A stretch of 64,000 bases of DNA from Thermoproteus uzoniensis 768-20 (GTDB lineage Archaea > Thermoproteota > Thermoprotei > Thermoproteales > Thermoproteaceae), in the NCBI RefSeq assembly GCF_000193375.1, contig NC_015315.1, positions 62,001 to 126,000 of the forward strand, read 5' to 3'. How positions within the stretch are numbered: position 1 is the stretch's first letter; each line of letters opens with the position of its first letter. Made by a program: the position numbers and the translations under genes. Below, piece after piece: positions 1-64,000 of this stretch. The notes beneath the pieces are model-generated. The model was not told where the DNA came from. It ran no database searches and saw nothing but the letters and a program-made list of their open reading frames with translations.

Positions 1-372
1 CGCGTATTTGGAGCATAGGTAGGGCCCAGTGAGGTTCGTGTCGATGACCCTATACCAGTCCTCCAGAGTCTCCTCGAAGAAGTCCTTGAAGTTGCCCACC
101 CCCGCGTTGTTGACCAGAATATCGACGCCTCCGTACCTCCCTTCGACCGCCTCGAAGAGGCGCGCCACGTCCCGCTCCTCCGCCACGTCTCCGTGGACGA
201 AGAGGGCGTCGACGCCCCGGTCCTTGAGCCACCTCTCCCTATACTCTCCGCCCTCCCTATCCACGTCGAAGAGGACCACCCTGGCGCCCTCCACGCCGAG
301 CTTGTAGGCGATGGCGGCCCCGATGCCCCTCGCGCCGCCCGTGACGACGGCTATTTTCCCTCGAAGCCTCAT
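1..372 (-). CDS. Short-chain dehydrogenase/reductase, 3' end outside window
   Basis: NAD(P)-dependent oxidoreductase of the classical SDR family; substrate unknown. The minus-strand frame from ATG at 372 gives 124 residues with the Rossmann cofactor motif TGGARGIG near residues 12-19, an acidic residue after strand 2 (FDVD) and the NNAG motif near residue 88. The catalytic Ser-Tyr-Lys lies beyond the left edge, so only the cofactor-binding half is visible. The acidic residue after strand 2 suggests NAD rather than NADP (inference). It is divergent from the membrane protein starting at 396, with only 23 bases between the starts. Confidence 0.9.
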   Translation of the reverse strand, partial: MRLRGKIAVVTGGARGIGAAIAYKLGVEGARVVLFDVDREGGEYRERWLKDRGVDALFVHGDVAEERDVARLFEAVEGRYGGVDILVNNAGVGNFKDFFEETLEDWYRVIDTNLTGPYLCSKYA

Positions 373-395
373 ATACAAAAACCCGTCATATAATT

Positions 396-1079
396 ATGAT
401 ACCTCCGCTGTCCGTCGTAGAGCTCCTGCGGTTGCTGAGGCATACGCCCCTCTGGCTCTTCTTCGCGACGCTCGCCATACAGAGCGTGCCCTTCAACCCC
501 ATCCCCAACCTCTTGCCCATCGCCGCCTACGTGGCGAGGAACGTCGGAGATCCGCTGGGCCTGTCCTTGTCAGTTCTGTTATCCGCCGCGGGGGCCGTGT
601 TGGGGAAGCTCGTCGTGTTGAAGTTCGGGGATTGGCTGAAGGCCCTTATGCCGCGGAGGAGCAGAGAGGCGTTCAAGAAGTTGCTGGAGATGGTGCCCGA
701 CGATAAGCTGGACCTAGCCGTCTTCGCAATTGCGGCATCTCCGTTGCCCGACGACGAGGTCTACCTACTCCTTAGGGCAGGCGACTACAGCGCGAGGAGG
801 CTATTGGGCGTCCTCGTGCCTGCGAAGCTCGTGTGGGCGACGGCACACGTAGCCTACGCGCTGGCGGTGTATAGGGCCGTCAAGTTTGTGGCCGGAGACG
901 CCGCTTTCTGGATCTACGCGCTCTCCGTATCAGCGCTGACGCTCGCCCTGACCTTGATCGCGTATCGCCTAGACTGGGCCGCCGCGCTGGACGCGTATAA
1001 GGCCGGCGGAGTCAAGCCGGCGGTCGCGGTGATCTTGCGGAGCGCCTTCCCGCTACGGCGCGCCAAGCCTAAGCTTTAA
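396..1079 (+). CDS. Polytopic membrane protein, possibly VTT/DedA-like
   Basis: A 227-residue protein with about five hydrophobic segments (roughly residues 15-45, 53-75, 105-125, 135-160, 165-190) and a basic C-terminus. The stretch ASPLPDDEVYLL resembles the short re-entrant motif of VTT (SNARE-associated/DedA) proteins, but the rest is divergent and I would not name a function. ATG at 396 is the first start. It lies 16 bases upstream of a PaREP1 gene on the same strand, and the two could share a transcript. Confidence 0.65.
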   Translation: MIPPLSVVELLRLLRHTPLWLFFATLAIQSVPFNPIPNLLPIAAYVARNVGDPLGLSLSVLLSAAGAVLGKLVVLKFGDWLKALMPRRSREAFKKLLEMVPDDKLDLAVFAIAASPLPDDEVYLLLRAGDYSARRLLGVLVPAKLVWATAHVAYALAVYRAVKFVAGDAAFWIYALSVSALTLALTLIAYRLDWAAALDAYKAGGVKPAVAVILRSAFPLRRAKPKL

Positions 1080-1556
<477 letters not shown>

Positions 1557-1648
1557 GCCCCCTGGAGGAGGCCGCGTCACGGAGGCGGACGCCGCCCCTC
1601 GGGGCCTCACGCCGGGGGCCTGAAGAGATGTGGGCCTCTCTATTTATA

Positions 1649-4471
1649 TCATTCCAGATACACCCCGGCCCTCAACGGCAACGCGGAGCGCTTCTTCCCG
1701 CCTAGATCCGGCGCCTTCTCGTCGTCGGCTCTATACACAGCTATCTCCAAGCCGGTCTCTCTGGACAGGAAAGTCCTCAGCTCGGCCAGCGCCGAGTATT
1801 CGTCGAAGTCGTCGACCTCGGCAATCAACGCCTTGAAGTCGTCGTCGAGTTGCCTAGCCACGTCGAGGAGCCTCTTGGCTACCTCGCCGGGGACACCCGC
1901 CGATATGAGCTCTCTGACGTCCCTCGCCTTGACCGCCGCCTTGACCCAGGCGAAGTTGTTGTTGACGTATATCACGGCGCGTTTGGCCCCCTTCCTCAGC
2001 TCCTTCAGCTTCGCCACGTCCTCGACTAGGCGGTCGGCGTAGCGCACGGCCAACAAGGTCCTCCTATCCGCCGCGAGCTTCGGCCAGGGCGCCTTCGCCG
2101 CGAAGGGCCTCTCGCCCAGCCTCTCCCACAGCTCCTCGGCGAGGTGGGGGACGAAGGGCTCCATGGCCACGGCCCAAGCCTTCAACACCTCAAGGACGGC
2201 GCGGCTGGGCACTTCGACCATCTCGAGATACCTCTCCAGCGCCCTCCGCATGTCGTAGAGCACGTAGACCGCCGCCTGTCTGATGGCCACGTCGTCGAGG
2301 GCCTTCGCGGCCTTCTCCAGGAGGGACGCCGCCTCGGACCTCAGCCACATCTCTGGGAGGCCCTCGCCGTCCCTCGTCGCCCTCTCCGCCGTCGAGACGA
2401 CTAGGTTGTATATCTCCTCGAGATGCCTCGCGACAGACCTCGCCACGTTTGCCCTGAAGTCGAGGTCTTGGTCCACCTCGGCCGAGATGGCGAGGGTGGC
2501 CCTCAGAGGATCCGCGCCGAATTGGTCCACCGCCTTGCCCAAGGCCAGCACGTTCCTCTTGGATTTCGACATCTTCTCGCCCTCCACCAAGACCCATCCG
2601 TTGGCCACTATGCCTCTGGGCCACAGCTCCTTGGGGAATATGGCGGAGTGGTTGAAGAGGAAGAAGGTGAGGTGGTTGGGTATGAGGTCCTTGCCCGAGT
2701 TCCTCCAGTCCAGGGGATACCAGTAGGAGAACTCCTCTCTAATTGCCCTCAACGCCTTTTCGTCGGCGCCTACAGCCTTGGCGACCTCGGCGGCGTCGCC
2801 CTTGCCCAGAAAGACGTAGTCCCAGAAGGCCTCGGTCAACTGCTCTGGCTTGAGGCCGAACTCCCTTATCCTCCTTATGACGGTGTAGTACGCCATGTAT
2901 ATCGTGGAGTCGCTCAGGCTTTCTATTATCCATGTGGGGTCCCAAGGCAACGGCGTGCCCATCCCTCTAGTCCTCGCGCACGCCCTCTTGTCGAGCCAGT
3001 CTATGGTGGCCTCGAACTGCGCCCTGGCCTCGTCGGGCACTATCCTCATGGAGGCGAGCAACTCCTTGGTGGCCCTCTTCCAGTTGGGATCTCCGTAGTT
3101 GAGGAACCACTGGTCTTCGAGGACCTTCACCACTATCTCAGTGCCGCATCTGCAGTAGACCGGCTTGTTCATGATCTCGTACATCCTCCCGCCTATGCCC
3201 GCCGCCTCCATCCACGCCCTTATCCTATCCCTGGCCTCCCTCACGGGCTTGCCGGCTATGAAGGCGGCGAAGAAGCCTCTGAGCAGAGAGCGGGCGGGCT
3301 CGGGCAGATGGAGGCCCACCCTGTCGGCCACGTCCAGCCTCATATACCCCTTGTTGAACTCCGCCATGTAGACCTCCTTGGTGGCCTCCTCGAGCCTCGG
3401 GTCCTTCTGGTCCTTGATGCCCATCCTCTCCACCACCTCCTTCGCCGGATATTCGCCGTAGCCCTCCACAGAGATGAGCGGTATGAGCCTCACCTCGCCT
3501 AGATCCCGCAAGGCGGCGTAGTCGTAGGGCGCGTGGGCCGGGACCGACATGACGACGCCGGTGCCCGTCTTCACGTCGACGAAGGGGGCGGGGTATATCG
3601 GGACGAGCTCGCCCGTGACGGGGTTCCTGACCTTGCGGCCCACGAAGGAGGAGCCTCTAGCCCTCTCGAGGGTCTTGACGCGCGTCTGGAAGGAGAGCCT
3701 GAAGGCGGCGTCGAGGCTCAACACCATCTTCCTGCCGTCGACCTCGGCCACGGCGTAGTCCTCATCGGGGTTTATCCAGAGGTTCGTGACGCCCAGGACC
3801 GTCTCGGGCCTGAGAGTCGCCGTGGGGTATATCAGCCCGTCCTCGCCCTCGAAATAGATCAACGTCCATTCGCCTATGTCGGGCTCCTTGTCGTCCTTAG
3901 TGTCGTGGGCTCCCACCGGCATCTGGTGCTTGGGGCACCAGCCCACCGGATGTCTGCCCTTGACGAGGAGGCCCTTGTCGTACAGCTTCTTGAACTGCCA
4001 CCTGATGAATTGCTGGTACTCGGGATCTATGGTGGTGAACTCCCTGGTCCAGTCTATGGAGAGGCCCATCTTCTTCATGTACTGCTTCGAGAGCTCCTTG
4101 AAGTAGTTGGCTAGGTACAGCGGGTCCCCCATCTTCCTCAGCTCCTCCTCGGGCACGTCGTAGATGACCTTGAAGTCCTCCATGGCGCGGACGTCGCCAG
4201 CCGCTATGGACTCGGCGACGGTCAATATGGGGGTGCCGGTGTAGTGGAACCCCATAGGGAATAGGACGTTGAGGCCTTTGTGGCGGTGGTACCTCGCCAT
4301 TATGTCGGCGATGAGGTAGGTGCGGCCGTGCCCTATATGGATCGCGCCGTTGGGGTAGGGATAGGCGGCTGTTATGAAGAACTTGGGCTTCCCCGGCTCC
4401 GGCGTCGGCTCGAAGACGCGGGCCTCGGCCCAGCGCCTCTGCCACTTCTCCTCTATCTGGCGGAAGTCCAT
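1649..4471 (-). CDS. leuS: Leucyl-tRNA synthetase, archaeal type
   Basis: Charges tRNA-Leu with leucine in the cytoplasm. The 940-residue class Ia synthetase has the HIGH signature (AIHIGHGRTY, near residue 45), a CP1 editing domain inserted into the Rossmann fold, the WIIESLSDSTIYMAYYT segment typical of LeuRS, and KMSKS (GEKMSKSKRN) near residue 632, followed by the anticodon-binding helical bundle and an archaeal C-terminal extension. Full length for the archaeal/eukaryal form. The ATG at 4471 lies about 23 bases downstream of TTAATAAATA on the minus strand, which fits a leaderless mRNA. Confidence 0.98.
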   Translation of the reverse strand: MDFRQIEEKWQRRWAEARVFEPTPEPGKPKFFITAAYPYPNGAIHIGHGRTYLIADIMARYHRHKGLNVLFPMGFHYTGTPILTVAESIAAGDVRAMEDFKVIYDVPEEELRKMGDPLYLANYFKELSKQYMKKMGLSIDWTREFTTIDPEYQQFIRWQFKKLYDKGLLVKGRHPVGWCPKHQMPVGAHDTKDDKEPDIGEWTLIYFEGEDGLIYPTATLRPETVLGVTNLWINPDEDYAVAEVDGRKMVLSLDAAFRLSFQTRVKTLERARGSSFVGRKVRNPVTGELVPIYPAPFVDVKTGTGVVMSVPAHAPYDYAALRDLGEVRLIPLISVEGYGEYPAKEVVERMGIKDQKDPRLEEATKEVYMAEFNKGYMRLDVADRVGLHLPEPARSLLRGFFAAFIAGKPVREARDRIRAWMEAAGIGGRMYEIMNKPVYCRCGTEIVVKVLEDQWFLNYGDPNWKRATKELLASMRIVPDEARAQFEATIDWLDKRACARTRGMGTPLPWDPTWIIESLSDSTIYMAYYTVIRRIREFGLKPEQLTEAFWDYVFLGKGDAAEVAKAVGADEKALRAIREEFSYWYPLDWRNSGKDLIPNHLTFFLFNHSAIFPKELWPRGIVANGWVLVEGEKMSKSKRNVLALGKAVDQFGADPLRATLAISAEVDQDLDFRANVARSVARHLEEIYNLVVSTAERATRDGEGLPEMWLRSEAASLLEKAAKALDDVAIRQAAVYVLYDMRRALERYLEMVEVPSRAVLEVLKAWAVAMEPFVPHLAEELWERLGERPFAAKAPWPKLAADRRTLLAVRYADRLVEDVAKLKELRKGAKRAVIYVNNNFAWVKAAVKARDVRELISAGVPGEVAKRLLDVARQLDDDFKALIAEVDDFDEYSALAELRTFLSRETGLEIAVYRADDEKAPDLGGKKRSALPLRAGVYLE

Positions 4472-4556
4472 ATAGACGCGGCGCGGCCTATTTATTAATT
4501 ATCGCCCCATCCGGCGGAGCGAGACGGGAATAGGCCCATCAGCACGGGGCCGGCCG

Positions 4557-5399
4557 CTACTTCCTCCCGGCAGGCCGCATGTACGCGTAGTCGGGACACT
4601 TCTTGACAATTTTCCTACTGTAGGCCAGGCCGACCTCTAGCAACACGGCGAACGGCAGGAAGGTCAGGAAGACCGATATCAAGGTTGCGTCGGGCGTGAA
4701 TATGGCGATGATTATGAGCGAGACGGCGTATATCACCGGCCTATAGCTGGCCAGGGCCCAGGGGTTCAACATACAGAGCTCCGACAATATGGCGACGACT
4801 ACGGGGGCCTCGAAGAAGACGCCGGACCAAAGCGCGATCTGGATTATCGTATCCACCACAGACCCTATGTTGAAGATCGGCGTCACGCCCGGGAGGACCG
4901 ACGAGATGTCTATCAAGAACCTCAAGAAATAGCGGGAGATGAGGCCCAGGCCGTAGAGGTTACCCAGATAGAACAAGAGGACGCCGTAGATCAAGTACTT
5001 CTTGACGGCCCTAATCTCGTGGGGGTAGAGGGCGGGCCTCACGTAGGCCCATATCTCGTAGACGAGATACGGCACGATAGCCAAGACGGTGAAGTATAGG
5101 GATACGTACAGCAGTGCGTTGAACGGCGTGAAGACGTCGCCCGAGATCAAGACCACGTTGGTGTAGGCCATATGTATCGACGGCTCTATGATATACCTAT
5201 AGAATATATCGTAGGACAACGTGGTGAAGTTGCCCGTCACGAAAAAGCCGGTCAAGAGCTGGATCGGGTCGGAGAAGTGGCGCGGCGTGGGCATGAGAGT
5301 GAGGAGGAAGACTATGACCGAGACGACGAGGACTCTCCTGAGCCTCGTCGCCAGCTCCATGAGGTGCTCCCAGATAGACATCTCCTTGTCGGCAGACAC
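4557..5399 (-). CDS. tatC: Twin-arginine translocase subunit TatC
   Basis: Membrane receptor of the Tat system, which exports folded, often cofactor-containing proteins. The 280-residue protein has the N-terminal cytoplasmic motif EHLMELATRLRRVL followed by six transmembrane segments. The loop after TM1 (about residues 37-80) is longer than in bacterial TatC. No TatA gene is nearby. GTG at 5399 is 26 bases downstream of a minus-strand CTTTATAG box; this promoter is back to back with that of the HEPN gene at 5475. Confidence 0.92.
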   Translation of the reverse strand: MSADKEMSIWEHLMELATRLRRVLVVSVIVFLLTLMPTPRHFSDPIQLLTGFFVTGNFTTLSYDIFYRYIIEPSIHMAYTNVVLISGDVFTPFNALLYVSLYFTVLAIVPYLVYEIWAYVRPALYPHEIRAVKKYLIYGVLLFYLGNLYGLGLISRYFLRFLIDISSVLPGVTPIFNIGSVVDTIIQIALWSGVFFEAPVVVAILSELCMLNPWALASYRPVIYAVSLIIIAIFTPDATLISVFLTFLPFAVLLEVGLAYSRKIVKKCPDYAYMRPAGRK

Positions 5400-5474
5400 C
5401 AGAAGGTATCGGGGCCCTCCTCTATAAAGTTTGTCCGGCCGACGCTACTTTTTAATCCATCTCCCCAAACCTAC

Positions 5475-5867
5475 GTGGGGCTCGAGGACTGGCTCGATAG
5501 GGGGATCTCCTTCATGAAGATGGCCCGGCTGGCGTATAGATCGGCGATATACAACGCGGCGTGTTTCAACGCCCACCAGGCGGCGGAGATGCTCTTAAAG
5601 GGCCTTATCGTAGACGCCACGGGGTCCCATCCGTTCACACACAGCCTCACGGAGCTCCTCGACGTGTTGCGGCGGCTGGGGAGAGACGTCCCCGACGAGG
5701 TCTACAGAGAGGCGGAGTGGCTGGAGCCGCACTACGTGCTCGCGCGCTACCCCGCCCGCGGCGTCAAGCCGTACGGTGAGACCACGGCGGCCCGTTGTAT
5801 CTCCGCCATGGACCTAATAGCGGGGCTTGTGGAGAGATGGTCTGGGAAATCCTTGCCGAGAGAGTGA
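5475..5867 (+). CDS. HEPN domain protein (toxin half of HEPN-MNT pair)
   Basis: A 130-residue helical HEPN domain protein. The motif FNAHQAAEMLLKGLIV is the usual HEPN core helix, followed by a Thr/His-containing segment and a C-terminal helix (GETTAARCISAMDLIAGLVERW). HEPN proteins paired with MNT nucleotidyltransferases act as toxins or RNases in characterised systems. The GTG at 5475 sits 23 bases after a CTTTTTAAT box; the longer upstream frame is antisense to tatC and was not used. It overlaps the MNT gene by 31 bases, consistent with co-expression. Confidence 0.87.
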   Translation: MGLEDWLDRGISFMKMARLAYRSAIYNAACFNAHQAAEMLLKGLIVDATGSHPFTHSLTELLDVLRRLGRDVPDEVYREAEWLEPHYVLARYPARGVKPYGETTAARCISAMDLIAGLVERWSGKSLPRE

Positions 5868-6196
5868 GGCAGTACCCGGAGAGGTTCGCCAGATGTGTGG
5901 AGGCCATAGTGGGGAGGTACGGAGGCCGGGTGTCCGTCTTCCTCTTCGGCTCTAGAGCGCTCGGCGTCCACGGCCAGGCGAGCGACTACGACCTCTTCGT
6001 CGTCGTGCCCGGCTACGCCGACTACTTCGACGAGGCGGCTGAGCTGAGGAGGCTGTGCCGCGGAGTCCCAGTCGACATAGTGCTTTTCTCGGCGGACGAG
6101 CTCGTCGTGGACGGCGTCGTGGCGCAGATGTTGCGCGGCTGCAAGACGATACACGACGGGCTCTCGCTGGGGCTCTGCCCCGGCGGGACGGCCTAG
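5837..6196 (+). CDS. MNT-type minimal nucleotidyltransferase (antitoxin half)
   Basis: A 119-residue nucleotidyltransferase with the polymerase-beta-like signature GSRALGVHGQASDYDLFV, supplying the G-S helix turn and the first two catalytic carboxylates, and a third acidic strand at PVDIVLF. In characterised HEPN-MNT modules the MNT protein neutralises its HEPN partner, sometimes by adding nucleotides to it. ATG at 5837 inside the HEPN gene is preferred because the earlier in-frame ATG at 5795 adds non-conserved residues. The 3' end overlaps the next minus-strand gene by 4 bases. Confidence 0.87.
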   Translation: MVWEILAERVRQYPERFARCVEAIVGRYGGRVSVFLFGSRALGVHGQASDYDLFVVVPGYADYFDEAAELRRLCRGVPVDIVLFSADELVVDGVVAQMLRGCKTIHDGLSLGLCPGGTA

Positions 6197-6444
6197 GGCC
6201 TGCGCCTGGACGCGGCGCCCCGCCTCACCGCGTCCTCCACTGCGAGGTAGAAGAGCAACGGCATTATGAGGGCGAGGAACGCCGTGGCCTTCATCTGGTC
6301 TAGATAGCCCGCCTTCGACTTGAAGTACAGATATAGGAGGCCCAACACGAATAGGACGGCCAACACCTGCAACTTCCTGAAAAACCAGCCGAGCCGCGAT
6401 CCCATTAGCCCCTGCGCGGACTTGTATATAAGGTTGTCGTACAC
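6193..6444 (-). CDS. Small membrane protein in ABC exporter operon
   Basis: An 83-residue protein with two hydrophobic segments (about residues 24-43 and 50-70) flanked by basic residues. I do not recognise a family. The GTG at 6444 lies 13 bases after the stop of the ABC permease gene and no TATA box is visible between them, so it is probably the last gene of the exporter operon and may be an accessory subunit (inference). Confidence 0.65.
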   Translation of the reverse strand: MYDNLIYKSAQGLMGSRLGWFFRKLQVLAVLFVLGLLYLYFKSKAGYLDQMKATAFLALIMPLLFYLAVEDAVRRGAASRRRP

Positions 6445-6457
6445 GGCGGTGTAATCC

Positions 6458-7231
6458 CTATTCCGCAGTCATGAACCTCTTCGCGACCAGGAGGCCGACC
6501 GCTGTCGATATGGCGGCGAAGACGGCCAGATAGCCGAGGAGCGTCGGGGCGTACGGGTCGTTCAAGACGACGCCTCTGCCTATCTCCGTGGCGAAGGTTA
6601 TCGGGTTGACCGCCGCAATCGCTTGCATCCAGCTGGGGTAGAAATTGCGCGGGAAGAGCGCCGTCGAGGTGAACATCAGCGGCAAGTTCAGTATGTTGGC
6701 CACGAGCTGGGGCAGTTGCCAGTCCGACGACCTCATAGCCACGGCGAGGTATATGCTGGAGAAGCCGACGCCGAGCAGGACCAAGGCGGCTATCCACTCG
6801 AGGTAGCCGAGGGGGTCGAGAGGCAGCGGCACGCCGAAGGCCGCGGCCGCCAGCAACATGACCGGTATCTGTATAAGCCCTCTAGTGACTGCGCCCATGA
6901 CCTTGGAGAAGAATATGGCCTCTCTCGGCGCTGGGGTCACCAAGATCTTCTTCAGAAAGCCGAAGCGTCTGTCCCAGACTACCGACATGGAGCTGAAGGT
7001 GCCGGTGAACAGCATCGACGTCGCCAGCTGGCCCGGCAGTATGAAGCCTATGTAGTTCGGCGTCCCGAAGAACTGTACGAGGTACTGCCGGGGCATCCCG
7101 TTGAGGGAGGAGCCGAAGAAGACTATCCACACTATGGGCTGTATGAACGTCATGACCAGCGCGAAGGCCCTTCTATAGATCTTCACGACCTCCCGCTTGT
7201 AGAGGCCCCAGAAGGCGCCGAGCCCGCTCAT
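6458..7231 (-). CDS. ABC-2 type exporter permease
   Basis: Membrane subunit of a drug/lipid-type exporter of the ABC-2 (DrrB/NodJ-like) class. The 257-residue protein has about six transmembrane helices and the conserved block near residues 85-110 (FSSMSVVWDRRFGFLKKILV) followed by PAPREAIFFSKV, typical of ABC-2 permeases. Its GTG/ATG region overlaps the stop of the ATPase gene by 4 bases, so the two subunits are translationally linked. Substrate unknown. Confidence 0.9.
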   Translation of the reverse strand: MSGLGAFWGLYKREVVKIYRRAFALVMTFIQPIVWIVFFGSSLNGMPRQYLVQFFGTPNYIGFILPGQLATSMLFTGTFSSMSVVWDRRFGFLKKILVTPAPREAIFFSKVMGAVTRGLIQIPVMLLAAAAFGVPLPLDPLGYLEWIAALVLLGVGFSSIYLAVAMRSSDWQLPQLVANILNLPLMFTSTALFPRNFYPSWMQAIAAVNPITFATEIGRGVVLNDPYAPTLLGYLAVFAAISTAVGLLVAKRFMTAE

Positions 7232-8202
7232 TGCCTAGCCCTCCTTATCATTGCGTAGAATTTCCTGTAGTCCACGTGCGACTCCTCTATCCTCTTGCCC
7301 GTCAGCTTCATGAAGACGGTGTCGAGAGTCGGCTTCTCGACCCTCAGCGACTTGACCGCCGAGAAGTCTACGGCCCTCACTATAGACGGTATGGCCTCGT
7401 CCGCCTTTCTGACGGTGATCCTGACCCTCCCGTCGGACGCAGTGACGTCGAGCACCTCGGGCACGGCCTTCAGCGACGATATATCTATGGGCCTCTCCAC
7501 CTCGAGCTCGACCACCTCGCCGCCGACGCTGGACTTAAGCTCGGCGGGGCTTCCGAGAGCTATGATCTTGCCCAGATTTATTATAGCGACTCTCCCGCAC
7601 AAGGCGTCGGCCTCCTCCATGTAGTGCGTGGTCAGGAGTATGGTGACTCCGAACTCCTTGTTGACCGCCCTTATGAGATCCCACAACATAGCCCTGGCGT
7701 TGACGTCGAGCCCTATTGTCGGCTCGTCGAGGAAGAGGACCTCAGGCGAGTGGAGGAGGGCCGTCGCGATCTCCAGCTTCTTCCTCATGCCCGTGGAGTA
7801 CCCGCCGACAGGCCGCCCAGCGCTCTGGAGCAGATCGAAGTACTTGAGGAGCTCCGTTGCCTTCTCCCGCCAGTTCTTGACTCCCTGCAACCTGGCCTGT
7901 AGCTCCAGATTCTCCCAGGCGTTTAGATCGTCGTCGAGGATCACCTCGGACGAGACCCAGCCGACCCTCCGCTTGACCTCGTTCGGCTGTTCCACCACGT
8001 CGAAGCCCGCCACGTAGGCCTTGCCCGACGTCGGGGGCGTGAGCCCGGTGAGTATTTTTATCGTCGTCGTCTTGCCGGCGCCGTTTGGGCCCAGGAGTCC
8101 GAATATCTCCCCCCTGGCGACGGAGAAGGAGATTCCGGCGAGGGCGGTCACGTTGCCGTACCTCTTGACGAGGTCTACTACCTTGATGGCGTCGCCGTCC
8201 AT
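7228..8202 (-). CDS. ABC transporter ATP-binding protein (DrrA-like)
   Basis: Nucleotide-binding subunit driving the permease at 6458. The 324-residue protein has Walker A GPNGAGKTT (about residues 38-46), signature YSTGMRKKLEIA (in place of LSGGQ), Walker B VLFLDEPTIGLD, and the H-loop TTHYMEEAD. A C-terminal domain of about 100 residues as in DrrA/NatA exporters follows. The ATG at 8202 is about 25 bases downstream of a GATAAATA box on the minus strand. Confidence 0.94.
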   Translation of the reverse strand: MDGDAIKVVDLVKRYGNVTALAGISFSVARGEIFGLLGPNGAGKTTTIKILTGLTPPTSGKAYVAGFDVVEQPNEVKRRVGWVSSEVILDDDLNAWENLELQARLQGVKNWREKATELLKYFDLLQSAGRPVGGYSTGMRKKLEIATALLHSPEVLFLDEPTIGLDVNARAMLWDLIRAVNKEFGVTILLTTHYMEEADALCGRVAIINLGKIIALGSPAELKSSVGGEVVELEVERPIDISSLKAVPEVLDVTASDGRVRITVRKADEAIPSIVRAVDFSAVKSLRVEKPTLDTVFMKLTGKRIEESHVDYRKFYAMIRRARQ

Positions 8203-8238
8203 ACGATATATCGAATACCGGAGTATTTATCCCTTTGG

Positions 8239-8355
8239 CTATCTCAGGATGGACTCCAAAAAATCTATGTTTTTGGCGCTTCTCTTGAGCTGTTCGGCCG
8301 ACCTCGGGCCGAGGCTCCACATAGTTTTGGCATTGCTTTCATTTCTCCTTGCCAT
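8239..8355 (-). CDS. Small hypothetical protein, 38 residues
   Basis: A short minus-strand frame from ATG at 8355, encoding a basic, helix-prone peptide ending FLESILR, with WSLGPRSAEQLKR in the middle. No family recognised. Support comes from position: a clear minus-strand CCTTATATC box at 8377-8385 lies 26 bases before the ATG, exactly the leaderless spacing seen at neighbouring genes. The stop (8239) lies upstream of the ABC exporter promoter, so it is a separate unit or a short leader transcript. Confidence 0.5.
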   Translation of the reverse strand: MARRNESNAKTMWSLGPRSAEQLKRSAKNIDFLESILR

Positions 8356-8376
8356 GTCCGCATATCCCGTTCCACC

Positions 8377-8385
8377 GATATAAGG
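8377..8385 (-). promoter_or_regulatory. TATA box for the 38-residue ORF
   Basis: CCTTATATC on the minus strand, centred about 26 bases upstream of the ATG at 8355. The region is purine-poor on its 5' side, so the BRE match is only moderate. Confidence 0.55.
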
Positions 8386-8418
8386 CTTTCGGTATAAGAG
8401 GTGGACCGTTATATATGT

Positions 8419-9414
8419 CTATTTTACTCTATATATACGCTCCACGTCGTAGCCGGGGAAACAAGCTTTGCAGTCGCGCGAGTAGACGTAGACCAGAGCC
8501 TTGTCCGGCGCGACCAACACGACGTCGCAACAGTCGGGGGGCTTGGGCAGAGGCGCGGGCTCTACGTGCACGACCACGTAGCCCCCGAGCCGCCTCCTCA
8601 GCCGCTCCTCCACGGCGTCCGCTATCTCGTGGGCCTCCTCCACGCTGAGCCCGCGCCTGACCTCTATGGTCGCCTCTCCGTGGTACACGGAGCCGGCCTT
8701 CCTCAACCTCACGTCCTTGACGGACACGACGCCCTCCACGCTCTGGGCAAGCGCCCTCACCTCGTCCCTCAGCTGGGGAGGGGAGTAGTCGAGGAGCTCC
8801 ACGGCCGCCGAGCGGAGCAACTTGAGGCTCAGCGAGGTGAAGATAGCCGCTATCGCGGCCGCCGCGGCCACGTCAACCGCCGGCGCGATTAGATCGAAAT
8901 AGGCGGGGGCCGCCCTCTCGAGGACTAGCCCCAACAGAAATACGGCGAGAACGCCGCCCGACGCGAAGACGTCGGTCGTGAAGTGGAGCGCGTCTGCGCT
9001 GAGGGCCTTGCTGTGGGCGAAGCGCTTGAGGACCCTAACCCTGTTGACGTCTATAGCTACGGCGCCGGCCACGGCGAACACCGCGAAGAGGTCCGGCGAA
9101 TAGGCCTCCCACCTGATTAGCTTCTCCGCGCCCTCGAAGGCAACGAGAGCCGCCGCTATGAGCACCACGATCGAGCCTATGAGGCCGCCGAGAGCGTCGG
9201 CCTTATAGTGGCCGTAGGGGTGTTCGAGGTCCGGGGGCTTCCTGCTGGCCCTTATGGCGAAATAGGTCGCGGCCACGCCTATGGCGTCGACCGACGTGTG
9301 GGCGAGCTCCGAGAAGGCGGCGACGGAGCCCGTGAGAAGCCACGTCGAGAGGTAGAGGGCCATGACTGCCGCCGTGGAGATGACGGACGTCTTGGCCGCC
9401 CCCAGCTCGTCCAC
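8419..9414 (-). CDS. Cation diffusion facilitator (CDF) metal exporter
   Basis: Proton-coupled efflux of divalent metal (Zn, Co, Fe or Mn class). The 331-residue protein has an N-terminal six-helix transmembrane domain with FSELAHTSVDA in TM2 and SADALHFTTD in TM5, which supply the HxxxD metal-site residues, and the loop EHPYGHYKADALGG typical of the family. The C-terminal cytoplasmic domain has a Cys-rich end with three clusters (CC, RDCKAC). This is an unusual extension that could sense metal (inference). A strong TATA (GTATATATG) preceded by TATCGAAAA lies 25 bases upstream. Confidence 0.9.
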   Translation of the reverse strand: MDELGAAKTSVISTAAVMALYLSTWLLTGSVAAFSELAHTSVDAIGVAATYFAIRASRKPPDLEHPYGHYKADALGGLIGSIVVLIAAALVAFEGAEKLIRWEAYSPDLFAVFAVAGAVAIDVNRVRVLKRFAHSKALSADALHFTTDVFASGGVLAVFLLGLVLERAAPAYFDLIAPAVDVAAAAAIAAIFTSLSLKLLRSAAVELLDYSPPQLRDEVRALAQSVEGVVSVKDVRLRKAGSVYHGEATIEVRRGLSVEEAHEIADAVEERLRRRLGGYVVVHVEPAPLPKPPDCCDVVLVAPDKALVYVYSRDCKACFPGYDVERIYRVK

Positions 9415-9432
9415 GGCGCCACTATGCTCGGA

Positions 9433-9497
9433 ACATATATACTTTTCGATACTGTTAACTGAGATAAATGGCGGAGATATCGAAAACGATTTAAATC
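9433..9497. promoter_or_regulatory. Divergent CDF / deacetylase-like promoter region with TATCGAAAA elements
   Basis: Two inverted copies of TATCGAAAA, on the minus strand at 9443-9451 and on the plus strand at 9478-9486. Each sits directly upstream of a TATA box: GTATATATG toward the CDF gene, and GATTTAAAT toward the gene at 9515. The GAAAA part can act as a BRE, but the conserved TATC extension goes beyond the BRE and recurs at the promoter near 42241. Confidence 0.6.
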
Positions 9498-9514
9498 TCC
9501 GGCCAAGGCCCTCC

Positions 9515-10323
9515 GTGAGGGTGCTCGTGGCCGAGGGCTACGCCGACAGGAGGATCGAGGCGATTCCGGAAGACCTCCGCGAGCCCGTCTCCGCGAGGGG
9601 CCGTTGGGATGACTACGTCGAAATACACGGCGGGCCGCTGGCCAGCGCCGCAAAGAGGCAGGAGGGCGAGGTCCTCGCGGCGTTGGGCCTCCTAGAGGAG
9701 GCGTTGCGTAGGGGGAAGGCCGTCTTGGCCACCTACCCCCCGAGGACGTGGGCTACGACTCGGGCCGCGGAGGCCTGCTCAACGCTGTCGCCTATCTGGC
9801 CAAGAGGCTGGGCGCCGCCGTGGTTGCGCTGGACGCACACTTCCCCTGGGGGACTTGGGAGCTCCATCTAAGGCTGGGGTTCCCGCTACTGGCCATATAC
9901 AGCGGCGCCGAAGGCCCACAGCCCGGGAAGCTGGCCAGGAGGAGCGATAAGGTAGTCGCGGTCCCCCTCCCGCCGGGGGCCTCCGACAGGTCTGTGGAGG
10001 CCGCTCTGGCCCTCGCCGAAAGGCTCAAGCGGCCTCTCGTGCTCGAGGTCGGGCTCGATCTCTACCGGCTGGAGCCGCTCGGCCACTTCTTCGCCACCAC
10101 CGCGGCGTACCACGCGGCCGGCCGCCTCATAGCCGGCGGCGGGTACGTCGTGTTGGACTGCGCCTCCGCCGCGTCTATCCCGGCGCTCAAGGCCCTGCTC
10201 GCGGGCGCCGACGGTGGGCCGAACCCCCTGCCGGAGGGGCGGATCGAGGAGGGGCCGGCCGTGAGGAGGGAGGTAGATCGAGCGATCAGGAAAGCCGTTG
10301 AGCGAATAGATAAAATAAAATAG
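9515..10323 (+). CDS. Histone deacetylase superfamily-like protein with apparent -1 frameshift at 9735-9742
   Basis: Two reading frames together encode one deacetylase-fold protein of about 270 residues. The first (GTG 9515) runs to the C6 run at 9736-9741, after which sense coding continues in the -1 frame as EDVGYDSGRGGLLNAVAYL and on to 10323. The second part has ALDAHFPWGTWELH, matching the HDAC metal-binding DxH strand, and LEVGLDLYRLEPLG, matching the GFDxxxxDPLG motif with the third metal ligand. The active-site His-His pair is not seen where expected. The heptamer C CCC CCG fits an X XXY YYZ slippery site, so a programmed shift, a sequencing error or a real mutation are all possible. 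TATA (GATTTAAAT) lies about 23 bases upstream. Confidence 0.75.
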
Positions 10324-10341
10324 ATATATCGAGATAACGCC

Positions 10342-11517
10342 ATGCCGAGCGCCGGAAGGACCCTTGTGCTGACCAGCGTGGCGCACTTCATCAACGACGG
10401 AAACACGTGGCTTTTGCCTGTGGCGTACGCCTATATGGTCAAGGCCCACGGCATGCCCGCCTATCTGGCCGGCGTGATAGCGCTCGCCTTCGCGGGGCTG
10501 GGCGCCTTGGCGTCGCCTCTTGTGGGGCGCTTGATGGATATATATGGAAGGCCGCTTAAGCTCATAGGCATCGGCATGGGCCTCTGGGCTCTGGGACTCG
10601 CCGTGTTCGGATACGGCGTGGAGTTCTACAACGTGCCTGCGGCTCTCGCAGGAGCGGTAGTGGCCGGGATAGCCTCCGCCTTCTACCACCCTCTGGGGTC
10701 GGCCGCCTTGGCTTTGAGCTACGGCGGAAGTAGCGGGTACGCCATGGGCGTAAACGGGGCCATGGGCAGTCTGGGGAGGGCCCTCTACCCGGCCATAAGC
10801 ACGGCCCTCTTCGCCATCCTCGGCTCCAACTACCTATACGCCTTGATCTCGCTGGCGGCCGTCTCCCTAGCCGCGGCTGTCCCCATGTTCCTCTGCGAGG
10901 AGCCGGGACTGCGCAGGGGCGGCCGCAAGGCCAGCTCCTCCGAGAGGCCCGACATGAGGGCTGTCGCCACGCTTACGGCAGTCGTCTTCGCCAGGGGGTT
11001 TGCGTTGCAGGGGATATCCCAGTACGTGGGCGTCGTGCTCGTCAGCTACTTCGGCTACTCCTTCGGCCAGAGCCTCGGCAACGAGATAACATTCTTCCTT
11101 CTGCCCGCCATCGTGGGCCAGCCGCTTTTCGGCTACCTCAGCGACGTCGTGGGCAGGAGGACCCTCTTGGCGGGGACGACGGCCGGCGCCGCGTTGTCGG
11201 CCGTCGCGCTCGTCGCGACAAGAAGCCTATACTGGTTGCCGGTATTCGGCCTCTTCACCTTCAGCGCCTTCCCGCTATCGTTGTCCTTGGCCGGCGATCT
11301 GGTGCCGCGGTCCTCGACGGGGCTGGCGACGTCCCTCGTATGGGGCCTGGGGAACACCGGCGGAGGCGCCCTCGGGCCTCTCGCCATGGGGCTTCTGCTG
11401 TCCTCCATGGGGCTCGGCGGGGTTTACGTGATGGCCGCAGTAGCCCTCGCCTCGGCCGCGCTCACTGTGTTGGTGCCGAGGCCGCCCAAGAGATCGCGCG
11501 TGCCTCTCTTCGGCTAG
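10342..11517 (+). CDS. Major facilitator superfamily transporter (Fsr-like)
   Basis: A 391-residue MFS permease with about twelve transmembrane helices. The start TSVAHFINDGNTW resembles the HFxND motif of the fosmidomycin-resistance-like (Fsr) branch. Loop 2-3 carries GRLMDIYGRPLKL and loop 8-9 GYLSDVVGRRTLL, the two MFS signature loops. A basic, Ser-rich loop near residues 192-206 separates the halves. Substrate unknown. ATG at 10342 follows an AT-rich block that ends 15-25 bases upstream. Confidence 0.9.
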   Translation: MPSAGRTLVLTSVAHFINDGNTWLLPVAYAYMVKAHGMPAYLAGVIALAFAGLGALASPLVGRLMDIYGRPLKLIGIGMGLWALGLAVFGYGVEFYNVPAALAGAVVAGIASAFYHPLGSAALALSYGGSSGYAMGVNGAMGSLGRALYPAISTALFAILGSNYLYALISLAAVSLAAAVPMFLCEEPGLRRGGRKASSSERPDMRAVATLTAVVFARGFALQGISQYVGVVLVSYFGYSFGQSLGNEITFFLLPAIVGQPLFGYLSDVVGRRTLLAGTTAGAALSAVALVATRSLYWLPVFGLFTFSAFPLSLSLAGDLVPRSSTGLATSLVWGLGNTGGGALGPLAMGLLLSSMGLGGVYVMAAVALASAALTVLVPRPPKRSRVPLFG

Positions 11518-11582
11518 CAGAATCCGTTCGGCGACCAGAAACCGTCGTCACAGCTCGGCGCCCTGGACGTCCTCATCTAAAA

Positions 11583-11588
11583 TTTTTT
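11583..11588 (+). terminator. Oligo-T termination signal after the MFS gene
   Basis: Run of six T on the plus strand, 66 bases after the MFS stop codon. Oligo-T is sufficient for archaeal RNA polymerase termination in characterised systems; no hairpin precedes it. Confidence 0.35.
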
Positions 11589-11652
11589 ACGGAGTGTTAT
11601 TAATCGATTGCCGATCTGTGAGGCCGGCGGGGTTTGCCGATGCGTGACGACG

Positions 11653-12165
11653 CTATATAAGGCCTTTTCTGTACGCGGCCAGAAACGCCAGCATGGTCTT
11701 GCCGTCCTTTATCTCTCCGCGGTCTACCATGGCCAAGACGTCCCGCGGCCTCATCATCACCACCTCCATATCGGCCTCCTCCGCGTCGCGGTCGCCAACG
11801 CCGACGTGCTCCGCCTTGTCTGTAAAGAAGATCCAGATCCGCTCGTTGCTCACGCCAGGCGTCGGGTAGAAGTCTAGAAGAGGCTCCAGCCGCAGAGGCC
11901 TATAGCCGGTCTCCTCGACCATTTCCCTGACGGCGGCCTCCTCCGGCCTCTCGCCGGGCTCCAGAGAGCCCGCAGGTATCTCCAAGGTCCTCTCCCCCAG
12001 AGCGCCTCTGAACTGCCGCACGAGCAGAGCCTCGCCGTCGACAAGCGCCAAGACGGCGACGGCGCCGGGGTGCACTATGTATTCCCCAACGGCGACCCTT
12101 CCGCCGACGACTCTCGACCTTCTGACCAAGGAGAACTTACTCCCTCTGAACACGACCTCGTCCAT
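11653..12165 (-). CDS. NUDIX hydrolase, ADP-ribose pyrophosphatase-like
   Basis: A 170-residue NUDIX protein that hydrolyses a nucleoside diphosphate linked to another moiety; the ADP-ribose/sugar class is most likely from its N-terminal beta domain (VVGGRVAVGEYIVHPGAVAV) and length. The Nudix box runs GSLEPGERPEEAAVREMVEE and then TGY, with the metal-binding REMVEE intact. A TTTAAAAT box lies about 22 bases before the ATG at 12165, in the intergenic region it shares with thi4. Confidence 0.92.
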   Translation of the reverse strand: MDEVVFRGSKFSLVRRSRVVGGRVAVGEYIVHPGAVAVLALVDGEALLVRQFRGALGERTLEIPAGSLEPGERPEEAAVREMVEETGYRPLRLEPLLDFYPTPGVSNERIWIFFTDKAEHVGVGDRDAEEADMEVVMMRPRDVLAMVDRGEIKDGKTMLAFLAAYRKGLI

Positions 12166-12250
12166 GGCGTAGATCCCGGCCGGATTTTAAACCTCGTTAT
12201 AAGTTAGTTATTTGAGAAAAATAAATTTAATATGGAAACTACGAGGGGCC

Positions 12251-13030
12251 ATGGAGCTGAAGATCGGACGGGCGATAATTAGGCACGGCGCCGAGGATCT
12301 ATACGAGTACAGCGACGTCGACGTTGCTATAGTGGGCGCCGGCCCGTCGGGGCTCACCGCCGCGCGGTATCTGGCCGAGAAGGGGCTTAAGGTGATCGTG
12401 CTGGAGAGGAGGTTTTCCTTCGGCGGCGGCATAGGGCCCGGCGGCAATATGTACCCCAAGATAATTGTGCAGGAGGAGGCCCTGCCCATACTGAGGGACT
12501 TCAAGGTCCGCTACAAGCCCGCAGGCGACGGCCTCTACGCGGTCGACCCGGCGGAGCTCATAGCCAAGCTGGCGGCGGGGGCCATAGACGCAGGCGCCAA
12601 GATACTCCTCGGGGTACACGTCGACGACGTAATATTCAGGGGCGATCCGCCGAGGATCACCGGCCTCTTGTGGATATGGACGCCTATACAGATGTCGGGA
12701 ATGCACGTGGATCCGCTCTATATACAGACAAAGGCCGTTGTGGACGCCACCGGCCACGACGCCGAGGTCGTCTCCGTAGCGGCGCGGAAGGTGCCGGAGC
12801 TCGGCATACAGCTACAGGGGGAGAAGTCCGCGTGGTCTGAGGTCTCGGAGAAGCTCGTGGTGGAGCACACCGGGAAGGTGGCGCCCGGGCTCTACGTCGC
12901 CGGGATGGCCGTAGCCGCCGTCTTCGGGCTGCCGAGGATGGGGCCCATATTCGGCGGCATGCTTATGTCCGGCAAAAAAGTCGCCGAGATAGTGGCGAAG
13001 GATCTGGCGGCCGAGGTCCATGCCGTTTGA
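12251..13030 (+). CDS. thi4: Thiamine thiazole synthase, archaeal His-type
   Basis: Makes the thiazole moiety of thiamine from NAD and glycine. The 259-residue FAD/NAD-fold protein has the dinucleotide motif VGAGPSGLTAARYL near residues 28-41 and the C-terminal PRMGPIFGGMLMSGKK. The residue matching the sulfur-donating Cys of suicidal yeast Thi4 is His152 (SGMHVDP), as in methanogen enzymes that use free sulfide with iron. I chose ATG 12251 because a TTTAATATG box lies about 25 bases upstream; an earlier ATG at 12212 would place that box inside the gene. It overlaps the TRASH gene by 11 bases. Confidence 0.93.
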   Translation: MELKIGRAIIRHGAEDLYEYSDVDVAIVGAGPSGLTAARYLAEKGLKVIVLERRFSFGGGIGPGGNMYPKIIVQEEALPILRDFKVRYKPAGDGLYAVDPAELIAKLAAGAIDAGAKILLGVHVDDVIFRGDPPRITGLLWIWTPIQMSGMHVDPLYIQTKAVVDATGHDAEVVSVAARKVPELGIQLQGEKSAWSEVSEKLVVEHTGKVAPGLYVAGMAVAAVFGLPRMGPIFGGMLMSGKKVAEIVAKDLAAEVHAV

Positions 13031-13232
13031 GCTCAAGGTGCAGAGAACCACAGAGCTGAGGTGCGCCAACTGCGGGAGGATCATAAACGGGACGCCGATA
13101 GTGGTGAAGACTTGTTGCGTCAACAAGCCGTGGGTGTTCTGTAGCAGGGAATGCTACAAGCAGTTCCTTGGCAAGTGGTCTAAGAACCAGGACGCGGGCA
13201 GAGGCGGCGTGTTAAGACGTAATATATTATAG
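13020..13232 (+). CDS. TRASH-like zinc-binding protein
   Basis: A 70-residue protein with the cysteine pattern CANCGRII near residues 19-26, TCC, and FCSRECYKQF near residues 48-57, which fits a treble-clef TRASH/YHS-type metal-binding domain. Such domains bind or sense metals. It starts inside the end of thi4, an arrangement that suggests coupled translation; a role in metal or sulfur supply to Thi4 is possible but only inferred. A T6 run directly follows the stop. Confidence 0.8.
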   Translation: MPFELKVQRTTELRCANCGRIINGTPIVVKTCCVNKPWVFCSRECYKQFLGKWSKNQDAGRGGVLRRNIL

Positions 13233-13238
13233 TTTTTT
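13233..13238 (+). terminator. Oligo-T terminator after thi4-TRASH operon
   Basis: Six T immediately after the TRASH gene stop codon, at the start of an AT-rich stretch of about 160 bases that precedes the alcohol dehydrogenase gene. Confidence 0.4.
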
Positions 13239-13392
13239 GGAATAATATTAAATTTATATAAGAAAAAATTAAAATTATATATTATAACCGATAGATCATG
13301 CATCTAGCGTGAGCATCGCTGGTTCAGTTTTTATAATGTGAATTTTTAGCATTTTTCGGAATATTTTTCAGCCATATAGCCAATGGATATCG

Positions 13393-14487
13393 ATGACAGA
13401 GGAGAACAAACCTAAGGGCAGGGCCGCCGTCTTTCGGGGCTACGGCCAGCCGTTCACTATCGAGGAGGTCGAGATTCCTCAACCAAAAGGCGAGCAGGTC
13501 GTCGTGAGGACCGCGGGGTGTGGACTGTGCCATACAGATCTGCACATATGGCTGGGAGAGCTACCTGGCGTTCCCGAGAAGGTGCCGTCGGTGCTGGGGC
13601 ACGAGCCCTCGGGCTACGTCGCGGCGAAAGGCGATGCCGTGCCCGACCGCGTTAAGATCGGCATGCCAGTGTTGGTCCAAGGCGGGTACTACCTAGAGGA
13701 CGACATCTACACCCTCAAGGGGCTTAACCAGATGGCCGTCAAGAAGTCCCAGAGCTGGACAGGCGCCTACGGTCTCTACGGAGGCTGCTATGCCGAATAC
13801 TTCTTGGTGCCCAGCTACAGATATCTTGTGTCGGCCGAGGGGCTGGACGACTTGGCGGCCGCCGCTGTTCTGACCGACGCGGGGCTAACGCCGTATAGGG
13901 CAGTGAAGACCGCCCTTAAGCTTGTCGGGGAGTTTGCGGAGCCGGGCGACGTCGTGGTGGCCGTCGGCGTCGGCGGCCTCGGATCCTTCGGCGTCCAGTG
14001 GGCCAACGTCCTCGCGCCCCATCTCGATGTGGTGGCCGTAGACGCCAAGGAGGAGGCGCTCGAGTTCGCAAGGAAGGTGGGCAAGATATATGCGTTGGTC
14101 GACGCCAAGAGGGGCGATCCGGCCAAGGCGGTGGCCGAGGCGGCCGCGGGCAGAAAGATAGTCGCTGTGTTGGACTTCGTAGGGGCCGAACAGACTATAT
14201 CGAAATACATAGATTTACTGTCGCCGGAGGGCGTCTACGTGGTCGTGGGCCTCGGCGGCGTTAGAGGCAGTTTCCCGATCGCCGACTTGGTAATCAACGA
14301 GAAGAAGATAGTGGGGAGTCTCTGGGGTTCAGTGGCTGACCTCACGGAAGTGGTAGACTATGCAAGGAGGCGCGCGGTTAACTACGGAGGCTTGGTGACG
14401 AAGAGGTGGAAGCTGGACGAAATCAACGAGGCGTTTCAGGCCATGCGTAGGGGCCAGTACGTCGGGAGGATGGTGGTGGCTCCCTAG
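13393..14487 (+). CDS. Zinc-type alcohol dehydrogenase (MDR family)
   Basis: A 364-residue medium-chain dehydrogenase/reductase that oxidises or reduces alcohols/aldehydes with NAD(P). The catalytic zinc site is present as GCGLCHTDLH (about residues 40-49) and GHEPSG; the Rossmann motif is VGVGGLGSFGVQWA near residues 196-209. The four-Cys structural zinc loop expected near residues 95-115 is replaced by a Cys-free segment (YYLEDDIYTLKGLNQMAVKK). The gene is preceded by a long AT-rich leader region and overlaps the next minus-strand gene by 4 bases at the 3' ends. Confidence 0.93.
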   Translation: MTEENKPKGRAAVFRGYGQPFTIEEVEIPQPKGEQVVVRTAGCGLCHTDLHIWLGELPGVPEKVPSVLGHEPSGYVAAKGDAVPDRVKIGMPVLVQGGYYLEDDIYTLKGLNQMAVKKSQSWTGAYGLYGGCYAEYFLVPSYRYLVSAEGLDDLAAAAVLTDAGLTPYRAVKTALKLVGEFAEPGDVVVAVGVGGLGSFGVQWANVLAPHLDVVAVDAKEEALEFARKVGKIYALVDAKRGDPAKAVAEAAAGRKIVAVLDFVGAEQTISKYIDLLSPEGVYVVVGLGGVRGSFPIADLVINEKKIVGSLWGSVADLTEVVDYARRRAVNYGGLVTKRWKLDEINEAFQAMRRGQYVGRMVVAP

Positions 14488-14882
14488 GGCAAAGCCGGCC
14501 TGTACGCCAGCAGACGGGCGGCGGCCCTCGGCACACGGCCGATTTTCTTGACCGGTATCAACGCCAGCACAGGCCCGCTGTAGGGGACGTATACTTTGAC
14601 CTCGACCTCCCTATTGCAGACGACGCCTCTGAGGTAGCCGCGGCGTATCTCCCCCTCTATGGCCTCCTCCATGTTGTCGAGGACTATCTCGTCTTCAGTA
14701 ATCGGGGCGGCGCCGACCAGCGCCACGCCTCCGTTGGGCGACCTAACCACGTCGACCTTCGCAGGAGGAGGGACCGGAGGCCGGGGGACGGCCATCTGTC
14801 TGATCTCCAGTTGTCCGCAACGCGCCTTCCCCGTAGAGAGGAGAGCGGCGCCGGTTGTCGGGTCGTAGTCGATCAAGATCAT
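14484..14882 (-). CDS. Hypothetical protein
   Basis: A 132-residue soluble protein with a proline-rich linker near residues 33-41 (PRPPVPPPAK) between two mainly beta-strand parts. No family recognised. Its ATG at 14882 is about 24 bases downstream of a minus-strand CCTTTTATATGG box at 14900-14910. The promoter lies beside the GTTCAC cluster at 14920-15000, so it may share regulation with the downstream oxidoreductase operon. Confidence 0.65.
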   Translation of the reverse strand: MILIDYDPTTGAALLSTGKARCGQLEIRQMAVPRPPVPPPAKVDVVRSPNGGVALVGAAPITEDEIVLDNMEEAIEGEIRRGYLRGVVCNREVEVKVYVPYSGPVLALIPVKKIGRVPRAAARLLAYRPALP

Positions 14883-14919
14883 AGCGGCGTGGGCCCAACC
14901 ATATAAAAGGATCCGTCGA

Positions 14920-15000
14920 GTTCACGGCGCGGTGTGCCCAGTGAACTTGTCTGTTCACGACGTGAACTACGCCGACTGCAAACCTTTATATTAGGTTCAC
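14920..15000. promoter_or_regulatory. Cluster of five GTTCAC/GTGAAC half-sites
   Basis: GTTCAC occurs on the plus strand at 14920-14925, 14953-14958 and 14995-15000, and on the minus strand (seen as GTGAAC) at 14941-14946 and 14962-14967. The pair at 14953-14967 forms GTTCAC-N3-GTGAAC, a perfect interrupted palindrome. The cluster lies between the minus-strand TATA box at 14900-14910 and a plus-strand TTTATATT at 14984-14991. This layout looks like an operator array for a dimeric regulator. Confidence 0.6.
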
Positions 15001-15010
15001 CGGGAAGTTG

Positions 15011-15087
15011 CCTAGAGGAGCGGCGGGGGGCCCGCGCCGTCGGCCCCCTACGTATCGGCCGGCGTATCGATATATACCGCCTCTAGG
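15011..15087 (+). ncRNA. Candidate structured RNA upstream of korAB
   Basis: CCTAGAGG at 15011-15018 pairs with CCTCTAGG at 15080-15087, and CGG at 15021-15023 with CCG at 15077-15079, closing a 77-base domain. Inside, GGGGGCC (15026-15032) pairs with GGCCCCC (15042-15048), and TACG (15049-15052) with CGTA (15063-15066). A TATA-like TTTATATT at 14984-14991 predicts transcription starting at about 15011-15014, at the foot of the closing helix. It could be an independent small RNA or a leader element. It is not a tRNA: there is no TTCRA T-loop. Confidence 0.4.
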
Positions 15088-15150
15088 GCGTAGCATTACG
15101 GCGCAAAGCGACTTCTATAATGAATATTAATGAAAAACGGAACCACCTTC

Positions 15151-16824
15151 ATGGAAATAACTATCAGGATAAGCGGCGCCCAAGGCGAGGGCGTCGAGTC
15201 CGCCGGGCGGCTCGTCGCGCTGTCGCTCGCCAAGCTGGGCTACCACGTCTTCGCCTTCCGCCAGTACGCGTCCATAATCAAGGGCAACCCCACCATGTTC
15301 TACCAGATCAGGGCCTCGGACAAGAAGATATACAGCCACGGCCGGTGGAACTCCTACGACGTCTTGGTCGCCCTCAACAAGAACGCCCTCGCGGCCCACG
15401 AGGGGAGGGCCAAGTACGTGATCTACGACTCCGCCGATAGGCAGACCCCGCAACGCGCCGGCGAGATCCCAGTCCCGCTGACGGACTACGCCTTGAAGGC
15501 CGGCAACAAGATTATGAGGAACACAGTAGCCGTGGGGGCCCTCATGGGGCTCCTCGGGGCGGATATATCGGTGTTGGCCGGGCTCCTGAAGAGGGAGTTC
15601 GGCGAGAAGGGCGAGAAGATAGCGGAGCAGAACATACAGGCCGCCCAGATGGGCATGGACCACGCGGCCAAGACGGCCGGTAGCGCCTGGAGCTTCTCTA
15701 AGGCGGGGGAGCAGAAGCTCCTAATGTCGGGGGCCGAGGCGCTCGCCGTGGGCTCTATCTTGGCGGGGATGAGGTTCTACGTCGCCTACCCCATGACTCC
15801 CGCCAGCCCCATAATGCACTTCCTGGCCGAGGCCGGCCCCAAGTTCGGCGTCGCCGTGGTCCAAGCCGAGGACGAGATAGCCGCCATAAACATGGTCATA
15901 GGCGCGTCGTTCGCCGGCGTGAGGGCGGCCACGGGCACCTCGGGAGGCGGGTTCGACCTCATGCATGAGGGGTTCGGCCTCGCCGCGATGATAGAGACGC
16001 CGGCGGTGGTCTTCCTCAGCCAGAGAGGCGGCCCCAGCACCGGCCTCCCCACCGAGACGGAGCAGGCGGACCTCCTCATGTCGCTTGCGCCGTCCCACGG
16101 CGAGTACCCCCACGCAGTTATAGCGCCCTACACCATAGAGGACGGCCTCTACGCGGCCGCCAAGGCCTTCAACATAGCCGAGAAGTACCAGATACCCGTC
16201 ATAGTCGCGACAGACCTCTACTTCAATGAGTCGCTGGCGACGGTGGACGACATAGACTGGGGCAGGTTCAAGATAGAGAGGGGGCAGCTAGTCACTTCGC
16301 CGGTGGTCTGGGAGGAGTACAAACGCTATAAGCTGACCGACGACGGGATCTCGCCGAGGACCATACCGGGAGTCCCCGGCGGCATGTACGTCGCCACGAG
16401 CGACGAGCACGACGAGAGGGGTGACGTGATCACCGATAGGCATTTGCCGGAGATAAGGAAGGCCATGCACGAGAAGAGGATGAGGAAGCTCGCCAAGGTT
16501 GTTGAGGAGATGGAGGGGCCGGCCTCCTTCGGCTCCGGGGAGATAGCCCTAGTCACCTGGGGCTCCACCGCCATGCCGGTGCTGGATTTGTTGTCGCAGA
16601 GGCGCGACCTCGCCGCCGTGGTGTTCAGGGACATCTACCCGCTTAACAGAGAGGCCGCGGCCAAGGCGCTGGACGGCGGGAGGGCGTTAATAGACGTCGA
16701 GCTGAACCGCGAGGGGCAGCTGGCCGTATACCTCAAGAGGGAGCTGGGCGTCGAGTTCAAGAGGAGGGTGCTCAAGTGGTGGGGCGAGCCGTTCAGCGTA
16801 GACGAGTTGTCCGAGCTGGTGTAG
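15151..16824 (+). CDS. korA: 2-oxoacid:ferredoxin oxidoreductase, fused gamma-alpha subunit
   Basis: Catalyses ferredoxin-dependent oxidative decarboxylation of 2-oxoacids (2-oxoglutarate or a broad range) to acyl-CoA, or the reverse reaction. The 557-residue protein joins an N-terminal gamma domain (RISGAQGEGVESAGRLVA, about residues 5-22) to an alpha domain with YPMTPASPI, the equivalent of the YPITP CoA-side motif. I prefer ATG 15151 over ATG 15130 because homologues begin at EITIRISGAQGEG and AATATTAAT lies about 26 bases upstream. The beta subunit follows after 2 bases. Confidence 0.92.
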   Translation: MEITIRISGAQGEGVESAGRLVALSLAKLGYHVFAFRQYASIIKGNPTMFYQIRASDKKIYSHGRWNSYDVLVALNKNALAAHEGRAKYVIYDSADRQTPQRAGEIPVPLTDYALKAGNKIMRNTVAVGALMGLLGADISVLAGLLKREFGEKGEKIAEQNIQAAQMGMDHAAKTAGSAWSFSKAGEQKLLMSGAEALAVGSILAGMRFYVAYPMTPASPIMHFLAEAGPKFGVAVVQAEDEIAAINMVIGASFAGVRAATGTSGGGFDLMHEGFGLAAMIETPAVVFLSQRGGPSTGLPTETEQADLLMSLAPSHGEYPHAVIAPYTIEDGLYAAAKAFNIAEKYQIPVIVATDLYFNESLATVDDIDWGRFKIERGQLVTSPVVWEEYKRYKLTDDGISPRTIPGVPGGMYVATSDEHDERGDVITDRHLPEIRKAMHEKRMRKLAKVVEEMEGPASFGSGEIALVTWGSTAMPVLDLLSQRRDLAAVVFRDIYPLNREAAAKALDGGRALIDVELNREGQLAVYLKRELGVEFKRRVLKWWGEPFSVDELSELV

Positions 16825-16826
16825 CC

Positions 16827-17735
16827 ATGGCGTCGGTCAAGGTAAAGGTCGATAGAAAGCCCATGGACTTCGCCGTGGCGAGGGCCCCTATCTGGTGCCC
16901 CGGTTGCGGCGACTACGGCATACTGGAGGCCTTGAGGAGGGCGCTGGCCGAGGTGGGGGCGAGGAACGAGGACGTCGTGGTGGTGTCGGGGATAGGGTGC
17001 TCCTCGCAGTTGCCCCACTTCATGAAGACCTACGGCGTCCACGGAATACACGGCCGCATACTGCCCGTGGCCACCGGCATAAAGATATCTAACCCCAAGC
17101 TGACCGTCATAGGCGTTGGCGGGGACGGCGACGGCTACGGCATAGGCCTCAACCATCTGATACACGCCGCGAGGCGCAACGTGGGGGTCGTGTACATAGT
17201 GTCGAACAACCAGGTCTACGGCCTCACCACCGGCCAGATGTCGCCGACCACCCTCAAGGGCGTGAAGACCAAGACGACTCCCTACGGCTCCATAGACTCG
17301 CCGGTCAACCCGCTCGCCCTCGCCCTCTCGGCGGGGGCCACGTTCGTGGCGAGGGGCTTCAGCGGCGATGTGGCCCACCTCGCCCAGATAATCTCGGAGG
17401 CGTTGAGGCATAGAGGCTTCGCCCTGGTCGACGTCTTGAGCCCCTGCGTCACGTTCAACCGCATAAACACCTACGACTGGTTCAGGGCGCGCGTCTACAA
17501 GCTCGAGGCGGTCGGCCACGACCCCGCAGACTTCGAACAAGCCTACAAGAGAGCCCTCGAGTGGCCGACGCTGGATCCCTACGGCAAGATACCCATAGGC
17601 ATCTTCTACAGAAGGGAGGATCTGCCCGCCTACGAGGAGGAAGTGGCGAAGTTGCTGGGAGGCAAGGCGCCCATAGAAGCCCCGCTGGAGCTGTCGAAGG
17701 AGAAGATATCGGAGCTCATGTCGTACTTCGGGTGA
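16827..17735 (+). CDS. korB: 2-oxoacid:ferredoxin oxidoreductase, beta subunit
   Basis: TPP- and iron-sulfur-binding partner of the subunit at 15151. The 302-residue protein has CPGCGDYG (about residues 24-31) and GIGCSSQLPHF for cluster ligation, the TPP motif GDGDGYGIGLNH with NNQVYGLTTGQ, and a later Cys in LSPCVTFNR, the pattern of two-subunit archaeal enzymes with a single [4Fe-4S] cluster. Starts 2 bases after the alpha stop, so one operon. Exact substrate preference cannot be read from sequence. Confidence 0.93.
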   Translation: MASVKVKVDRKPMDFAVARAPIWCPGCGDYGILEALRRALAEVGARNEDVVVVSGIGCSSQLPHFMKTYGVHGIHGRILPVATGIKISNPKLTVIGVGGDGDGYGIGLNHLIHAARRNVGVVYIVSNNQVYGLTTGQMSPTTLKGVKTKTTPYGSIDSPVNPLALALSAGATFVARGFSGDVAHLAQIISEALRHRGFALVDVLSPCVTFNRINTYDWFRARVYKLEAVGHDPADFEQAYKRALEWPTLDPYGKIPIGIFYRREDLPAYEEEVAKLLGGKAPIEAPLELSKEKISELMSYFG

Positions 17736-17794
17736 GGATGCGCCTAACGTAGCAGAACGACAACGACTTACTACAAGCCTAAACCCGGCAGTCT

Positions 17795-18580
17795 CTAATA
17801 CATGTAGACCAGGACTCCTTTCTCCTTCGCGTAGGCCTCCACCTCTTTTCCTAGCTGTGTGCCGGCGAGGACCGGCACCGTGGGCTTTCCCAGCCTAGAC
17901 GCCACCACCTCGGCCTTCGCTAGGAGTGCCCCTACGTCTTCAATTTTCGGCCTCACCTTGACCTCCACGACGAAAATCTTCTTGTCAGTCTCCACGAGGA
18001 GATCCACATCAACCCCGTCAAAATCAGCATTCCTAACACGCCTAACAACAAACTCCCCAGCCGCCCTTATATCCGCCGAGAGATCCTCCCAGACATATCT
18101 GCTAAAGACGGCCTCAGTCAACGCGCCTAGGTTCTCCTCAAGCCGAGAAAACCTCCTATTGACCTCATCCTTAAATGCGAAATATTCGTCGAGAAAACGT
18201 CTCCAAGTCTCGAACCACTGCTCCCACATCTTGCGATTCTCCTCCCACCTCCTCTCGTTTTCTTGCCAACGGCGTTCGTTTTCCTCAAGGAACTTCTTCC
18301 AAGTCTCGAACCACTCGCGCCAACGCCTCTCGTTCTCTTCCCAGCGTTTTTCGTTCTCCCGCCACCTACGCTCATTCTCTTCCCAACGCTTGTTGCTCTC
18401 TTCCCACCTCTTCTCGTTCTCTCTCCATCGTTCTTCTTCTGCCTTTACAAAGGTCGTGAAGTCTTCCCGGAGGCGTCTGAGCTCCTTCAGAATCTCGTCA
18501 AGGCCTAAAAGGCCGGCCACAGCTAGGCGAAACTCCTCATCCTCACGCAAAAGACGAAGAAACTCCTCCTTAAGGCCCAC
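17795..18580 (-). CDS. Trp-heptad coiled-coil protein with PD-(D/E)XK nuclease-like domain
   Basis: A 261-residue protein in three parts. The N-terminal block (EDEEFRLAVAGLLGL) is shared with the gene at 47567. A long coiled coil follows, made of seven-residue repeats of the form ENERRW(R/Q/E) (about residues 45-150), interrupted twice by WFETWKKFL-type segments. A C-terminal domain has DGVDVDLLVE and FVVEVKVRP, the DxD...ExK core of PD-(D/E)XK nucleases. This C-terminal domain is clearly homologous to the protein at 52094. GTG 18580 is chosen over the upstream frame because it aligns with the 47567 start and follows a TTTATATTT box by 22-25 bases. Role unknown; DUF3782-like families resemble it. 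Confidence 0.8.
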   Translation of the reverse strand: MGLKEEFLRLLREDEEFRLAVAGLLGLDEILKELRRLREDFTTFVKAEEERWRENEKRWEESNKRWEENERRWRENEKRWEENERRWREWFETWKKFLEENERRWQENERRWEENRKMWEQWFETWRRFLDEYFAFKDEVNRRFSRLEENLGALTEAVFSRYVWEDLSADIRAAGEFVVRRVRNADFDGVDVDLLVETDKKIFVVEVKVRPKIEDVGALLAKAEVVASRLGKPTVPVLAGTQLGKEVEAYAKEKGVLVYMY

Positions 18581-18675
18581 GTAGTGTTTATCTCCTAAAT
18601 ATAAACTTCTGAGGTTACACAGGCCCGCCTCCGCGCCGGTCCGGAAACGTTTTAACCCCACCGGGAGGCCGTGCT

Positions 18676-21039
18676 GTGCTGAAAGAGGTCCTGGCGGAGG
18701 AGTTGGCGAAGGCCCGGAGGGCCCGCCACCGGAGGCTCGTGGCCGTGGTCGGGGTGGACGACCGGAAAGTCGCCGAGGCGGTGGCGGATGCCTTGAGGGC
18801 GTTCGAGTCGGCCGCAGGCGGCGGGGAGGGGCTCTACATGTTCCAGCCGGAGTACGCAGACGCCAACAGGAGGCAGAACTACGTCAGGGATCTCCTCGAG
18901 GGATCCTCGTTGGAGGTCGAGTTCAGGCCGTATAAGGACACGCCGAAGTTGCTCGGCAAGACTTACGACTTCGCCGTCCTTGATCTGATCAACGACTTGA
19001 AGCCCAACGACGTGGGGAGGCTGGGCGGCGTCGTGGCCGGCGGGGGGCTCTACGTCCTCGCGGTGCCGCCGCTAGACGTCTGGAAGTCCTACATAACCAA
19101 GTTCCAGGCCACGTTGTTGGTGCCGCAGTACAAGCCCGACGACGTGAGGCATAGGATGAAGGAGCGGTTCTGGCGGAAGCTGTTGGAGCACGACGGCATA
19201 GTCGTGTACGACGCGGAGAGGGGGGAGGTGCTCAAGAGGCCCTCCTCGGAGCCTCCAGAGTGGGTCAGGCCGGAGGTCAAGGTGCCGGAGAAGGCGGTTA
19301 TCCCCGTCAAGATCTACCAGCTCGCCGCCACGCAAGACCAGGTGGAGGTCCTCAAAATGATGGAGGAGCTCTACGAGAAGCCCAAGCGGAAGCAAGTCTT
19401 AGTAGTGATAGCCGACAGAGGCAGAGGGAAGAGCGCGGCGTTGGGGCTGGGCCTGGCGGGGCTCGGGCATAGGCTGAGGAAGGCCAAGTCGCAGGTACAG
19501 CTGGTGGTCAGCGCGATGGAGTATCCCAACATGGAGACGCTCGCCGAATTTCTCCTGAAAGGCCTCAAGGCGTTGGGCTACAAGCCCGGCGTGGAGAAGG
19601 AGGGCGGAGAGATCCGCTCCGTCAAGGCGAAGGGCATATTCGTGGACTTCATAACGCCGTACCAGTTGCTCAAGCGGGAGAGGGCCGACATAGTGGCGGT
19701 GGACGAGGCCGCCGCCGTGCCTCTCCCCATACTCTACGCCGCCCACAAGAAGTTCGACCGCACTATCTTCGCGACCACTATCCACGGCTATGAGGGCGCC
19801 GGGAGGGGCTTCTCCATAAGGTTCCTCGAGAGCCTCAAGAAGGACCCCGACACGGACGTGAGGATATACGAGATGGAGGAGCCCATACGCTACGGCAGAG
19901 GCGACCCCGTAGAGAGGTGGCTGTTCGACGCCTTCCTGCTCGACGCCGAGCCCGACGATCTGGGCGACGAGGACTACGAGCTCATAAGGGAGAAGAGGCT
20001 ACGCTACCTGGGCGAGGAGGAGATAGTCTCGGACGAGGAGAGGCTGCGCAGGTTCTTCGGCATATACGTCCAGGCCCACTACAGGAACGAGCCCGACGAT
20101 TTGGGGATGCTCCTCGACGCGCCGCACCACACCGCGCGGGCCGTCGCCCTGGAGAACGGGAAGATAGTGGTGTCTCTGGAGCTGGCGGAGGAGGGGGGCC
20201 TCGGCGACGACTTCATAGACGACGCGCTGAGGGGCCTCAAGTTGCCGGGGAACATACTGCCAGACCGCTTCCTGAAATACTGGCGGTTGCCCGACTTCGC
20301 GAGGCTGAGGGGATGGAGGATAGTGAGGATAGCGACGCACCCGGCGGCGCAGGACATGGGGCTCGGCACGGAGGCCCTTAAGATGGTCGAGGAGGAGGCG
20401 AGGAGGAGGGGCTACGACTGGGTGGGCGTCGGCTTCGGCGTCTACGGCAAGCTCCTCAAGTTCTGGATAAGGAACGGCTACGTGCCCATACACATATCGC
20501 CGGAGCGCAACCCCGTATCGGGCGAGTACAGCGTCCTCCTCATAAAGCCCCTCAACGAGAAGGCCGCCGAGTATGTGAGGTACGCCAACGTGGAGTTCAG
20601 ACGGCGCCTTCTCCACTCGCTGATGGGCCCCTACAGCGACCTAGACCCCGCCGAGGCGAGAATGCTCTTGGAGGACTGGGGCTGGGACATAGAGCCCAAG
20701 CCCAAGCTGTCCCGCAACCAGATAGACAGGCTGGTGGCCTACGCGGTGGGCCCCATGACCTTCGAGAACGTCTCCGACGCGTTGTACTTCCTCGCGGCGC
20801 AGTACTTCTACTCCTCCAAGGCCAAGAGGCCCTCCCTCGACGAGGCCCTAGAGCTGGCCCTAGTCTCGAAAGTGCTCCAGGCGAGGCCGTGGAAGGAGGC
20901 CGCCGAGAGCGTCAAAATAAGGAGAGGCACCCTCATGCTCATGTTGAGAGAGATAGTCAAGATACTGCTCTTCTACTACTACGGCGGCGAGTTCGAGGTG
21001 CCGCTTTTCGTAGTCGGCGTGGTGAGGGGCGAGGACTGA
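18676..21039 (+). CDS. tmcA: tRNA/RNA cytidine acetyltransferase TmcA (Nat10/Kre33 family)
   Basis: Makes N4-acetylcytidine in RNA using acetyl-CoA and ATP. The 787-residue protein contains an N-terminal domain, a helicase-like domain with Walker A ADRGRGKSAALG near residue 245 and the Walker B region VAVDEAAAVPLP near residue 340, and a GNAT domain with RIATHPAAQDMGLGTEAL near residue 551, followed by a C-terminal RNA-binding region. In Thermococcus this enzyme modifies tRNA, rRNA and mRNA at high temperature. The GTG at 18676 follows GTTTTAAC by about 24 bases. Confidence 0.95.
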   Translation: MLKEVLAEELAKARRARHRRLVAVVGVDDRKVAEAVADALRAFESAAGGGEGLYMFQPEYADANRRQNYVRDLLEGSSLEVEFRPYKDTPKLLGKTYDFAVLDLINDLKPNDVGRLGGVVAGGGLYVLAVPPLDVWKSYITKFQATLLVPQYKPDDVRHRMKERFWRKLLEHDGIVVYDAERGEVLKRPSSEPPEWVRPEVKVPEKAVIPVKIYQLAATQDQVEVLKMMEELYEKPKRKQVLVVIADRGRGKSAALGLGLAGLGHRLRKAKSQVQLVVSAMEYPNMETLAEFLLKGLKALGYKPGVEKEGGEIRSVKAKGIFVDFITPYQLLKRERADIVAVDEAAAVPLPILYAAHKKFDRTIFATTIHGYEGAGRGFSIRFLESLKKDPDTDVRIYEMEEPIRYGRGDPVERWLFDAFLLDAEPDDLGDEDYELIREKRLRYLGEEEIVSDEERLRRFFGIYVQAHYRNEPDDLGMLLDAPHHTARAVALENGKIVVSLELAEEGGLGDDFIDDALRGLKLPGNILPDRFLKYWRLPDFARLRGWRIVRIATHPAAQDMGLGTEALKMVEEEARRRGYDWVGVGFGVYGKLLKFWIRNGYVPIHISPERNPVSGEYSVLLIKPLNEKAAEYVRYANVEFRRRLLHSLMGPYSDLDPAEARMLLEDWGWDIEPKPKLSRNQIDRLVAYAVGPMTFENVSDALYFLAAQYFYSSKAKRPSLDEALELALVSKVLQARPWKEAAESVKIRRGTLMLMLREIVKILLFYYYGGEFEVPLFVVGVVRGED

Positions 21040-21165
21040 CGGCCGCGGCGTCGGCCTCTCGAGGATGCACATTGCGCCGTTAGGTCGTCCTCGGCCCACA
21101 ATGCCTCGGCGTCGAGATAGCTGAATGGTTTAAAGCTTAAATACATATGTAAAAAGTGGCGCCGT

Positions 21166-22482
21166 ATGGAATCCAGCTATGAGACTCGCCGCGTCTTGCG
21201 GCGAGAGATAGGCCTCCTCGACCTCGTCTTTTTGAGCTTCGGCGGACAGTCGCCCTTCCTCAGCATACTGTCCTACGGCGTCTTGGTGTTCACATCGGTG
21301 GGGGCTATCGCCCCTGTGGCTATACTGCTCGGGACCTTAATGGTGTTGGTCAACGGGCTGGTGGTCTACAGGCTGTCCACCAGATTCACACAGGCGGGCG
21401 GCTACTACACATATGCGTACTACTCCCTCACCAAGAGGCTTGGCTTCGAAACCGGCTGGCTCTACACGATATACGCCGTGCTCTACGGCGCGGCCTACGT
21501 GATCGCCGCCGCTTCCGTCCTCGTCAACGTTGTGGGGCTACCTCCGCTGTTGGTCCTCACATCGATCTTCGCTGTGTCTTCGATATTTCTAATCCTCGGC
21601 ATAAAGCCCACCGCGCGCTACGCCATGGTGGCCAGCATGGTCGAGGCGGCCGCCATGGCCGCAGTCGCCTTCCTCTTCCTCTCGTCGACCGGCTGGCGGT
21701 TTTACAACCCCCTCGCGACCGCCGTCGCCCCGAGCTCTCTGGCCGCCGCGGCGATACTCGGCGCCGGCATCCCGACCGGCTACGGCTCCATAACTCCCGT
21801 GTCGGGCGAGGTCAAAAACCCGAGGCGCAACGTGCCTCTGGCCATAGTCGCCGTTATATTAATGGGAGGGGGCCTCGCCGCCCTCGACGTGTACGCAATA
21901 GCCGACCACTTCATCTACTTGGGCGGGGCCGGCGGCTCGGTGCTGGACCTCATAGCGCTTAGGTTCGGGCTACTGACCCTCTCGTTCGTGTTGTTCGCCG
22001 CCGTAAACGACGGCGTCCTCGCCACACTGGCCTTCATGATAGCCGCCTCCAGGACGCTGTACGCCATGTCCTTCCACGGCCTCATACCGAGAAAGCTCAG
22101 CGAGGTCAAAGGGCGGTCTGGGCCTCTATACGCGTCGCTGGTGACAATAGCGCTGTACGCACTGACGCTCTACTCCTCGTACATCTCCCTAGGCCTATCG
22201 GCCGCCTTCGCCGCGCTGGCCCTAATATCCATGTTGGCCAACTCGATCGTCCACGTCTCCGCCAACTTCTCCTTGCTCAGGATAGCGCTCAAGAGAATCC
22301 GCAAGAGGGCGCCCGAGCTGGCCCTCTCGGTGGCCGCCACTGCGTTGACCACGTACCTCCTTCTGCAGAGCATAGGCGGCATACCGCTCCCGATCGTGAC
22401 GGGCTTCATGGCCCTTCTCGTGCTCGGCTTCCTGCTAGCGGAAATAAGGGAGATGATCGTCGGCGAGGAGGAAGAGGAATAA
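21166..22482 (+). CDS. APC-family amino acid permease
   Basis: A 438-residue permease of the amino acid-polyamine-organocation superfamily with about twelve transmembrane helices. The family start is seen as LRREIGLLDLVFLSFGGQSP, the glycine-rich TM1 that binds the amino-acid backbone, and GYGSITPVSGEVKNPRRNVP is the conserved segment after TM6. The C-terminus is acidic (GEEEEE). Substrate unknown. ATG 21166 follows GCTTAAATAC by 25 bases. The AT-rich 3' end provides the promoter of the next small gene. Confidence 0.92.
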   Translation: MESSYETRRVLRREIGLLDLVFLSFGGQSPFLSILSYGVLVFTSVGAIAPVAILLGTLMVLVNGLVVYRLSTRFTQAGGYYTYAYYSLTKRLGFETGWLYTIYAVLYGAAYVIAAASVLVNVVGLPPLLVLTSIFAVSSIFLILGIKPTARYAMVASMVEAAAMAAVAFLFLSSTGWRFYNPLATAVAPSSLAAAAILGAGIPTGYGSITPVSGEVKNPRRNVPLAIVAVILMGGGLAALDVYAIADHFIYLGGAGGSVLDLIALRFGLLTLSFVLFAAVNDGVLATLAFMIAASRTLYAMSFHGLIPRKLSEVKGRSGPLYASLVTIALYALTLYSSYISLGLSAAFAALALISMLANSIVHVSANFSLLRIALKRIRKRAPELALSVAATALTTYLLLQSIGGIPLPIVTGFMALLVLGFLLAEIREMIVGEEEEE

Positions 22483-22509
22483 ATATTAAGCCAGCCAGAA
22501 GCCGCACAT

Positions 22510-22665
22510 GTGCGTCCGCATCCCGACAATCTATACAAACGCCTCCAGAGGGCCGAGGCCGGCTACGACGACGTTGAGAAATACGTCGTCGAGCTTTTGA
22601 GGCAACTTCTGCCGGACGAGGAGGGGCAGATAACGGAGAAGCTACGGCGGTGGGGGTACGCATGA
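22510..22665 (+). CDS. Small protein (51 residues) overlapping a flavoprotein gene
   Basis: A short frame from GTG 22510 that ends TGA at 22663-22665, overlapping the ATG of the flavoprotein gene as ATGA. The product is charged and helical, with the segment YDDVEKYVVELLRQLLPDEE and the end KLRRWGYA. A TAAATATTAA box lies 26 bases before the GTG, so it appears to be the first gene of the operon. No family recognised; a regulatory or accessory subunit of the dehydrogenase is a reasonable guess only. Confidence 0.65.
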   Translation: MRPHPDNLYKRLQRAEAGYDDVEKYVVELLRQLLPDEEGQITEKLRRWGYA

Positions 22666-23759
22666 GGGCGCTGGTAGTGGGGGGAGGCGTTGTCGGGCTC
22701 TTCGCCGCGTACTATCTGAGGAGGGAGGGCGCCGACGTCGTCTTGGTCGACGGCTCCGAGCCCGGGGAGGCCTCTAGGGCCGCCGCCGGCATATTGGAGT
22801 TCACCCGCTTCAAGATAAACAGGATAAACGTCGTCGGCTATCCCGCCGCCTACCTCTCCATGTTGGCCAAAGGCGCGGCCCGCATACGCCACATCGACGT
22901 CAAGTGGATTCTGGCCTACGTCAAGGCCTACGGGAGGGATCCGGGCGAAGACGTCTGGGAGGCCGTGAGGGAGATGGGGAGGTTCTCGTGGGCCGAATAC
23001 AGGAGGCTGGCCGAGGAGAAGAACGACTTCGACTACGCCGAGGAGCCTCTGTACGAGCTAGTCGCCGACCTCGACGCCGAGGTCGAGGAGCTGAGGCGAG
23101 ATCCGCTGAGGCCTAGGTTCGAGGTGGCCGAGTTCGAGGGGAGGCAGGCTGTCGCGTATCTGGAGGCGGCCAAGCTCTCCACCGATCTGGCCGCCAGGAG
23201 GCTCCTCGCCGAGGCCTCGCCCGGGCGCGTGGCCGCATACGCCGAGGCTGTGGGCGACGGCTACGTCGTGGCCGGCGGGAAGAGGGTCGAGGCGGACGTC
23301 GTGGTCGTGGCGGCCGGGTGGAGGACGTCGAGGCTTCTCGGACTGCCCGTGGCGCCCTTCAAGGGCTACGGCTTCCGCGTCAAGGCGTCGAGGAGGCCTA
23401 AGGCCATGTTCATAGACCTCGCAGACACCGGCGTGGCGGTCGTCCCCCTGAGCGGGTGGGTTAAGGCCACCGGGCGCTTCGACTTAGACTCGACGGAAGA
23501 CCACTCGCCGGCGGAGAAGGTGTTGGCGGGCGCCCGGAAGCTGTTGGGCGAGGTAGAGGTCCTCGACATGGCGGTCGGCTACCGGCCCTGCACGCCCGAC
23601 GGGCTCCCCATACTGGAGAAGATAGGCGAGAGGCTCGTCGTCGCCGCGGGGGCTTGTAGGCTGGGCTGGACCTTCGGGCCGGCTCTAGGCAGGACGGCCG
23701 CCGACCTGGCGTTGGGCCGTATCAAGTCGACGAAGTTCCCGTCGTCTAGGTTCAAATAA
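22662..23759 (+). CDS. FAD-dependent amine/imino acid oxidoreductase (DAO family)
   Basis: A 365-residue D-amino-acid-oxidase-fold flavoprotein with the FAD motif VVGGGVVGLFAAYYLRREGA at the N-terminus and the C-terminal FAD contact GYRPCTPDGLPILE followed by GACRLGWTFGP. Relatives in Thermoproteales include dye-linked L-proline dehydrogenase, glycine oxidase and related enzymes; I cannot choose among them. ATG 22662 is preferred over the in-frame GTG at 22650 because it overlaps the stop of the small upstream gene by 4 bases and gives the motif at its usual distance from the start. Confidence 0.88.
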   Translation: MRALVVGGGVVGLFAAYYLRREGADVVLVDGSEPGEASRAAAGILEFTRFKINRINVVGYPAAYLSMLAKGAARIRHIDVKWILAYVKAYGRDPGEDVWEAVREMGRFSWAEYRRLAEEKNDFDYAEEPLYELVADLDAEVEELRRDPLRPRFEVAEFEGRQAVAYLEAAKLSTDLAARRLLAEASPGRVAAYAEAVGDGYVVAGGKRVEADVVVVAAGWRTSRLLGLPVAPFKGYGFRVKASRRPKAMFIDLADTGVAVVPLSGWVKATGRFDLDSTEDHSPAEKVLAGARKLLGEVEVLDMAVGYRPCTPDGLPILEKIGERLVVAAGACRLGWTFGPALGRTAADLALGRIKSTKFPSSRFK

Positions 23760-23787
23760 TTTTTATCGGGGAGGCGGGTTCTAGCCG

Positions 23788-25548
23788 GTGGAGCGCTTCT
23801 TCCCCTACGACGACTTTAGGCCCTTCCAGAGGGAGCTCGCAGTTGCAATACTCGACGGATTCAGATCCGGCAGAGTCGTCTTGGCCAACGCGCCGACTGG
23901 GCTAGGCAAGACTGCCGCCGCGCTCGCCGCCGCGTTGACGTATGCGGAGGAGGCCGGGGCCAAGGTCCTCTACCTCGTGAGGACCAAGAACGAGATGTTG
24001 CAGCCGCTGAAGGAGCTCGCGAGGCTGAGGGCCCGCGGCGTCGAGGTGAGGTACGCCTTCCTCAGGAACAAGCAAGACATGTGTTGCTACAAGGAGTTGA
24101 GAGGCCTCCCATACGCCGAGTTCCTCGCCGAGTGCCGCTACTTGAGGGGTCTGGGAAAATGCAAGTACTACCCCCCGAAGCCATTCGAGCCGGAGACGCC
24201 GCTGGCGCCTCGGTCCTTCGTCAAGGCCGCATGCGAGGCGGGGACCTGCGCCTACGAGTCGGCCAAGGCCCTGGCGCTTTGGGCGGACGTAGTCGTCGCC
24301 ACGTATTTCTACGCCTTCAGCCCCAGGGCGGAGCAGTGGGTCGACCTCGGCCGGACAGTCCTCGTAGTCGACGAGGCGCACTCCCTCCCCGACGCCGTTG
24401 CGTCGATAAACTCGGTCTCGATCACCGAGGCCGAGGTGAGGAGGGCTAGGGCAGACGCCGAGAAATACGGCGAACAGGAAGCGGCTGCGTCGTTGTACAA
24501 GGCCCAGAGAGGGCTCAAGGAGCTGAGGCCGGGCCCCGTGTCGGTGGGGGACGCCCTCTCCCTCTTCGACGAGCCTGGGCAGATAGAGAGAGCCGCACTT
24601 GAGGTCGTCAGGCGGAAGGCCGACGAGGGGTCGACGCCCTACTCGCCACTAGTCGCCGTGGCCGAGTTCCTCAAGGCCTTGAGGGAGGGAGGGCGGTATC
24701 TAGTGCTGGCCGAGGAGTCGGAGGAGGGGGTACGGCTCAAGGCGGTCCCCTACGACGTGTCGCGGACCATATCAGCCGTGTTGGGGTCGGCCAAGGCCGC
24801 CGCGCTCATGAGCGGCTCCCTCCCAGTGGACCTCTTCATTAAGGCCGTGCCCCTCCAACGGAGCCCGAGCGTCTTCGACGTGCCTTTCGACAAGTACATA
24901 GGCCCCGGCAACTATCTCGCCGTCGTCGATAGGTCCGTTACGTCCAAGTACAGCGCGAGGGGCGAGGAGATGTACAAGGCGATGGCCAGAAGAATAGCGG
25001 CGGCCGTCTCGGCCTCGCCCAAGGGCGTCCTGGCGGTGTTCCCCAGCTACGACCTGCTCAAGGCCGTCAGGAAATACCTATCCTTCAACATACCGCTCTA
25101 CGTGGAGGCCAGGGACACCGACCTCGAGGAGATCGAGCTGGGCTCCAAATTCGCCGTCTTCGCCGTGGCGGGAGGGAAGCTGGCCGAGGGCGTAGAGTAC
25201 GTTAGGGACGGGGCCAACCTCCTATCGACGGTGGTCATCGCCGGCGTGCCGTACCCGGAGCGCGACTACTACCTCGACAAGAGGGTGGAGGACCTCTCGC
25301 CGGGCCTGGGCCCCGAGGCCGCGTGGAACGCCGTATACCTATACAGTGCGGTGGTCAAGGTCAGGCAGGCTGTAGGCAGGCTCTTCAGATCGCCGGGCGA
25401 TAGGGGGGCCCTCGTCTTCCTCGACCACAGATTCCTCGAACCGGACGTCTACGTCCAGCTGAAGGATCTCCTGAGAGGCGCCAAGATAGTCGAGGACGAG
25501 GAGGGGCTGAGGAGGGAGCTGGGGCGGTTCTTCGCTACCTCTTCCTGA
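23788..25548 (+). CDS. xpd: XPD-family iron-sulfur DNA helicase
   Basis: 5'-3' SF2 DNA helicase related to the TFIIH subunit XPD. The 586-residue protein has Walker A APTGLGKTA near residue 35 and DEAH (VVDEAHSLPDA) near residue 195. The cluster cysteines sit in the insert between them at C99/C100, C116, C125 and C149/C154, consistent with a [4Fe-4S] cluster. Motif VI appears as VRQAVGRLFRSPGDRG. Length is typical for archaeal XPD. GTG 23788 lies about 26 bases after an AATTTTTAT box. It overlaps the convergent proline-rich gene by 14 bases. Confidence 0.94.
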   Translation: MERFFPYDDFRPFQRELAVAILDGFRSGRVVLANAPTGLGKTAAALAAALTYAEEAGAKVLYLVRTKNEMLQPLKELARLRARGVEVRYAFLRNKQDMCCYKELRGLPYAEFLAECRYLRGLGKCKYYPPKPFEPETPLAPRSFVKAACEAGTCAYESAKALALWADVVVATYFYAFSPRAEQWVDLGRTVLVVDEAHSLPDAVASINSVSITEAEVRRARADAEKYGEQEAAASLYKAQRGLKELRPGPVSVGDALSLFDEPGQIERAALEVVRRKADEGSTPYSPLVAVAEFLKALREGGRYLVLAEESEEGVRLKAVPYDVSRTISAVLGSAKAAALMSGSLPVDLFIKAVPLQRSPSVFDVPFDKYIGPGNYLAVVDRSVTSKYSARGEEMYKAMARRIAAAVSASPKGVLAVFPSYDLLKAVRKYLSFNIPLYVEARDTDLEEIELGSKFAVFAVAGGKLAEGVEYVRDGANLLSTVVIAGVPYPERDYYLDKRVEDLSPGLGPEAAWNAVYLYSAVVKVRQAVGRLFRSPGDRGALVFLDHRFLEPDVYVQLKDLLRGAKIVEDEEGLRRELGRFFATSS

Positions 25549-26065
25549 AAAACGCCCTCCATATGGCGAAGAGGGCTATGGCCAACACGACGTCGGTCGC
25601 CGCGAGCGATATGGACAACATCTCGACCGCCCTCCCCACGTCGCCCAGCGAGAAGAGGAACGACACTATGCCCAACACGGCGCCCACCACGCCGACAACG
25701 GCTCCGACGAGGGGTAGCATCTGAGGCGCCGTCGGGCCGCCGGCGGGCTGGGCAGGCCTCCTAGGCGGCGGAGCCGTCTGTTGCTGTTGCGGCTGTTGGG
25801 TAGGCGGCTGGAGGGGCAGAGGCGGAGGCGGGGGAGGCGGGTAGGCCCTCTGCGTCGCCCTGGGCAACGGGTACGGGTAGGGATAGGGGCCCGTGGTCGC
25901 CGGCGGCGGAGGGGGCGGCAGAGGCGGAGGCGGCTGTAGCGGTTGCGGCGGCGGGGGCTGGGCTCCTGGCTGCGGAGGCGGCGGCTGCTGTTGTGGCGCC
26001 GGAGGTCTCTGCAAAGGCGGCCTCCTCAGAGGCTTCTCCTCGCCTCCAGACTCCTCGCTAGACAT
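25535..26065 (-). CDS. Proline/glutamine-rich protein with C-terminal membrane anchor
   Basis: A 176-residue protein. Residues 10-115 are a low-complexity Pro/Gln region with runs of P and repeats such as QPPPPQP and PYPYPYP. Residues 116-176 hold two hydrophobic helices (LVGAVVGVVGAVLGIVSFLF and a second near 150-170), ending RAFFRKR. The layout suggests a disordered domain tethered to the membrane, probably facing the cytoplasm since no signal peptide precedes it (inference). ATG 26065 follows a minus-strand TTTTTATAG box by about 24 bases. Confidence 0.8.
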   Translation of the reverse strand: MSSEESGGEEKPLRRPPLQRPPAPQQQPPPPQPGAQPPPPQPLQPPPPLPPPPPPATTGPYPYPYPLPRATQRAYPPPPPPPLPLQPPTQQPQQQQTAPPPRRPAQPAGGPTAPQMLPLVGAVVGVVGAVLGIVSFLFSLGDVGRAVEMLSISLAATDVVLAIALFAIWRAFFRKR

Positions 26066-26155
26066 GCCCCCTACGTATTACCTTCTATAAAAAAGTTGCG
26101 AATGACGGCCGGCCGAGACGCTTAAAACGGCGGACCGCCGACGGGCTGGGATTTA

Positions 26156-26165
26156 GCAGATCTGC
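26156..26165. promoter_or_regulatory. Palindrome abutting the topA TATA box
   Basis: GCAGATCTGC, a perfect 10-base palindrome directly upstream of CTTTTATAG, which lies 22-25 bases before the topA GTG. The position overlaps the BRE, so a bound protein would block TFB. A second inverted repeat, CGGCGG-A-CCGCCG, lies at 26129-26141. Confidence 0.35.
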
Positions 26166-26191
26166 TTTTATAGCCGGGGCGATGACGGGAC

Positions 26192-28000
26192 GTGCTCATC
26201 GTTGCCGAGAAGAGGTCTGTGGCCCAGGCAATAGCCAAATATCTCGGGGGGACGTACTCCAGCTTTAAGGTATCGGGCGTCTCGGCCTACAGGTTCAAGT
26301 ACGACGGGGCCAGCGCGGTGAGCCTCGGGCTGAGCGGCCACATACTCGACTTCGACTTCCCCCAGGAGATGAACAGGTGGGGGGCTGTTGACCCGGCGCG
26401 GCTTTTCGACGAGGCCGTGGTGCTCACGCCGAGGCCCGAGACTCTGAAGTACCTCTACGCCTTGAGGTCGCTGGCTAGAGGACAGGACGTGGTCTATCTA
26501 GCGCTGGACGCCGACTCGGAGGGCGAGGCCATCGCCTACGAGGTGGTTCTGCAGGTCAGAGTCGTCAACCCCGCGGCGCGGTTCAAGCGCGTGCGGTTCA
26601 ACGCAGTGACCAAGGCCGAGATAACGCGGGCCTTCGCCAGACCCGTCGACCTGGACCTCAAGGTGGTGGAGAAGGTGTTCGCCAGGATGGCCAGCGACTT
26701 GACCATAGGCGCCGCCTTCACAAGGCTCCTCACGCTCTCCGTCCGCAGAGAGGACTCGTCGGCGCTTCCCTTCGGCAAGTTCCTCAGCTACGGCCCCTGC
26801 CAGACCCCCGTCCTGGGCCTCGTGGTCTCCAGAGAGCTCGAGAGGCTCAACTTCAAGCCTGAGGAGTACTTCGTCGTGAGGGCCGTCGTGGGGACAGGCG
26901 GCGGGGAGGTGGAGATGCGCTCCAAGCCGTTTAAGAGGAGGGAGGAGGCCGAGGCCGCGCTGGCCGCCGCGAGGAAGGCCGAGGGGAGAATCGCCGAGGC
27001 TAGGTACGAGAAGGCCGAGGTGAGGCCGCCGGTGCCGCTGGAGACAGTCGAGCTGGAGAGGAGGGCGAGCCGGTGGCTGAACATAAGGGCCAAGGCCGCG
27101 TTGGATATCGCGGAGGAGCTCTACAGGCTCGGCTACATCTCGTACCCACGCACCGAGACCACCATATACCCGCCCACCCTCGACTTGAGGGCCATATTGG
27201 AGGAGCTGAGGAACACGCCGTTCGGGCAGTACGCGGAGGATCTGTTGAGGAGGCCCTTCACGCCGACGAGAGGCCGTAGCGACGACGGGGCGCACCCGCC
27301 CATACACCCGACGAGAGGCGCCGGGAGGGGCGAGATAGAGGCGAGGCTGGGGCAGAGGGGCTGGAAGATATACGAGCTCGTCGTGAGGCATTTCCTGGCC
27401 ACCTTGAGCCCTCCGGCCGTGGTGGAGAGGCAGAGGATCGCCGCCGCCTTCGGTCCCCTGGTGCTGGAGGCCGAGGGGAGGAAGGTAATCTCCAAGGGGT
27501 ACTGGACGGTGTACCCCTACGAGGAGGAGGAAGAGGAGCCGTTGCCCTATGTCAAGAGAGGCGACCCGGCCGAGCTCCTCTCGGCCAAGATAGAGAGGAG
27601 GCTGACCGAGCCCCCGCCCCGCATGACCGAGTCGGAGCTCCTCAAGCTCATGAGGAAGTACGGCATAGGGACCGACGCCACTATGCAGGACCACATACAC
27701 ACAAACGTGTTGAGGGGGTACATGAGGATAGCCGGCGGCAAGTGCATACCGACGCCCCTCGGCATGTCGCTCGCCACAGCCCTCATGAAACACGCGAGGC
27801 CCATAATCGACCCAGAGGTGAGGTCCAAAATGGAGGCCGCGCTACAGGAGATAGCGGCGGGCCGCATGGACCCCTCCAAGGTCGTCGCGGCTATAAGGGA
27901 GGAGTTTAAGAAGTACTACAAATTCCTCGAGGACAAGAAAGCCGAGATAGCCGGCGAGCTCGTCAAGGCCCTGAAGGAGGGCCCAGACAGAAAACAATAG
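26192..28000 (+). CDS. topA: DNA topoisomerase IA (TopA/Top3 type)
   Basis: Relaxes or decatenates DNA by transient single-strand cleavage. The 602-residue protein has the N-terminal Toprim domain (MLIVAEKRSVAQAIAKYL, and LALDADSEGEAIAYEV for the acidic metal site) and the catalytic tyrosine at Tyr318 in YISYPRTET. The arch and gate segments include GAHPPIHPT and MRKYGIGTDATMQ. It ends without the C-terminal zinc ribbons of bacterial TopA, as in archaeal Top3-like enzymes. Separate from reverse gyrase: no helicase domain. GTG start at 26192. Confidence 0.95.
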   Translation: MLIVAEKRSVAQAIAKYLGGTYSSFKVSGVSAYRFKYDGASAVSLGLSGHILDFDFPQEMNRWGAVDPARLFDEAVVLTPRPETLKYLYALRSLARGQDVVYLALDADSEGEAIAYEVVLQVRVVNPAARFKRVRFNAVTKAEITRAFARPVDLDLKVVEKVFARMASDLTIGAAFTRLLTLSVRREDSSALPFGKFLSYGPCQTPVLGLVVSRELERLNFKPEEYFVVRAVVGTGGGEVEMRSKPFKRREEAEAALAAARKAEGRIAEARYEKAEVRPPVPLETVELERRASRWLNIRAKAALDIAEELYRLGYISYPRTETTIYPPTLDLRAILEELRNTPFGQYAEDLLRRPFTPTRGRSDDGAHPPIHPTRGAGRGEIEARLGQRGWKIYELVVRHFLATLSPPAVVERQRIAAAFGPLVLEAEGRKVISKGYWTVYPYEEEEEEPLPYVKRGDPAELLSAKIERRLTEPPPRMTESELLKLMRKYGIGTDATMQDHIHTNVLRGYMRIAGGKCIPTPLGMSLATALMKHARPIIDPEVRSKMEAALQEIAAGRMDPSKVVAAIREEFKKYYKFLEDKKAEIAGELVKALKEGPDRKQ

Positions 28001-28026
28001 TATTATATAGGGAATAGGGAATCTCC

Positions 28027-28953
28027 GTGGAGCTGGGGAACCTCATAGTGCCCGACGAGGTGTTGTCCTTCTTGGGGCCGGACGCGCTGATAGAGTCGCC
28101 GCCCGGCTTCAAGTGGGTTGCCGTGGAGCTGGCCAAGAGGACCGGCGCCAAAGTGTCTGGGAGGCCGGTCTGGGGCAGTTGCGACGTGGGCCTTGCCGAC
28201 GCCGAGTACATGAGAGCCAAGAGGGTGGTCCACCTAGGCCACGGAGTTCCCCCCAACGTGGGCTACCTCCTCAAGAAGAACACCGGCGGCTCCCTAGAGA
28301 AGATAGACGTCGACACCTACCTCCTCAAGACCGACAGAGTCGAGGTATACTTCGTCCCCGTCTACTACGTCCCTCCCCCCAACCTCCCCCGGCCCCCGCT
28401 CGGCAAGATTTACTTCCCCGTGCCCTACCGGCTGATAGCCGAGGAGCTGGCCCTGCAACACTCCATGGAGGTGGCCAGAGAGCCCATAACCGGCTGCTGG
28501 GTCGGCGAGCCGCCGGGGGCCTCCGCCGTCGTCGTGGCTTCCGGCTACTTCTACCCCCTAGCCGTCAAGCTCTTCTACCCGGACGCCGAGGTCTGGGGCT
28601 ACGACCCCTTCAAGGGCAAGGCCTTCCCCGTGGAGGGCGAGTTCAGGAGGCTTATGGGGCTCAAGGGGAGGGCCTACATGTCGAGTAGGGAGAGGGTCGT
28701 GGTCGTCGTCTCGAGGAAGCCGGGCCAGATGCAGAGAGAGGAGGCCGAGAGGGTGGCGGAGGAGGTCGGCGGCGTGGTGGTGGAGGTCGACGAGGCGTCG
28801 CCGGAGCTCCTGGACGACCTAGGCGCCGATCTGATAATCAACACAGCCTGTCCCCGGATAGGGTTCGACGACCAGGACAGGATGAGGACCCCCGTCATAA
28901 ACCTACACGAGCTCGAGGGGTTCACCCCACAGAACATAGCCCGCCTCCTATAG
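28027..28953 (+). CDS. dph2: Diphthamide synthase subunit Dph2
   Basis: Non-canonical radical SAM enzyme that transfers a 3-amino-3-carboxypropyl group from SAM to a His of elongation factor 2, the first step of diphthamide synthesis. The 308-residue protein carries the three cluster cysteines in separate domains at C52 (GSCDVG), C157 (TGCWVG) and C275 (NTACPRIGFDD). Length fits the archaeal homodimeric enzyme. GTG 28027 is preceded by a TATTATATAG sequence just after the topA stop. Confidence 0.95.
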   Translation: MELGNLIVPDEVLSFLGPDALIESPPGFKWVAVELAKRTGAKVSGRPVWGSCDVGLADAEYMRAKRVVHLGHGVPPNVGYLLKKNTGGSLEKIDVDTYLLKTDRVEVYFVPVYYVPPPNLPRPPLGKIYFPVPYRLIAEELALQHSMEVAREPITGCWVGEPPGASAVVVASGYFYPLAVKLFYPDAEVWGYDPFKGKAFPVEGEFRRLMGLKGRAYMSSRERVVVVVSRKPGQMQREEAERVAEEVGGVVVEVDEASPELLDDLGADLIINTACPRIGFDDQDRMRTPVINLHELEGFTPQNIARLL

Positions 28954-29013
28954 CCGCAGAGGCTGTAAAACTAGATAAGAGAAAGGTATAAAGGGGGCGA
29001 GTAGAATACAGCC

Positions 29014-29211
29014 GTGAATCCAAAATCTGTAGTAATTCCAATGGTTGTAATATCGGCTGTAGGGCCCGCGCAGGCTATGCCAGCTACAGCCGATCGCGGC
29101 CGCGTACGCTGGATGGGTGCAGTTGATAACTCCGGCCGGAGTTCGGACGCCGCTGGCGCTTGGGCTTGGAGTATGAGGTCCGGCATTAACGCCCACAACT
29201 ATATATCATAA
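29014..29211 (+). CDS. Short ORF (65 residues) or structured transcript upstream of a secreted protein
   Basis: GTG 29014 lies 26 bases after a clear GGTATAAAG box at 28985-28993, so this stretch is probably transcribed. The frame gives a signal-like hydrophobic start (VVIPMVVISAVGPAQAM) followed by a low-complexity Gly/Ser/Ala/Trp tail, and ends 3 bases before the next gene. Two strong inverted repeats lie inside it (29052-29094 and 29128-29143), so a noncoding or regulatory leader RNA is an equal possibility. No family recognised. Confidence 0.4.
   Translation: MNPKSVVIPMVVISAVGPAQAMPATADRGRVRWMGAVDNSGRSSDAAGAWAWSMRSGINAHNYIS
29052..29094. repeat. 11-base perfect inverted repeat (stem-loop)
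   Basis: ATCGGCTGTAG at 29052-29062 pairs perfectly with CTACAGCCGAT at 29084-29094 around a 21-base loop, which itself contains GGC-TAT-GCC. The stem would be very stable in RNA. Confidence 0.65.
29128..29143. repeat. 16-base perfect palindrome
   Basis: AACTCCGGCCGGAGTT is a perfect 16-base palindrome, 34 bases after the stem-loop at 29052-29094. In RNA it can form a 6-bp hairpin with a GGCC loop; in DNA it is a possible dimer-binding site. Confidence 0.6.
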
Positions 29212-29214
29212 TAT

Positions 29215-29865
29215 ATGATCCAGAAAAAATATACATATATAGTTGTTGCCATTATATTATCTATAACTGTTGTAGCCGCGTTGACGGTTACGGCCATACC
29301 GCAGAAGGCGCCTATATGGCGCCCGCCCGTGGGCAACGCCACGTTCGTCCTGACGTGCCCGCTCGCCGGCAACGGCTCCGTGCTGGCTCTCGCCGGGCGT
29401 TGCTCCAACGGCAACGTCACGGTGGTGAAGCTCATCCTCAACGGCAGCGGCATGTGGATCAACTACACGGTGAACGGCATACCCTTCGCGCCGTACGCCT
29501 TGGGCGGTTCTTGGAGGCGGCTCGCCGTGCCCGTATCGGAGGCGAGGTGGCTCTACATGAAGACGCCTCTGTCCAAGTACCGCGACGTGTACGTCCTCTT
29601 CGATATGGACGATGTCAGAGCCTCCGGTGGTAGCATAGAGGGCAACTTCTCGGTGATATACAGCGCGTACGCCATCTCGAGCACCGTGTTCTTGCTAGAC
29701 AACAAGACCTTGCTGGTGGTCGTGACTACGCGCGCCGTGGGTCTGCACAAGCCGATTAAACTGCCGGTGTCCGAGCACATCAAGCAGTACACCTGGCGCC
29801 TATATAACGAGACGAGGCTGGCGCACGAGCAGGCCATAGTCGACGTACTGCAGAGGCTCAAATAA
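29215..29865 (+). CDS. Membrane-anchored extracellular protein, function unknown
   Basis: A 216-residue protein with one N-terminal hydrophobic segment (YIVVAIILSITVVAALTVTA, about residues 7-26) after a short basic start, followed by a beta-rich domain with several N-glycosylation sequons (GNATF, GNGSV, NVTV, NGSG, NYTV). This is the layout of a surface protein anchored by an uncleaved signal. Two cysteines (near residues 47 and 61) could form a disulfide. No family recognised. ATG 29215 is only 14 bases past the nearest TATA-like sequence, so transcription from 29014 is more likely. Confidence 0.75.
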   Translation: MIQKKYTYIVVAIILSITVVAALTVTAIPQKAPIWRPPVGNATFVLTCPLAGNGSVLALAGRCSNGNVTVVKLILNGSGMWINYTVNGIPFAPYALGGSWRRLAVPVSEARWLYMKTPLSKYRDVYVLFDMDDVRASGGSIEGNFSVIYSAYAISSTVFLLDNKTLLVVVTTRAVGLHKPIKLPVSEHIKQYTWRLYNETRLAHEQAIVDVLQRLK

Positions 29866-29926
29866 CCGTCAAGCTCCGCCCTTTTTGTTGTCCAAAGCGC
29901 TAATAAGTGGGGGCGGCCGCGGCTAC

Positions 29927-31498
29927 GTGGACCCGATAGGCGTCGTCGTGCGGGTGCCGTCGACTAACTACTTTATATTCCGCACCTTCATCGGCGTTGA
30001 GGCCGAGGGCGGCTCTCTCCTAGTCGCGGGCTCCGACGAGCAGGTTCTCGCCAAGGTGGTCGCCGTGAGGAGGAGGAACGCCGTCGTCGACCCGCGGCTC
30101 GTGGCCCAGCTAGACGACGTCGAGTCTGTCAAGTACATAAAGGAGAATCTGGGCGCCGAGTCGCTCCTCTACTACACCGAGGCCAAGGCGGTCGTCGTGG
30201 GGGCTCTGAGGGGCGGGAGGCTGAGGAGGCCCTCCAAGCCTCTGAGGCCTCTGGACTACGTCTATAGGGCCCCGCCGGAGCTCGTCGCAGAGTTTCTGGC
30301 GCCGCGGGGCGAGGGGCCGTACATCGAGCTGGGGACGGTCTGGGGCTACGACATCCCGGCCTCGGTCGACGCGACGAGGCTCGTGACGCAACACTGCGCC
30401 ATACTCGCCAGCACTGGGGCGGGCAAGTCTTGGCTGGCCGGCGTCATAATAGAACGCCTCGTCAACGCCGCAGAGGTCTCTGTCGTCGTCTTCGACCCCC
30501 ACGGCGAGTACTCGGCCATGCAGGTGGCGAGGTCCGAGGCCGGCAAGGCGGTGGCCGACCTCGTCGACGTCTACGTCGTGGGGAAGGTCGACGTGTCGGC
30601 GCAGGACAAGGCCTTCGAGGCGAGGTTCGGCGTGGCTAGGCGCTACGAGCGGGTCGCGCTGAATCCCCGGTCCCTCCCCTTGAGGGTCCTGGAGCGGATA
30701 CTGGAGGGCACCTACGGCCTGACCGACGCCCAGCGGAGGATACTGGAGGAGGGGTGGCAGGCCGCCACGGCCTACGGCGACAGGCAACCGCTGACGGATC
30801 TGGAGCAGCTGGTCGAGGAGGTGCTGGAGGGCGGCAAGGCGGCGGCTCCGGGGGGATACGCGGGCGAGATGGCGATGGGCGGCCTCGCCGGGAGGCTGAG
30901 GGCTCTCTTCAAGGGTAGCCCGATCTTCCTGGAGCGCTACGGCGAGACCTTCAACGGCGAGCCTGTGAGGCTGTTCGAGCCGGCCAGGCTTTTAACGAGC
31001 AGAGGGATAAAGGTGCTGGACCTCTCGGGCCTAGACCTCTTCGACCAGCGGATATTCGTGGCCGTGGCGCTCGACGGCATGTACAAAGCCGCCTTGAGGA
31101 GGGCGAACATCCCGACGCTCGTGGTGGTGGAGGAGGCCCACAACTTCGTGCCCGCGAGGGAGTCGCCCGTCAGCAAGCCCTACGTGGTCAAGATAGCGAG
31201 GGAGGGGAGGAAGTTCGGGCTGGGGCTGTGCCTCATCTCTCAGAGGCCTACCAAGCTCGATCCCGACGCCCTCTCCCAGTGCATGACCCAGATATTCAAG
31301 AGGATAATAAACCCCGTGGATCTGAAGTACGTGGCCGCCGTCGCCGAGCACCTCGACGACCCCTATCAGCTCAGAGGGCTCGACGAGGAGGCGGCGCTGG
31401 TCACCGGCGTCTCCGTCTCGCTACCTCTGCTCGTCAAGGTCGGGGAGCGCTGGACGCAACACGGCGGGGTCGGGGCCAGGCTGGCGCCGAGGGCCTGA
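29927..31498 (+). CDS. HerA-like FtsK-fold ATPase
   Basis: A 523-residue ATPase of the HerA/DUF87 group. It has an N-terminal HAS-like beta-barrel segment (DPIGVVVRVPSTNYFIFR), Walker A ASTGAGKSWLAG near residue 170, a helical insertion, Walker B TLVVVEEAHNFVP near residue 400, and a C-terminal RKFGLGLCLISQRPTKLD motif typical of the family. HerA proteins form hexameric DNA translocases, often with NurA; no NurA is adjacent, so this may be a paralogue. GTG 29927 is preferred to the TTG at 29885: it follows CTAATAAG by about 25 bases and gives the family start. Confidence 0.88.
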   Translation: MDPIGVVVRVPSTNYFIFRTFIGVEAEGGSLLVAGSDEQVLAKVVAVRRRNAVVDPRLVAQLDDVESVKYIKENLGAESLLYYTEAKAVVVGALRGGRLRRPSKPLRPLDYVYRAPPELVAEFLAPRGEGPYIELGTVWGYDIPASVDATRLVTQHCAILASTGAGKSWLAGVIIERLVNAAEVSVVVFDPHGEYSAMQVARSEAGKAVADLVDVYVVGKVDVSAQDKAFEARFGVARRYERVALNPRSLPLRVLERILEGTYGLTDAQRRILEEGWQAATAYGDRQPLTDLEQLVEEVLEGGKAAAPGGYAGEMAMGGLAGRLRALFKGSPIFLERYGETFNGEPVRLFEPARLLTSRGIKVLDLSGLDLFDQRIFVAVALDGMYKAALRRANIPTLVVVEEAHNFVPARESPVSKPYVVKIAREGRKFGLGLCLISQRPTKLDPDALSQCMTQIFKRIINPVDLKYVAAVAEHLDDPYQLRGLDEEAALVTGVSVSLPLLVKVGERWTQHGGVGARLAPRA

Positions 31499-31501
31499 CG
31501 C

Positions 31502-32500
31502 CTAGCTTGCGCCTAAAGCCCTCCTGACGGCCTCTCTGTGGAGCGGCGTCTGCCACGCTACGTACTTCCCGATCCCGAGCTCGGGGTCTCTCTCCGGCGG
31601 AGGCGCGTCGACCCAGTGCCCCCGGTCTCTGTCCGGGAGGAAGTACACTATTAGGTTCCTCTCGACCAGCTCGTCGACGAGCTCCTCCGGCGCGTTGTGC
31701 CATAGGCGGTCGGGGTCGTCGACGGCTTCCCTGAGGCGGTCTCGCCACCTCTCTACGAAGCCGCGCGAAAGCCCCTTTTCCCTTGCCATGTCGGCGGCGA
31801 CCTTGTCGACGTCCCAACCGGCTTCATAGAGCCTTTCGAGGATCCGCGGGTTTCCGCCCGTCAGCTTGAAGGCCTCCTCCAGCGGCGGCTTGCCGCCCGG
31901 CAGCTGGTCGTACAGCTGTCTGAAGCCCTCCCTCGACATGTTCCACATGAGGTCTGTGGCGGCCCACGAATGTCTGCCTATCTCGCGCAGGCTCGCCCCC
32001 TCGCTTGCGGCCGCGACGGCTACCACCTTCTCGTACTCGCCGGGCGGGTGCTCGATGAGGCCCAACATTCCCTTGACGTATATAGCGGCCTTGTCTAGGC
32101 CTATCGCCGAGAAGGCGTCGTCGACCAGCACGGCGACCTTCCTCTTCCTCCTCTTGATGGCCTCCTTGGCGAATTCTACGGCGAGCGCCGCGAGCTTCAG
32201 CTGGGCTACCCCGAAAGCCTCCGCGGCGGCTTCGGCGAGCCTCTCCACGAAATCCCCCATGTCCGTATACGCCGCGAACTGGAGATGGAGAGGATCGACG
32301 TAGATCACCTCGAAGCCCAGCTCCCTGAGAAGCTCCGCAGACTGTTTAAGCCAGGCGGTCTTTCCGCAGCCCTCGGGTCCGTACACCACGTGGGGAAGAG
32401 CCGTGCCTCTGTCGGCCCACTCCTCTACGCGCCTCAGCGCGGCCTCGCGGTCGGCGAAGTCTACCGCGAACCCGGCCAGCCTAAGCTTGATACGCCCCAC
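31502..32500 (-). CDS. P-loop ATPase of the archaeal STAND/AAA type
   Basis: A 332-residue ATPase with Walker A YGPEGCGKTAWLK near residue 44 and Walker B KVAVLVDDAFSA near residue 122. An AAA-like helical lid and a winged-helix-like C-terminal part follow. The segment KLTGGNPRILERLYEAGWD is typical of the Thermoproteales-specific archaeal ATPase family. Function unknown; such ATPases are expanded in this order. Convergent with the HerA-like gene, 3 bases apart. Confidence 0.78.
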   Translation of the reverse strand: MGRIKLRLAGFAVDFADREAALRRVEEWADRGTALPHVVYGPEGCGKTAWLKQSAELLRELGFEVIYVDPLHLQFAAYTDMGDFVERLAEAAAEAFGVAQLKLAALAVEFAKEAIKRRKRKVAVLVDDAFSAIGLDKAAIYVKGMLGLIEHPPGEYEKVVAVAAASEGASLREIGRHSWAATDLMWNMSREGFRQLYDQLPGGKPPLEEAFKLTGGNPRILERLYEAGWDVDKVAADMAREKGLSRGFVERWRDRLREAVDDPDRLWHNAPEELVDELVERNLIVYFLPDRDRGHWVDAPPPERDPELGIGKYVAWQTPLHREAVRRALGAS

Positions 32501-32617
32501 GCGAACTGGTGGACGTCATTTTATATCAACACCGGCGGCCTTCAGCCGCGACTCTCCGGAGATCGGGCGCTTGGGGCGGTCGGAGATATGCTTAAATGCT
32601 GGTCGGCGGAGGGGTCC

Positions 32618-33523
32618 ATGAAGGTGTACGTGTCTGTGGATCTGCCCCCAGATCTGGCCGAACGGCTGTCGAAGACCGTGGAGATTGTGGGGAGGGACCG
32701 CATTGCCGAGGCAGAGGCCGCCTTGTGTTTCAAGATTACGGCCGAGGAGCTGAGATCTATGCCGAGGCTGAAGTTTATACAGGTCGTGACGGCCGGGCTG
32801 GACCACCTCCCCTGGGAGGCCATACCTCCGCACGTGGTCGTGGCCGGCAACGCCGGCTCGAACGCCGTCGCGGTGGCCGAGTTCGCCGTGGCTATGGCCC
32901 TCGCCGCATATAAGCGGGTCCTCCACTACAACGAGAAGATGAAGAGGGGCGACTATAAGAGGGATGTGGGGATACCCCTTGTGGCCGGCTCCAAAGCCGC
33001 CGTGTTGGGCCTCGGCGAGATCGGGACCAGAGTAGCCGAGATGCTGGCCGCGCTGGGGGCCCGCGTATACGGCTTCTCGCGGACTAGGAAGGAGGGGCCG
33101 TGGACCTTCACCGCGGATCTCCTCGAGGCCATGTCGGGCGCGAGGATAGCCGTCTCGGCCCTCCCCTTGACCAAACACACGAGGGGCCTTGTGAAGTACG
33201 AGCACCTGGCCGCCATGGATCCCGAGGGGGTCTTCGTCAACGTGGGGAGGGCCGAGGTCGTGGAGAGGGAGGCCGTAGAGAAGATACTGCGCGAGAGGCC
33301 CGGCTTCGTATTCGCGTCGGACGTCTGGTGGGCGAGGAACGACTTCGCGAAGGACGCCGACATAATCTCCAGGCCCAACGTGGTGGCGACGCCGTGGATA
33401 GCCGGCGGCTACGGCAACGAGCAGGTCTGGCGCCGCATGATGGAGGAGGCCGTCGACAACCTGCTCCGCTGGGTCCGGGGCGAAAGGCCGAGAAATATAG
33501 CAAAAAGGGAGGACTATACCTAG
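32618..33523 (+). CDS. D-2-hydroxyacid dehydrogenase family protein
   Basis: A 301-residue NAD(P)-dependent reductase of 2-oxoacids. It has the Rossmann motif VLGLGEIGTRVAEML near residues 129-143. The expected catalytic Arg lies in ALPLTKHTRGL/NVGRAEVV, but the usual acid pair Glu and His (in family motif HxxxAT) is less clear, the corresponding region reading PNVVATPWIAGG; a tryptophan and isoleucine replace the His. ATG 32618 is chosen because TGCTTAAATGC lies 25 bases upstream; the longer frame starting at 32285 overlaps the ATPase gene on the other strand. Confidence 0.87.
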   Translation: MKVYVSVDLPPDLAERLSKTVEIVGRDRIAEAEAALCFKITAEELRSMPRLKFIQVVTAGLDHLPWEAIPPHVVVAGNAGSNAVAVAEFAVAMALAAYKRVLHYNEKMKRGDYKRDVGIPLVAGSKAAVLGLGEIGTRVAEMLAALGARVYGFSRTRKEGPWTFTADLLEAMSGARIAVSALPLTKHTRGLVKYEHLAAMDPEGVFVNVGRAEVVEREAVEKILRERPGFVFASDVWWARNDFAKDADIISRPNVVATPWIAGGYGNEQVWRRMMEEAVDNLLRWVRGERPRNIAKREDYT

Positions 33524-33524
33524 C

Positions 33525-34784
33525 CTATATCCACCCCCTCGCCTTCATTGCCTTGTATATTCTCTCTACGGCTATTACGTATGCGGCGTCTCTCATAGTC
33601 CAGCTCTTTTCTTGTATCCACCTCTGGTGTACCCTCCTGAAGTTCTCCGCCATAATCCTCTCGAGCCTAGACCTAGTCTCCTCCTCGTCCCACATAAGCC
33701 ACTGCAGATTCTCAACCCACTCGAGGTAAGACATGACAACACCCCCAGCGTTAGCCAAGACATCCGGCACAACCACAACGCCCCTCTCGTAAAGAGCCTT
33801 CTCAGCCTCAGGCGTAGTAGGCCCGTTAGCACCCTCCACCACAAGCCTAGCCCTAACAGAGCCCACATTATCCTCAGTAATAGCATTCTCAAGAGCAGCA
33901 GGAACAAGAATATCGGCATCGACGTATAGGGAGGCCGACGGGTCGTTGACGAACTTGCCGGGGAGCTTTTGGAACTCTAACTCCCTCCTGTAGTATTTCA
34001 GGATCAGCTCCGACGGTATGCCGCTCGTGTTGACCACAGTCCCCTTGGTGCTCGACACGGCGACGATCTTAGCGCCCATGTTCTCGAGCCAATAGGCGGC
34101 CCACGCCCCCGTGTTGCCGGCTCCGTGTATCGCCACGGTCCTCCCCCGGATATCTCCCCACATGATCTTCGCCATCTCCCTAGCGACGACCGCTACTCCG
34201 AATCCTGTGGAGTATTCCCTCACCGGGTTTCCCCATAGCTCTGGCGGCTTCGCGGTGAATACTGCGGGGGCGTTTCTCCCGGCTATTTTGGAGTACTCGT
34301 CTACCATCCAGGCCATTATCTGGCTGTTTGTCCCCACGTCGGGCGCCGGTATGTCTAGCTCCTCCCCTATAAGCGGCGCTATAGCCCTAACATAGCCTCT
34401 CGACAGCTCCTCCAACTCCCGAGGCGAAAGCCTCTTCGGGTCTACCCTAACAGCCCCCTTAGCCCCTCCATAGGGCAACCCAGCCAAGCTGTTCTTCAAC
34501 GTCATTATGGTGGCGAGAGCCATATCGTCAGCCAGAGACACCTCCGGATGGAAGCGGATACCCCCCTTATAGGGCCCAAGCGCGTCGTTATGCTGAACTC
34601 TATACCCCTCAAAAAACACAACCCCACCATTAACCCTAACCGGAATAGAGACAACAAGAACCCTCTTAGGCCTAGAAAGAAACTCGTAAAGCTCGGCAGG
34701 AAAGCCGCCCAGAGATATGCTCCTTTTGAGGTAGTTCATGACAGAAACTAGGAACGCGTTTTCGCCTGTCTGTATTGGTTGCAT
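33525..34784 (-). CDS. gdhA: Glutamate dehydrogenase
   Basis: Interconverts glutamate with 2-oxoglutarate and ammonium using NAD(P). The 419-residue protein has the substrate-binding [13 protein letters not shown] and [10 protein letters not shown] with the catalytic Lys, the proton-relay [10 protein letters not shown], and the Rossmann segment [15 protein letters not shown]. Full length for the archaeal hexameric enzyme. A minus-strand CTTATATA box lies 25 bases upstream of ATG 34784. Codon use changes sharply along the gene: about 33700-33925 and 34440-34740 favour T-ending codons while the middle favours C/G-ending codons. Confidence 0.96.
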
Positions 34785-34800
34785 GTGTACTATTCTTCGA

Positions 34801-34980
34801 AAATATATAAGTTTTAATAAATATAGACAAATAGAACATTATATATATTTATTCATAAATATTATTTCGCATACAATGGTTAATACAATTTAAACATTAT
34901 ATATTTCTAAGAATTTACGTAAAATATAAATATAAATCTGAAAATTATGAATAATAATAAACTATGGGATCTATAAGTCC
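34801..34980. other. Extremely AT-rich intergenic island between gdhA and mcm
   Basis: By direct count only 29 of these 180 bases are G or C (16%), against a G+C-rich background. It lies between the divergent gdhA and mcm promoters and is longer than two leaderless promoters need. No ORF of note. Candidate replication-origin unwinding element or upstream regulatory region; no clear ORB repeat was seen. Confidence 0.55.
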
Positions 34981-34986
34981 TATATA

Positions 34987-35020
34987 GCCGGTTTCGGCCG
35001 ACATGCCGCAATATTTGCGG
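34987..35020. repeat. Two short inverted repeats upstream of mcm
   Basis: GCCG-GTTT-CGGC at 34987-34998 and CCGCAA-TAT-TTGCGG at 35006-35020. They follow the AT-rich island and precede the mcm TATA box (CTTAAATTT at 35056-35064). Possible operator or origin-associated elements. Confidence 0.45.
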
Positions 35021-35082
35021 AATACTCTCCCCCCTCAGTACCTGTATATGGAGCTCTTAAATTTGCCCGGCGCAACTTCCCC

Positions 35083-37128
35083 GTGGCCGTAGAGCTGGCT
35101 CAGGAGACTGTGCGCAACAAGGTGAAGGACTTCATCCTCTCGAACGAGAAGGTGCTGGACGAGGTCGTCAACATGATTGTCCAGCACAAGAGGAGCCTCG
35201 AGGTGGACTTCAACGACGTCTTGATACACGACAAGGAGCTCGCCGATCTCTTGGTCGAGAGGCCGAGGCAGGTCCTGCCGCTGGCGGACGCCGCAGTGAG
35301 GGAGGTGGTGGAGGAGAAGGATCCCGAGACGGCCAGACGGCTCAGGAGGTTCTACTTCCGCGTCAAAGGATCGCCCTACTCAATACCTCTTAGGAAGTTG
35401 CGGTCGGAGTACGTGGGGCGGCTGATCAAGGTGGAGGGCATAGTCACCAGGCAGACCCCGCCGAAGCACTTCCTCCACAGGGCCCTCTACAGATGCACCC
35501 AGTGCGGATACGAGCTGGAGCTGGTGCAGGAGCTGGAGAGGCACGTGGAGCCCCCCTCGCGGTGTCCCAGATGCGGCGCCGCGAAGTCCTTCGTCCTCGT
35601 GACCGAGCTCTCGCAGTATATAGACTGGCAGAAGCTGGTGGTGCAGGAGAGGCCGGAGGAGCTCCCGCCGGGCCAACTGCCGAGATCCGTCGAGGTCGTC
35701 GTGCTAGACGACCTGGTAGACTCGGTGAAGCCGGGGGACATAGTGTCGTTGACGGGCATCTTGGACCTAGCCATCAGCGAGCTCAAGAAGGGGAAGCCGC
35801 CTGTCCTCAGCTCCTTCCTCTCGGCGGTCCACATAGAGTCCACCAACAAGGAGCTGGTCGAGGACATAACCAAGGAGGACGAGAAGAAGATAATCGAGAT
35901 ATCGAGGAGGCCGGACGTGAGGGATCTCGTGGTGAGGTCGATAGCGCCTTCCATATACGGCCACGAGGAGGTCAAGGAGGCCGTGGCCTGCCTCCTCTTC
36001 GGTGGGAACGAGATAGTGTACCCCGACGGGGTGAGGGTCAGGGGCGACATACACGTGTTGGTGGTGGGCGACCCGGGCACGGCGAAGTCGCAACTGCTCA
36101 AATTCGCGGCGAAGGTGGCGCCGCGCGCCGTCTACACGACGGGCAAGGGGTCCTCCGCCGCCGGCCTCACAGCCGCCGTGGTGAGGGACAAGCTGACGGG
36201 CGACTTCTACCTGGAGGCGGGCGCGTTGGTGCTGGCCGACAAGGGCGTCGCCATAATAGACGAGATAGACAAGATGGACGTGAAGGACAGAGTGGCGATA
36301 CACGAGGCCATGGAGCAACAGACCGTCTCCATAAGCAAGGCCGGCATAGTGGCGACTCTCAACGCAAGGGCGGCCGTCCTCGCCGCCGCCAACCCGGCCT
36401 TCGGCCGCTATCTGCCCAACCGCACCGTCGCCGAGAACATAGACCTCCCCGTCTCTCTGCTGAGCCGCTTCGACCTCATATTCGTCGTCAGGGACGAGCC
36501 GCAGGAGGACTACGACAAGGCCGTGGCCACCCACATACTGGATCTACACACGGGCGCCCTCCCCGAGTCCTTCAAGGACATAATAAAGCCGGACCTCCTC
36601 CGCAAGTACATAATATACGCCAGGAGGCACGTCAAGCCCCAGCTGAGCGAGGAGGCCAAAGACAGGATAAGGCAGTTCTACCTAGAGATGAGGAGGCACT
36701 ACCAAGGGCCCGGCACGGCCATAGCCATAACCGCCCGCCAGCTCGAGGCGCTCATACGCCTGACCATAGCCGAGGCCAAGATGAGGCTGTCGCCCATAGC
36801 CACAGCCGAGGACGCCGAGAGGGCCATAAGGCTGTATCTGGCCTTCCTCAAGTCGGTCGGGATAGACCTGGAGTCTGGAGTAGTCGACATAGACTCCATA
36901 ATGACGGGAGTCCCCGCGTCGCGCCGCGAGGCCTACATAAAGCTGACCGAGCTCCTCAAGAAGCTGGAGGAGGCCTACAAGGGCCCCGTGAAGCTCGACG
37001 CCTTGCTGGACGAGGCCGAGAAGGCGGGCGTGCCGAGGGCGGAGGCCCAGAGGCTCGTGGACCTCATGATAAGGAACGGCGAGCTCTACACGCCGAGGCC
37101 CGGATACGTCAAGAGGATAGGGGCCTAG
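35083..37128 (+). CDS. mcm: MCM replicative helicase
   Basis: Hexameric 3'-5' helicase that unwinds DNA at the replication fork. The 681-residue protein has an N-terminal domain with zinc-binding CTQCG and CPRCG (about residues 138-166), Walker A VGDPGTAKSQLLK near residue 330, Walker B VAIIDEIDKM near residue 390, and the arginine-finger motif LLSRFDLIFV. A C-terminal winged helix ends the protein. GTG 35083 follows CTTAAATTT by about 23 bases. It overlaps the GINS gene at its 3' end by 4 bases, and both work in the CMG complex. Confidence 0.97.
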   Translation: MAVELAQETVRNKVKDFILSNEKVLDEVVNMIVQHKRSLEVDFNDVLIHDKELADLLVERPRQVLPLADAAVREVVEEKDPETARRLRRFYFRVKGSPYSIPLRKLRSEYVGRLIKVEGIVTRQTPPKHFLHRALYRCTQCGYELELVQELERHVEPPSRCPRCGAAKSFVLVTELSQYIDWQKLVVQERPEELPPGQLPRSVEVVVLDDLVDSVKPGDIVSLTGILDLAISELKKGKPPVLSSFLSAVHIESTNKELVEDITKEDEKKIIEISRRPDVRDLVVRSIAPSIYGHEEVKEAVACLLFGGNEIVYPDGVRVRGDIHVLVVGDPGTAKSQLLKFAAKVAPRAVYTTGKGSSAAGLTAAVVRDKLTGDFYLEAGALVLADKGVAIIDEIDKMDVKDRVAIHEAMEQQTVSISKAGIVATLNARAAVLAAANPAFGRYLPNRTVAENIDLPVSLLSRFDLIFVVRDEPQEDYDKAVATHILDLHTGALPESFKDIIKPDLLRKYIIYARRHVKPQLSEEAKDRIRQFYLEMRRHYQGPGTAIAITARQLEALIRLTIAEAKMRLSPIATAEDAERAIRLYLAFLKSVGIDLESGVVDIDSIMTGVPASRREAYIKLTELLKKLEEAYKGPVKLDALLDEAEKAGVPRAEAQRLVDLMIRNGELYTPRPGYVKRIGA

Positions 37129-37631
37129 GGGCTCAAGATCTCGCCCAGAAGGGCCTTTACCTCGCCGTGTAGGGCCAGCGCCAGGGCCCTCTCCTCCGGC
37201 GCCAGCCTCCCCTGGAACTCCTCGTCGTCTATCAACTCCGGCGACGCCGCTATGAGCCGAGCCAGCTTCTCCACTCTCCTGATGAGGAGATCCCTCGCCG
37301 CGCCGATCAACGCGCTGAGCGTCTTGGAGTCGCCGTCCTTCTTCAGCTGGGCCACGGTAGCCCTCAGCCTGGCGTAGAAGTCGTCCGGGAGCTTGGCCGG
37401 GAGCTGCTCCCGCTCCTCCACAAACTTCAGCCCGGCGACTTCCTGCGGCTTGAGGAGAGAGGACTCGTCGATCTTCGCCGCGCCGATCTCCACAAGCCTC
37501 AAGGCGGTGTAGACGGGGAGCAACGCCGTCGTGCCCGCCTTGTAGGGCCCCAGCCCCATGAACTGGGGCAAATCCTTGACTATCTGGACTCTGACGCGCC
37601 GCGACTCGGCGACGCCGACGACGACAGGCAT
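37125..37631 (-). CDS. GINS complex subunit, Gins23-like
   Basis: Subunit of the archaeal GINS complex that joins MCM and Cdc45/RecJ at the replication fork. The 168-residue protein has the short N-terminal beta domain (VRVQIVKDLPQFMGLGPYKA) followed by an alpha domain, the domain order of Psf2/Psf3 (Gins23). The assignment rests on this pattern and on the convergent 4-base overlap with mcm, a pairing known in other Crenarchaeota. ATG 37631 follows a minus-strand CTTTATAAC box by about 25 bases; the longer upstream frame lacks family similarity. Confidence 0.78.
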   Translation of the reverse strand: MPVVVGVAESRRVRVQIVKDLPQFMGLGPYKAGTTALLPVYTALRLVEIGAAKIDESSLLKPQEVAGLKFVEEREQLPAKLPDDFYARLRATVAQLKKDGDSKTLSALIGAARDLLIRRVEKLARLIAASPELIDDEEFQGRLAPEERALALALHGEVKALLGEILSP

Positions 37632-37734
37632 ACGGGAGCCGGCGCGTAGAGTTATAAAGATTCCCGCGACCCGATCTGAAATAGTTAGATCTATAATTTG
37701 GAAAAGATTTTTATTTAGATCTCTACGCGCCTCC

Positions 37735-38163
37735 ATGAACGCGGAGACGTTGGCAAGGAAACCGCCCATAACGGTCTCGACCAAGACGACCTTGAAGGAA
37801 GTCGCGAAGACCCTAGCCGAGAGGAAGATAGGAATCGTCGTCGTGGTCGACGAGAAGGCGCCCCAGAACCCGCTCGGCGTGATATCCGAGAGGGACATCG
37901 TGAGGGCCATAGCCACCGGCGTCGACCTCAACACCCCCGCCGAGAAGTACATGACCTCGCCCGTCATAACTGTCGAGGCGTCGGAGCCTCTCTGGAAAGT
38001 CGCCGAGGTCATGAGGACCCACAACATTAGGCACGTGGTCGTCACTAAGGGCGGCAAGCTCTACGGCGTGATATCCATAAGGGACCTCATAGGCGAGGAG
38101 AGCACCCTCCGTAGCTTGATAGAGTACGGAGAGGCCGAGGAGAGGGGCCCCGCCGCCGACTGA
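37735..38163 (+). CDS. CBS-pair domain protein
   Basis: A 142-residue protein made of two CBS domains (about residues 1-65 and 70-125), including the motifs GVISERDIVRAIA and GVISIRDLIGE. CBS pairs bind adenosine nucleotides or SAM and usually regulate partner proteins. No attached catalytic domain. Acidic C-terminus. ATG 37735 follows TTTTTATTTAG by 26 bases. Confidence 0.9.
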   Translation: MNAETLARKPPITVSTKTTLKEVAKTLAERKIGIVVVVDEKAPQNPLGVISERDIVRAIATGVDLNTPAEKYMTSPVITVEASEPLWKVAEVMRTHNIRHVVVTKGGKLYGVISIRDLIGEESTLRSLIEYGEAEERGPAAD

Positions 38164-38203
38164 TCTTAACCAACGCCCTTTTTAAGCCGGGAGCCCCGGC
38201 AAT

Positions 38204-38425
38204 CTGTGGTTCGAGACGACGTATAGATGCCCCCGTTGCGGATCCCCGTTGGTATATATCGAGAGGAGGGGCTCCGCCGCCTTGAGGTGCCCGGCCTGCG
38301 GCGTGAGGGTGTGGACCGACGCCCGCACCGCGGCTAGGTTCGCCTCGGGCGGGAGGCTCGAGTGGCAGAGGTTCATGGAGCTCCTCTACGCCGCCTACGC
38401 CTACCGCCTTGCTATGAAGGCCTAA
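38204..38425 (+). CDS. Small zinc-ribbon protein with apparent CTG start
   Basis: A 73-residue frame with YRCPRCGSPL and, about 18 residues later, LRCPACGVRV, two Cys pairs of a zinc ribbon, followed by a helical C-terminus (LEWQRFMELLYAAYAYRL). The frame has no ATG, GTG or TTG before the first Cys pair; an in-frame TAA lies at about 38183. The only usable codon is CTG at 38204, about 22 bases after a CTTTTTAAG box, the position where neighbouring leaderless genes start. The function of such zinc ribbons is unknown. Lies 22 bases before hel308. Confidence 0.65.
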   Translation: MWFETTYRCPRCGSPLVYIERRGSAALRCPACGVRVWTDARTAARFASGGRLEWQRFMELLYAAYAYRLAMKA

Positions 38426-38447
38426 ATACCGGCCGCCAGCCCCCTCC

Positions 38448-40598
38448 GTGGACGTCTCGTCGTTGCCCATACCGCCCGGGCTGAGGGACGCCTTGAGGAG
38501 GCGGGGCGTGGAGAGGCTCTACCCCCCGCAGGAGGCGGCCGTGCGGGCCGGCATCCTGGAGGGCGCCAACGTCGTGATGACCACGGCGACGGCCTCGGGG
38601 AAGACTCTCCTGGCCGAGGTAGCCGCCGTGAAGACTGCGCTCGAGGGGAGGATGGCCGTGTTCACAGTGCCCCTCAAGGCCCTCGCCTACGAGAAACAGC
38701 TCCACTTCTCCTACTACGGCGATTTGGTCGACGTGGCGGTGTCCACGGGAGAGTACGACTCCGACGACGCGTGGCTCCACAAATACGACGTGGTGATAAC
38801 GACGTACGAGAAGCTCGACAGCCTTCTGAGGCATAGGCCAAGCTGGCTCAACAAGGTGGGCCTCATAGCCCTCGACGAGATACACTACGTCGGCGATCCC
38901 AAGAGGGGGCCCGTCCTCGAATCCATAGCGGCGAAGGTCAAGTACCTTGGCCTCAAGGCGCAGATAGTCGCGCTCAGCGCCACGATCGGGAACCCCGAGG
39001 CTCTGGCCAAGTGGCTCGGGGCCAGGCTGGTCAAGTCCGACTGGAGGCCCGTTCCCCTCATGGAGGGGGTCTACGCAGACGGCGCTATCCAGTACGCCGA
39101 CGGGAGCGTCAGGCATATACCCAAAGGCGCCGACCCCGAGGTCGCCTTGGCCCTAGACGCGGTGGAGAACGGCGGGCAGGCCCTAGTCTTCGTCAACAGC
39201 AGGTCGGCCACTGTGTCGACGGCGAGGAGGATAGCCGAGGCCGTGGCGGCCGGCGGGAGGAGGCTGATAGACCCCGAGGCGGCGGCAGACCTCGCCGCTA
39301 AGGTCGAAGAGGCGGCGGCGAGCAAGATCATAGGCAGAGAGCTGGCGGAGGTGGTCGCCAGAGGCGTCGCGTTCCACAACGCCGGACTGGAGCTGGAGCT
39401 GAGGCGTATCGTCGAGGAGGGCTTCAGGAAAGGCGTAATAAAGGTCGTCGTGTCCACCACCACGCTGGCCGCCGGGGTCAACCTCCCAGCGCGGAGGGTA
39501 GTGATAGCCGAGCTGAGGAGGTACGACCCGTTGACCGGCGTCGAGGAGATACCAGTCATGGAGTACAGGCAGATGGCGGGGCGGGCCGGCAGGCCGGGCC
39601 TCGACCCCTACGGCGAGGCCGTGGCGATAGCCTCGAGCGAGCGGGAGGCCGAATACATAATGGAGAGGTACATAAAGGGCGCCATAGAGCCCGTGAGGTC
39701 CCAGCTGTTCTCCGACGTGAACCTCAGATCCCACCTGCTCGGCGTAGTGGGGAGCGGGTACGCCAACACCGAGGACGAAATAGTCGACTACCTCTCGGCG
39801 ACGCTGGCCTACATACAGCTGGGGCCAGCCGCCATGTCCATAGCGAGGAGCAAGGCCGAGAGGGCCTTGGACCAGCTGGTGGCCTGGGGCTTCCTTGAGA
39901 AGGCGGGAGGCGCCTACCACGCCACGCCGCTGGGGAGGCTCGTCTCCCGGCTCTACGTAGACCCCGAGACCGCCGCCACGTACATAGACCTCCTCAAGGC
40001 GATGAGGGGCGACTCGCCGGTGGCCTACATATATATCGTCGCCGCGTCCCCCGAGGTGCCCAAGATATGGCGCGGCCGCCTCGACAAGAAGATCGCGGCC
40101 GAGATAGCCAGATCGTTCCCCGACCTCCCCCTCGACGAGGAGGACGACGAGTTCAGGCAGACCGTCAAGACTGTCCAGATGTTGTGGGAGTGGGCCAACG
40201 AGGCGCCGGAGGACAAGATATACGAGAAATACGGCGTGGGCCCCGGCGACGTGAGGGTGTACGCCGACCTCTTCGAGTGGCTGGGGACCGCCGCCTCGAA
40301 GCTCGCCGCGGCCGTGGGCCTCCCCCAGAGAGCCGAAGGCGCCTTGAGGGCAACATACCGGGTGGTATACGGCGTGAGGGAGGAGCTGCTGGAGCTCGTC
40401 GTGAACCTCAGAGGCGTGGGCCGCGTAAGGGCGAGGACGCTCTACCAAGCAGGCTACAGGACGCTCGCCGACGTGGCGAGGGCCAAGCCCGCCGACATAG
40501 CCCGCCTGCCGGGCTTCGGCGAGAGGCTGGCCGCCAGCGTGGTGGAGCAGGCGAGGGCCGCCTTAGACCAGAAAGGGATAGCCAGGTGGGCCCGCTAG
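38448..40598 (+). CDS. hel308: Hel308-type SF2 DNA helicase
   Basis: 3'-5' helicase acting on stalled forks, related to HelQ. The 716-residue protein has Walker A TATASGKTLLAE near residue 48, DEIH near residue 146, SATIGN (motif III), and QMAGRAGRPGLD (motif VI). A winged helix and ratchet domain follow, and a C-terminal helix-hairpin-helix with RGVGRVRARTLYQAG and RLPGFGERLAASVVE. GTG 38448 follows GCCTAAATACC by about 24 bases. Overlaps the wHTH gene by 4 bases. Confidence 0.94.
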   Translation: MDVSSLPIPPGLRDALRRRGVERLYPPQEAAVRAGILEGANVVMTTATASGKTLLAEVAAVKTALEGRMAVFTVPLKALAYEKQLHFSYYGDLVDVAVSTGEYDSDDAWLHKYDVVITTYEKLDSLLRHRPSWLNKVGLIALDEIHYVGDPKRGPVLESIAAKVKYLGLKAQIVALSATIGNPEALAKWLGARLVKSDWRPVPLMEGVYADGAIQYADGSVRHIPKGADPEVALALDAVENGGQALVFVNSRSATVSTARRIAEAVAAGGRRLIDPEAAADLAAKVEEAAASKIIGRELAEVVARGVAFHNAGLELELRRIVEEGFRKGVIKVVVSTTTLAAGVNLPARRVVIAELRRYDPLTGVEEIPVMEYRQMAGRAGRPGLDPYGEAVAIASSEREAEYIMERYIKGAIEPVRSQLFSDVNLRSHLLGVVGSGYANTEDEIVDYLSATLAYIQLGPAAMSIARSKAERALDQLVAWGFLEKAGGAYHATPLGRLVSRLYVDPETAATYIDLLKAMRGDSPVAYIYIVAASPEVPKIWRGRLDKKIAAEIARSFPDLPLDEEDDEFRQTVKTVQMLWEWANEAPEDKIYEKYGVGPGDVRVYADLFEWLGTAASKLAAAVGLPQRAEGALRATYRVVYGVREELLELVVNLRGVGRVRARTLYQAGYRTLADVARAKPADIARLPGFGERLAASVVEQARAALDQKGIARWAR

Positions 40599-40852
40599 AG
40601 GCCGAAGGCGTCCAAGAAGCTCCGCCACCTCCTGTACTCCGAAAGGAACCGGGCCCCCTCCCTTGTCATGCAGACCTCCCCCGCGTCCCGCCTGACAAGG
40701 CCCCTCCTCTCCAGCTCCTCCAACAGCCTCGACAGCCTGTCGTAGGCCAGATTGGCCTCTGTGGCCAAGCGCGTGGGGTTCGAGCACCCCGGCTCCAAGG
40801 CCGAGAGCACGTCCGCTATTATCTCTATCTTACTTCTTCTCGGCCTCGGCAT
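40595..40852 (-). CDS. Winged helix-turn-helix DNA-binding protein
   Basis: An 85-residue protein, nearly all one winged-helix domain: EIIADVLSALEPGCSNPTRL, AYDRLSRLLEELERRGLV as recognition region, then the wing and TREGARFLSEYRRW. It resembles small archaeal regulators of the Sso10a/ArsR-like type. It begins inside the 3' end of the upstream membrane-protein gene (23-base overlap), so the two are probably co-expressed. Confidence 0.85.
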   Translation of the reverse strand: MPRPRRSKIEIIADVLSALEPGCSNPTRLATEANLAYDRLSRLLEELERRGLVRRDAGEVCMTREGARFLSEYRRWRSFLDAFGL

Positions 40853-41381
40853 AGGTCACCCCCGCCGCCAGGAACACAGCCGCCGCCGTCCTCAAGACCA
40901 GCGCGAGGCCGTAGAGGCGCATAGCCGCGAGGCTGGCCGAGAAGAGGAGGTACGCCGCGGCCACAAGCGGATTTCCGCGCCCCTGCAAAGATCTGTAGAG
41001 AAGGACGGCGCCTATATACGCCGCCAGCCCGGCGTCCGCCGCCAGCAACAGGAAGGACCTCAAGGCGGGGTCGGCGCGCTGGATCTCGGGGGCTAGGAAT
41101 ACGGCGTAGGCGGCGGAGGGAGAGACCGAGATCGCTATCAGGAGCAGGCCGGCCCCCATTATCTGGTAGGAGAGGAGCACTAGGGGGGCCAAGGGCCTGA
41201 GGAGGCCCGGCGCCGCCACGGCCCCCGCCAAGCCCTCCAGCAAGAGGGAAAACGCGAAGACTATCTGGCCCATGGCGAAGAGGCCTATCCTCGCCTCTCT
41301 GAAAGACCTATAGGCCTGGATCCCCCTGGCAATTACGTAGAGCGATACGGCGATGAGGATGAGGTTGGGTACGAGGAACAC
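40830..41381 (-). CDS. Six-helix membrane protein paired with wHTH regulator
   Basis: A 183-residue protein with about six hydrophobic helices and few charged residues outside short loops (YRSFREARIG and EIQRADPALR). No family recognised. GTG start at 41381, with only a weak T-rich box upstream. The overlap with the downstream winged-helix gene suggests a membrane sensor-regulator pair (inference). Confidence 0.7.
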   Translation of the reverse strand: MFLVPNLILIAVSLYVIARGIQAYRSFREARIGLFAMGQIVFAFSLLLEGLAGAVAAPGLLRPLAPLVLLSYQIMGAGLLLIAISVSPSAAYAVFLAPEIQRADPALRSFLLLAADAGLAAYIGAVLLYRSLQGRGNPLVAAAYLLFSASLAAMRLYGLALVLRTAAAVFLAAGVTYAEAEKK

Positions 41382-41396
41382 GGGACGGGAAAAAAG

Positions 41397-41906
41397 CTAG
41401 GTTATTTGAGCTGTGGCGTTGCCGTAGTACACCGTCATCTGAGCCGCGCCGAGCGGCTGGACGACCGCCCTATAGATCCCTCCGCGGTACGCGACGTATA
41501 TGAGGGCGTCGCCCGTATAGAGCCGCAACGCGAAGGCGCCTCTGCCCACCACGCCGAAGGCGCTCTCGACCGAGTAGGTCCGCCCCCCGGCCTCCACGAC
41601 GCCGCTACCGGCCACAACCTGCGCGACGCCGTAGGGCCCCCTCACTATGCCGACCAGCCTCAAGTCCAGCGACACCTGCCCCGACGACATGGCCACAGTT
41701 AAGTTCTCGGCCGTCGGCGGGTACGCTGAGGCGTTGGCGGGCCAGCCGTGTGGGCGTACTGCGACACCCGGTGGGCAAGAAACGGCGTTGTAGCCGGGCC
41801 TGTGCCCCGCGGGGTAGGTCGCTGTCTGTTGCCCAGCCGCGTAGGCTATATAGGCCGCGACGACGGCGAGGGCCGCGGCGGCCGCTACGATCCATATCCG
41901 CCTCAT
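41397..41906 (-). CDS. Membrane-anchored extracellular protein
   Basis: A 169-residue protein with an N-terminal hydrophobic anchor (WIVAAAAALAVVAAYIAYAA, residues 4-23) and a beta-rich outer domain with sequons (NASA, NLTV, NATA) and a single Cys in VSCPPG. Unknown function; similar in layout to the proteins at 29215 and 52860. ATG 41906 follows CTTTTAAG by about 24 bases. Confidence 0.72.
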   Translation of the reverse strand: MRRIWIVAAAAALAVVAAYIAYAAGQQTATYPAGHRPGYNAVSCPPGVAVRPHGWPANASAYPPTAENLTVAMSSGQVSLDLRLVGIVRGPYGVAQVVAGSGVVEAGGRTYSVESAFGVVGRGAFALRLYTGDALIYVAYRGGIYRAVVQPLGAAQMTVYYGNATAQIT

Positions 41907-41971
41907 GGGGAGCGCGGCCGCACGGACTTAAAAGACGAACTCACCTCAGGTGAGTAGGGGAAAAAGGGGGG

Positions 41972-42208
41972 TTACTGTTGCCTCCTCAGCTCCCTCGCGA
42001 GCTCCTCCAGCTCCCTAGCCAGCGCCTCCCTGCTCTGCGGATCTAGACGGCCCGCGTTCTCCTTGACGAATTGGGCCAGCCCCCTGATCTGCCACACGGC
42101 GGCTCTCAAGTGGAGGTCGAGCCACTCGTCGTAGGTCGGGCCCCAGACGGGCGGCCCCCTCCACCACCAGCCGCCGCCCCAGCCCATCGCCCATTTCTTC
42201 CACCACAT
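41972..42208 (-). CDS. Small Trp/Gly-rich protein with C-terminal helix
   Basis: A 78-residue protein in two parts. Residues 1-25 are dense in Trp and Gly (MWWKKWAMGWGGGWWW, then RGPPVWGP). Residues 26-78 are an amphipathic, charged helix ending ARELEELARELRRQQ. No Cys or His, so metal binding is not obvious. Family not recognised; the Gly/Trp-rich start recalls some small archaeal DUF5320-like proteins. The promoter has a TATTTAAA box flanked by repeats (42210-42252), suggesting tight regulation. Confidence 0.65.
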   Translation of the reverse strand: MWWKKWAMGWGGGWWWRGPPVWGPTYDEWLDLHLRAAVWQIRGLAQFVKENAGRLDPQSREALARELEELARELRRQQ

Positions 42209-42209
42209 G

Positions 42210-42252
42210 TATCGAAACAGATATCGGATATATTTAAATCTTTCGATATCGG
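42210..42252 (-). promoter_or_regulatory. Promoter with TATCGAAA and ATATCGG repeats
   Basis: Around the minus-strand TATA box (ATTTAAATATA, about 42229-42239) are TATCGAAA at 42210-42217 and its inverse TTTCGATA at 42241-42248, plus direct repeats of ATATCGG at 42221-42227 and 42246-42252. Read on the minus strand, the sequence TATCGAAA-GATTTAAAT nearly matches the promoter at 9478-9497. Confidence 0.6.
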
Positions 42253-43149
42253 TTAGAGCCTAACCACGTCGTACCTCCCGACGACCTTCAGAAGAGTGGT
42301 CCTCCCCCTAAGCGCAGACACAAGCCCGTCGAGCCCGTCGCCCACCTCCAGCTCCACCAAGAAGAAGTAGTCCCAGGGAGAGAGGCGCGTCGGCCTCGAG
42401 TATATGAGGGACATGTTGACTCCCGCCGCCGCGATTGGCTCCAGCGCTCTGTAGAGAGAGCCGGGCGTGTTCGGCACGGCGAATATCAAGGCGGCGTAGC
42501 GGCCCCCGCCGGACCCAGCCGGCGATATGACGGCGAATCTGGTGTAGCTCTCGGCGTCTTCGACCCCGCACTGGGCCTCGAAGCCGACGAGGGCCCTCGG
42601 CGACGCCAAGACCCCGCAGTCGGTGCAGGTCTCGAAGGCCTTGACGGCCTCGGCTGTGCTGTTGGTGTAGACCACCTGGGCCCCCAGCGAGGAGAGGAGC
42701 CGCCGGGCTTGGGCTATGGCGTGGGGGTGGGAGTAGACCACCCGCGGCGTTCCCCTCTTGGCGAAGCAGAGGACGATCCTCATCTCCAAGACGGCGGATA
42801 TGCGGACGTTCCGCGTAGCCAAGGAGTCTACTGTCTCCCCCACGGGCCCCTCTAGCGAGTTCATGAAAGGCACCACGCCCAGATCGGCGGAGCCGCCCTC
42901 GACCATGGCGAAGACCTCGCCGATTGTTCTGGCCGGCACCAGCGAGGCGCCCGGCATGTAGGAGGAGGCCGCCTCCCACGTGAACGACTTCTCCGGGCCG
43001 AGGTAGGCGACGACGGGCTTGTGGCGCCTGGATATCAGCGAGGCCAGAAACGCGCCGAGCTCGCCGCCGATAGAGGGAGGCTCAGGGCAAGACGCCCTCA
43101 GCTCGACCAGCTCCTGGATGCGGCGCTCCAGATCCCGAACCCCGCGCAG
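42253..43149 (-). CDS. pheA: Prephenate dehydratase with apparent CTG start
   Basis: Converts prephenate to phenylpyruvate for phenylalanine synthesis. The frame has the family start VAYLGPEKSFTWEAAS at about residues 47-62, GVVPFMNSLEGPVGETVD, and a C-terminal ACT domain (VPNTPGSLYRALEPIAAAGV, then IYSRPTRLSPWDYFF) that binds phenylalanine. The usual first ATG (42957) would remove the conserved start. In-frame CTG at 43149 lies 28 bases after a minus-strand TATATAAAT box, so it is the likely initiator; the ATG at 43154 is out of frame. The added segment LRGVRDLERRIQELVELRAS resembles the first helix of chorismate mutase. Confidence 0.82.
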   Translation of the reverse strand: MRGVRDLERRIQELVELRASCPEPPSIGGELGAFLASLISRRHKPVVAYLGPEKSFTWEAASSYMPGASLVPARTIGEVFAMVEGGSADLGVVPFMNSLEGPVGETVDSLATRNVRISAVLEMRIVLCFAKRGTPRVVYSHPHAIAQARRLLSSLGAQVVYTNSTAEAVKAFETCTDCGVLASPRALVGFEAQCGVEDAESYTRFAVISPAGSGGGRYAALIFAVPNTPGSLYRALEPIAAAGVNMSLIYSRPTRLSPWDYFFLVELEVGDGLDGLVSALRGRTTLLKVVGRYDVVRL

Positions 43150-43193
43150 TCCATGAGGGGCGGAACGGCCGGATTTATATAGATTGGCCGCGC

Positions 43194-43391
43194 CTACAGA
43201 TCGGCCTCCGCGTACACGTCCGCCCTCAACGGGAGGTCCAAGACGAGGCGCGCCTTGTACCTCGCGCCGCCGCCCAGACCCCAGACCTCCCCCGGAGATA
43301 TGCCGATGCGCTTGGCCCCCCCCACCTCTACGGCCCGCAGCACCACGTAGAGCCCCCGGCGGCCCGCGACGTCGAGGATCTCCCTCACCAC
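43194..43391 (-). CDS. Hypothetical protein, start uncertain
   Basis: A frame of at least 65 residues from GTG 43391, containing REILDVAGRRGLYVVLRAVE and ending DVYAEADL; beta-alpha-beta in feel. Coding character continues upstream of the GTG (DLGLQKAEVVLAKASSNGV), so the real start may be an in-frame CTG at 43415, which lies 26 bases after a weak GATTTAGG box. No family recognised. Ends just before the pheA promoter. Confidence 0.55.
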   Translation of the reverse strand: MVREILDVAGRRGLYVVLRAVEVGGAKRIGISPGEVWGLGGGARYKARLVLDLPLRADVYAEADL

Positions 43392-43581
43392 GCCGTTCGA
43401 GGAGGCCTTGGCCAGGACGACCTCGGCCTTCTGGAGCCCTAAATCGGCGTGTGGCTCGACTCGCGCCGAACGCGCAGTGCGGCGGCGCTGTGTGGGAGCC
43501 GCGAGGCCGGCAGACGCTGTGGCTAGTCAGCTCGGCGCCGTGTATAGTCGACGACTAAAGCCCCGCGCTCTTCCTCAAGCC

Positions 43582-44064
43582 TTATGTTGTCCGCCGCGTT
43601 GCGGCCCTTCTGACGTATTCCACTACGTCTTCTACGTCTTTCTTGACTTGATCCAGCGACCTGTAGCGCGACAGAACCCCCTCGGGGTTGAGGCCGTTGT
43701 GCTGGAATTGGTGGAGGTCTAGGGCCTTTTCTACGGCCAGCTCCAACTCCTTGTCGCCTATGTGCTGGGCCACCTCCTTCATCCTGGTTGTGGGCATTAG
43801 GGCGATTACCAGATCTACCTCGGCCGCCCGGCGGCCCCGCCCCATCTTCCTCTCGCCGGGGTAGAGGCCGGCGAGCCTTTCCCTGTGCTGAGCCGCCGCG
43901 GCGGCCAGCAGAGCCTTCGCGGCTTGAAACGCCTTGCCGGCCGCGTTTCTATAGAGGCCGTTTTCGAGAAAGCGGAGGGCTAGCTCGGCCTCGTAAACGG
44001 CCTCCCTCAGCCTATCCTCGCGGTACTTATCGAGGTCGATCCACGGCTTCGCCGCCGACTCCAC
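43582..44064 (-). CDS. PaREP1 family protein
   Basis: Second PaREP1 copy in the window, 160 residues. It keeps [18 protein letters not shown] (about residues 38-55), DLVIALMPTTRM and LHQFQHNGLNPEG, which align with the same motifs at 1095 and 48675. GTG 44064 follows a minus-strand AATTATATAATG box by about 23 bases. Function unknown; it opens the accessory island. Confidence 0.85.
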   Translation of the reverse strand: MESAAKPWIDLDKYREDRLREAVYEAELALRFLENGLYRNAAGKAFQAAKALLAAAAAQHRERLAGLYPGERKMGRGRRAAEVDLVIALMPTTRMKEVAQHIGDKELELAVEKALDLHQFQHNGLNPEGVLSRYRSLDQVKKDVEDVVEYVRRAATRRTT

Positions 44065-44309
44065 GTCTAATCCTGTAACCCATTATATAATTAGCCGCGC
44101 TGGGCGCAAGTCCGCGCCCCGCAGACGCGGCGGTGATGTGGACTGCGTTCTGCGAAGACGCGGCCGCTGGGGCGTTGACTTCGGCTACGCCGCGTCGGCA
44201 TTTCGCGAGGGGCCGGGAAGACGTTTTGGTTGCAGAGGCGTAGCTGGCGGCTCTCCGCCTCCGGCCGCCGGGGACTGTCTATTTATATCTTATTATGTAT
44301 GTAATTATT

Positions 44310-45746
44310 ATGGCCGTAATAAAACTCTACGGGCGGGAGAGGGAGCTGGCTCTCCTGGGGCGCCTCAAGCCTCCCTTTCTCGCCGTGGTGTACGGCCGGA
44401 GGAGAATCGGCAAGACCGCATTGGTGCTGGCCTTCCTCTCGGCGAGGCCCCACCTGTACTTCTTCGTCAACCCGAAGAAGCCCCGGGGAGCGTTGCTGGA
44501 GGAGTTTGGGGAGGCGTTGAGGAGAGCCGCGGGCCTCCCCAGCTACGTCCGGTTTGCGGATTGGGAGGAGTTTTTCGACGCGTTGTTCCAGCTTAGGGGG
44601 TACGTGGTGGCTTTCGACGAGTTTCAGTGGTTTTTGGAGGCGGCGCCTGAAGTGCCCTACATACTGCAGAAGATGTGGGATACCCGGGCGGAGAAGCCCT
44701 CGGTTATCCTCACGGGGTCGGTGGCGGGCATGGTTAAGAGGCTCGTGGCCGAGGCTGGGTCTCCCCTCTACGGCAGGGCGGACTTGGTGCTGGAGCTGGG
44801 CGAGCTCGAGCCTCCGGCGGTCTTCCAGTGGCTGGCCGACATGGGCGTGGCGGGGGAGGAGGCCTTCAAGCTCTTTCTCCTGTTCGGCGGAGTGCCCTAC
44901 TACTACCGCCTGGCGCAACAGTGGGGGGTGAAGACGGCGGAGGAGGCCGCGAGGCTTCTAGTGGCGGGGGAGGGTGGGCCTTTGAGGCACGAGGTGGAGT
45001 TCGTCCTCGCCGAGTCTCTCGGGAGGGAGTACCGCACGCACTTGGCGATTCTAGACGCAGTGGCTGGAGGCGCCACCAAGCTGGAGCAGATAGCCAGCCG
45101 CGCCGGGGTGAAGGCCACGTCGCTCCCGCCCTACCTCAACGACCTAGTCAACCTCCTCGGCGTGTTGGAGCGGCGCAAGAGCAAGAGAGTCTACTACGAG
45201 GTTAGAGATAGGTTCTACGCCTACTGGCTGAGGTCCGTGTACAGACACGGCGACGTGGCCGCGGGGGAGGCCTTGGAGGAGGCTGCCGTCAGGGAGCTGG
45301 AGAGCTTCTACCCGTGGGCTTTCGAGGCCGCCGTTAGGCAGATACTGCCGAGGCTCTACCCCGTCAAGAAAGTGGCCAAGGAGGCGGTGCACCTCAGAGA
45401 GGGGGGCAGGCGAGTCCAGCTAGACGTAGACGCCCTGGGAGTAGACGAGGAGAGGAGGTTCGCGGTGGTGGCCGAGGCCAAATGGGGCGCCGCAGACCCC
45501 CGCGAAATAGTGCCGAAGCTCAAAAAGGCCGCGGAGATCCTCATCCCCCCGGGCTGGACTACGCGGCTGGCCATCTTCGCCAAGTCCTTCACCGCGGAGA
45601 CGGAGGAGGCGGACCTCATAGATCTCCCAACCCTCCTCCAAAACCTCACGCAGCCCCCTCCAGATGTACATGCTCCTCAAAAAGACGCGGCCCGCGGCGG
45701 CTCGGCGAAGCCCGGCGACGGCGCACGCCGCCAGCCACGGCGCTAG
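44310..45746 (+). CDS. Archaeal AAA ATPase with DUF234 nuclease-like C-terminus
   Basis: A protein of about 478 residues from the archaeal ATPase family (PF01637-like plus DUF234). It has KLYGRERELALL at the start, Walker A YGRRRIGKTALV near residue 30, Walker B YVVAFDEFQWFLE near residue 105, a winged helix (LEQIASRAGVKATSLPPYL), and a C-terminal VQLDVDALG...VVAEAKWG segment with the D...ExK pattern of PD-(D/E)XK folds. ATG 44310 is chosen because TTTATATC lies about 26 bases upstream; the ATG at 44295 is too close. The last 35 residues are low-complexity and may reflect a lost stop codon. Confidence 0.85.
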   Translation: MAVIKLYGRERELALLGRLKPPFLAVVYGRRRIGKTALVLAFLSARPHLYFFVNPKKPRGALLEEFGEALRRAAGLPSYVRFADWEEFFDALFQLRGYVVAFDEFQWFLEAAPEVPYILQKMWDTRAEKPSVILTGSVAGMVKRLVAEAGSPLYGRADLVLELGELEPPAVFQWLADMGVAGEEAFKLFLLFGGVPYYYRLAQQWGVKTAEEAARLLVAGEGGPLRHEVEFVLAESLGREYRTHLAILDAVAGGATKLEQIASRAGVKATSLPPYLNDLVNLLGVLERRKSKRVYYEVRDRFYAYWLRSVYRHGDVAAGEALEEAAVRELESFYPWAFEAAVRQILPRLYPVKKVAKEAVHLREGGRRVQLDVDALGVDEERRFAVVAEAKWGAADPREIVPKLKKAAEILIPPGWTTRLAIFAKSFTAETEEADLIDLPTLLQNLTQPPPDVHAPQKDAARGGSAKPGDGARRQPRR

Positions 45747-46121
45747 GGCTCTGGAGCCTAGGAGGACTGCCGGCGCCGGCCTACGTAGGCCCCAGCCGCG
45801 CCTCGTCTACCCAGCGCCTTTCTGCGAGGCCGCCGAGGCGTTGAGGGCACACCTACAGTGGAGGCTTCTTAGATGCGTTCCACGAAATTGACATGTGTTG
45901 TAAACGCGCAGTTAACGCAGACGCCTCGCCACGGCTCTGGCCGTGTCGCGCTACAAAGGAGAGAGGAACCATTTGGGACGTAGCCGCGATTCAGCTAGGG
46001 GGCTTAGCAAACGACGAGTCGGAGCCAGCGGTATTGAGGCTACGAGCCGCGGCGTAGAGACTACGCGCGCCGCGCCGTCCCTCACCTCCGCAACTTACGA
46101 GAATCAGCTGGTCTCGCCGGG
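45747..46121. other. Coding-poor stretch in accessory island
   Basis: No convincing gene on either strand over 375 bases. Short frames here (for example plus 45943-46125) have scrambled composition and no TATA at the right distance. The sequence looks like decayed coding DNA. Confidence 0.5.
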
Positions 46122-46433
46122 CTAGCTACAGCGAGCCGCGGCGCATATCTCTCGGGGGTTTAGCAACACCTCGACGCCCAGCTCAGCCCGGTAGTACTGG
46201 AGCACGTAGCGGCCGGGCATCCTCATCCGCTGGAAGCAGAAAGCCGCCTTCTTCTTGGGGCACTCCATGCGCCTCAGACACGCCTTTAGCTGGGCGGCCG
46301 CGTCCCCGTCTATGCCGAGCGCCGACTTGCACTCGACAGCCACGCAGTCGCACACGGCGTCGCATATAGGCCCGTCCTCGCCGCCCCTAACCCCGTCTAT
46401 CTCGTGGTTTTTGTCAAGCGGCACGCAACGCAT
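46122..46433 (-). CDS. Very small PD-(D/E)XK-like protein partnered with AAA15 ATPase
   Basis: A 103-residue Cys-rich protein. Its centre, NHEIDGVRGG followed by CDCVAVECKSAL, has the E...D...ExK pattern of PD-(D/E)XK nucleases, and a helix (GDAAAQLKACLRRM) and strand follow as in that fold. Eight cysteines, including DAVCDC and PKKKAAFCF, may hold a metal or cluster. ATG 46433 starts inside the ATPase gene (20-base overlap), so the two are translationally linked. Small size and partner resemble two-gene ATPase-nuclease defence modules (inference). Confidence 0.7.
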   Translation of the reverse strand: MRCVPLDKNHEIDGVRGGEDGPICDAVCDCVAVECKSALGIDGDAAAQLKACLRRMECPKKKAAFCFQRMRMPGRYVLQYYRAELGVEVLLNPREICAAARCS

Positions 46434-47403
46434 CTCTAATCCGCGCAAGGGCTTTGCTCAGCTCCTCCATCACCTTGAGCTGTAGCTCGTCCATATCCAC
46501 TTCGCCCCCCGACAGGTCCACCTCCTCCACGTAGGCGTCGCCGACTGCCCTAAGCCTGAAGCGGTACATCCTCACCTCCGGCCTTCCGCCGGCCAGCTCC
46601 ACCCCCAGCTCTCCGGGGTCTGGATGAGACGCGAGGGCCGCAACCCACGCCGCGAGCAAGTCGCTGTGGGTCGTGACCAGGAAGCCGCGGCCTCCCGACG
46701 CCTGTCCGTAGATAAACTTGGCCAGCTCGAACACGGCGTCGTCGTGGAGATGCGCCTCGGGCTCCTCCAGCACCAAATTCTGGCAACCTCCCCGCCTTCC
46801 TAAGTCCACCAGGGACTCCACCATTGAGGATACGTGTCTATAGGCATTGCCCCCCTCGTAGACCGCGTCGCCCATCAAGACTATGTCGAAAGTCTTGGTG
46901 ATCCACCGCAACGCCTCTGGGTAAATCCTCTGGCACCTACCCAGCGTCCTCCAGGAGTAGAGGTACGGCGTGTAGTCGAAATCCCCGCGGGCGGACACGC
47001 GCAACGTGTCTCGGGTCGTCTTCTCCGCCTTCTCGAACATATCTCCCTTTACAGAGAAATTCGCCACGTTGTCGATGGTAACTACGAGCGAGGCGTCGCC
47101 GTATTTTATAGAGATCACGGCCTCCCTCTCCCCCCTCCTCACCGGTATGCTGAAGACCTCCCCCTGAAATTTTTCGTTAAAGAGCTGGGCCAAGCTCTTG
47201 GGCTTTGCGTATCTGCCCAGCCTCTCCTCTGCATATAGTCTGGCGTATTCCCGCTGGGCTTCTGCAAACGCGGTGGTCACCGCCGAGATTGCGTTGGCGA
47301 GGATGCTCTTCCCCGACCTGTTTACGCCGATGAAGAGGGTTATGGGGCTGAGCTTTACGGCGGCCTCGCTAAGCGGGCCCAAGTTGCGGACGTACACCTC
47401 CAC
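46414..47403 (-). CDS. OLD/AAA15-type ABC-fold ATPase
   Basis: A 329-residue ATPase of the AAA15/AAA21 (OLD-like) group: N-terminal VYVRNLGPLSEAAVKL, Walker A GVNRSGKSILANA near residue 30, Walker B NLVLEEPEAHLHDD near residue 215, and the H-motif LVTTHSDLLAAW. It lacks the C-terminal Toprim domain of OLD nucleases; the nuclease function may be supplied by the overlapping gene at 46122. The GTG at 47403 follows a TTTAAATAG box by about 25 bases. Confidence 0.85.
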   Translation of the reverse strand: MEVYVRNLGPLSEAAVKLSPITLFIGVNRSGKSILANAISAVTTAFAEAQREYARLYAEERLGRYAKPKSLAQLFNEKFQGEVFSIPVRRGEREAVISIKYGDASLVVTIDNVANFSVKGDMFEKAEKTTRDTLRVSARGDFDYTPYLYSWRTLGRCQRIYPEALRWITKTFDIVLMGDAVYEGGNAYRHVSSMVESLVDLGRRGGCQNLVLEEPEAHLHDDAVFELAKFIYGQASGGRGFLVTTHSDLLAAWVAALASHPDPGELGVELAGGRPEVRMYRFRLRAVGDAYVEEVDLSGGEVDMDELQLKVMEELSKALARIRDALRAA

Positions 47404-47566
47404 ACGCTGAAGAGAGTCTCTATTTAAAGCTCTAGTGCCGGGCCGGAGCTACGGCGAGCTGTCCGCCGGGGCCGTGGCGGGGGACGAGACGGAGCACCCC
47501 ACGAAAAACTAGCCGAGCCTCCACGCGAGCCGTCACACGTTTATAAAGAGTTGCGGTATATAGAAC

Positions 47567-48328
47567 GTGGGGCTCACCCCCGAGGAGAAGCGGAGGTTCT
47601 TGAGGGCGTTGGAGGAGGACGAGGAGTTTAGGCTGGCGGTGGCTGGGGCCGTTGGGCTCGGGGAGGTGTTGAAAGAGCTTAGAAACCTCCGCCGGGACTC
47701 CGAGAGGAGGTGGAGGCGGTGGTACAAGACATGGCAGAAATTCCTCGAAGAAAACGAAAAACGGTGGCAGGAAAACGAGAGGAGATGGCTTGAGAATGAG
47801 AGGAGGTGGCAGGAGTGGTATGAAACATGGCGGAAATTCCTAGAAGAGAATGAAAAGAGGCGGCAAGAGAACGAGAGGCGGTGGAGAGAGAATGAGGAGA
47901 GGTGGGAGAGGGCGTTTAGGGAGTTTAAGTGGATTAGGTCGGCGATGGAGCAGTTGCAGGAGGCGCTGGGGGTATCGCTGGAGTTCTACACCGCCCAGTG
48001 GATTAGGGAGTGGCTCTCCGCCAAGGGGTACCGCTGCAGGCCCACGGTGCACGCCTCCCTCCTCATCGACGGGGTCAAGGAGGTAGACGTGTTCTGCCCG
48101 GACCCGCCCGTCGTGGCCGAGGTCAAGGCCGCCGTGCCCACCGTGAAGGCCGCCGAGGAGGCTCTGGCCCAGCTGAAGACTGCCGTTGAGGCCGCGGAGA
48201 GGTTCCTGAAGAAGAGGATATACGCCGCCGTCCTCGCCGTCGAGTCCGCGCCGGAGGAGGTGGCCGAGCACCTACGCCGCCGCGCCGAGGAGGCAGGCTA
48301 CATCCTCATCCTAGGGCGGGGCCATTGA
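47567..48328 (+). CDS. Trp-heptad coiled-coil protein with divergent nuclease-like domain
   Basis: A 253-residue relative of the gene at 17795. The N-terminal block EEDEEFRLAVAGAVGLGEVL is nearly identical and the middle is the same kind of coiled coil (ENEKRWQENERRWLENERRW). The C-terminal domain is different: EFYTAQWIREWLSAKGYRCR, then KEVDVFCPDPPVVAEVKAA, again D...ExK but only distantly related. A shared N-terminus with exchanged C-termini is a modular pattern typical of conflict systems. GTG 47567 follows GTTTATAAAG by about 24 bases. Confidence 0.8.
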   Translation: MGLTPEEKRRFLRALEEDEEFRLAVAGAVGLGEVLKELRNLRRDSERRWRRWYKTWQKFLEENEKRWQENERRWLENERRWQEWYETWRKFLEENEKRRQENERRWRENEERWERAFREFKWIRSAMEQLQEALGVSLEFYTAQWIREWLSAKGYRCRPTVHASLLIDGVKEVDVFCPDPPVVAEVKAAVPTVKAAEEALAQLKTAVEAAERFLKKRIYAAVLAVESAPEEVAEHLRRRAEEAGYILILGRGH

Positions 48329-48674
48329 CGAGCACAGTGGAGGCGCTCCCTCCGACGTCGCCAGCCCGCCGGTAGAACAGCGCCGGCTCGCCTCGGCGCG
48401 GGCCGACAGCCCTCGCCCAGCTGGATGTAGACGGGTCTGAGGCCGCAGCTGACTTTCGCAATCCTTATGTCGGCCGCCCCCAGACTCTAGCTCCCTAGCC
48501 GCGGCCGCCTCCACGTGGGCTCCACAGGCGAGGCTGAGTAGAGAAGCCTCACGGCGGCGTTGAGACGCCTGGCGGGCCGGTCGCGGCGGATGCGGGCACC
48601 CCGAGGCGGTCAGCCAGAGACCCAACCCAGGTGGCCGCCTCCCTCGCGAGAGAGGCGGCAGACGCGACGACCCC
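48329..48674. other. Coding-poor stretch in accessory island
   Basis: About 345 G+C-rich bases with no supported gene, promoter or repeat. Short overlapping frames on both strands have no family features. Possibly decayed coding sequence. Confidence 0.5.
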
Positions 48675-49196
48675 CTAGGCCTCGCCTCTAGAAACGCCGC
48701 AGACCCTCGTCAACAAGTCCCTGTCTGCGGCCAGCCTCTCCGCCAGGCGGCAGATGAGGAGAGCCGCCGTTCTGTCATCCGGCACATCGGAGAAGAAGCC
48801 CTCGGGATCCGGCCCGTTGTATTGGTAGCGGTGGAGGTCCAAGGCCAGCGCCGTGAGCTCCACCGCGTCCCCGCCCACCACGCCAGAAAGCCTCAACATC
48901 TGAGCCGTGGGCACCAGGGCGATCACCACGTCCACGTCCTCCACCTCTACCTCCTCCTCCCCAACCCTAACCCTCCTCGACCCCGGGTACAGACCCCTCA
49001 ACACATCCCTCTTCTCAGCCAGACGAGCGGCGAGGTAGGCCTTCCAGGCTTGAAAAGCCTTGCCGGCGGCGTTTCGAATAAGGCCATCCTCAAGAAACTC
49101 CAGCGCCAGCCGCGCCTCCACCTGCGCCTCCCGCAACCTAGCCTCCCGGTACCTCTCCAAATCCCTCCACGGCTTACTCAACACTGGAAACTCCAC
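48675..49196 (-). CDS. PaREP1 family protein
   Basis: Third PaREP1 copy, 173 residues. The core [19 protein letters not shown] matches the copy at 1095 closely, followed by DVVIALVPTAQML, LHRYQYNGPDPEGFF and a helical end. GTG 49196 is chosen over the longer upstream frame because a minus-strand TTTTTTAGG box lies 25 bases before it. Confidence 0.85.
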   Translation of the reverse strand: MEFPVLSKPWRDLERYREARLREAQVEARLALEFLEDGLIRNAAGKAFQAWKAYLAARLAEKRDVLRGLYPGSRRVRVGEEEVEVEDVDVVIALVPTAQMLRLSGVVGGDAVELTALALDLHRYQYNGPDPEGFFSDVPDDRTAALLICRLAERLAADRDLLTRVCGVSRGEA

Positions 49197-50129
49197 ACAC
49201 CCACCAACCCAGCGGCCTAAAAAACTTACCACCTCCACCACACGGCCGTGAAAAAACTAGAGACGGAGCGCCTAGGCGCCGCCGCCCCCGGAGGCACACC
49301 CCGCCGGCGCCGATGCGCCACACCAGCCATTGGGAAAAGCCCATACTCCCCGACCCTCGGAGGCGCGCGGCCTCCGCATCCCCACGCGAGTGCCCCGCCT
49401 GGAGAGATCCCCCAGCCAGCCGTTGAGCCGCCCTCAGCCCCTGTTCATGAGCCGCCCAGCCCCACGCAGGGGGTGCCAGCCACCACAAGCGGAGAAGAGG
49501 GAAATTTCGACTGCCGGAGTTCTCCGCCGCCGCGCACCAACGCAACGCAGTCGACCCGAGAATTGAAAACAGCACCATTCAGCATCCAGCCCCAAGCGCT
49601 GTCTAGACCTGGCGAATGGAAGGAGGGGCTGGATTCTAGAACCTAATCGCCCACGAGTCGGCACCCCCTCCCCCGCTCGGCGCCCATCGCGGCGGCCTGC
49701 AACTCCGCCACTCCGGACCACGACAGAGACAGACGGCGCTGTCCAGCCAGTCGGCGGGATCCGCAACGCGGTACGACGGCTACAGCGGCTTTGCGCCGCA
49801 CCGCCGCTTCGGCAGGCCCCTAGCCACCGCGCCCTTAAAACCCCACATCGGGCAACACGGGAGGCTCTTCGCCACGAGGAGATCTACGCTAGAGCCCCGA
49901 ACATAGACACTACAGACTACGCACAGACCACACGCCGCGGGACCCAAACCCTCCCCAACGGAGAAAGGCGCGATCCGGCGAAATCGCCAATTCGTCCTCA
50001 ACAAGATCCACACTTCCCCAGTAGATGGGACATACGTCGTGTATACGCCTGTCGTCGCTAGGTCTTTAGGCTTGTCGTCTGCGTGGCTTGGTGAGGTAGA
50101 ATTAAAATAGCTACGCATCCCCATATGTC
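49197..50129. other. Long coding-poor stretch (about 930 bases) in accessory island
   Basis: Several 90-130 codon frames exist on both strands but they overlap each other, have skewed Arg/Pro/Ser/Cys composition and no shared motifs. The end holds the TATA box (ATTAAAATAG, about 50101-50110) of the gene at 50130. Best read as decayed or repetitive noncoding DNA; no transposase motif, inverted terminal repeat or tRNA was seen. Confidence 0.5.
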
Positions 50130-50417
50130 GTGTCTTTGTGGGTTAGGAACGTGCATAGGGAGTTGGTCAGCAACGCTGTGGTGTACGAGCCGGTTGAGGT
50201 GAGGCGGGTGCGGTATTACTACGACTCGGGCGTAGAGGTCGTCTCGATTAGGTTGAGGGACGGGGAGCCTAAGTACGTCATCGAGGGGAGTGGAAATTTT
50301 GTAATTTTTGCAGATGACTTGGGTGTGTGGTCTGTTGATCTCGAGGTTAAGAAGTGGGGCGGGGAGTACGGCGAGGTGGTGAGAAGGATGAAGATGGCCG
50401 GGTTCGAGATATGGTGA
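50130..50417 (+). CDS. DUF2283-like protein, putative antitoxin
   Basis: A 95-residue protein. The segment RRVRYYYDSGVEVVSIRL followed by YVIEGSGNFVIFADDLGVW resembles DUF2283 (pattern YDxxxDxLxIxL ... GxxVxxDxxG), a family often encoded next to DUF4258 toxin-like proteins. GTG 50130 follows ATTAAAATAG by about 25 bases and is the first gene of a three-gene operon. It overlaps the next gene by 7 bases. Confidence 0.65.
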   Translation: MSLWVRNVHRELVSNAVVYEPVEVRRVRYYYDSGVEVVSIRLRDGEPKYVIEGSGNFVIFADDLGVWSVDLEVKKWGGEYGEVVRRMKMAGFEIW

Positions 50418-50797
50418 CGCCTCTGGAGGTTGAGGTGGTGGAGGAGCAGGCAGGCGAAATAGACGCCGAGGGTCTGCTCATCACGTATAGGATCGCCGGC
50501 GTGAAGATCGCAAAGGTCGGCGAGGGGTATGCGGTGAGCGTCGCCACAGAGGTGGCGGCTAGGTCTAAGGAGGGGCCGGCCCTCCCGGCCGGCGTGTGTA
50601 TGGGGGGCGGCGTCCCGTACAAGCCTCTCAAGTTTAGAGTCGTTAGACTAGCCCGTGCCGTGGTTAAGGCCGAGGGGAGGGTCTTTGACATATATGTAGA
50701 GCCGCTGGCCGTCGCGGCCGCCGAGGGCTTCGTGACGCCTCTGGGCGAGCCCTGCGTGGCCATATCCACAGCCGCTGGTTGGAACATTAGGGGGTAA
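50411..50797 (+). CDS. Unknown middle gene of DUF2283/DUF4258-like operon
   Basis: A 128-residue protein with a beta-rich composition: EVEVVEEQAGEIDAEGLLIT, then VAGV-type strands, a glycine-rich turn (CMGGGVPYKPLKF), and a C-terminal FVTPLGEPCVAIS. Two Cys. I do not recognise a family. ATG 50411 overlaps the stop of the first gene; its own TAA overlaps the next ATG (TAATG). Tight overlap on both sides implies a required third component rather than a bystander. Confidence 0.7.
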   Translation: MVTPLEVEVVEEQAGEIDAEGLLITYRIAGVKIAKVGEGYAVSVATEVAARSKEGPALPAGVCMGGGVPYKPLKFRVVRLARAVVKAEGRVFDIYVEPLAVAAAEGFVTPLGEPCVAISTAAGWNIRG

Positions 50798-51099
50798 TGG
50801 GATGCGGAGTGGAGTTTTCGAGGCATGCGTTAGAGAAGCACAGACTCGACGTGGCGAAATACGCCGGGCTGGAGCTTCTGGAGGCTGTGGCTTCGAACAT
50901 AGATGCTATCTTCCGCCGCGGAGAGCCGGACGTCGTTCCAGATAGGCTTATCGGCTTGGAGCTTGAAAGGAGGAGGACGGTGGTTAAGTACAGATGTAAG
51001 ACCCTGCGCGTCGTGGTGGCGAAGACGCAACGTTGCTACTTAATCGTGACCGTGTTCCCAGATCCGGGGAGTGCTCCCCATTTCGTTGTGGAGGGCTAA
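50797..51099 (+). CDS. DUF4258-like putative toxin
   Basis: A 100-residue protein with FSRHALEKHRLD at the N-terminus, the spaced PDRLIGLELERR, and C-terminal TLRVVVAKTQRCYLIVTVFP. This matches the shape of DUF4258 / BrnT-RelE-like small proteins (FSxHAxxRM ... LxVVV ... IVTVY). These are predicted RNases in toxin-antitoxin pairs. ATG 50797 overlaps the previous stop by one base. Confidence 0.65.
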   Translation: MGCGVEFSRHALEKHRLDVAKYAGLELLEAVASNIDAIFRRGEPDVVPDRLIGLELERRRTVVKYRCKTLRVVVAKTQRCYLIVTVFPDPGSAPHFVVEG

Positions 51100-51102
51100 A
51101 TC

Positions 51103-51246
51103 CTAGTCCAGTCTCGCGAGGCCTATTGTGGACCCCCTGATGCCGCCTCTCGTGTCGCCGGATGCGTAGCGGGTTATCCAGATCGGCGCTCTATCTCTAA
51201 GGGCTCGGCCGTACGCCTCAACTATGCGGTCTAGCTCCTCGGCCAT
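51103..51246 (-). CDS. Small protein (47 residues) at end of MNT-HEPN operon
   Basis: A frame from ATG 51246, which begins 16 bases before the HEPN stop on the same strand, giving EELDRIVEAYGRALRDRAPI then a Gly/Arg-rich end (GDTRGGIRGSTIGLARLD). No family recognised. The chain of overlaps (MNT, HEPN, then this) suggests a third member; it might instead be a remnant. Convergent with the DUF4258-like gene, 3 bases apart. Confidence 0.45.
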   Translation of the reverse strand: MAEELDRIVEAYGRALRDRAPIWITRYASGDTRGGIRGSTIGLARLD

Positions 51247-51434
51247 GCCGCGTTTAGGGCCTCCAGCGCGGCCGCCGCCCTCACCGCTATGTCGATGAGC
51301 GCTTGGGCCTGGACTTGGAGCAGATAGACCGCCGAGAGGTATTTGTAGACGTCGCCCAGATCGCCGGCGTCGATGCCGTCCAGCAACGACGTGTAGTGCA
51401 GGAGCAGCTTCAGTATGCGCTCTAACGCCGCCAT
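51231..51434 (-). CDS. Short HEPN domain protein (DUF86-like)
   Basis: A 67-residue helical protein whose core KYLSAVYLLQVQAQALIDIA matches the DUF86 branch of HEPN, which pairs with MNT antitoxins (HepT-MntA type). It is shorter than typical HepT (about 110-140 residues) and the RX4-6H catalytic pattern is not seen, so it may be minimal or inactive. ATG 51434 overlaps the end of the MNT gene by 13 bases. Confidence 0.65.
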   Translation of the reverse strand: MAALERILKLLLHYTSLLDGIDAGDLGDVYKYLSAVYLLQVQAQALIDIAVRAAAALEALNAAWPRS

Positions 51435-51832
51435 TTTCCGGTCACAGCCTCTATCTGCGTCCGCAGGAGGTCGAGCTTCTCGGAGTCGATCATGAAGTCG
51501 AAGCAGGGGTACAGAAGCCTCGCCTTGATCTCGAGGAACTCGTCCAGATCCCTGAAGTATATCGCCTTGCCTCTGCCCAACACGTCTATCACCAGAGAGC
51601 ACGGGAGCCTCTCGTAGTGGTTCAAGACGACTAGGTCCACGCCGTCCTCCCCAACCCCCAGAAACCTCGCCAGATCCTGCAGGAGGTCCAAATCCCTATC
51701 CACGTCCTCCAGCCAGACGCCGATGTCCCAATCCCCCTTCACAGCCCTACCCCACGCCCTGGAGCCGAACAGCACTGAGAAAACCACGCCGTACCTCGCC
51801 CACGGGAAGGAGCGCAGGACCTCGACGCCCAC
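51422..51832 (-). CDS. MNT-type nucleotidyltransferase
   Basis: A 136-residue nucleotidyltransferase with SVLFGSRAWGRAVKGDWDIGVW, the GS...DxD core with Trp between the acids as DWD, and the third carboxylate in DGVDLVVLN. Partner of the DUF86-like HEPN gene at 51231. GTG 51832 is chosen because a minus-strand ATTATTAAAC box lies 25 bases upstream; the longer frame (to 52015) is low-complexity. Confidence 0.82.
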   Translation of the reverse strand: MGVEVLRSFPWARYGVVFSVLFGSRAWGRAVKGDWDIGVWLEDVDRDLDLLQDLARFLGVGEDGVDLVVLNHYERLPCSLVIDVLGRGKAIYFRDLDEFLEIKARLLYPCFDFMIDSEKLDLLRTQIEAVTGKWRR

Positions 51833-52093
51833 GCCACCAACGTGGCTGAGGTTTAATAATGTGGCCGCCGTCGGAATAGGCCGGTGCGGTATATGTCCGG
51901 AAGCCCAGCGGGGATCGGGGCCGGGCATCCGCGGGCTCGGACCTGCGGGGGTCTGAGCCGAAGGCCGCGGCCGAGGGACGCGAGTCGTCGAAAACGGCAG
52001 ATCCACACGCCACACCGGCCAAGCGCCGAGCTCTCTGCATAGAGGCGGAGGACGTGGAGGGCTGTTGCTCGCGGCGACTGGCGGCGGGAGCGG

Positions 52094-52606
52094 TTAGTAT
52101 CTGTACACGAGCACTCCTTTTCCTTTTGCGTATTTCTCTACGTCGTCTCCTATCCTGACGCCGGCGAGGATAGCCACTGCCGGCTTGCCGTAAGCCCCGC
52201 GGGCGGCCTCCGCCTTCCTAGCCACTGCGTCTACATCCCTCCTCCTCGGCCTCGTCTTAACCTCCACCACGTACACCGACCTATCCGTCTCCACGAGGAG
52301 ATCGACGTCTAGGCCGTCCACGCGGGCGTTGCGGCGCCGGGCCAGCACCCTCTCTCCGCGCCCCTCTACCTCAAGCCTTAAATCCTCCCACACGTAGCGA
52401 GAGAGAGTTGCCTCGGTTAGGGAGCCCACACTATCCTCGAGCGCGGACACGCGCTTATTTAGCTGTGTGAACCCGGCCTTGGTGTAGTCTGCCAGCGCCT
52501 TTAAAGCCTCGGCGACTGCCTTCATCTCCTCGCTACGGGCCTCCGCGAGGGCCTTCTTGACGGCCCTCTCCACAACCTCCTCAAGCGTCTTGAGATCCAC
52601 GGACAC
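52094..52606 (-). CDS. PD-(D/E)XK nuclease-like protein with short coiled coil
   Basis: A 170-residue protein. Residues 1-60 form a coiled coil (VERAVKKALAEARSEEM). The rest has LTEATLSRYVWEDL and VDGLDVDLLVETDRSVYVVE followed by VKTRP, clearly homologous to the C-terminal domain of the gene at 17795, with conserved D..D and ExK residues. It ends GVLVYRY, matching GVLVYMY there. GTG 52606 follows a minus-strand GTTTTTAAG box by 25 bases. Confidence 0.82.
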   Translation of the reverse strand: MSVDLKTLEEVVERAVKKALAEARSEEMKAVAEALKALADYTKAGFTQLNKRVSALEDSVGSLTEATLSRYVWEDLRLEVEGRGERVLARRRNARVDGLDVDLLVETDRSVYVVEVKTRPRRRDVDAVARKAEAARGAYGKPAVAILAGVRIGDDVEKYAKGKGVLVYRY

Positions 52607-52859
52607 GGAAATCGACGGCGCTATTTCTTAAAAACTTTTAGAAGTGCCCGCGCCTCCGCATGGGCCCCCCGCGCGCCTCTATGCAAAAGCCGCCCGCGGC
52701 GCGGACGGGCGCGTCCCGGAGCGTGCGGCCTCGGTTTTCGGCTCCCTCGCCTGCGTACTCCGGGCCGCCGAGAGGCCGGGAAGGGGGCCGCCTCTCCTGT
52801 CAGCTCTGTGGGGCCGCGGCGCCCGCGCAACGTTTATATTTATTGCCCCCAAATTGTAT

Positions 52860-53819
52860 ATGGCCAGGGTCTGGCTGATAGCCATCGCCGTCTTGGTCGT
52901 CGCCGCCTTGCTTGCGTTGCTCTACCTCCCCGCGTCTCTCCGCCAGTCTGCGCCCAGCGCCGCGACCGCAACAACCCCGCCTTCGGCCGCCTCCACCACG
53001 TCGACAGCCGCATCTGTCCAGACCTCCGCCGGGCAGACGTCGACGGAGTCCGCGACGGGGAGCTCCGCCGGGCAGACCTCCGCTAGCCCGCCGCCGAGCG
53101 CCTCCACAACTACCCAGACGGCCTCCTCCGCGACGTCGTCGGTCGCCCAGACCTCGGCCGTGCGTACCTCGACGGGCCCGCCGGCCCGGCCGCCTCTCTT
53201 CAACGGTAGCTACTTCGAGGCGAACTACACCGTGTCCATGAACGTCACCATGGGCTCTATCTCGGTGAGGCTTTGGGGGTGGCTTCTCCAGGGGGTGGGG
53301 CCTCTGGGCAACTACAGCATCTTTAACTTGACCGCGGTATTGCCGGGACGTGGCCCGGTGTCGGTGTCGTACACGGCCGTGGCCAAGGGGAACCTCACCT
53401 ACATTGTGGCTTGTTCCGGGGGGCGTTGCGTTGGGAGGACTGCGCCTGTCAACGAGACGGAGCCGTTCTCGGGCCTGTTTAGGGGAGCCGTGCGGGCGTC
53501 GGGGAACTGCACCTACCTCAACTACACGGGGGTTGAGCTCCGCGGCGCGGGCAACGCGAGCGCCGGCTCTATTCCCGGCCTGGCCGGCCTCCTGAACGGG
53601 ACGGGGAACTACACCGAGGAGATCTGCGAGGCCTACGGCGTGCCTCTGTCAGCGTACGTCGACTTGCGGATGGGGCTGAGCCTCTACAACGAGACCGTCG
53701 CCGTCGACGTGGCGCTCAGACTCTCCGCCGTGAGGGTCGGCCCCTACAGCCCCGAGCGGTATAGGCAGTTGCTGGAGGAGGCCGAGGCGGCCGTCGCCAA
53801 GTCGAGCGGGGGGTACTGA
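52860..53819 (+). CDS. Surface protein with Ser/Thr-rich stalk
   Basis: A 319-residue protein. An N-terminal hydrophobic anchor (WLIAIAVLVVAALLALLYL, residues 5-23) is followed by about 85 residues rich in Ser, Thr, Ala and Pro with recurring TSAGQTS-type units, then a beta-rich outer domain with many N-glycosylation sequons (NGS, NYT, NVT, NYS, NLT, NCT) and cysteine pairs. The stalk is the form of an O-glycosylated spacer lifting a domain through the S-layer (inference). ATG 52860 follows CGTTTATATTTA by about 24 bases. Confidence 0.8.
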   Translation: MARVWLIAIAVLVVAALLALLYLPASLRQSAPSAATATTPPSAASTTSTAASVQTSAGQTSTESATGSSAGQTSASPPPSASTTTQTASSATSSVAQTSAVRTSTGPPARPPLFNGSYFEANYTVSMNVTMGSISVRLWGWLLQGVGPLGNYSIFNLTAVLPGRGPVSVSYTAVAKGNLTYIVACSGGRCVGRTAPVNETEPFSGLFRGAVRASGNCTYLNYTGVELRGAGNASAGSIPGLAGLLNGTGNYTEEICEAYGVPLSAYVDLRMGLSLYNETVAVDVALRLSAVRVGPYSPERYRQLLEEAEAAVAKSSGGY

Positions 53820-53909
53820 CGCGGAGCCGGCGACGCGCAGAGCCAGCCGGCGGCAGGCCTTCTGCTGGACGCGCCCGTCGCGTTTATATTTACCTTTTGG
53901 GTGTTCTGA

Positions 53910-55124
53910 GTGCGGATAGACCCGTCGCTGTGTATTAGGTGTAGGGGGACCAAGATGCTCTGCGGCCTGCCCTACTGTCCGGTCTTGGTCAGGGCGAGGG
54001 TTAGGCAGTACGTGGAGGCCGTCGCCGGCAGGTCTTCGGTGGCGGGCTCCTCTCCGCCGAGCGTCTTCGTGGGGAGGGTCGGGTGGCCCCGCGTGAGGGT
54101 CTACCCCTCGGTGCCTCCCGTGGAGGGGGACACGTCTAGGCTTGAGGATCCCAGGGCGTGGCTGGAGATGAGCATCGAGGAGTTCTTGGCCTCCCGCCTG
54201 ATCTTGGCGCGCGGTTCGGTGGAGGTCGACGTGGGCTCCGCGAGGAGCCCCAGCCGCCTTCTCCAAGACGTGCAGCTCCTCTCCCTGTCGCCGCGGCCGG
54301 CGGAGGTCGAGCTGGAGCTCAAAAGGCCTCTGAGGCCCGAGCCTGTCCTGGACGAGCACGCGCCTCCCTTCGGCCCAGCCTCCCCTCTGCGCTCCCTCCG
54401 CCTCGGCTCGCTCCCGCCTCCCGAGAGGGCCGTGGAGAGGGCCTACAACGACCTCGACTACCCCGCGGGCGAGGCTGTGTGGGACCTCTACAGGTCGGGG
54501 ATCGACGTGCACCGGATATCGAGGATGCTGAGCGTGGGGGCTCTCGGCGTGGGCCGCCGGAGGAGGCTGGTGCCGACCCGCTGGAGCATCACGGCGGTGG
54601 ACAAACAGCTGTCCGACCGCCTGCTGGCCGAGGTTAGGAGGATGCCGGTCCTCGACCGCTATCTGGTCTACGTGAGGAGGACGCGCGGCAACGCCTTCGT
54701 GGGGCTCCTGGCGCCTAGGGGATTCATGTACGAGTGGGGCGAGGCTTGGTGGCCCGGCACTACTTGGAACTACTTCGGGGGCTCGCCGGAGGTCGAGGTG
54801 GACTGGGAGGGCCCCCAAGGGAGGACGACCTATCCGTCTATCGGCGGCTGCTACTACGCGGCGAGGCTGGCGGCGGCCGAGGCCCTGCGCGCCATGGGGA
54901 GGCAGGCGGCGGTGGTGTTGTGGCGCGAGATCTACCCCGGCTTCGACCTGCCCGTGGGGGTCTGGTTCGTGCGGGAGAACGTGAGGGCTCTATTCAGGGA
55001 GCGGCCCGAGAAGTTCGACGACCTCGGGGAGGCCTTGGCCTACATGGCCTCGCACCTCCGCCTGCCGCTCGACGTCTGGTACTCCAAGTCCCGCCTCGTG
55101 AAGATACTCAAGACGGCCCTCTAA
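53910..55124 (+). CDS. nre: Archaeal Nre family DNA-repair protein
   Basis: A 404-residue member of the archaeal Nre family, which is implicated in DNA damage response and in PCNA interaction in other archaea. The N-terminal zinc-binding motif CIRCRGTKMLCGLPYCP (about residues 8-24) is diagnostic. The middle includes FVGRVGWPRVRVYPS, and the C-terminal part FGGSPEVEVDWEGP and IYPGFDLPVGVWFVRE. No clear C-terminal PIP box. GTG 53910 follows GTTTATATTTACC by about 22 bases. The next gene starts after 29 bases. Confidence 0.9.
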   Translation: MRIDPSLCIRCRGTKMLCGLPYCPVLVRARVRQYVEAVAGRSSVAGSSPPSVFVGRVGWPRVRVYPSVPPVEGDTSRLEDPRAWLEMSIEEFLASRLILARGSVEVDVGSARSPSRLLQDVQLLSLSPRPAEVELELKRPLRPEPVLDEHAPPFGPASPLRSLRLGSLPPPERAVERAYNDLDYPAGEAVWDLYRSGIDVHRISRMLSVGALGVGRRRRLVPTRWSITAVDKQLSDRLLAEVRRMPVLDRYLVYVRRTRGNAFVGLLAPRGFMYEWGEAWWPGTTWNYFGGSPEVEVDWEGPQGRTTYPSIGGCYYAARLAAAEALRAMGRQAAVVLWREIYPGFDLPVGVWFVRENVRALFRERPEKFDDLGEALAYMASHLRLPLDVWYSKSRLVKILKTAL

Positions 55125-55153
55125 GCTTTAAAACCCATTACGCCATTTGTCGA

Positions 55154-56308
55154 GTGGATCTCAAGGGGATTACGCTCGTCTACGGCAGGCCTGGGACCGG
55201 CAAGACGACCTTCGCGGCGCATATAGCGGCCGAGAGGCTGAGGCGCGGGGAGAGGGTCCTCTGGGTGTCTTTCTACGAGGACAAGGACACGTTGGTCAAG
55301 AACGCGGCGGCTCTCGGCTACGACTTGAGCAAGGCCCATATATGGGACGCCGTCTTGGTCAAGGCGGAGGACGTCTTCAACTACGTCGTTGCGCTCGCCA
55401 CAGAGGAGGGGCCCTCTCTCCTCGTGATGGACTCCATCAGCCAACTGCAGGGCCTCGACGTGAGGGGCCACCTCACCAACGTCATGTACAGAGCCCTCAG
55501 ACCCACCGGCGTCGACATACTGCTGACGGCCGAGGAGGAGGGGGCGGACCCGCTCAGCTATATAGCCGACAACATAATCCACCTCGTCAGGAAGGTCTCC
55601 GAGCGGGGCATCCCGACCCGCTACATGGATTTCGAGAAGATGAGGGGGAGGCCGGCCGGCTTCATCAAGGCCTTCGAGATCGTCGAGGGCGTCGGCCTAG
55701 TCCTTCTGGACGAGCTCAAGCCGGCTAGGAGGAGGGCCGGCCAGCCGCTGGCCACCGACACCTGCATCGACACGCTGCTCGGGCCTCTGGAGCCGGGCTC
55801 CGTGACTGTCTTCGTCGCGCCGGCCACCACGTCCTATTTGAAGTTCTTGGCGAGGACTGCGGCGAACATATCCAAGCGCGGCGCGACAGTCCTCTTCGCG
55901 GCCAGAGGCGTCGATCCCCTCCGCTTCCACGCATACGTCGAGAGGCTGGGCGGGAAGGTCGTGGCGAAGAGGGTGGAGGTTAGGCCGGATAAGTACTGGT
56001 GGCTGACCTACGGCCTCTATAGGGCTATCGAGGAGGTGCGGCCCGACGTCCTCATCACCGACTGGCTCGACGTGGAGTTCTCCCTGCTCGGCCGAGACCT
56101 CGCCTTGGAGACCTTCAGGAGGAACTCGGCCCTTCTTAGGGACGCGGGCATACCGCTGATAGTCTCGGTGTCGGAGGAGAGGGGGCTTTCGGCCTACGCC
56201 GACAACGCCGCGGTGTTCTACGAGGAGGGCGGCGCCCTCTACGCCCGGCCTCTGAAGGTGTCGAGCTTCGAGGCGTCGGCGGATAGGTGTAGGGCGGAGC
56301 CTCCGTGA
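55154..56308 (+). CDS. RecA-superfamily (KaiC-like) ATPase
   Basis: A 384-residue protein with two KaiC-like halves. The first has Walker A YGRPGTGKTTFAAHIA near residue 10 and Walker B PSLLVMDSISQLQG near residue 95. The second (from about residue 200) starts LLGPLEPGSVTVFVAP, where the P-loop lysine is missing, so only the first half should bind ATP. GTG 55154 follows GCTTTAAAAC by about 24 bases. It overlaps the radical SAM gene by 4 bases and is downstream of the Nre gene; a shared DNA-repair role is plausible. Confidence 0.85.
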   Translation: MDLKGITLVYGRPGTGKTTFAAHIAAERLRRGERVLWVSFYEDKDTLVKNAAALGYDLSKAHIWDAVLVKAEDVFNYVVALATEEGPSLLVMDSISQLQGLDVRGHLTNVMYRALRPTGVDILLTAEEEGADPLSYIADNIIHLVRKVSERGIPTRYMDFEKMRGRPAGFIKAFEIVEGVGLVLLDELKPARRRAGQPLATDTCIDTLLGPLEPGSVTVFVAPATTSYLKFLARTAANISKRGATVLFAARGVDPLRFHAYVERLGGKVVAKRVEVRPDKYWWLTYGLYRAIEEVRPDVLITDWLDVEFSLLGRDLALETFRRNSALLRDAGIPLIVSVSEERGLSAYADNAAVFYEEGGALYARPLKVSSFEASADRCRAEPP

Positions 56309-57135
56309 GAGTCGTCGAGATAAGGACGTCGCGGGGCCTGGCCAGGTCGGGCCTCCCCGAGTACGACTACGCCCTAAACCCCTACCTCGGCTGCCTCCAC
56401 GGGTGCCGGTACTGCTACGCGAGGGACTTCACCAGGGGGGAGCCCGGCGATCTCTGGGGGGAGGTCGTCTACGTGAAGGTGAACCTCCCCGAGGTGTTGG
56501 CCCGCGAGGTCAATGCCTTAAGGCCGGGCGTCGTCGGAATATCCACCGTGACGGATCCCTACCAGCCGGTCGAGGCCAAGTACAGGCTGACGCGCCGGTC
56601 CCTCGAGATACTGCTCCCGGCTGGCTTCAAGGCGTCTATACAGACCAAGTCGACCTACGTCCTCAAGGACATGGACCTCCTGTTCGTCTACAGAGATAGG
56701 GTCGACGTCGGCGTGACCATCACCACCTTCCGCGAAGACGTCGCCCGCCTGTTGGAGCCCGGGGCGCCTCCGCCTAGGGCTAGGGCGCGCGCCCTCCACA
56801 TGTTGTCGGAGCTCGGCGTCAGGACCTGGATATTTCTAGGCCCCTTAATGCCCGGCGTCAACGACGGCGAGGGGGACTACGGGCCTATCCTCGACGTGGC
56901 GAGGAAGACGGGGAGCGAGGTGACTCTGGACAGATATAGGCCGCGGCCCGGGGCCGACTCCATGCTGGCCGCAGTCGGGGTCGAGGCGAGGCCGGGCCGA
57001 GGCTGGTGGGCCGAGAAGTCCCGCGAGATCAAGGCCAAATGCGCCGAGCTCGGCGTTGTCTGCAGAACGGCCGAGGAGGAGTGGAGGGCGGCTAGGGAGG
57101 CGAGGCGGGGGCGGGGCCTCGACGAGTTCCTATAG
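56305..57135 (+). CDS. Radical SAM protein, SplB-like
   Basis: A 276-residue radical SAM protein with the cluster motif LGCLHGCRYCYARDF (CxxxCxxC at about residues 31-38) preceded by ALNPY, the pattern of the spore photoproduct lyase-like/Rv2578c group. Then come STVTDPYQPVE and a TIM-barrel fold. Substrate unknown. Its GTG overlaps the upstream TGA as GTGA, so it is translated with the RecA-like ATPase. The 3' end overlaps the convergent HAD gene by 6 bases. Confidence 0.88.
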   Translation: MRVVEIRTSRGLARSGLPEYDYALNPYLGCLHGCRYCYARDFTRGEPGDLWGEVVYVKVNLPEVLAREVNALRPGVVGISTVTDPYQPVEAKYRLTRRSLEILLPAGFKASIQTKSTYVLKDMDLLFVYRDRVDVGVTITTFREDVARLLEPGAPPPRARARALHMLSELGVRTWIFLGPLMPGVNDGEGDYGPILDVARKTGSEVTLDRYRPRPGADSMLAAVGVEARPGRGWWAEKSREIKAKCAELGVVCRTAEEEWRAAREARRGRGLDEFL

Positions 57136-57840
57136 CCTCCTCTCGGGCCACCTCAAGGCGAACTGGAGCTGTGCGAGGGAGCCCAGCACGAGGTCCGGCC
57201 TCTGCTCCGGCGACCTCGGCTCGCTCTGCCTCCCTCTGCGGATTATGACGGTGTACATCCCCGCCTCCCTCGCGCCGGGGACGTCGGCGTATGCCTTATC
57301 CCCCACGTACACGGCCTGCCAGGGCCCGACCCCCAGCTTGGCCATGGCGAAGCTGAACGGCGTGGCGCTGGGCTTTGTGAAGCCCGTGTCCTCCCCCGCC
57401 ACGACGACCACGTCGAAGAGCTCTAGAGGGACTCCGCTCCTCCTCAGCCTCTCCCTCTTGAGCCCCGGCACGCCGTCGGTGTCCGTCACTATGCCCAGCT
57501 TCACTCTGCCCTTGAGGAAGTGGAGGAGGACCAGCGCGTCCTTGAAGGGACGCGAGGCCCGCAAGTATTCGGAGAAGTACATATCGGTGAGGGACGCGCC
57601 TATCTCCTCGTCGTAGAGCAGGCCGAGCCTCTTGAAGAGCTCCCGCCATCTCTCCTCCCGAGAGTATATCTGCCTCTCGTCCATCTCCTCGTCTATCTGG
57701 GCTATGAGGTCGGCCGTCTTGTGGAGCCTGACGCCGTACCTCTCGGTCAAGAACTTGGCGACTGCGAACTGCGCCCTCTTCTTGGCGTCGGAGTCGTCGA
57801 CCAGCGTGCCGTCGAAGTCGAACAACACGGCCTTGATCAC
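57130..57840 (-). CDS. HAD-superfamily phosphatase
   Basis: A 236-residue haloacid dehalogenase-like hydrolase. Motif I is LFDFDGTLVDD with nucleophile Asp8 and Asp10, motif II GIVTDTDG, motif III Lys in FTKPSATPF, and motif IV VGDKAYADVPGA. The helical cap between motifs I and II fits the phosphoglycolate phosphatase/Gph-like subfamily. Substrate unknown. Confidence 0.92.
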   Translation of the reverse strand: MIKAVLFDFDGTLVDDSDAKKRAQFAVAKFLTERYGVRLHKTADLIAQIDEEMDERQIYSREERWRELFKRLGLLYDEEIGASLTDMYFSEYLRASRPFKDALVLLHFLKGRVKLGIVTDTDGVPGLKRERLRRSGVPLELFDVVVVAGEDTGFTKPSATPFSFAMAKLGVGPWQAVYVGDKAYADVPGAREAGMYTVIIRRGRQSEPRSPEQRPDLVLGSLAQLQFALRWPERRL

Positions 57841-57952
57841 GGGGGATCCGCCACCGCGGAATAAAAAAGTTGGCCGCCGGCCGGCGGTGATACGTACTAC
57901 CGCCTGCGGCGCGCCGCATCAAGACTTATATATGCTCTTATCTTCTTACTTT

Positions 57953-58198
57953 GTGGAGAAGATACGTACAAGTATATATATCGACGCGTCTGTCTGGCGC
58001 CGTCTGAAGGAGGAGGCGGTGAGGGAGGGCTTGGACACCTCGGAGCTCCTCGAGAGGATACTGAGGGAGTACTTCGGCGAGGTGCAGGAGGCCGGGGAGG
58101 AGCTCGACTTCGAGCCTGTGGATCTGGGGGTGAAGGCGTCGAAGGTGGTTCGCGAGATGAGGGATGAGGCTGTGTCTAGACACCAGCGCGCTCGTTAA
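57953..58198 (+). CDS. vapB: VapB-like ribbon-helix-helix antitoxin
   Basis: An 81-residue protein with the ribbon TSIYIDASVWRRLKEEAVRE and second helix TSELLERILREYF, a typical RHH DNA-binding and toxin-neutralising antitoxin. GTG 57953 follows ACTTATATATG by about 25 bases. It overlaps the PIN-domain gene by 35 bases, so the pair is co-translated and probably autoregulated. Confidence 0.88.
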   Translation: MEKIRTSIYIDASVWRRLKEEAVREGLDTSELLERILREYFGEVQEAGEELDFEPVDLGVKASKVVREMRDEAVSRHQRAR

Positions 58199-58601
58199 GA
58201 GGTACGTGAAGGAGGAGGGCTCCGACGCGGTCAGGAGGTATTTCGTGGCGGCTTACGGCGGCGAGGCGACGCTAGTCCTGAACGCGTTCAACATAGGGGA
58301 GGCTCTTTCGGCTCTGCACAAGGCGGTCCGGAGGGCGGGCGCGCCGGAGCTATACCCGAGGCTCAAGAACAGGCTTTTGGGAGACGTCAAGAGGCTTACG
58401 AGGATAGGCTCCATGAAGGTAATTCCGCTGACCGTCTCGGCCGTGTTGGCCTCGGCGCCTTACGTGGAGCGCCACGGCCTCTACATAGCCGACGCCTTGC
58501 AGATAGCCACGGCGAAGGCGACCGCCTCGACGTTGGCGACAGGCGACGCCAAGCTGTGCGACGCGGCGAGGGCCGAGGGCCTCGACTGCGTGCTGGTCTG
58601 A
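58164..58601 (+). CDS. vapC: VapC-like PIN domain ribonuclease toxin
   Basis: A 145-residue PIN-domain RNase. Acidic metal-binding residues are in CLDTSALVKRY (Asp6), NIGEALSAL, YIADALQIA and TGDAKLCDAA. Full length. Partner of the RHH antitoxin at 57953. VapBC pairs are abundant in Thermoproteales and act in stress control or maintenance. Confidence 0.9.
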   Translation: MRLCLDTSALVKRYVKEEGSDAVRRYFVAAYGGEATLVLNAFNIGEALSALHKAVRRAGAPELYPRLKNRLLGDVKRLTRIGSMKVIPLTVSAVLASAPYVERHGLYIADALQIATAKATASTLATGDAKLCDAARAEGLDCVLV

Positions 58602-58647
58602 GCTCGGTATACAGAGTGCCTTTTTAACGGCCGTCTATCTAGGTGAC

Positions 58648-61536
58648 ATGTCGAACGATTGGGAGGCCAGGCTGGAGCCGCTGAGGAGGCGGACTTTTCT
58701 GGCCCTCGCGGCGTCCTTTAGGAATATCAAGAGGCTTCGGTGGGAGGCCGACGGGTCCCTCCAGGTGGAGGCCGGAGAGGGGGCCCTCCTCTTCTTCAAG
58801 GACAGGAAGGGCTCCGCGCTCGTGTTGCTGGACGGCAAGCCGTATTTCGGCCTCGACAACGCCCACCTCTACGCCCCGCTCCCCCCGGGCAGACACAGAG
58901 TCGAGCTGAGGATGACGCCGTACGCCGACTTCGGCCAGAGGGTGGGCGCGAATCCCGGCGCGCCTATCTACGCCGAGAGGGACGAGGAGGGGTTCAGGCT
59001 CTGGGCCTACGCAACCACCGCGTTGGAGCTGGCGGAGGCCCTCGGCCCCGGGAAGCAGGCGGAGGAGATACTCGACGTCGTGGACTCAGCCTTGAGGGGG
59101 CTGTTCCTCGGCGTGACGCCCGACCAGATAGAGGTGGCTCTGTTCTTCGACAAGCGGTACTCCTACCTCCTGGACTATCTGCCGGAGGGCTTCTCGCCCG
59201 AGGCGGCTGGGCTTAGGGAGACCAGGCCCGACTTCGGGAGAGCTCTCAAGGCCCTCCGGGAGGGGCTGGCCGAGTTGAGGAGGCGCTACGGCAAGAGCGG
59301 CGTCCTGGCGGCGTTCGGGCACGCCCATATAGACGCGGCGTGGCTTTGGAACTTCGACGAGACGAGGAGGAAGGTCGAGAGGACCTTCTCGACGGTCCTG
59401 ACCTTGATGTCGAGGCGGAGGTTCCGCTTCCTGCAGAGCAGCGCGCTCTACTACGAGTGGGCCGAGGAGGCGGGCTTGTTGGGCCCCATAAAGGACGCCG
59501 TAGGGGCGGGCCTCTGGGTGCTCGCCGGCGGCTACGTGGAGCCGGACACCAACGTAGTGGCGGGAGAGTCCTTGGCGAGGCATATGCTGTACTCCCAGAG
59601 GTACTTCCTCCAGAGGTTCGGCCGCCTCGCCGAGATACTCTGGCTCCCCGACACCTTCGGCTTCTCGGCGCAACTGCCCCAGATAGCCAGGCTGGCGGGC
59701 TTCAAGATCTTCGCGACCCACAAGGTGGCGTGGAACGACACCAATAGGTTCCCCTACAACGAGTTCTTCTGGGAGGCGCTCGACGGAACTGCCATACCTG
59801 CGGTGGCCTTCGGCTTCGGCAAAGGCGGCTACAACTCGGACTTCACCGCCAAGTCAGTACTGGAGCAGGCCAGGTCCTGGAACGGCGGGGGGCCCATCCT
59901 CTACTCCTTCGGGTGGGGGGACGGAGGCGGCGGGCCCACGGAGGAGATGCTGTACAGGGCCGAGGCGGTGGACGAGATGCCGATCCTGCCGTCGGTCCAG
60001 CTAGAGGGGCCCTACGAGCCCAAGCCCAAGGCGCGGTGGCGCGGCGAGCTGTACGTAGAGGTACACCGCGGGGTCTACACGTCCCACAGCAAGATGAAGC
60101 GGCTACACGCCGAGGCCGAGCGCTGGCTGAGAGAGGCGGAGCTCTGGAGCGCCGTGGCCGGCCTGGACTTCGACGCGAGGCCGTTGTGGAAGGTCGTGTT
60201 GAAGGACCAGTTCCACGACGTGCTTCCCGGCAGCGCCATCAACGACGTCTACAAAACCGTCTACGCGGAGCTCGAGGACATAATTGCGAGGGCCAAATCA
60301 CAGGCGGAGAGGGCGGCCGCGGTCCTCGCGGGCCCCGGCGGCGCGCCTATCGCGTTCAACTCGCTTCCGTGGAGGCGCCTCGAATACGTCCAGGCGCGAG
60401 TGGCCGGGTGCCAAGAGGCCGAGGACGGCTGCCTAGCGCCGGTCGAGCTCCCGCCTCTCGGCTACGCCGAGGTCAAGCCGGCAGACGTCGGCGATAGGGC
60501 AACCGCCGTCGCGGCCGGCGGGGACTTCGTCCTCGAGAACAAATATCTGAGGGTCGTCGTCGACGGCGCCACCGGGGCGTTCAAGTCCATATTCGACAAG
60601 GAGGCCGGCAGAGAGGCGCTGAGGGGCGAGGGGAACATTTTGGTGGCCCACGAGAACATCCCCGTCTGGGACGCCTGGGACGTGGAGCCGCGTTTCGAGG
60701 ACTCCGGCGTAAGGGCCGCCTTGGAGAAGGCCGAGGTGGTCGAGGCGGGGCCCTATAGGGCGTCGTTGCGCCTCGTCTTCAAGTTCCTCAAGTCGACAGT
60801 CGAGGAGAGGGTCAGGGTCTACGCCGGCAAGAGGCGCTTGGAGATAGTCGTGAGGACCTCGTTGCGCGATAGGGAGAGGCTGTTGAAGCTCTGGTTCCAC
60901 TTCGACCTAAACGCAGACAAGGCGGTCTTCGAAGTGCCTTTCGGCAACGTGGAGAGGCCCACGACGACTAACACCAGCTGGGACGTCGCGAGGTTCGAGG
61001 TCCCGTTCCTCCACTGGCTCGACATATCGGAGGCCGACTACGGCGTGGCGGTGTTCTCCGACTCGAAACACGGGGCGACCGTGAGGGGGGCGAGAGTCGG
61101 CATAAGCCTGGCCACCACGCCCATATTCCCCGACCCGCTCGCCGACGCCGAGGACAACGAGGCCGTGGTCGTCCTGGAGCCCCACTTGGGCGACTGGCGC
61201 GCCGCCTCGATCCCGAGAGAGGCCTACTCCGCCATATACCGCCCGTTCGTCGTCTCGGGGAGGGGCGGCTCGAGGTCTTTCGGAGAGCTACCGCAGGACA
61301 ACCTCTTGCTCGAGTCCGTCAAGAGGGCCGAGGACGGCGACGGCGTGGTCGTGAGGCTGTACGAGGCCTACAACAAGAGGGGGACCGGCGTCTTGAGGCT
61401 CTGGTTCAAGCCGTCGTCCGTCCGCTCCACGGACTTGTTGGAGCTGGGCGACGTGGCCAGGGAGCTGTCCGTCGACGGCGACTCCGTCCGCTTCTCCTAC
61501 AGGAACTACGAGATAGTAACACTTAAAATCAAGTGA
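58648..61536 (+). CDS. Alpha-mannosidase, glycoside hydrolase family 38
   Basis: Removes alpha-mannose residues; large cytoplasmic enzyme. The 962-residue protein has the zinc motif GHAHIDAAWLW (His225, Asp229) and the catalytic nucleophile Asp335 in WLPDTFGFS, then a His-containing FATHKVAWND and a long C-terminal beta domain. The N-terminal 200 residues are an accessory beta domain found in archaeal and bacterial GH38. ATG 58648 follows CTTTTTAACG by about 24 bases. NagA follows with no clear promoter between. Confidence 0.93.
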   Translation: MSNDWEARLEPLRRRTFLALAASFRNIKRLRWEADGSLQVEAGEGALLFFKDRKGSALVLLDGKPYFGLDNAHLYAPLPPGRHRVELRMTPYADFGQRVGANPGAPIYAERDEEGFRLWAYATTALELAEALGPGKQAEEILDVVDSALRGLFLGVTPDQIEVALFFDKRYSYLLDYLPEGFSPEAAGLRETRPDFGRALKALREGLAELRRRYGKSGVLAAFGHAHIDAAWLWNFDETRRKVERTFSTVLTLMSRRRFRFLQSSALYYEWAEEAGLLGPIKDAVGAGLWVLAGGYVEPDTNVVAGESLARHMLYSQRYFLQRFGRLAEILWLPDTFGFSAQLPQIARLAGFKIFATHKVAWNDTNRFPYNEFFWEALDGTAIPAVAFGFGKGGYNSDFTAKSVLEQARSWNGGGPILYSFGWGDGGGGPTEEMLYRAEAVDEMPILPSVQLEGPYEPKPKARWRGELYVEVHRGVYTSHSKMKRLHAEAERWLREAELWSAVAGLDFDARPLWKVVLKDQFHDVLPGSAINDVYKTVYAELEDIIARAKSQAERAAAVLAGPGGAPIAFNSLPWRRLEYVQARVAGCQEAEDGCLAPVELPPLGYAEVKPADVGDRATAVAAGGDFVLENKYLRVVVDGATGAFKSIFDKEAGREALRGEGNILVAHENIPVWDAWDVEPRFEDSGVRAALEKAEVVEAGPYRASLRLVFKFLKSTVEERVRVYAGKRRLEIVVRTSLRDRERLLKLWFHFDLNADKAVFEVPFGNVERPTTTNTSWDVARFEVPFLHWLDISEADYGVAVFSDSKHGATVRGARVGISLATTPIFPDPLADAEDNEAVVVLEPHLGDWRAASIPREAYSAIYRPFVVSGRGGSRSFGELPQDNLLLESVKRAEDGDGVVVRLYEAYNKRGTGVLRLWFKPSSVRSTDLLELGDVARELSVDGDSVRFSYRNYEIVTLKIK

Positions 61537-61537
61537 T

Positions 61538-61554
61538 GGGCTGTAGTACAGCCC
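61538..61554. repeat. Perfect inverted repeat between GH38 and nagA
   Basis: GGGCTGTA-G-TACAGCCC, 8-bp arms with one central base, starting just after the GH38 stop. It may be an operator or an mRNA processing or termination hairpin. The half-site GGCTGTA also appears in the stem at 29052. Confidence 0.5.
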
Positions 61555-61615
61555 TCGCCCCGCGAGAGGCCCGAGAGGGCCGCCGTGAGCGGGAGCTCCC
61601 TCGCAGCGGCGCATC

Positions 61616-62725
61616 ATGAGGATCAGATTCGACGTCCTCTACACACCCTACGAGGAGCTCCACGACGCGGTTCTGGCCGTCGAGGACGGGCGCGTCGTCG
61701 GGATCGGCTCGGGCGGCCCCTTCGATCTGGACTTCAGAGGATACATAGCGGCGCCCGGCCTCGTGGACACCCACACCCACGGATGTTGCGGCGTGGACTT
61801 CACCTCCTCGCCAGAGAGGCTGGGGGAGCTGGCCAAGGCGTATTTGAGATACGGCGTCACGTCCATAACGCCGACGACAGTGACGGCGCCCCGCCCCGTC
61901 TTGGAGAGGGCGCTAGCGGCCGTGAGAGCCTACGCCGGGGGCGGCGCGAGGGTGTTGGGCGTGCACATGGAGGGGCCCTTCATAAACCCCGCCAGACGGG
62001 GCGCGCAGGACGCCAGGCATATCAGGAGGCCGGATCTAGGAGAGGCGGAGGCCTACATATCGACCGGGGTCTTGAGGATAATGACCGTCGCGCCCGAGCT
62101 TGAGGGCGGGCTGGAGCTGGTATCGGCACTGGCGAGAGCCGGCGTGGTGCCCAGCGTGGGCCACACCGACGCGGACTACAAGACTGCGAAGGCCGCCGTG
62201 ATCGCCGGCGCCTCTAGGGCGACCCACATATTCAACGCCATGAGGGGGTTCCACCACAGAGAGCCGGGGCCCGCGCTGGCCCTCCTGGAGTCGGAGCACG
62301 TCTACGTCGAGTTCATAGCGGATTTCGTCCACCTGGCGCCGGAGGTCGTGCGGGTCGTGGTCGAGGCGGCGGGGCACCGCGCCGTGGCGGTGACGGACTC
62401 GATAGCCGCGGCGGGCCTCGGCGACGGCGTATATAGGCTGGGCGGCGTCGAGGTCCGCGTCGAGGGGCCGAGGGCGTTTCTCGAAGACGGCACGATCGCC
62501 GGCAGCGTCATCACGTTGGATCAAGCCGTGAGGAATCTGATAAGCCTAGGCGTAGACCCCAGACGCGCGTTGGCCGCCGCGACGACAGCGCCCGCCAGAT
62601 CTGTCGGGAGGGGCGATCTGGGCTGTCTAAGGCCGGGATGCGCCGCCGACATAGCGGTGTTCGACAGAGGCTTCAAGCCCGCCGCGTCGCTCGTGGGCGG
62701 ACAACTCCTCTGGAGTTTAACGTGA
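61616..62725 (+). CDS. nagA: N-acetylglucosamine-6-phosphate deacetylase-like amidohydrolase
   Basis: Deacetylates GlcNAc-6-phosphate in amino-sugar use. The 369-residue amidohydrolase has the metal motif VDTHTHGCCGVDF near residues 49-61, MEGPFINP with the bridging Glu, SVGHTDADY, and THIFNAMRGFHHREPG, then TDSIAAAG with the catalytic Asp. The latter motifs are specific to NagA. ATG 61616 lacks a TATA box, so transcription probably runs through from GH38. Confidence 0.9.
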   Translation: MRIRFDVLYTPYEELHDAVLAVEDGRVVGIGSGGPFDLDFRGYIAAPGLVDTHTHGCCGVDFTSSPERLGELAKAYLRYGVTSITPTTVTAPRPVLERALAAVRAYAGGGARVLGVHMEGPFINPARRGAQDARHIRRPDLGEAEAYISTGVLRIMTVAPELEGGLELVSALARAGVVPSVGHTDADYKTAKAAVIAGASRATHIFNAMRGFHHREPGPALALLESEHVYVEFIADFVHLAPEVVRVVVEAAGHRAVAVTDSIAAAGLGDGVYRLGGVEVRVEGPRAFLEDGTIAGSVITLDQAVRNLISLGVDPRRALAAATTAPARSVGRGDLGCLRPGCAADIAVFDRGFKPAASLVGGQLLWSLT

Positions 62726-62906
62726 GTGTAGCTGAGGTAAAGCCGACAATACTTGATCTCTCTCAATGCTTTACTATTATATCAGCATAGCCTTATTTCC
62801 CCATATATCAAGATCCTTTAAACAAAAATAATATAGCTTGTATTTACATAAAATCCTCTTTGTGCTTAAGCAAAAGGTTTTTATAGCCGCATCAATAAGC
62901 GGATCG

Positions 62907-63020
62907 ATGTTCGCCGACGAGATATGCGAGGGCATACCGGACGCAAAGGAGCGGGCCAAGTGCAGGGAGAGGGCCGCCAGGACCCTATGGAACTTGCTGG
63001 TATCCTGGGGGCGCGCATAA
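62907..63020 (+). CDS. Small Cys-containing protein (37 residues)
   Basis: A short frame from ATG 62907, with ADEICEGIPDAKERAKCRER, two cysteines 12 residues apart on a predicted helix, and a C-terminal hydrophobic TLWNLLVSWG. A strong GTTTTTATAG box lies 25 bases upstream, the standard leaderless spacing, in a gene-free AT-rich gap. Family not recognised. The longer frame from 62838 would place the TATA box inside the gene and is not used. Confidence 0.6.
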   Translation: MFADEICEGIPDAKERAKCRERAARTLWNLLVSWGRA

Positions 63021-63047
63021 GGAGGCGGCCCTCAGCGCGGTAAAACA

Positions 63048-64000
63048 TCAACGCTTTTTGGGAGGCCAAAGACCTCTCCTCTTCCTCTCGGCCAAATAGA
63101 CCAGCCAGACCGTAGGGCTACTTATGTAGTACTGGAGCCCCACGTTCCTCCCCTCGACGGCGTCTATACGGGAGTTTATGTTCCAGGGATCCAGCTCCGC
63201 TATCGTCCTCCACTCCCTCGACGCCACCTCCATCCCCTCCCTCTCCATGCCTCTCAACAACATGTGGGCAGCCACGGCGAAGTTCACCCTGGTCCAGCAA
63301 GAGCGGAGCTGGGGCGTCTCCTCGTCGGGCTTGCCGTCGGGGGTCACCGAGTTGGGTATGCAGTACTTAGAGGCCCTCATGCCGAGCTCGTATATGGACC
63401 TCAAAGCCGCCGCCACCTTATCGTCGGGCGCTATGGGCGGGAGGTCCAGCATGTCGCACCAGAACTGGCCGAGGAGTTGGGAGCTCATGCAGGCGTCCTT
63501 GCGCCTAGGCCCGTCGGCCCACGCCACGTAGTACCTGCCGTTCCACAGCTCGTCGAGGGACCGCTTGCCCCTCTCGAGACATTCGAGGTATTTGGGCTCC
63601 GGCTTGAGGCCCAGCCTCTCGGCCGCCTTTATGTAGGCGGTCAGGGCGCAGAGGAAGAGAGAGGCCACGTAGGCGACCCTCCCGTACATGTTGGAGCCGT
63701 CGTAGGAGTTGTCGTTCCTTCCCCGCGAGTCCGGCACGCAGTCGCCGTCTCTGTCGAGCGACATTAGCCAATCCACGGCGTCCTTCATGGCGTCTATGTT
63801 CCTCCTCAAGATCTCCACGTCGCCTGTGTAGTAGTAGTCGCGGTAGATCATCAAGACCCAGGTCGATGCCAGGTCCTTCCACGGGGTTAGGTACGTCGCG
63901 CCGTATATGGGATCCTCTATGCTCTCCTCGCCGTAGTCGTGGGGTATCTCGCCGCCTCTCCTATACATAGCGAACACCTCGTCGGCCCTCACCACCAGGT
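63048..64000 (-). CDS. Glycoside hydrolase, GH116-like (N-terminal part outside window)
   Basis: Probable beta-glucosidase or related enzyme. The visible 317 residues form an alpha/alpha-barrel with EILRRNIDAMKDAVDWLMSL, RDGDCVPDSRGRNDNSYDG and SSQLLGQFWCDML; the acidic GxxNDNSYD segment is where GH116 and related enzymes carry the acid/base Asp. GH116 enzymes are about 650-800 residues and the frame stays open to the right edge, so the 5' part is missing. The first GTG near 63995 is not taken as the start. Confidence 0.78.
   Translation of the reverse strand, partial: LVVRADEVFAMYRRGGEIPHDYGEESIEDPIYGATYLTPWKDLASTWVLMIYRDYYYTGDVEILRRNIDAMKDAVDWLMSLDRDGDCVPDSRGRNDNSYDGSNMYGRVAYVASLFLCALTAYIKAAERLGLKPEPKYLECLERGKRSLDELWNGRYYVAWADGPRRKDACMSSQLLGQFWCDMLDLPPIAPDDKVAAALRSIYELGMRASKYCIPNSVTPDGKPDEETPQLRSCWTRVNFAVAAHMLLRGMEREGMEVASREWRTIAELDPWNINSRIDAVEGRNVGLQYYISSPTVWLVYLAERKRRGLWPPKKR

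Follow-up and report, generated by a model that had tools for sequence, protein, structure and literature searches.

A mobile ATPase gene paired with a small Cys-rich, putative PD-(D/E)XK gene in Thermoproteus uzoniensis: a candidate two-gene defence system

Does the principle by which an ATPase controls a separate nuclease, as in PARIS and Septu, also hold in archaea for an effector of the PD-(D/E)XK type, and what is the lower limit of size for a PD-(D/E)XK nuclease? Both questions are raised by a two-gene locus of the archaeon Thermoproteus uzoniensis 768-20, whose genome comprises 1,936,063 bases in one contig. The locus lies in a stretch of 64,000 nucleotides that was analysed as a whole and is called the window here. 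To our knowledge, little is known of non-CRISPR antiviral systems in hyperthermophilic Crenarchaeota, and a compact, mobile pair of an ATPase and a putative mini-nuclease, with relatives across the phylum, would be a small and expressible test case.

An earlier note on this DNA, made from the letters alone, had described an ATPase gene that overlaps the gene of a 103-residue Cys-rich protein by 20 bases, and the open reading frames, their strand and the overlap are as it claimed (Table 1). The open frame of the small gene reaches upstream to a TTG at 46448; all aligned relatives begin at the ATG, and this ATG, the frame and the overlap are conserved in four relatives. The overlap measures 20 nt for G007 as well as G016, and 23 nt for the other two, G009 and G006. 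The overlap implies co-transcription and coupled translation of the two genes. The TATA-like element CTTTAAATAG, which has an AT-rich counterpart resembling it in G007, is probably the (nearly) leaderless promoter of the pair.

Table 1. Positions of the pair, its setting and examples of a second type of ATPase partner (window coordinates, except for the A4 loci, which are numbered by locus)
Feature	Position	Strand	Remarks
ABC/AAA_15-type ATPase	46414..47403	-	329 aa, GTG start
ATPase motifs			Walker A GVNRSGKS, Walker B LVLEEPEAHLH, H-loop TTHSD
Cys-rich, putative mini PD-(D/E)XK protein	46122..46433	-	103 aa, ATG start; assignment from AlphaFold2 model and profile links
Overlap of ATPase gene and small gene	46414..46433	-	20 nt
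Proposed catalytic beta hairpin, C24-D25-A-V-C-D29-C30-V-A-V-E34-C35-K36	46326..46364	-	from invariant residues and model; counted from ATG 46433
TATA-like element CTTTAAATAG	47420..47429	-	16-25 nt upstream of ATPase GTG
Strain-specific island with the pair	~43200..53870	.	~10.7 kb; blastn of window against G003
Divergent neighbour, coiled-coil protein	47567..48328	+	C-terminal EVDVF...VAEVK motif, PD-(D/E)XK-like
A4 loci, examples	L048 3314-3712; L111 1453-1860; L121 1295-1663		

The ATPase shows a feature of the OLD family, an ABC ATPase with the EEPEAHLH-type Walker B. AAA_15 (1e-12) and AAA_21 match it at the N-terminal P-loop and around Walker B and the H-loop. Five relatives keep its P-loop, LEEPEAHLH and TTHSD. 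The absence of the Toprim nuclease, to which the earlier description had drawn attention, was borne out by Pfam, which detected this domain neither in the ATPase nor in the small protein. In PADLOC, NsnB (8e-15) scored better than AriA (6.9e-13); 68 profiles of this collection match the protein, and the NsnB and AriA matches are generic matches to the ATPase domain.

Among 61 relatives, close homologues of the ATPase were confined to six genomes, all of the family, so that 7 of 19 family genomes have it when the window is included. Intact pairs, overlapping and on the same strand, were found in three other Thermoproteaceae genomes, namely G007 (88% identity), G009 (62%) and G006 (54%). G016 has an intact ATPase with a frameshifted small gene in which ECK reads KCK, in G012 the small gene follows the ATPase and both are decayed, and the contig of G008 ends inside the ATPase. 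Solo copies of the close small-protein family were absent from the 81 genomes of the class, and the small gene adjoins the ATPase wherever the junction can be examined, in line with the linkage on which the earlier note had relied. Where dS is unsaturated, pairwise dN/dS stays at or below about 0.2 for either gene (for the small gene, dN 0.063 and dS 0.285 between the window and G007), and both genes are therefore real and under purifying selection. Together with the conserved start, these values rule out a chance overlapping open reading frame as the origin of the small gene. The loss of the nuclease with the ATPase kept in G016 would fit a case in which an unpartnered or deregulated nuclease is lost first.

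In the four intact copies of the small protein, all 10 Cys, the DKNH motif, D25, D29, E34, K36, S37 and Q48 are invariant, which agrees with its earlier description as Cys-rich. The proposed motif E...D...ECKS stood in part. ECKS is invariant, with ExK kept in all intact copies; the upstream E11-I-D13 (NH-EID) varies between EID, TIG and AIG, and EID was rejected as a source of catalytic acids because it is not conserved. The conserved acidic residues D25 and D29 are situated in GPxCDAxCDC. D, E and K are invariant in 10 aligned relatives, and D, E, K and Q form the invariant columns in the window family and the longer relatives described below.

The AlphaFold2 model of the small protein, built on four sequences and confident in one of five models (84 vs 42-61), contains the elements b26-28, b31-39 (with ECK), a43-55 (with Q48), b62-70, a74-85 and b88-91, an order predicted to be that of the PD-(D/E)XK core after helix A, with helix A itself missing. 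Foldseek with this model gave nothing significant (best E 0.26), and several PD-(D/E)XK enzymes were among the listed matches. The hairpin is very tight, with only nine residues from D25 to E34. According to the model, D25 is more likely than D29 to be the catalytic Asp, because a two-residue turn at 29-30 sets D25 opposite E34; MAFFT, by contrast, places D29 in the column of the relatives' Asp. Where helix A would be expected, the protein has its N-terminal Cys cluster, which is present in most relatives with a varying number of Cys and may hold a structural metal (Zn or Fe-S) or be linked by disulfides. A direct family assignment of the small protein was abandoned, since Pfam, NCBIfam, PADLOC and PHROGs gave no credible match and a sequence search of solved structures returned nothing credible.

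The assignment came from profile links. When an HMM of the window family (four proteins) was run against 2166 open reading frames from the sampled loci, the top matches outside the family were L059 and L058 (E 0.001 and 0.0085). These are proteins of 129 aa, from G006 and G008, with the sequence GGCDFIVAVYADGFMAVELKSG...QLKAC and a 29-nt overlap with an AAA ATPase of 467-471 aa. With hhalign, the window family aligned to three longer Cys-rich proteins at an E of 5e-5 and a probability of 68%, and, in the same comparison, to an unrelated partner family at 0.3%. Taken alone, these values are no more than suggestive. The longer relatives carry the textbook D-x(n)-ExK. A combined profile of the window family and the longer proteins, A6, was searched in 398 genomes of the phylum, and beyond its own members and decayed copies it found three new proteins at E<0.01, in G010 and G011, which are near-copies, and in the distant G166. 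Immediately upstream of each, and overlapping it, is an AAA_15-like ATPase that had played no part in the query. The next profile, A8, added a fourth protein overlapping an ATPase in G020, as well as proteins of G216, G298 and G070 with no such ATPase adjoining. In total, seven longer Cys-rich proteins come immediately after a larger AAA_15 ATPase and overlap with it; four of these seven proteins were found blind by the small-protein profile. Weaker A8 matches comprise Hjc, Cas4, NERD, UPF0102/Mrr-like proteins and DUF234 C-termini, all aligned on D..ExK; A8 is carried mostly by the longer proteins, so that these matches bear on the window protein only through the HMM and hhalign link.

The membership of the small protein in the PD-(D/E)XK superfamily, which had been suggested before, is well supported by these links to D..ExK proteins and, through them, to Hjc, Cas4 and NERD; the topology of the one confident model, in which helix A is missing, agrees with it in part. 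With Hjc, UPF0102/Mrr-like proteins, NERD and Cas4 it would share a D..ExK hairpin followed by a helix and a strand, and Cas4 is also Cys-rich. Unlike them, the small protein has no helix A, a shorter hairpin and a Cys-rich N-terminus with DKNH, and it is tied to an ATPase gene. Three divergent Cys-rich ExK partners (L050, L051 and L106) look alike by eye and were left out of the family because the window-family HMM gave them no score. A short ExK partner homologue in L175 of G216 (3711-3971, reverse complement; 8e-10) has no adjoining ATPase and is possibly an orphan or a remnant.

A second type of partner, A4, comprises 14 small proteins (118-136 aa) downstream of AAA_15/21 ATPases of the class, all abutting or overlapping them. 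D, E, H and C are invariant in them, and the place of ExK is taken by ExT or a similar motif. No credible Pfam match was found for A4, and its model is confident (pLDDT 89.7); its best Foldseek matches were to restriction endonucleases and related enzymes, namely Nt.BspD6I (probability 0.97), FokI, Bse634I, MUS81 and XPF, with a best E of only 0.01, and a restriction-endonuclease fold is predicted for this partner from the model. Homology between A4 and the window protein is undetectable by sequence (hhalign 0.3%), and only the order of elements is common to both. Two further OLD-like ATPases of the class (L114 and L115) have a Toprim-like partner with a 59-nt overlap, in which the motifs CEGKHD and LRDSDS were read by eye. 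This partner resembles the Toprim partner of PARIS, in an archaeon.

In this wider pattern, drawn from loci picked by their ATPases, a small partner with a predicted nuclease fold thus recurs behind OLD-like ATPases of Thermoproteota, and the window pair is a compact example of it. The pairs recovered elsewhere in the phylum support the suggestion of a new archaeal variant of an ATPase with a separate effector. The A8 and A4 pairs resemble the window pair in gene order, in overlapping or abutting genes and, for the two modelled partners, in strand-helix order; they differ from it in their longer partners and in ATPases of 385-571 aa (vs 329). In a tree of 29 ATPases the partner types are clustered (4 changes vs 10.5 in shuffles), a clustering inflated by near-copies, and since the deep branches are long and weak besides, the place of the window ATPase in this tree is unsure.

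The pair is located on a strain-specific island between the prephenate dehydratase gene and nre. In G003, a genome of the same genus, blastn placed the flanks of the island about 0.16 kb apart, with the sequence from ~43.1-43.2 to 53.9 kb missing; no tRNA was found in the window. A search of five genomes of the same genus found the pair in none of them. It is 88% identical to that of G007, which belongs to another genus, whereas the Nre protein is 55% identical to that of G007 and 81% to that of G003; with nre as the one housekeeping gene compared, the pair is closer to G007 than Nre is, which indicates transfer between genera. Furthermore, beyond the pair itself the window has no neighbouring gene in common with G009 and, with G006, just a PaREP1 gene, and because the flanking genes differ among these three loci, the two genes travel as a unit. 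The coiled-coil gene that diverges from the pair is kept beside it in G007 and G016 only and is therefore regarded as an optional third gene. The island also contains two PaREP1 genes, an ATPase_2/DUF234 gene, a Polbeta-type nucleotidyltransferase and a UPF0102-like gene. The PaREP1, DUF234-ATPase and nucleotidyltransferase neighbours are no named defence systems; the pair of G007 has a Cas6 gene and a HerA-like gene at a distance of about 5 kb. Carriage of the close family by viruses or plasmids was looked for and not found; a contig search with the ATPase query returned nothing, and one with the A1 query only the G006 contig again (a Thermoproteales MAG). The island setting fits an accessory, defence-like element, as circumstantial evidence.

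Several known systems are similar in layout. The AriA ATPase and the AriB Toprim nuclease of PARIS, proposed as OLD class 4, are separate proteins (PMC12409363; PMC12796447). PARIS resembles the pair in its ABC/AAA15 ATPase and nuclease on separate adjacent genes, which is a works-like comparison only, and differs from it in that AriB is a Toprim protein, whereas the partner here is a 103-aa putative PD-(D/E)XK protein with ExK. In OLD classes 1, 2 (Gabija GajA), 3 (retron) and 5 (Cran1), a C-terminal Toprim is part of the same protein (PMC10568477; PMC12796447). These classes have the same type of ABC ATPase as the pair, with EEPEAHLH Walker B; the window ATPase differs in having no Toprim. 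Gabija combines the Toprim-containing GajA with GajB, a UvrD-like helicase, and no helicase was recognised among the genes adjacent to the pair. Septu (PtuA-PtuB) also consists of two genes, for an ATPase and a small separate nuclease. PtuB is an HNH protein, while the small protein has neither an HNH match nor a match to a Septu profile in PADLOC. The pair is not a member of OLD, lacking Toprim, nor of PARIS, lacking AriB, nor of Gabija or Septu. The OLD class list (1-4 and the archaeal class 5, Cran1) includes no ATPase with a PD-(D/E)XK partner (PMC10568477; PMC12796447), and the ABC ATPase survey of Krishnan and colleagues (2020) may list such pairs.

The locus is explained best, with moderate confidence, as a mobile two-gene system of an ATPase sensor and a mini PD-(D/E)XK effector, PARIS/Septu-like in layout. 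An OLD-like ABC ATPase with no nuclease domain of its own would be joined by a minimal PD-(D/E)XK nuclease made from the overlapping frame. As a dimer or higher ring, the ATPase would most likely hold the small nuclease inactive or position it on nucleic acid, and a viral or plasmid trigger would shift its nucleotide state and switch on metal-dependent cleavage by D25/E34/K36, with invader DNA, host DNA or tRNA as the possible target. That the ATPase senses the invader and releases or positions the nuclease is proposed by analogy with AriA/AriB of PARIS (PMC12796447; PMC12409363). We infer complex formation, nuclease activity, trigger and target in this scheme; for an antiviral role, the mobility, the island, the patchy presence and the decay offer circumstantial indications.

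Two overlapping genes on a mobile island, with the nuclease inactivated and the ATPase intact in G016, would also suit a toxin-antitoxin or addiction pair, in which a nuclease toxin is checked by the ATPase (or the reverse) and is kept by the island with no antiviral function. We consider this unlikely, since sensor-effector systems are a closer match than type II toxin-antitoxin, both in gene order and in the ABC ATPase, and the ATPase is large with all its catalytic motifs kept; such a pair would, besides, not fully exclude a role in defence. An ABC ATPase with a nuclease is the layout of repair complexes as well, and Hjc is among the profile matches. The ATPase might therefore load a small structure-specific nuclease at breaks or junctions, in DNA repair or chromosome processing, as a Rad50/Mre11-like or Cran1-like pair. 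Cran1, an archaeal OLD ATPase-nickase and the sole archaeal OLD protein studied experimentally, acts in the cell cycle and not in defence (PMC12796447). A repair pair is nevertheless quite unlikely, because the ATPase occurs in 7 of 19 family genomes, is otherwise missing from the genus, has passed between genera and has decayed in two genomes, whereas more constancy would be expected of core repair.

If the ATPase is itself the effector, the small protein could instead be a regulator or antitoxin that binds a metal (Zn or Fe-S), its nuclease-like fold being degenerate and without catalytic activity. Ten invariant Cys in 103 residues would suit such a regulator, and the many parallel A4 partners with ExT for ExK indicate that the fold can lose its Lys and yet stay beside the ATPase. 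Against this, D, E, K and Q are the columns that never vary, whether in the window family or among the longer relatives, as would be expected of an active site, and we regard a regulator as very unlikely.

The sensor-effector reading can be widened, tentatively, to a possible large and undescribed family of two-gene immune systems in Thermoproteota, which would combine an OLD-like ABC ATPase with interchangeable mini partners of restriction-endonuclease fold (ExK, ExT, Toprim). The window protein would then be among the smallest PD-(D/E)XK nucleases, with a metal or disulfide knuckle where helix A would stand and a fold possibly completed by the ATPase; the ExT partners would possibly be non-cleaving or cleave in an unusual way.

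Some minor observations concern the neighbours of the pair. The ATPase_2/DUF234 protein that adjoins it (44295-45746, + strand) has a C-terminal D..EAKWG and matches the candidate defence profile PDC-S27 at 1e-29. The PaREP1 genes (43582-44064 and 48675-49241) flank the pair, and a PaREP1 gene of G006 (L033 15850-16377), just downstream of the small gene, is 74% identical to the second of these; as PaREP1 is a multi-copy family, this co-occurrence may be due to chance. At 51422-52606, the nucleotidyltransferase gene (Polbeta, 1.7e-5) lies beside the UPF0102-like (PD-(D/E)XK) gene of the island. The coiled-coil gene contains an internal tandem duplication of 96 nt (47702-47893) with 78% identity.
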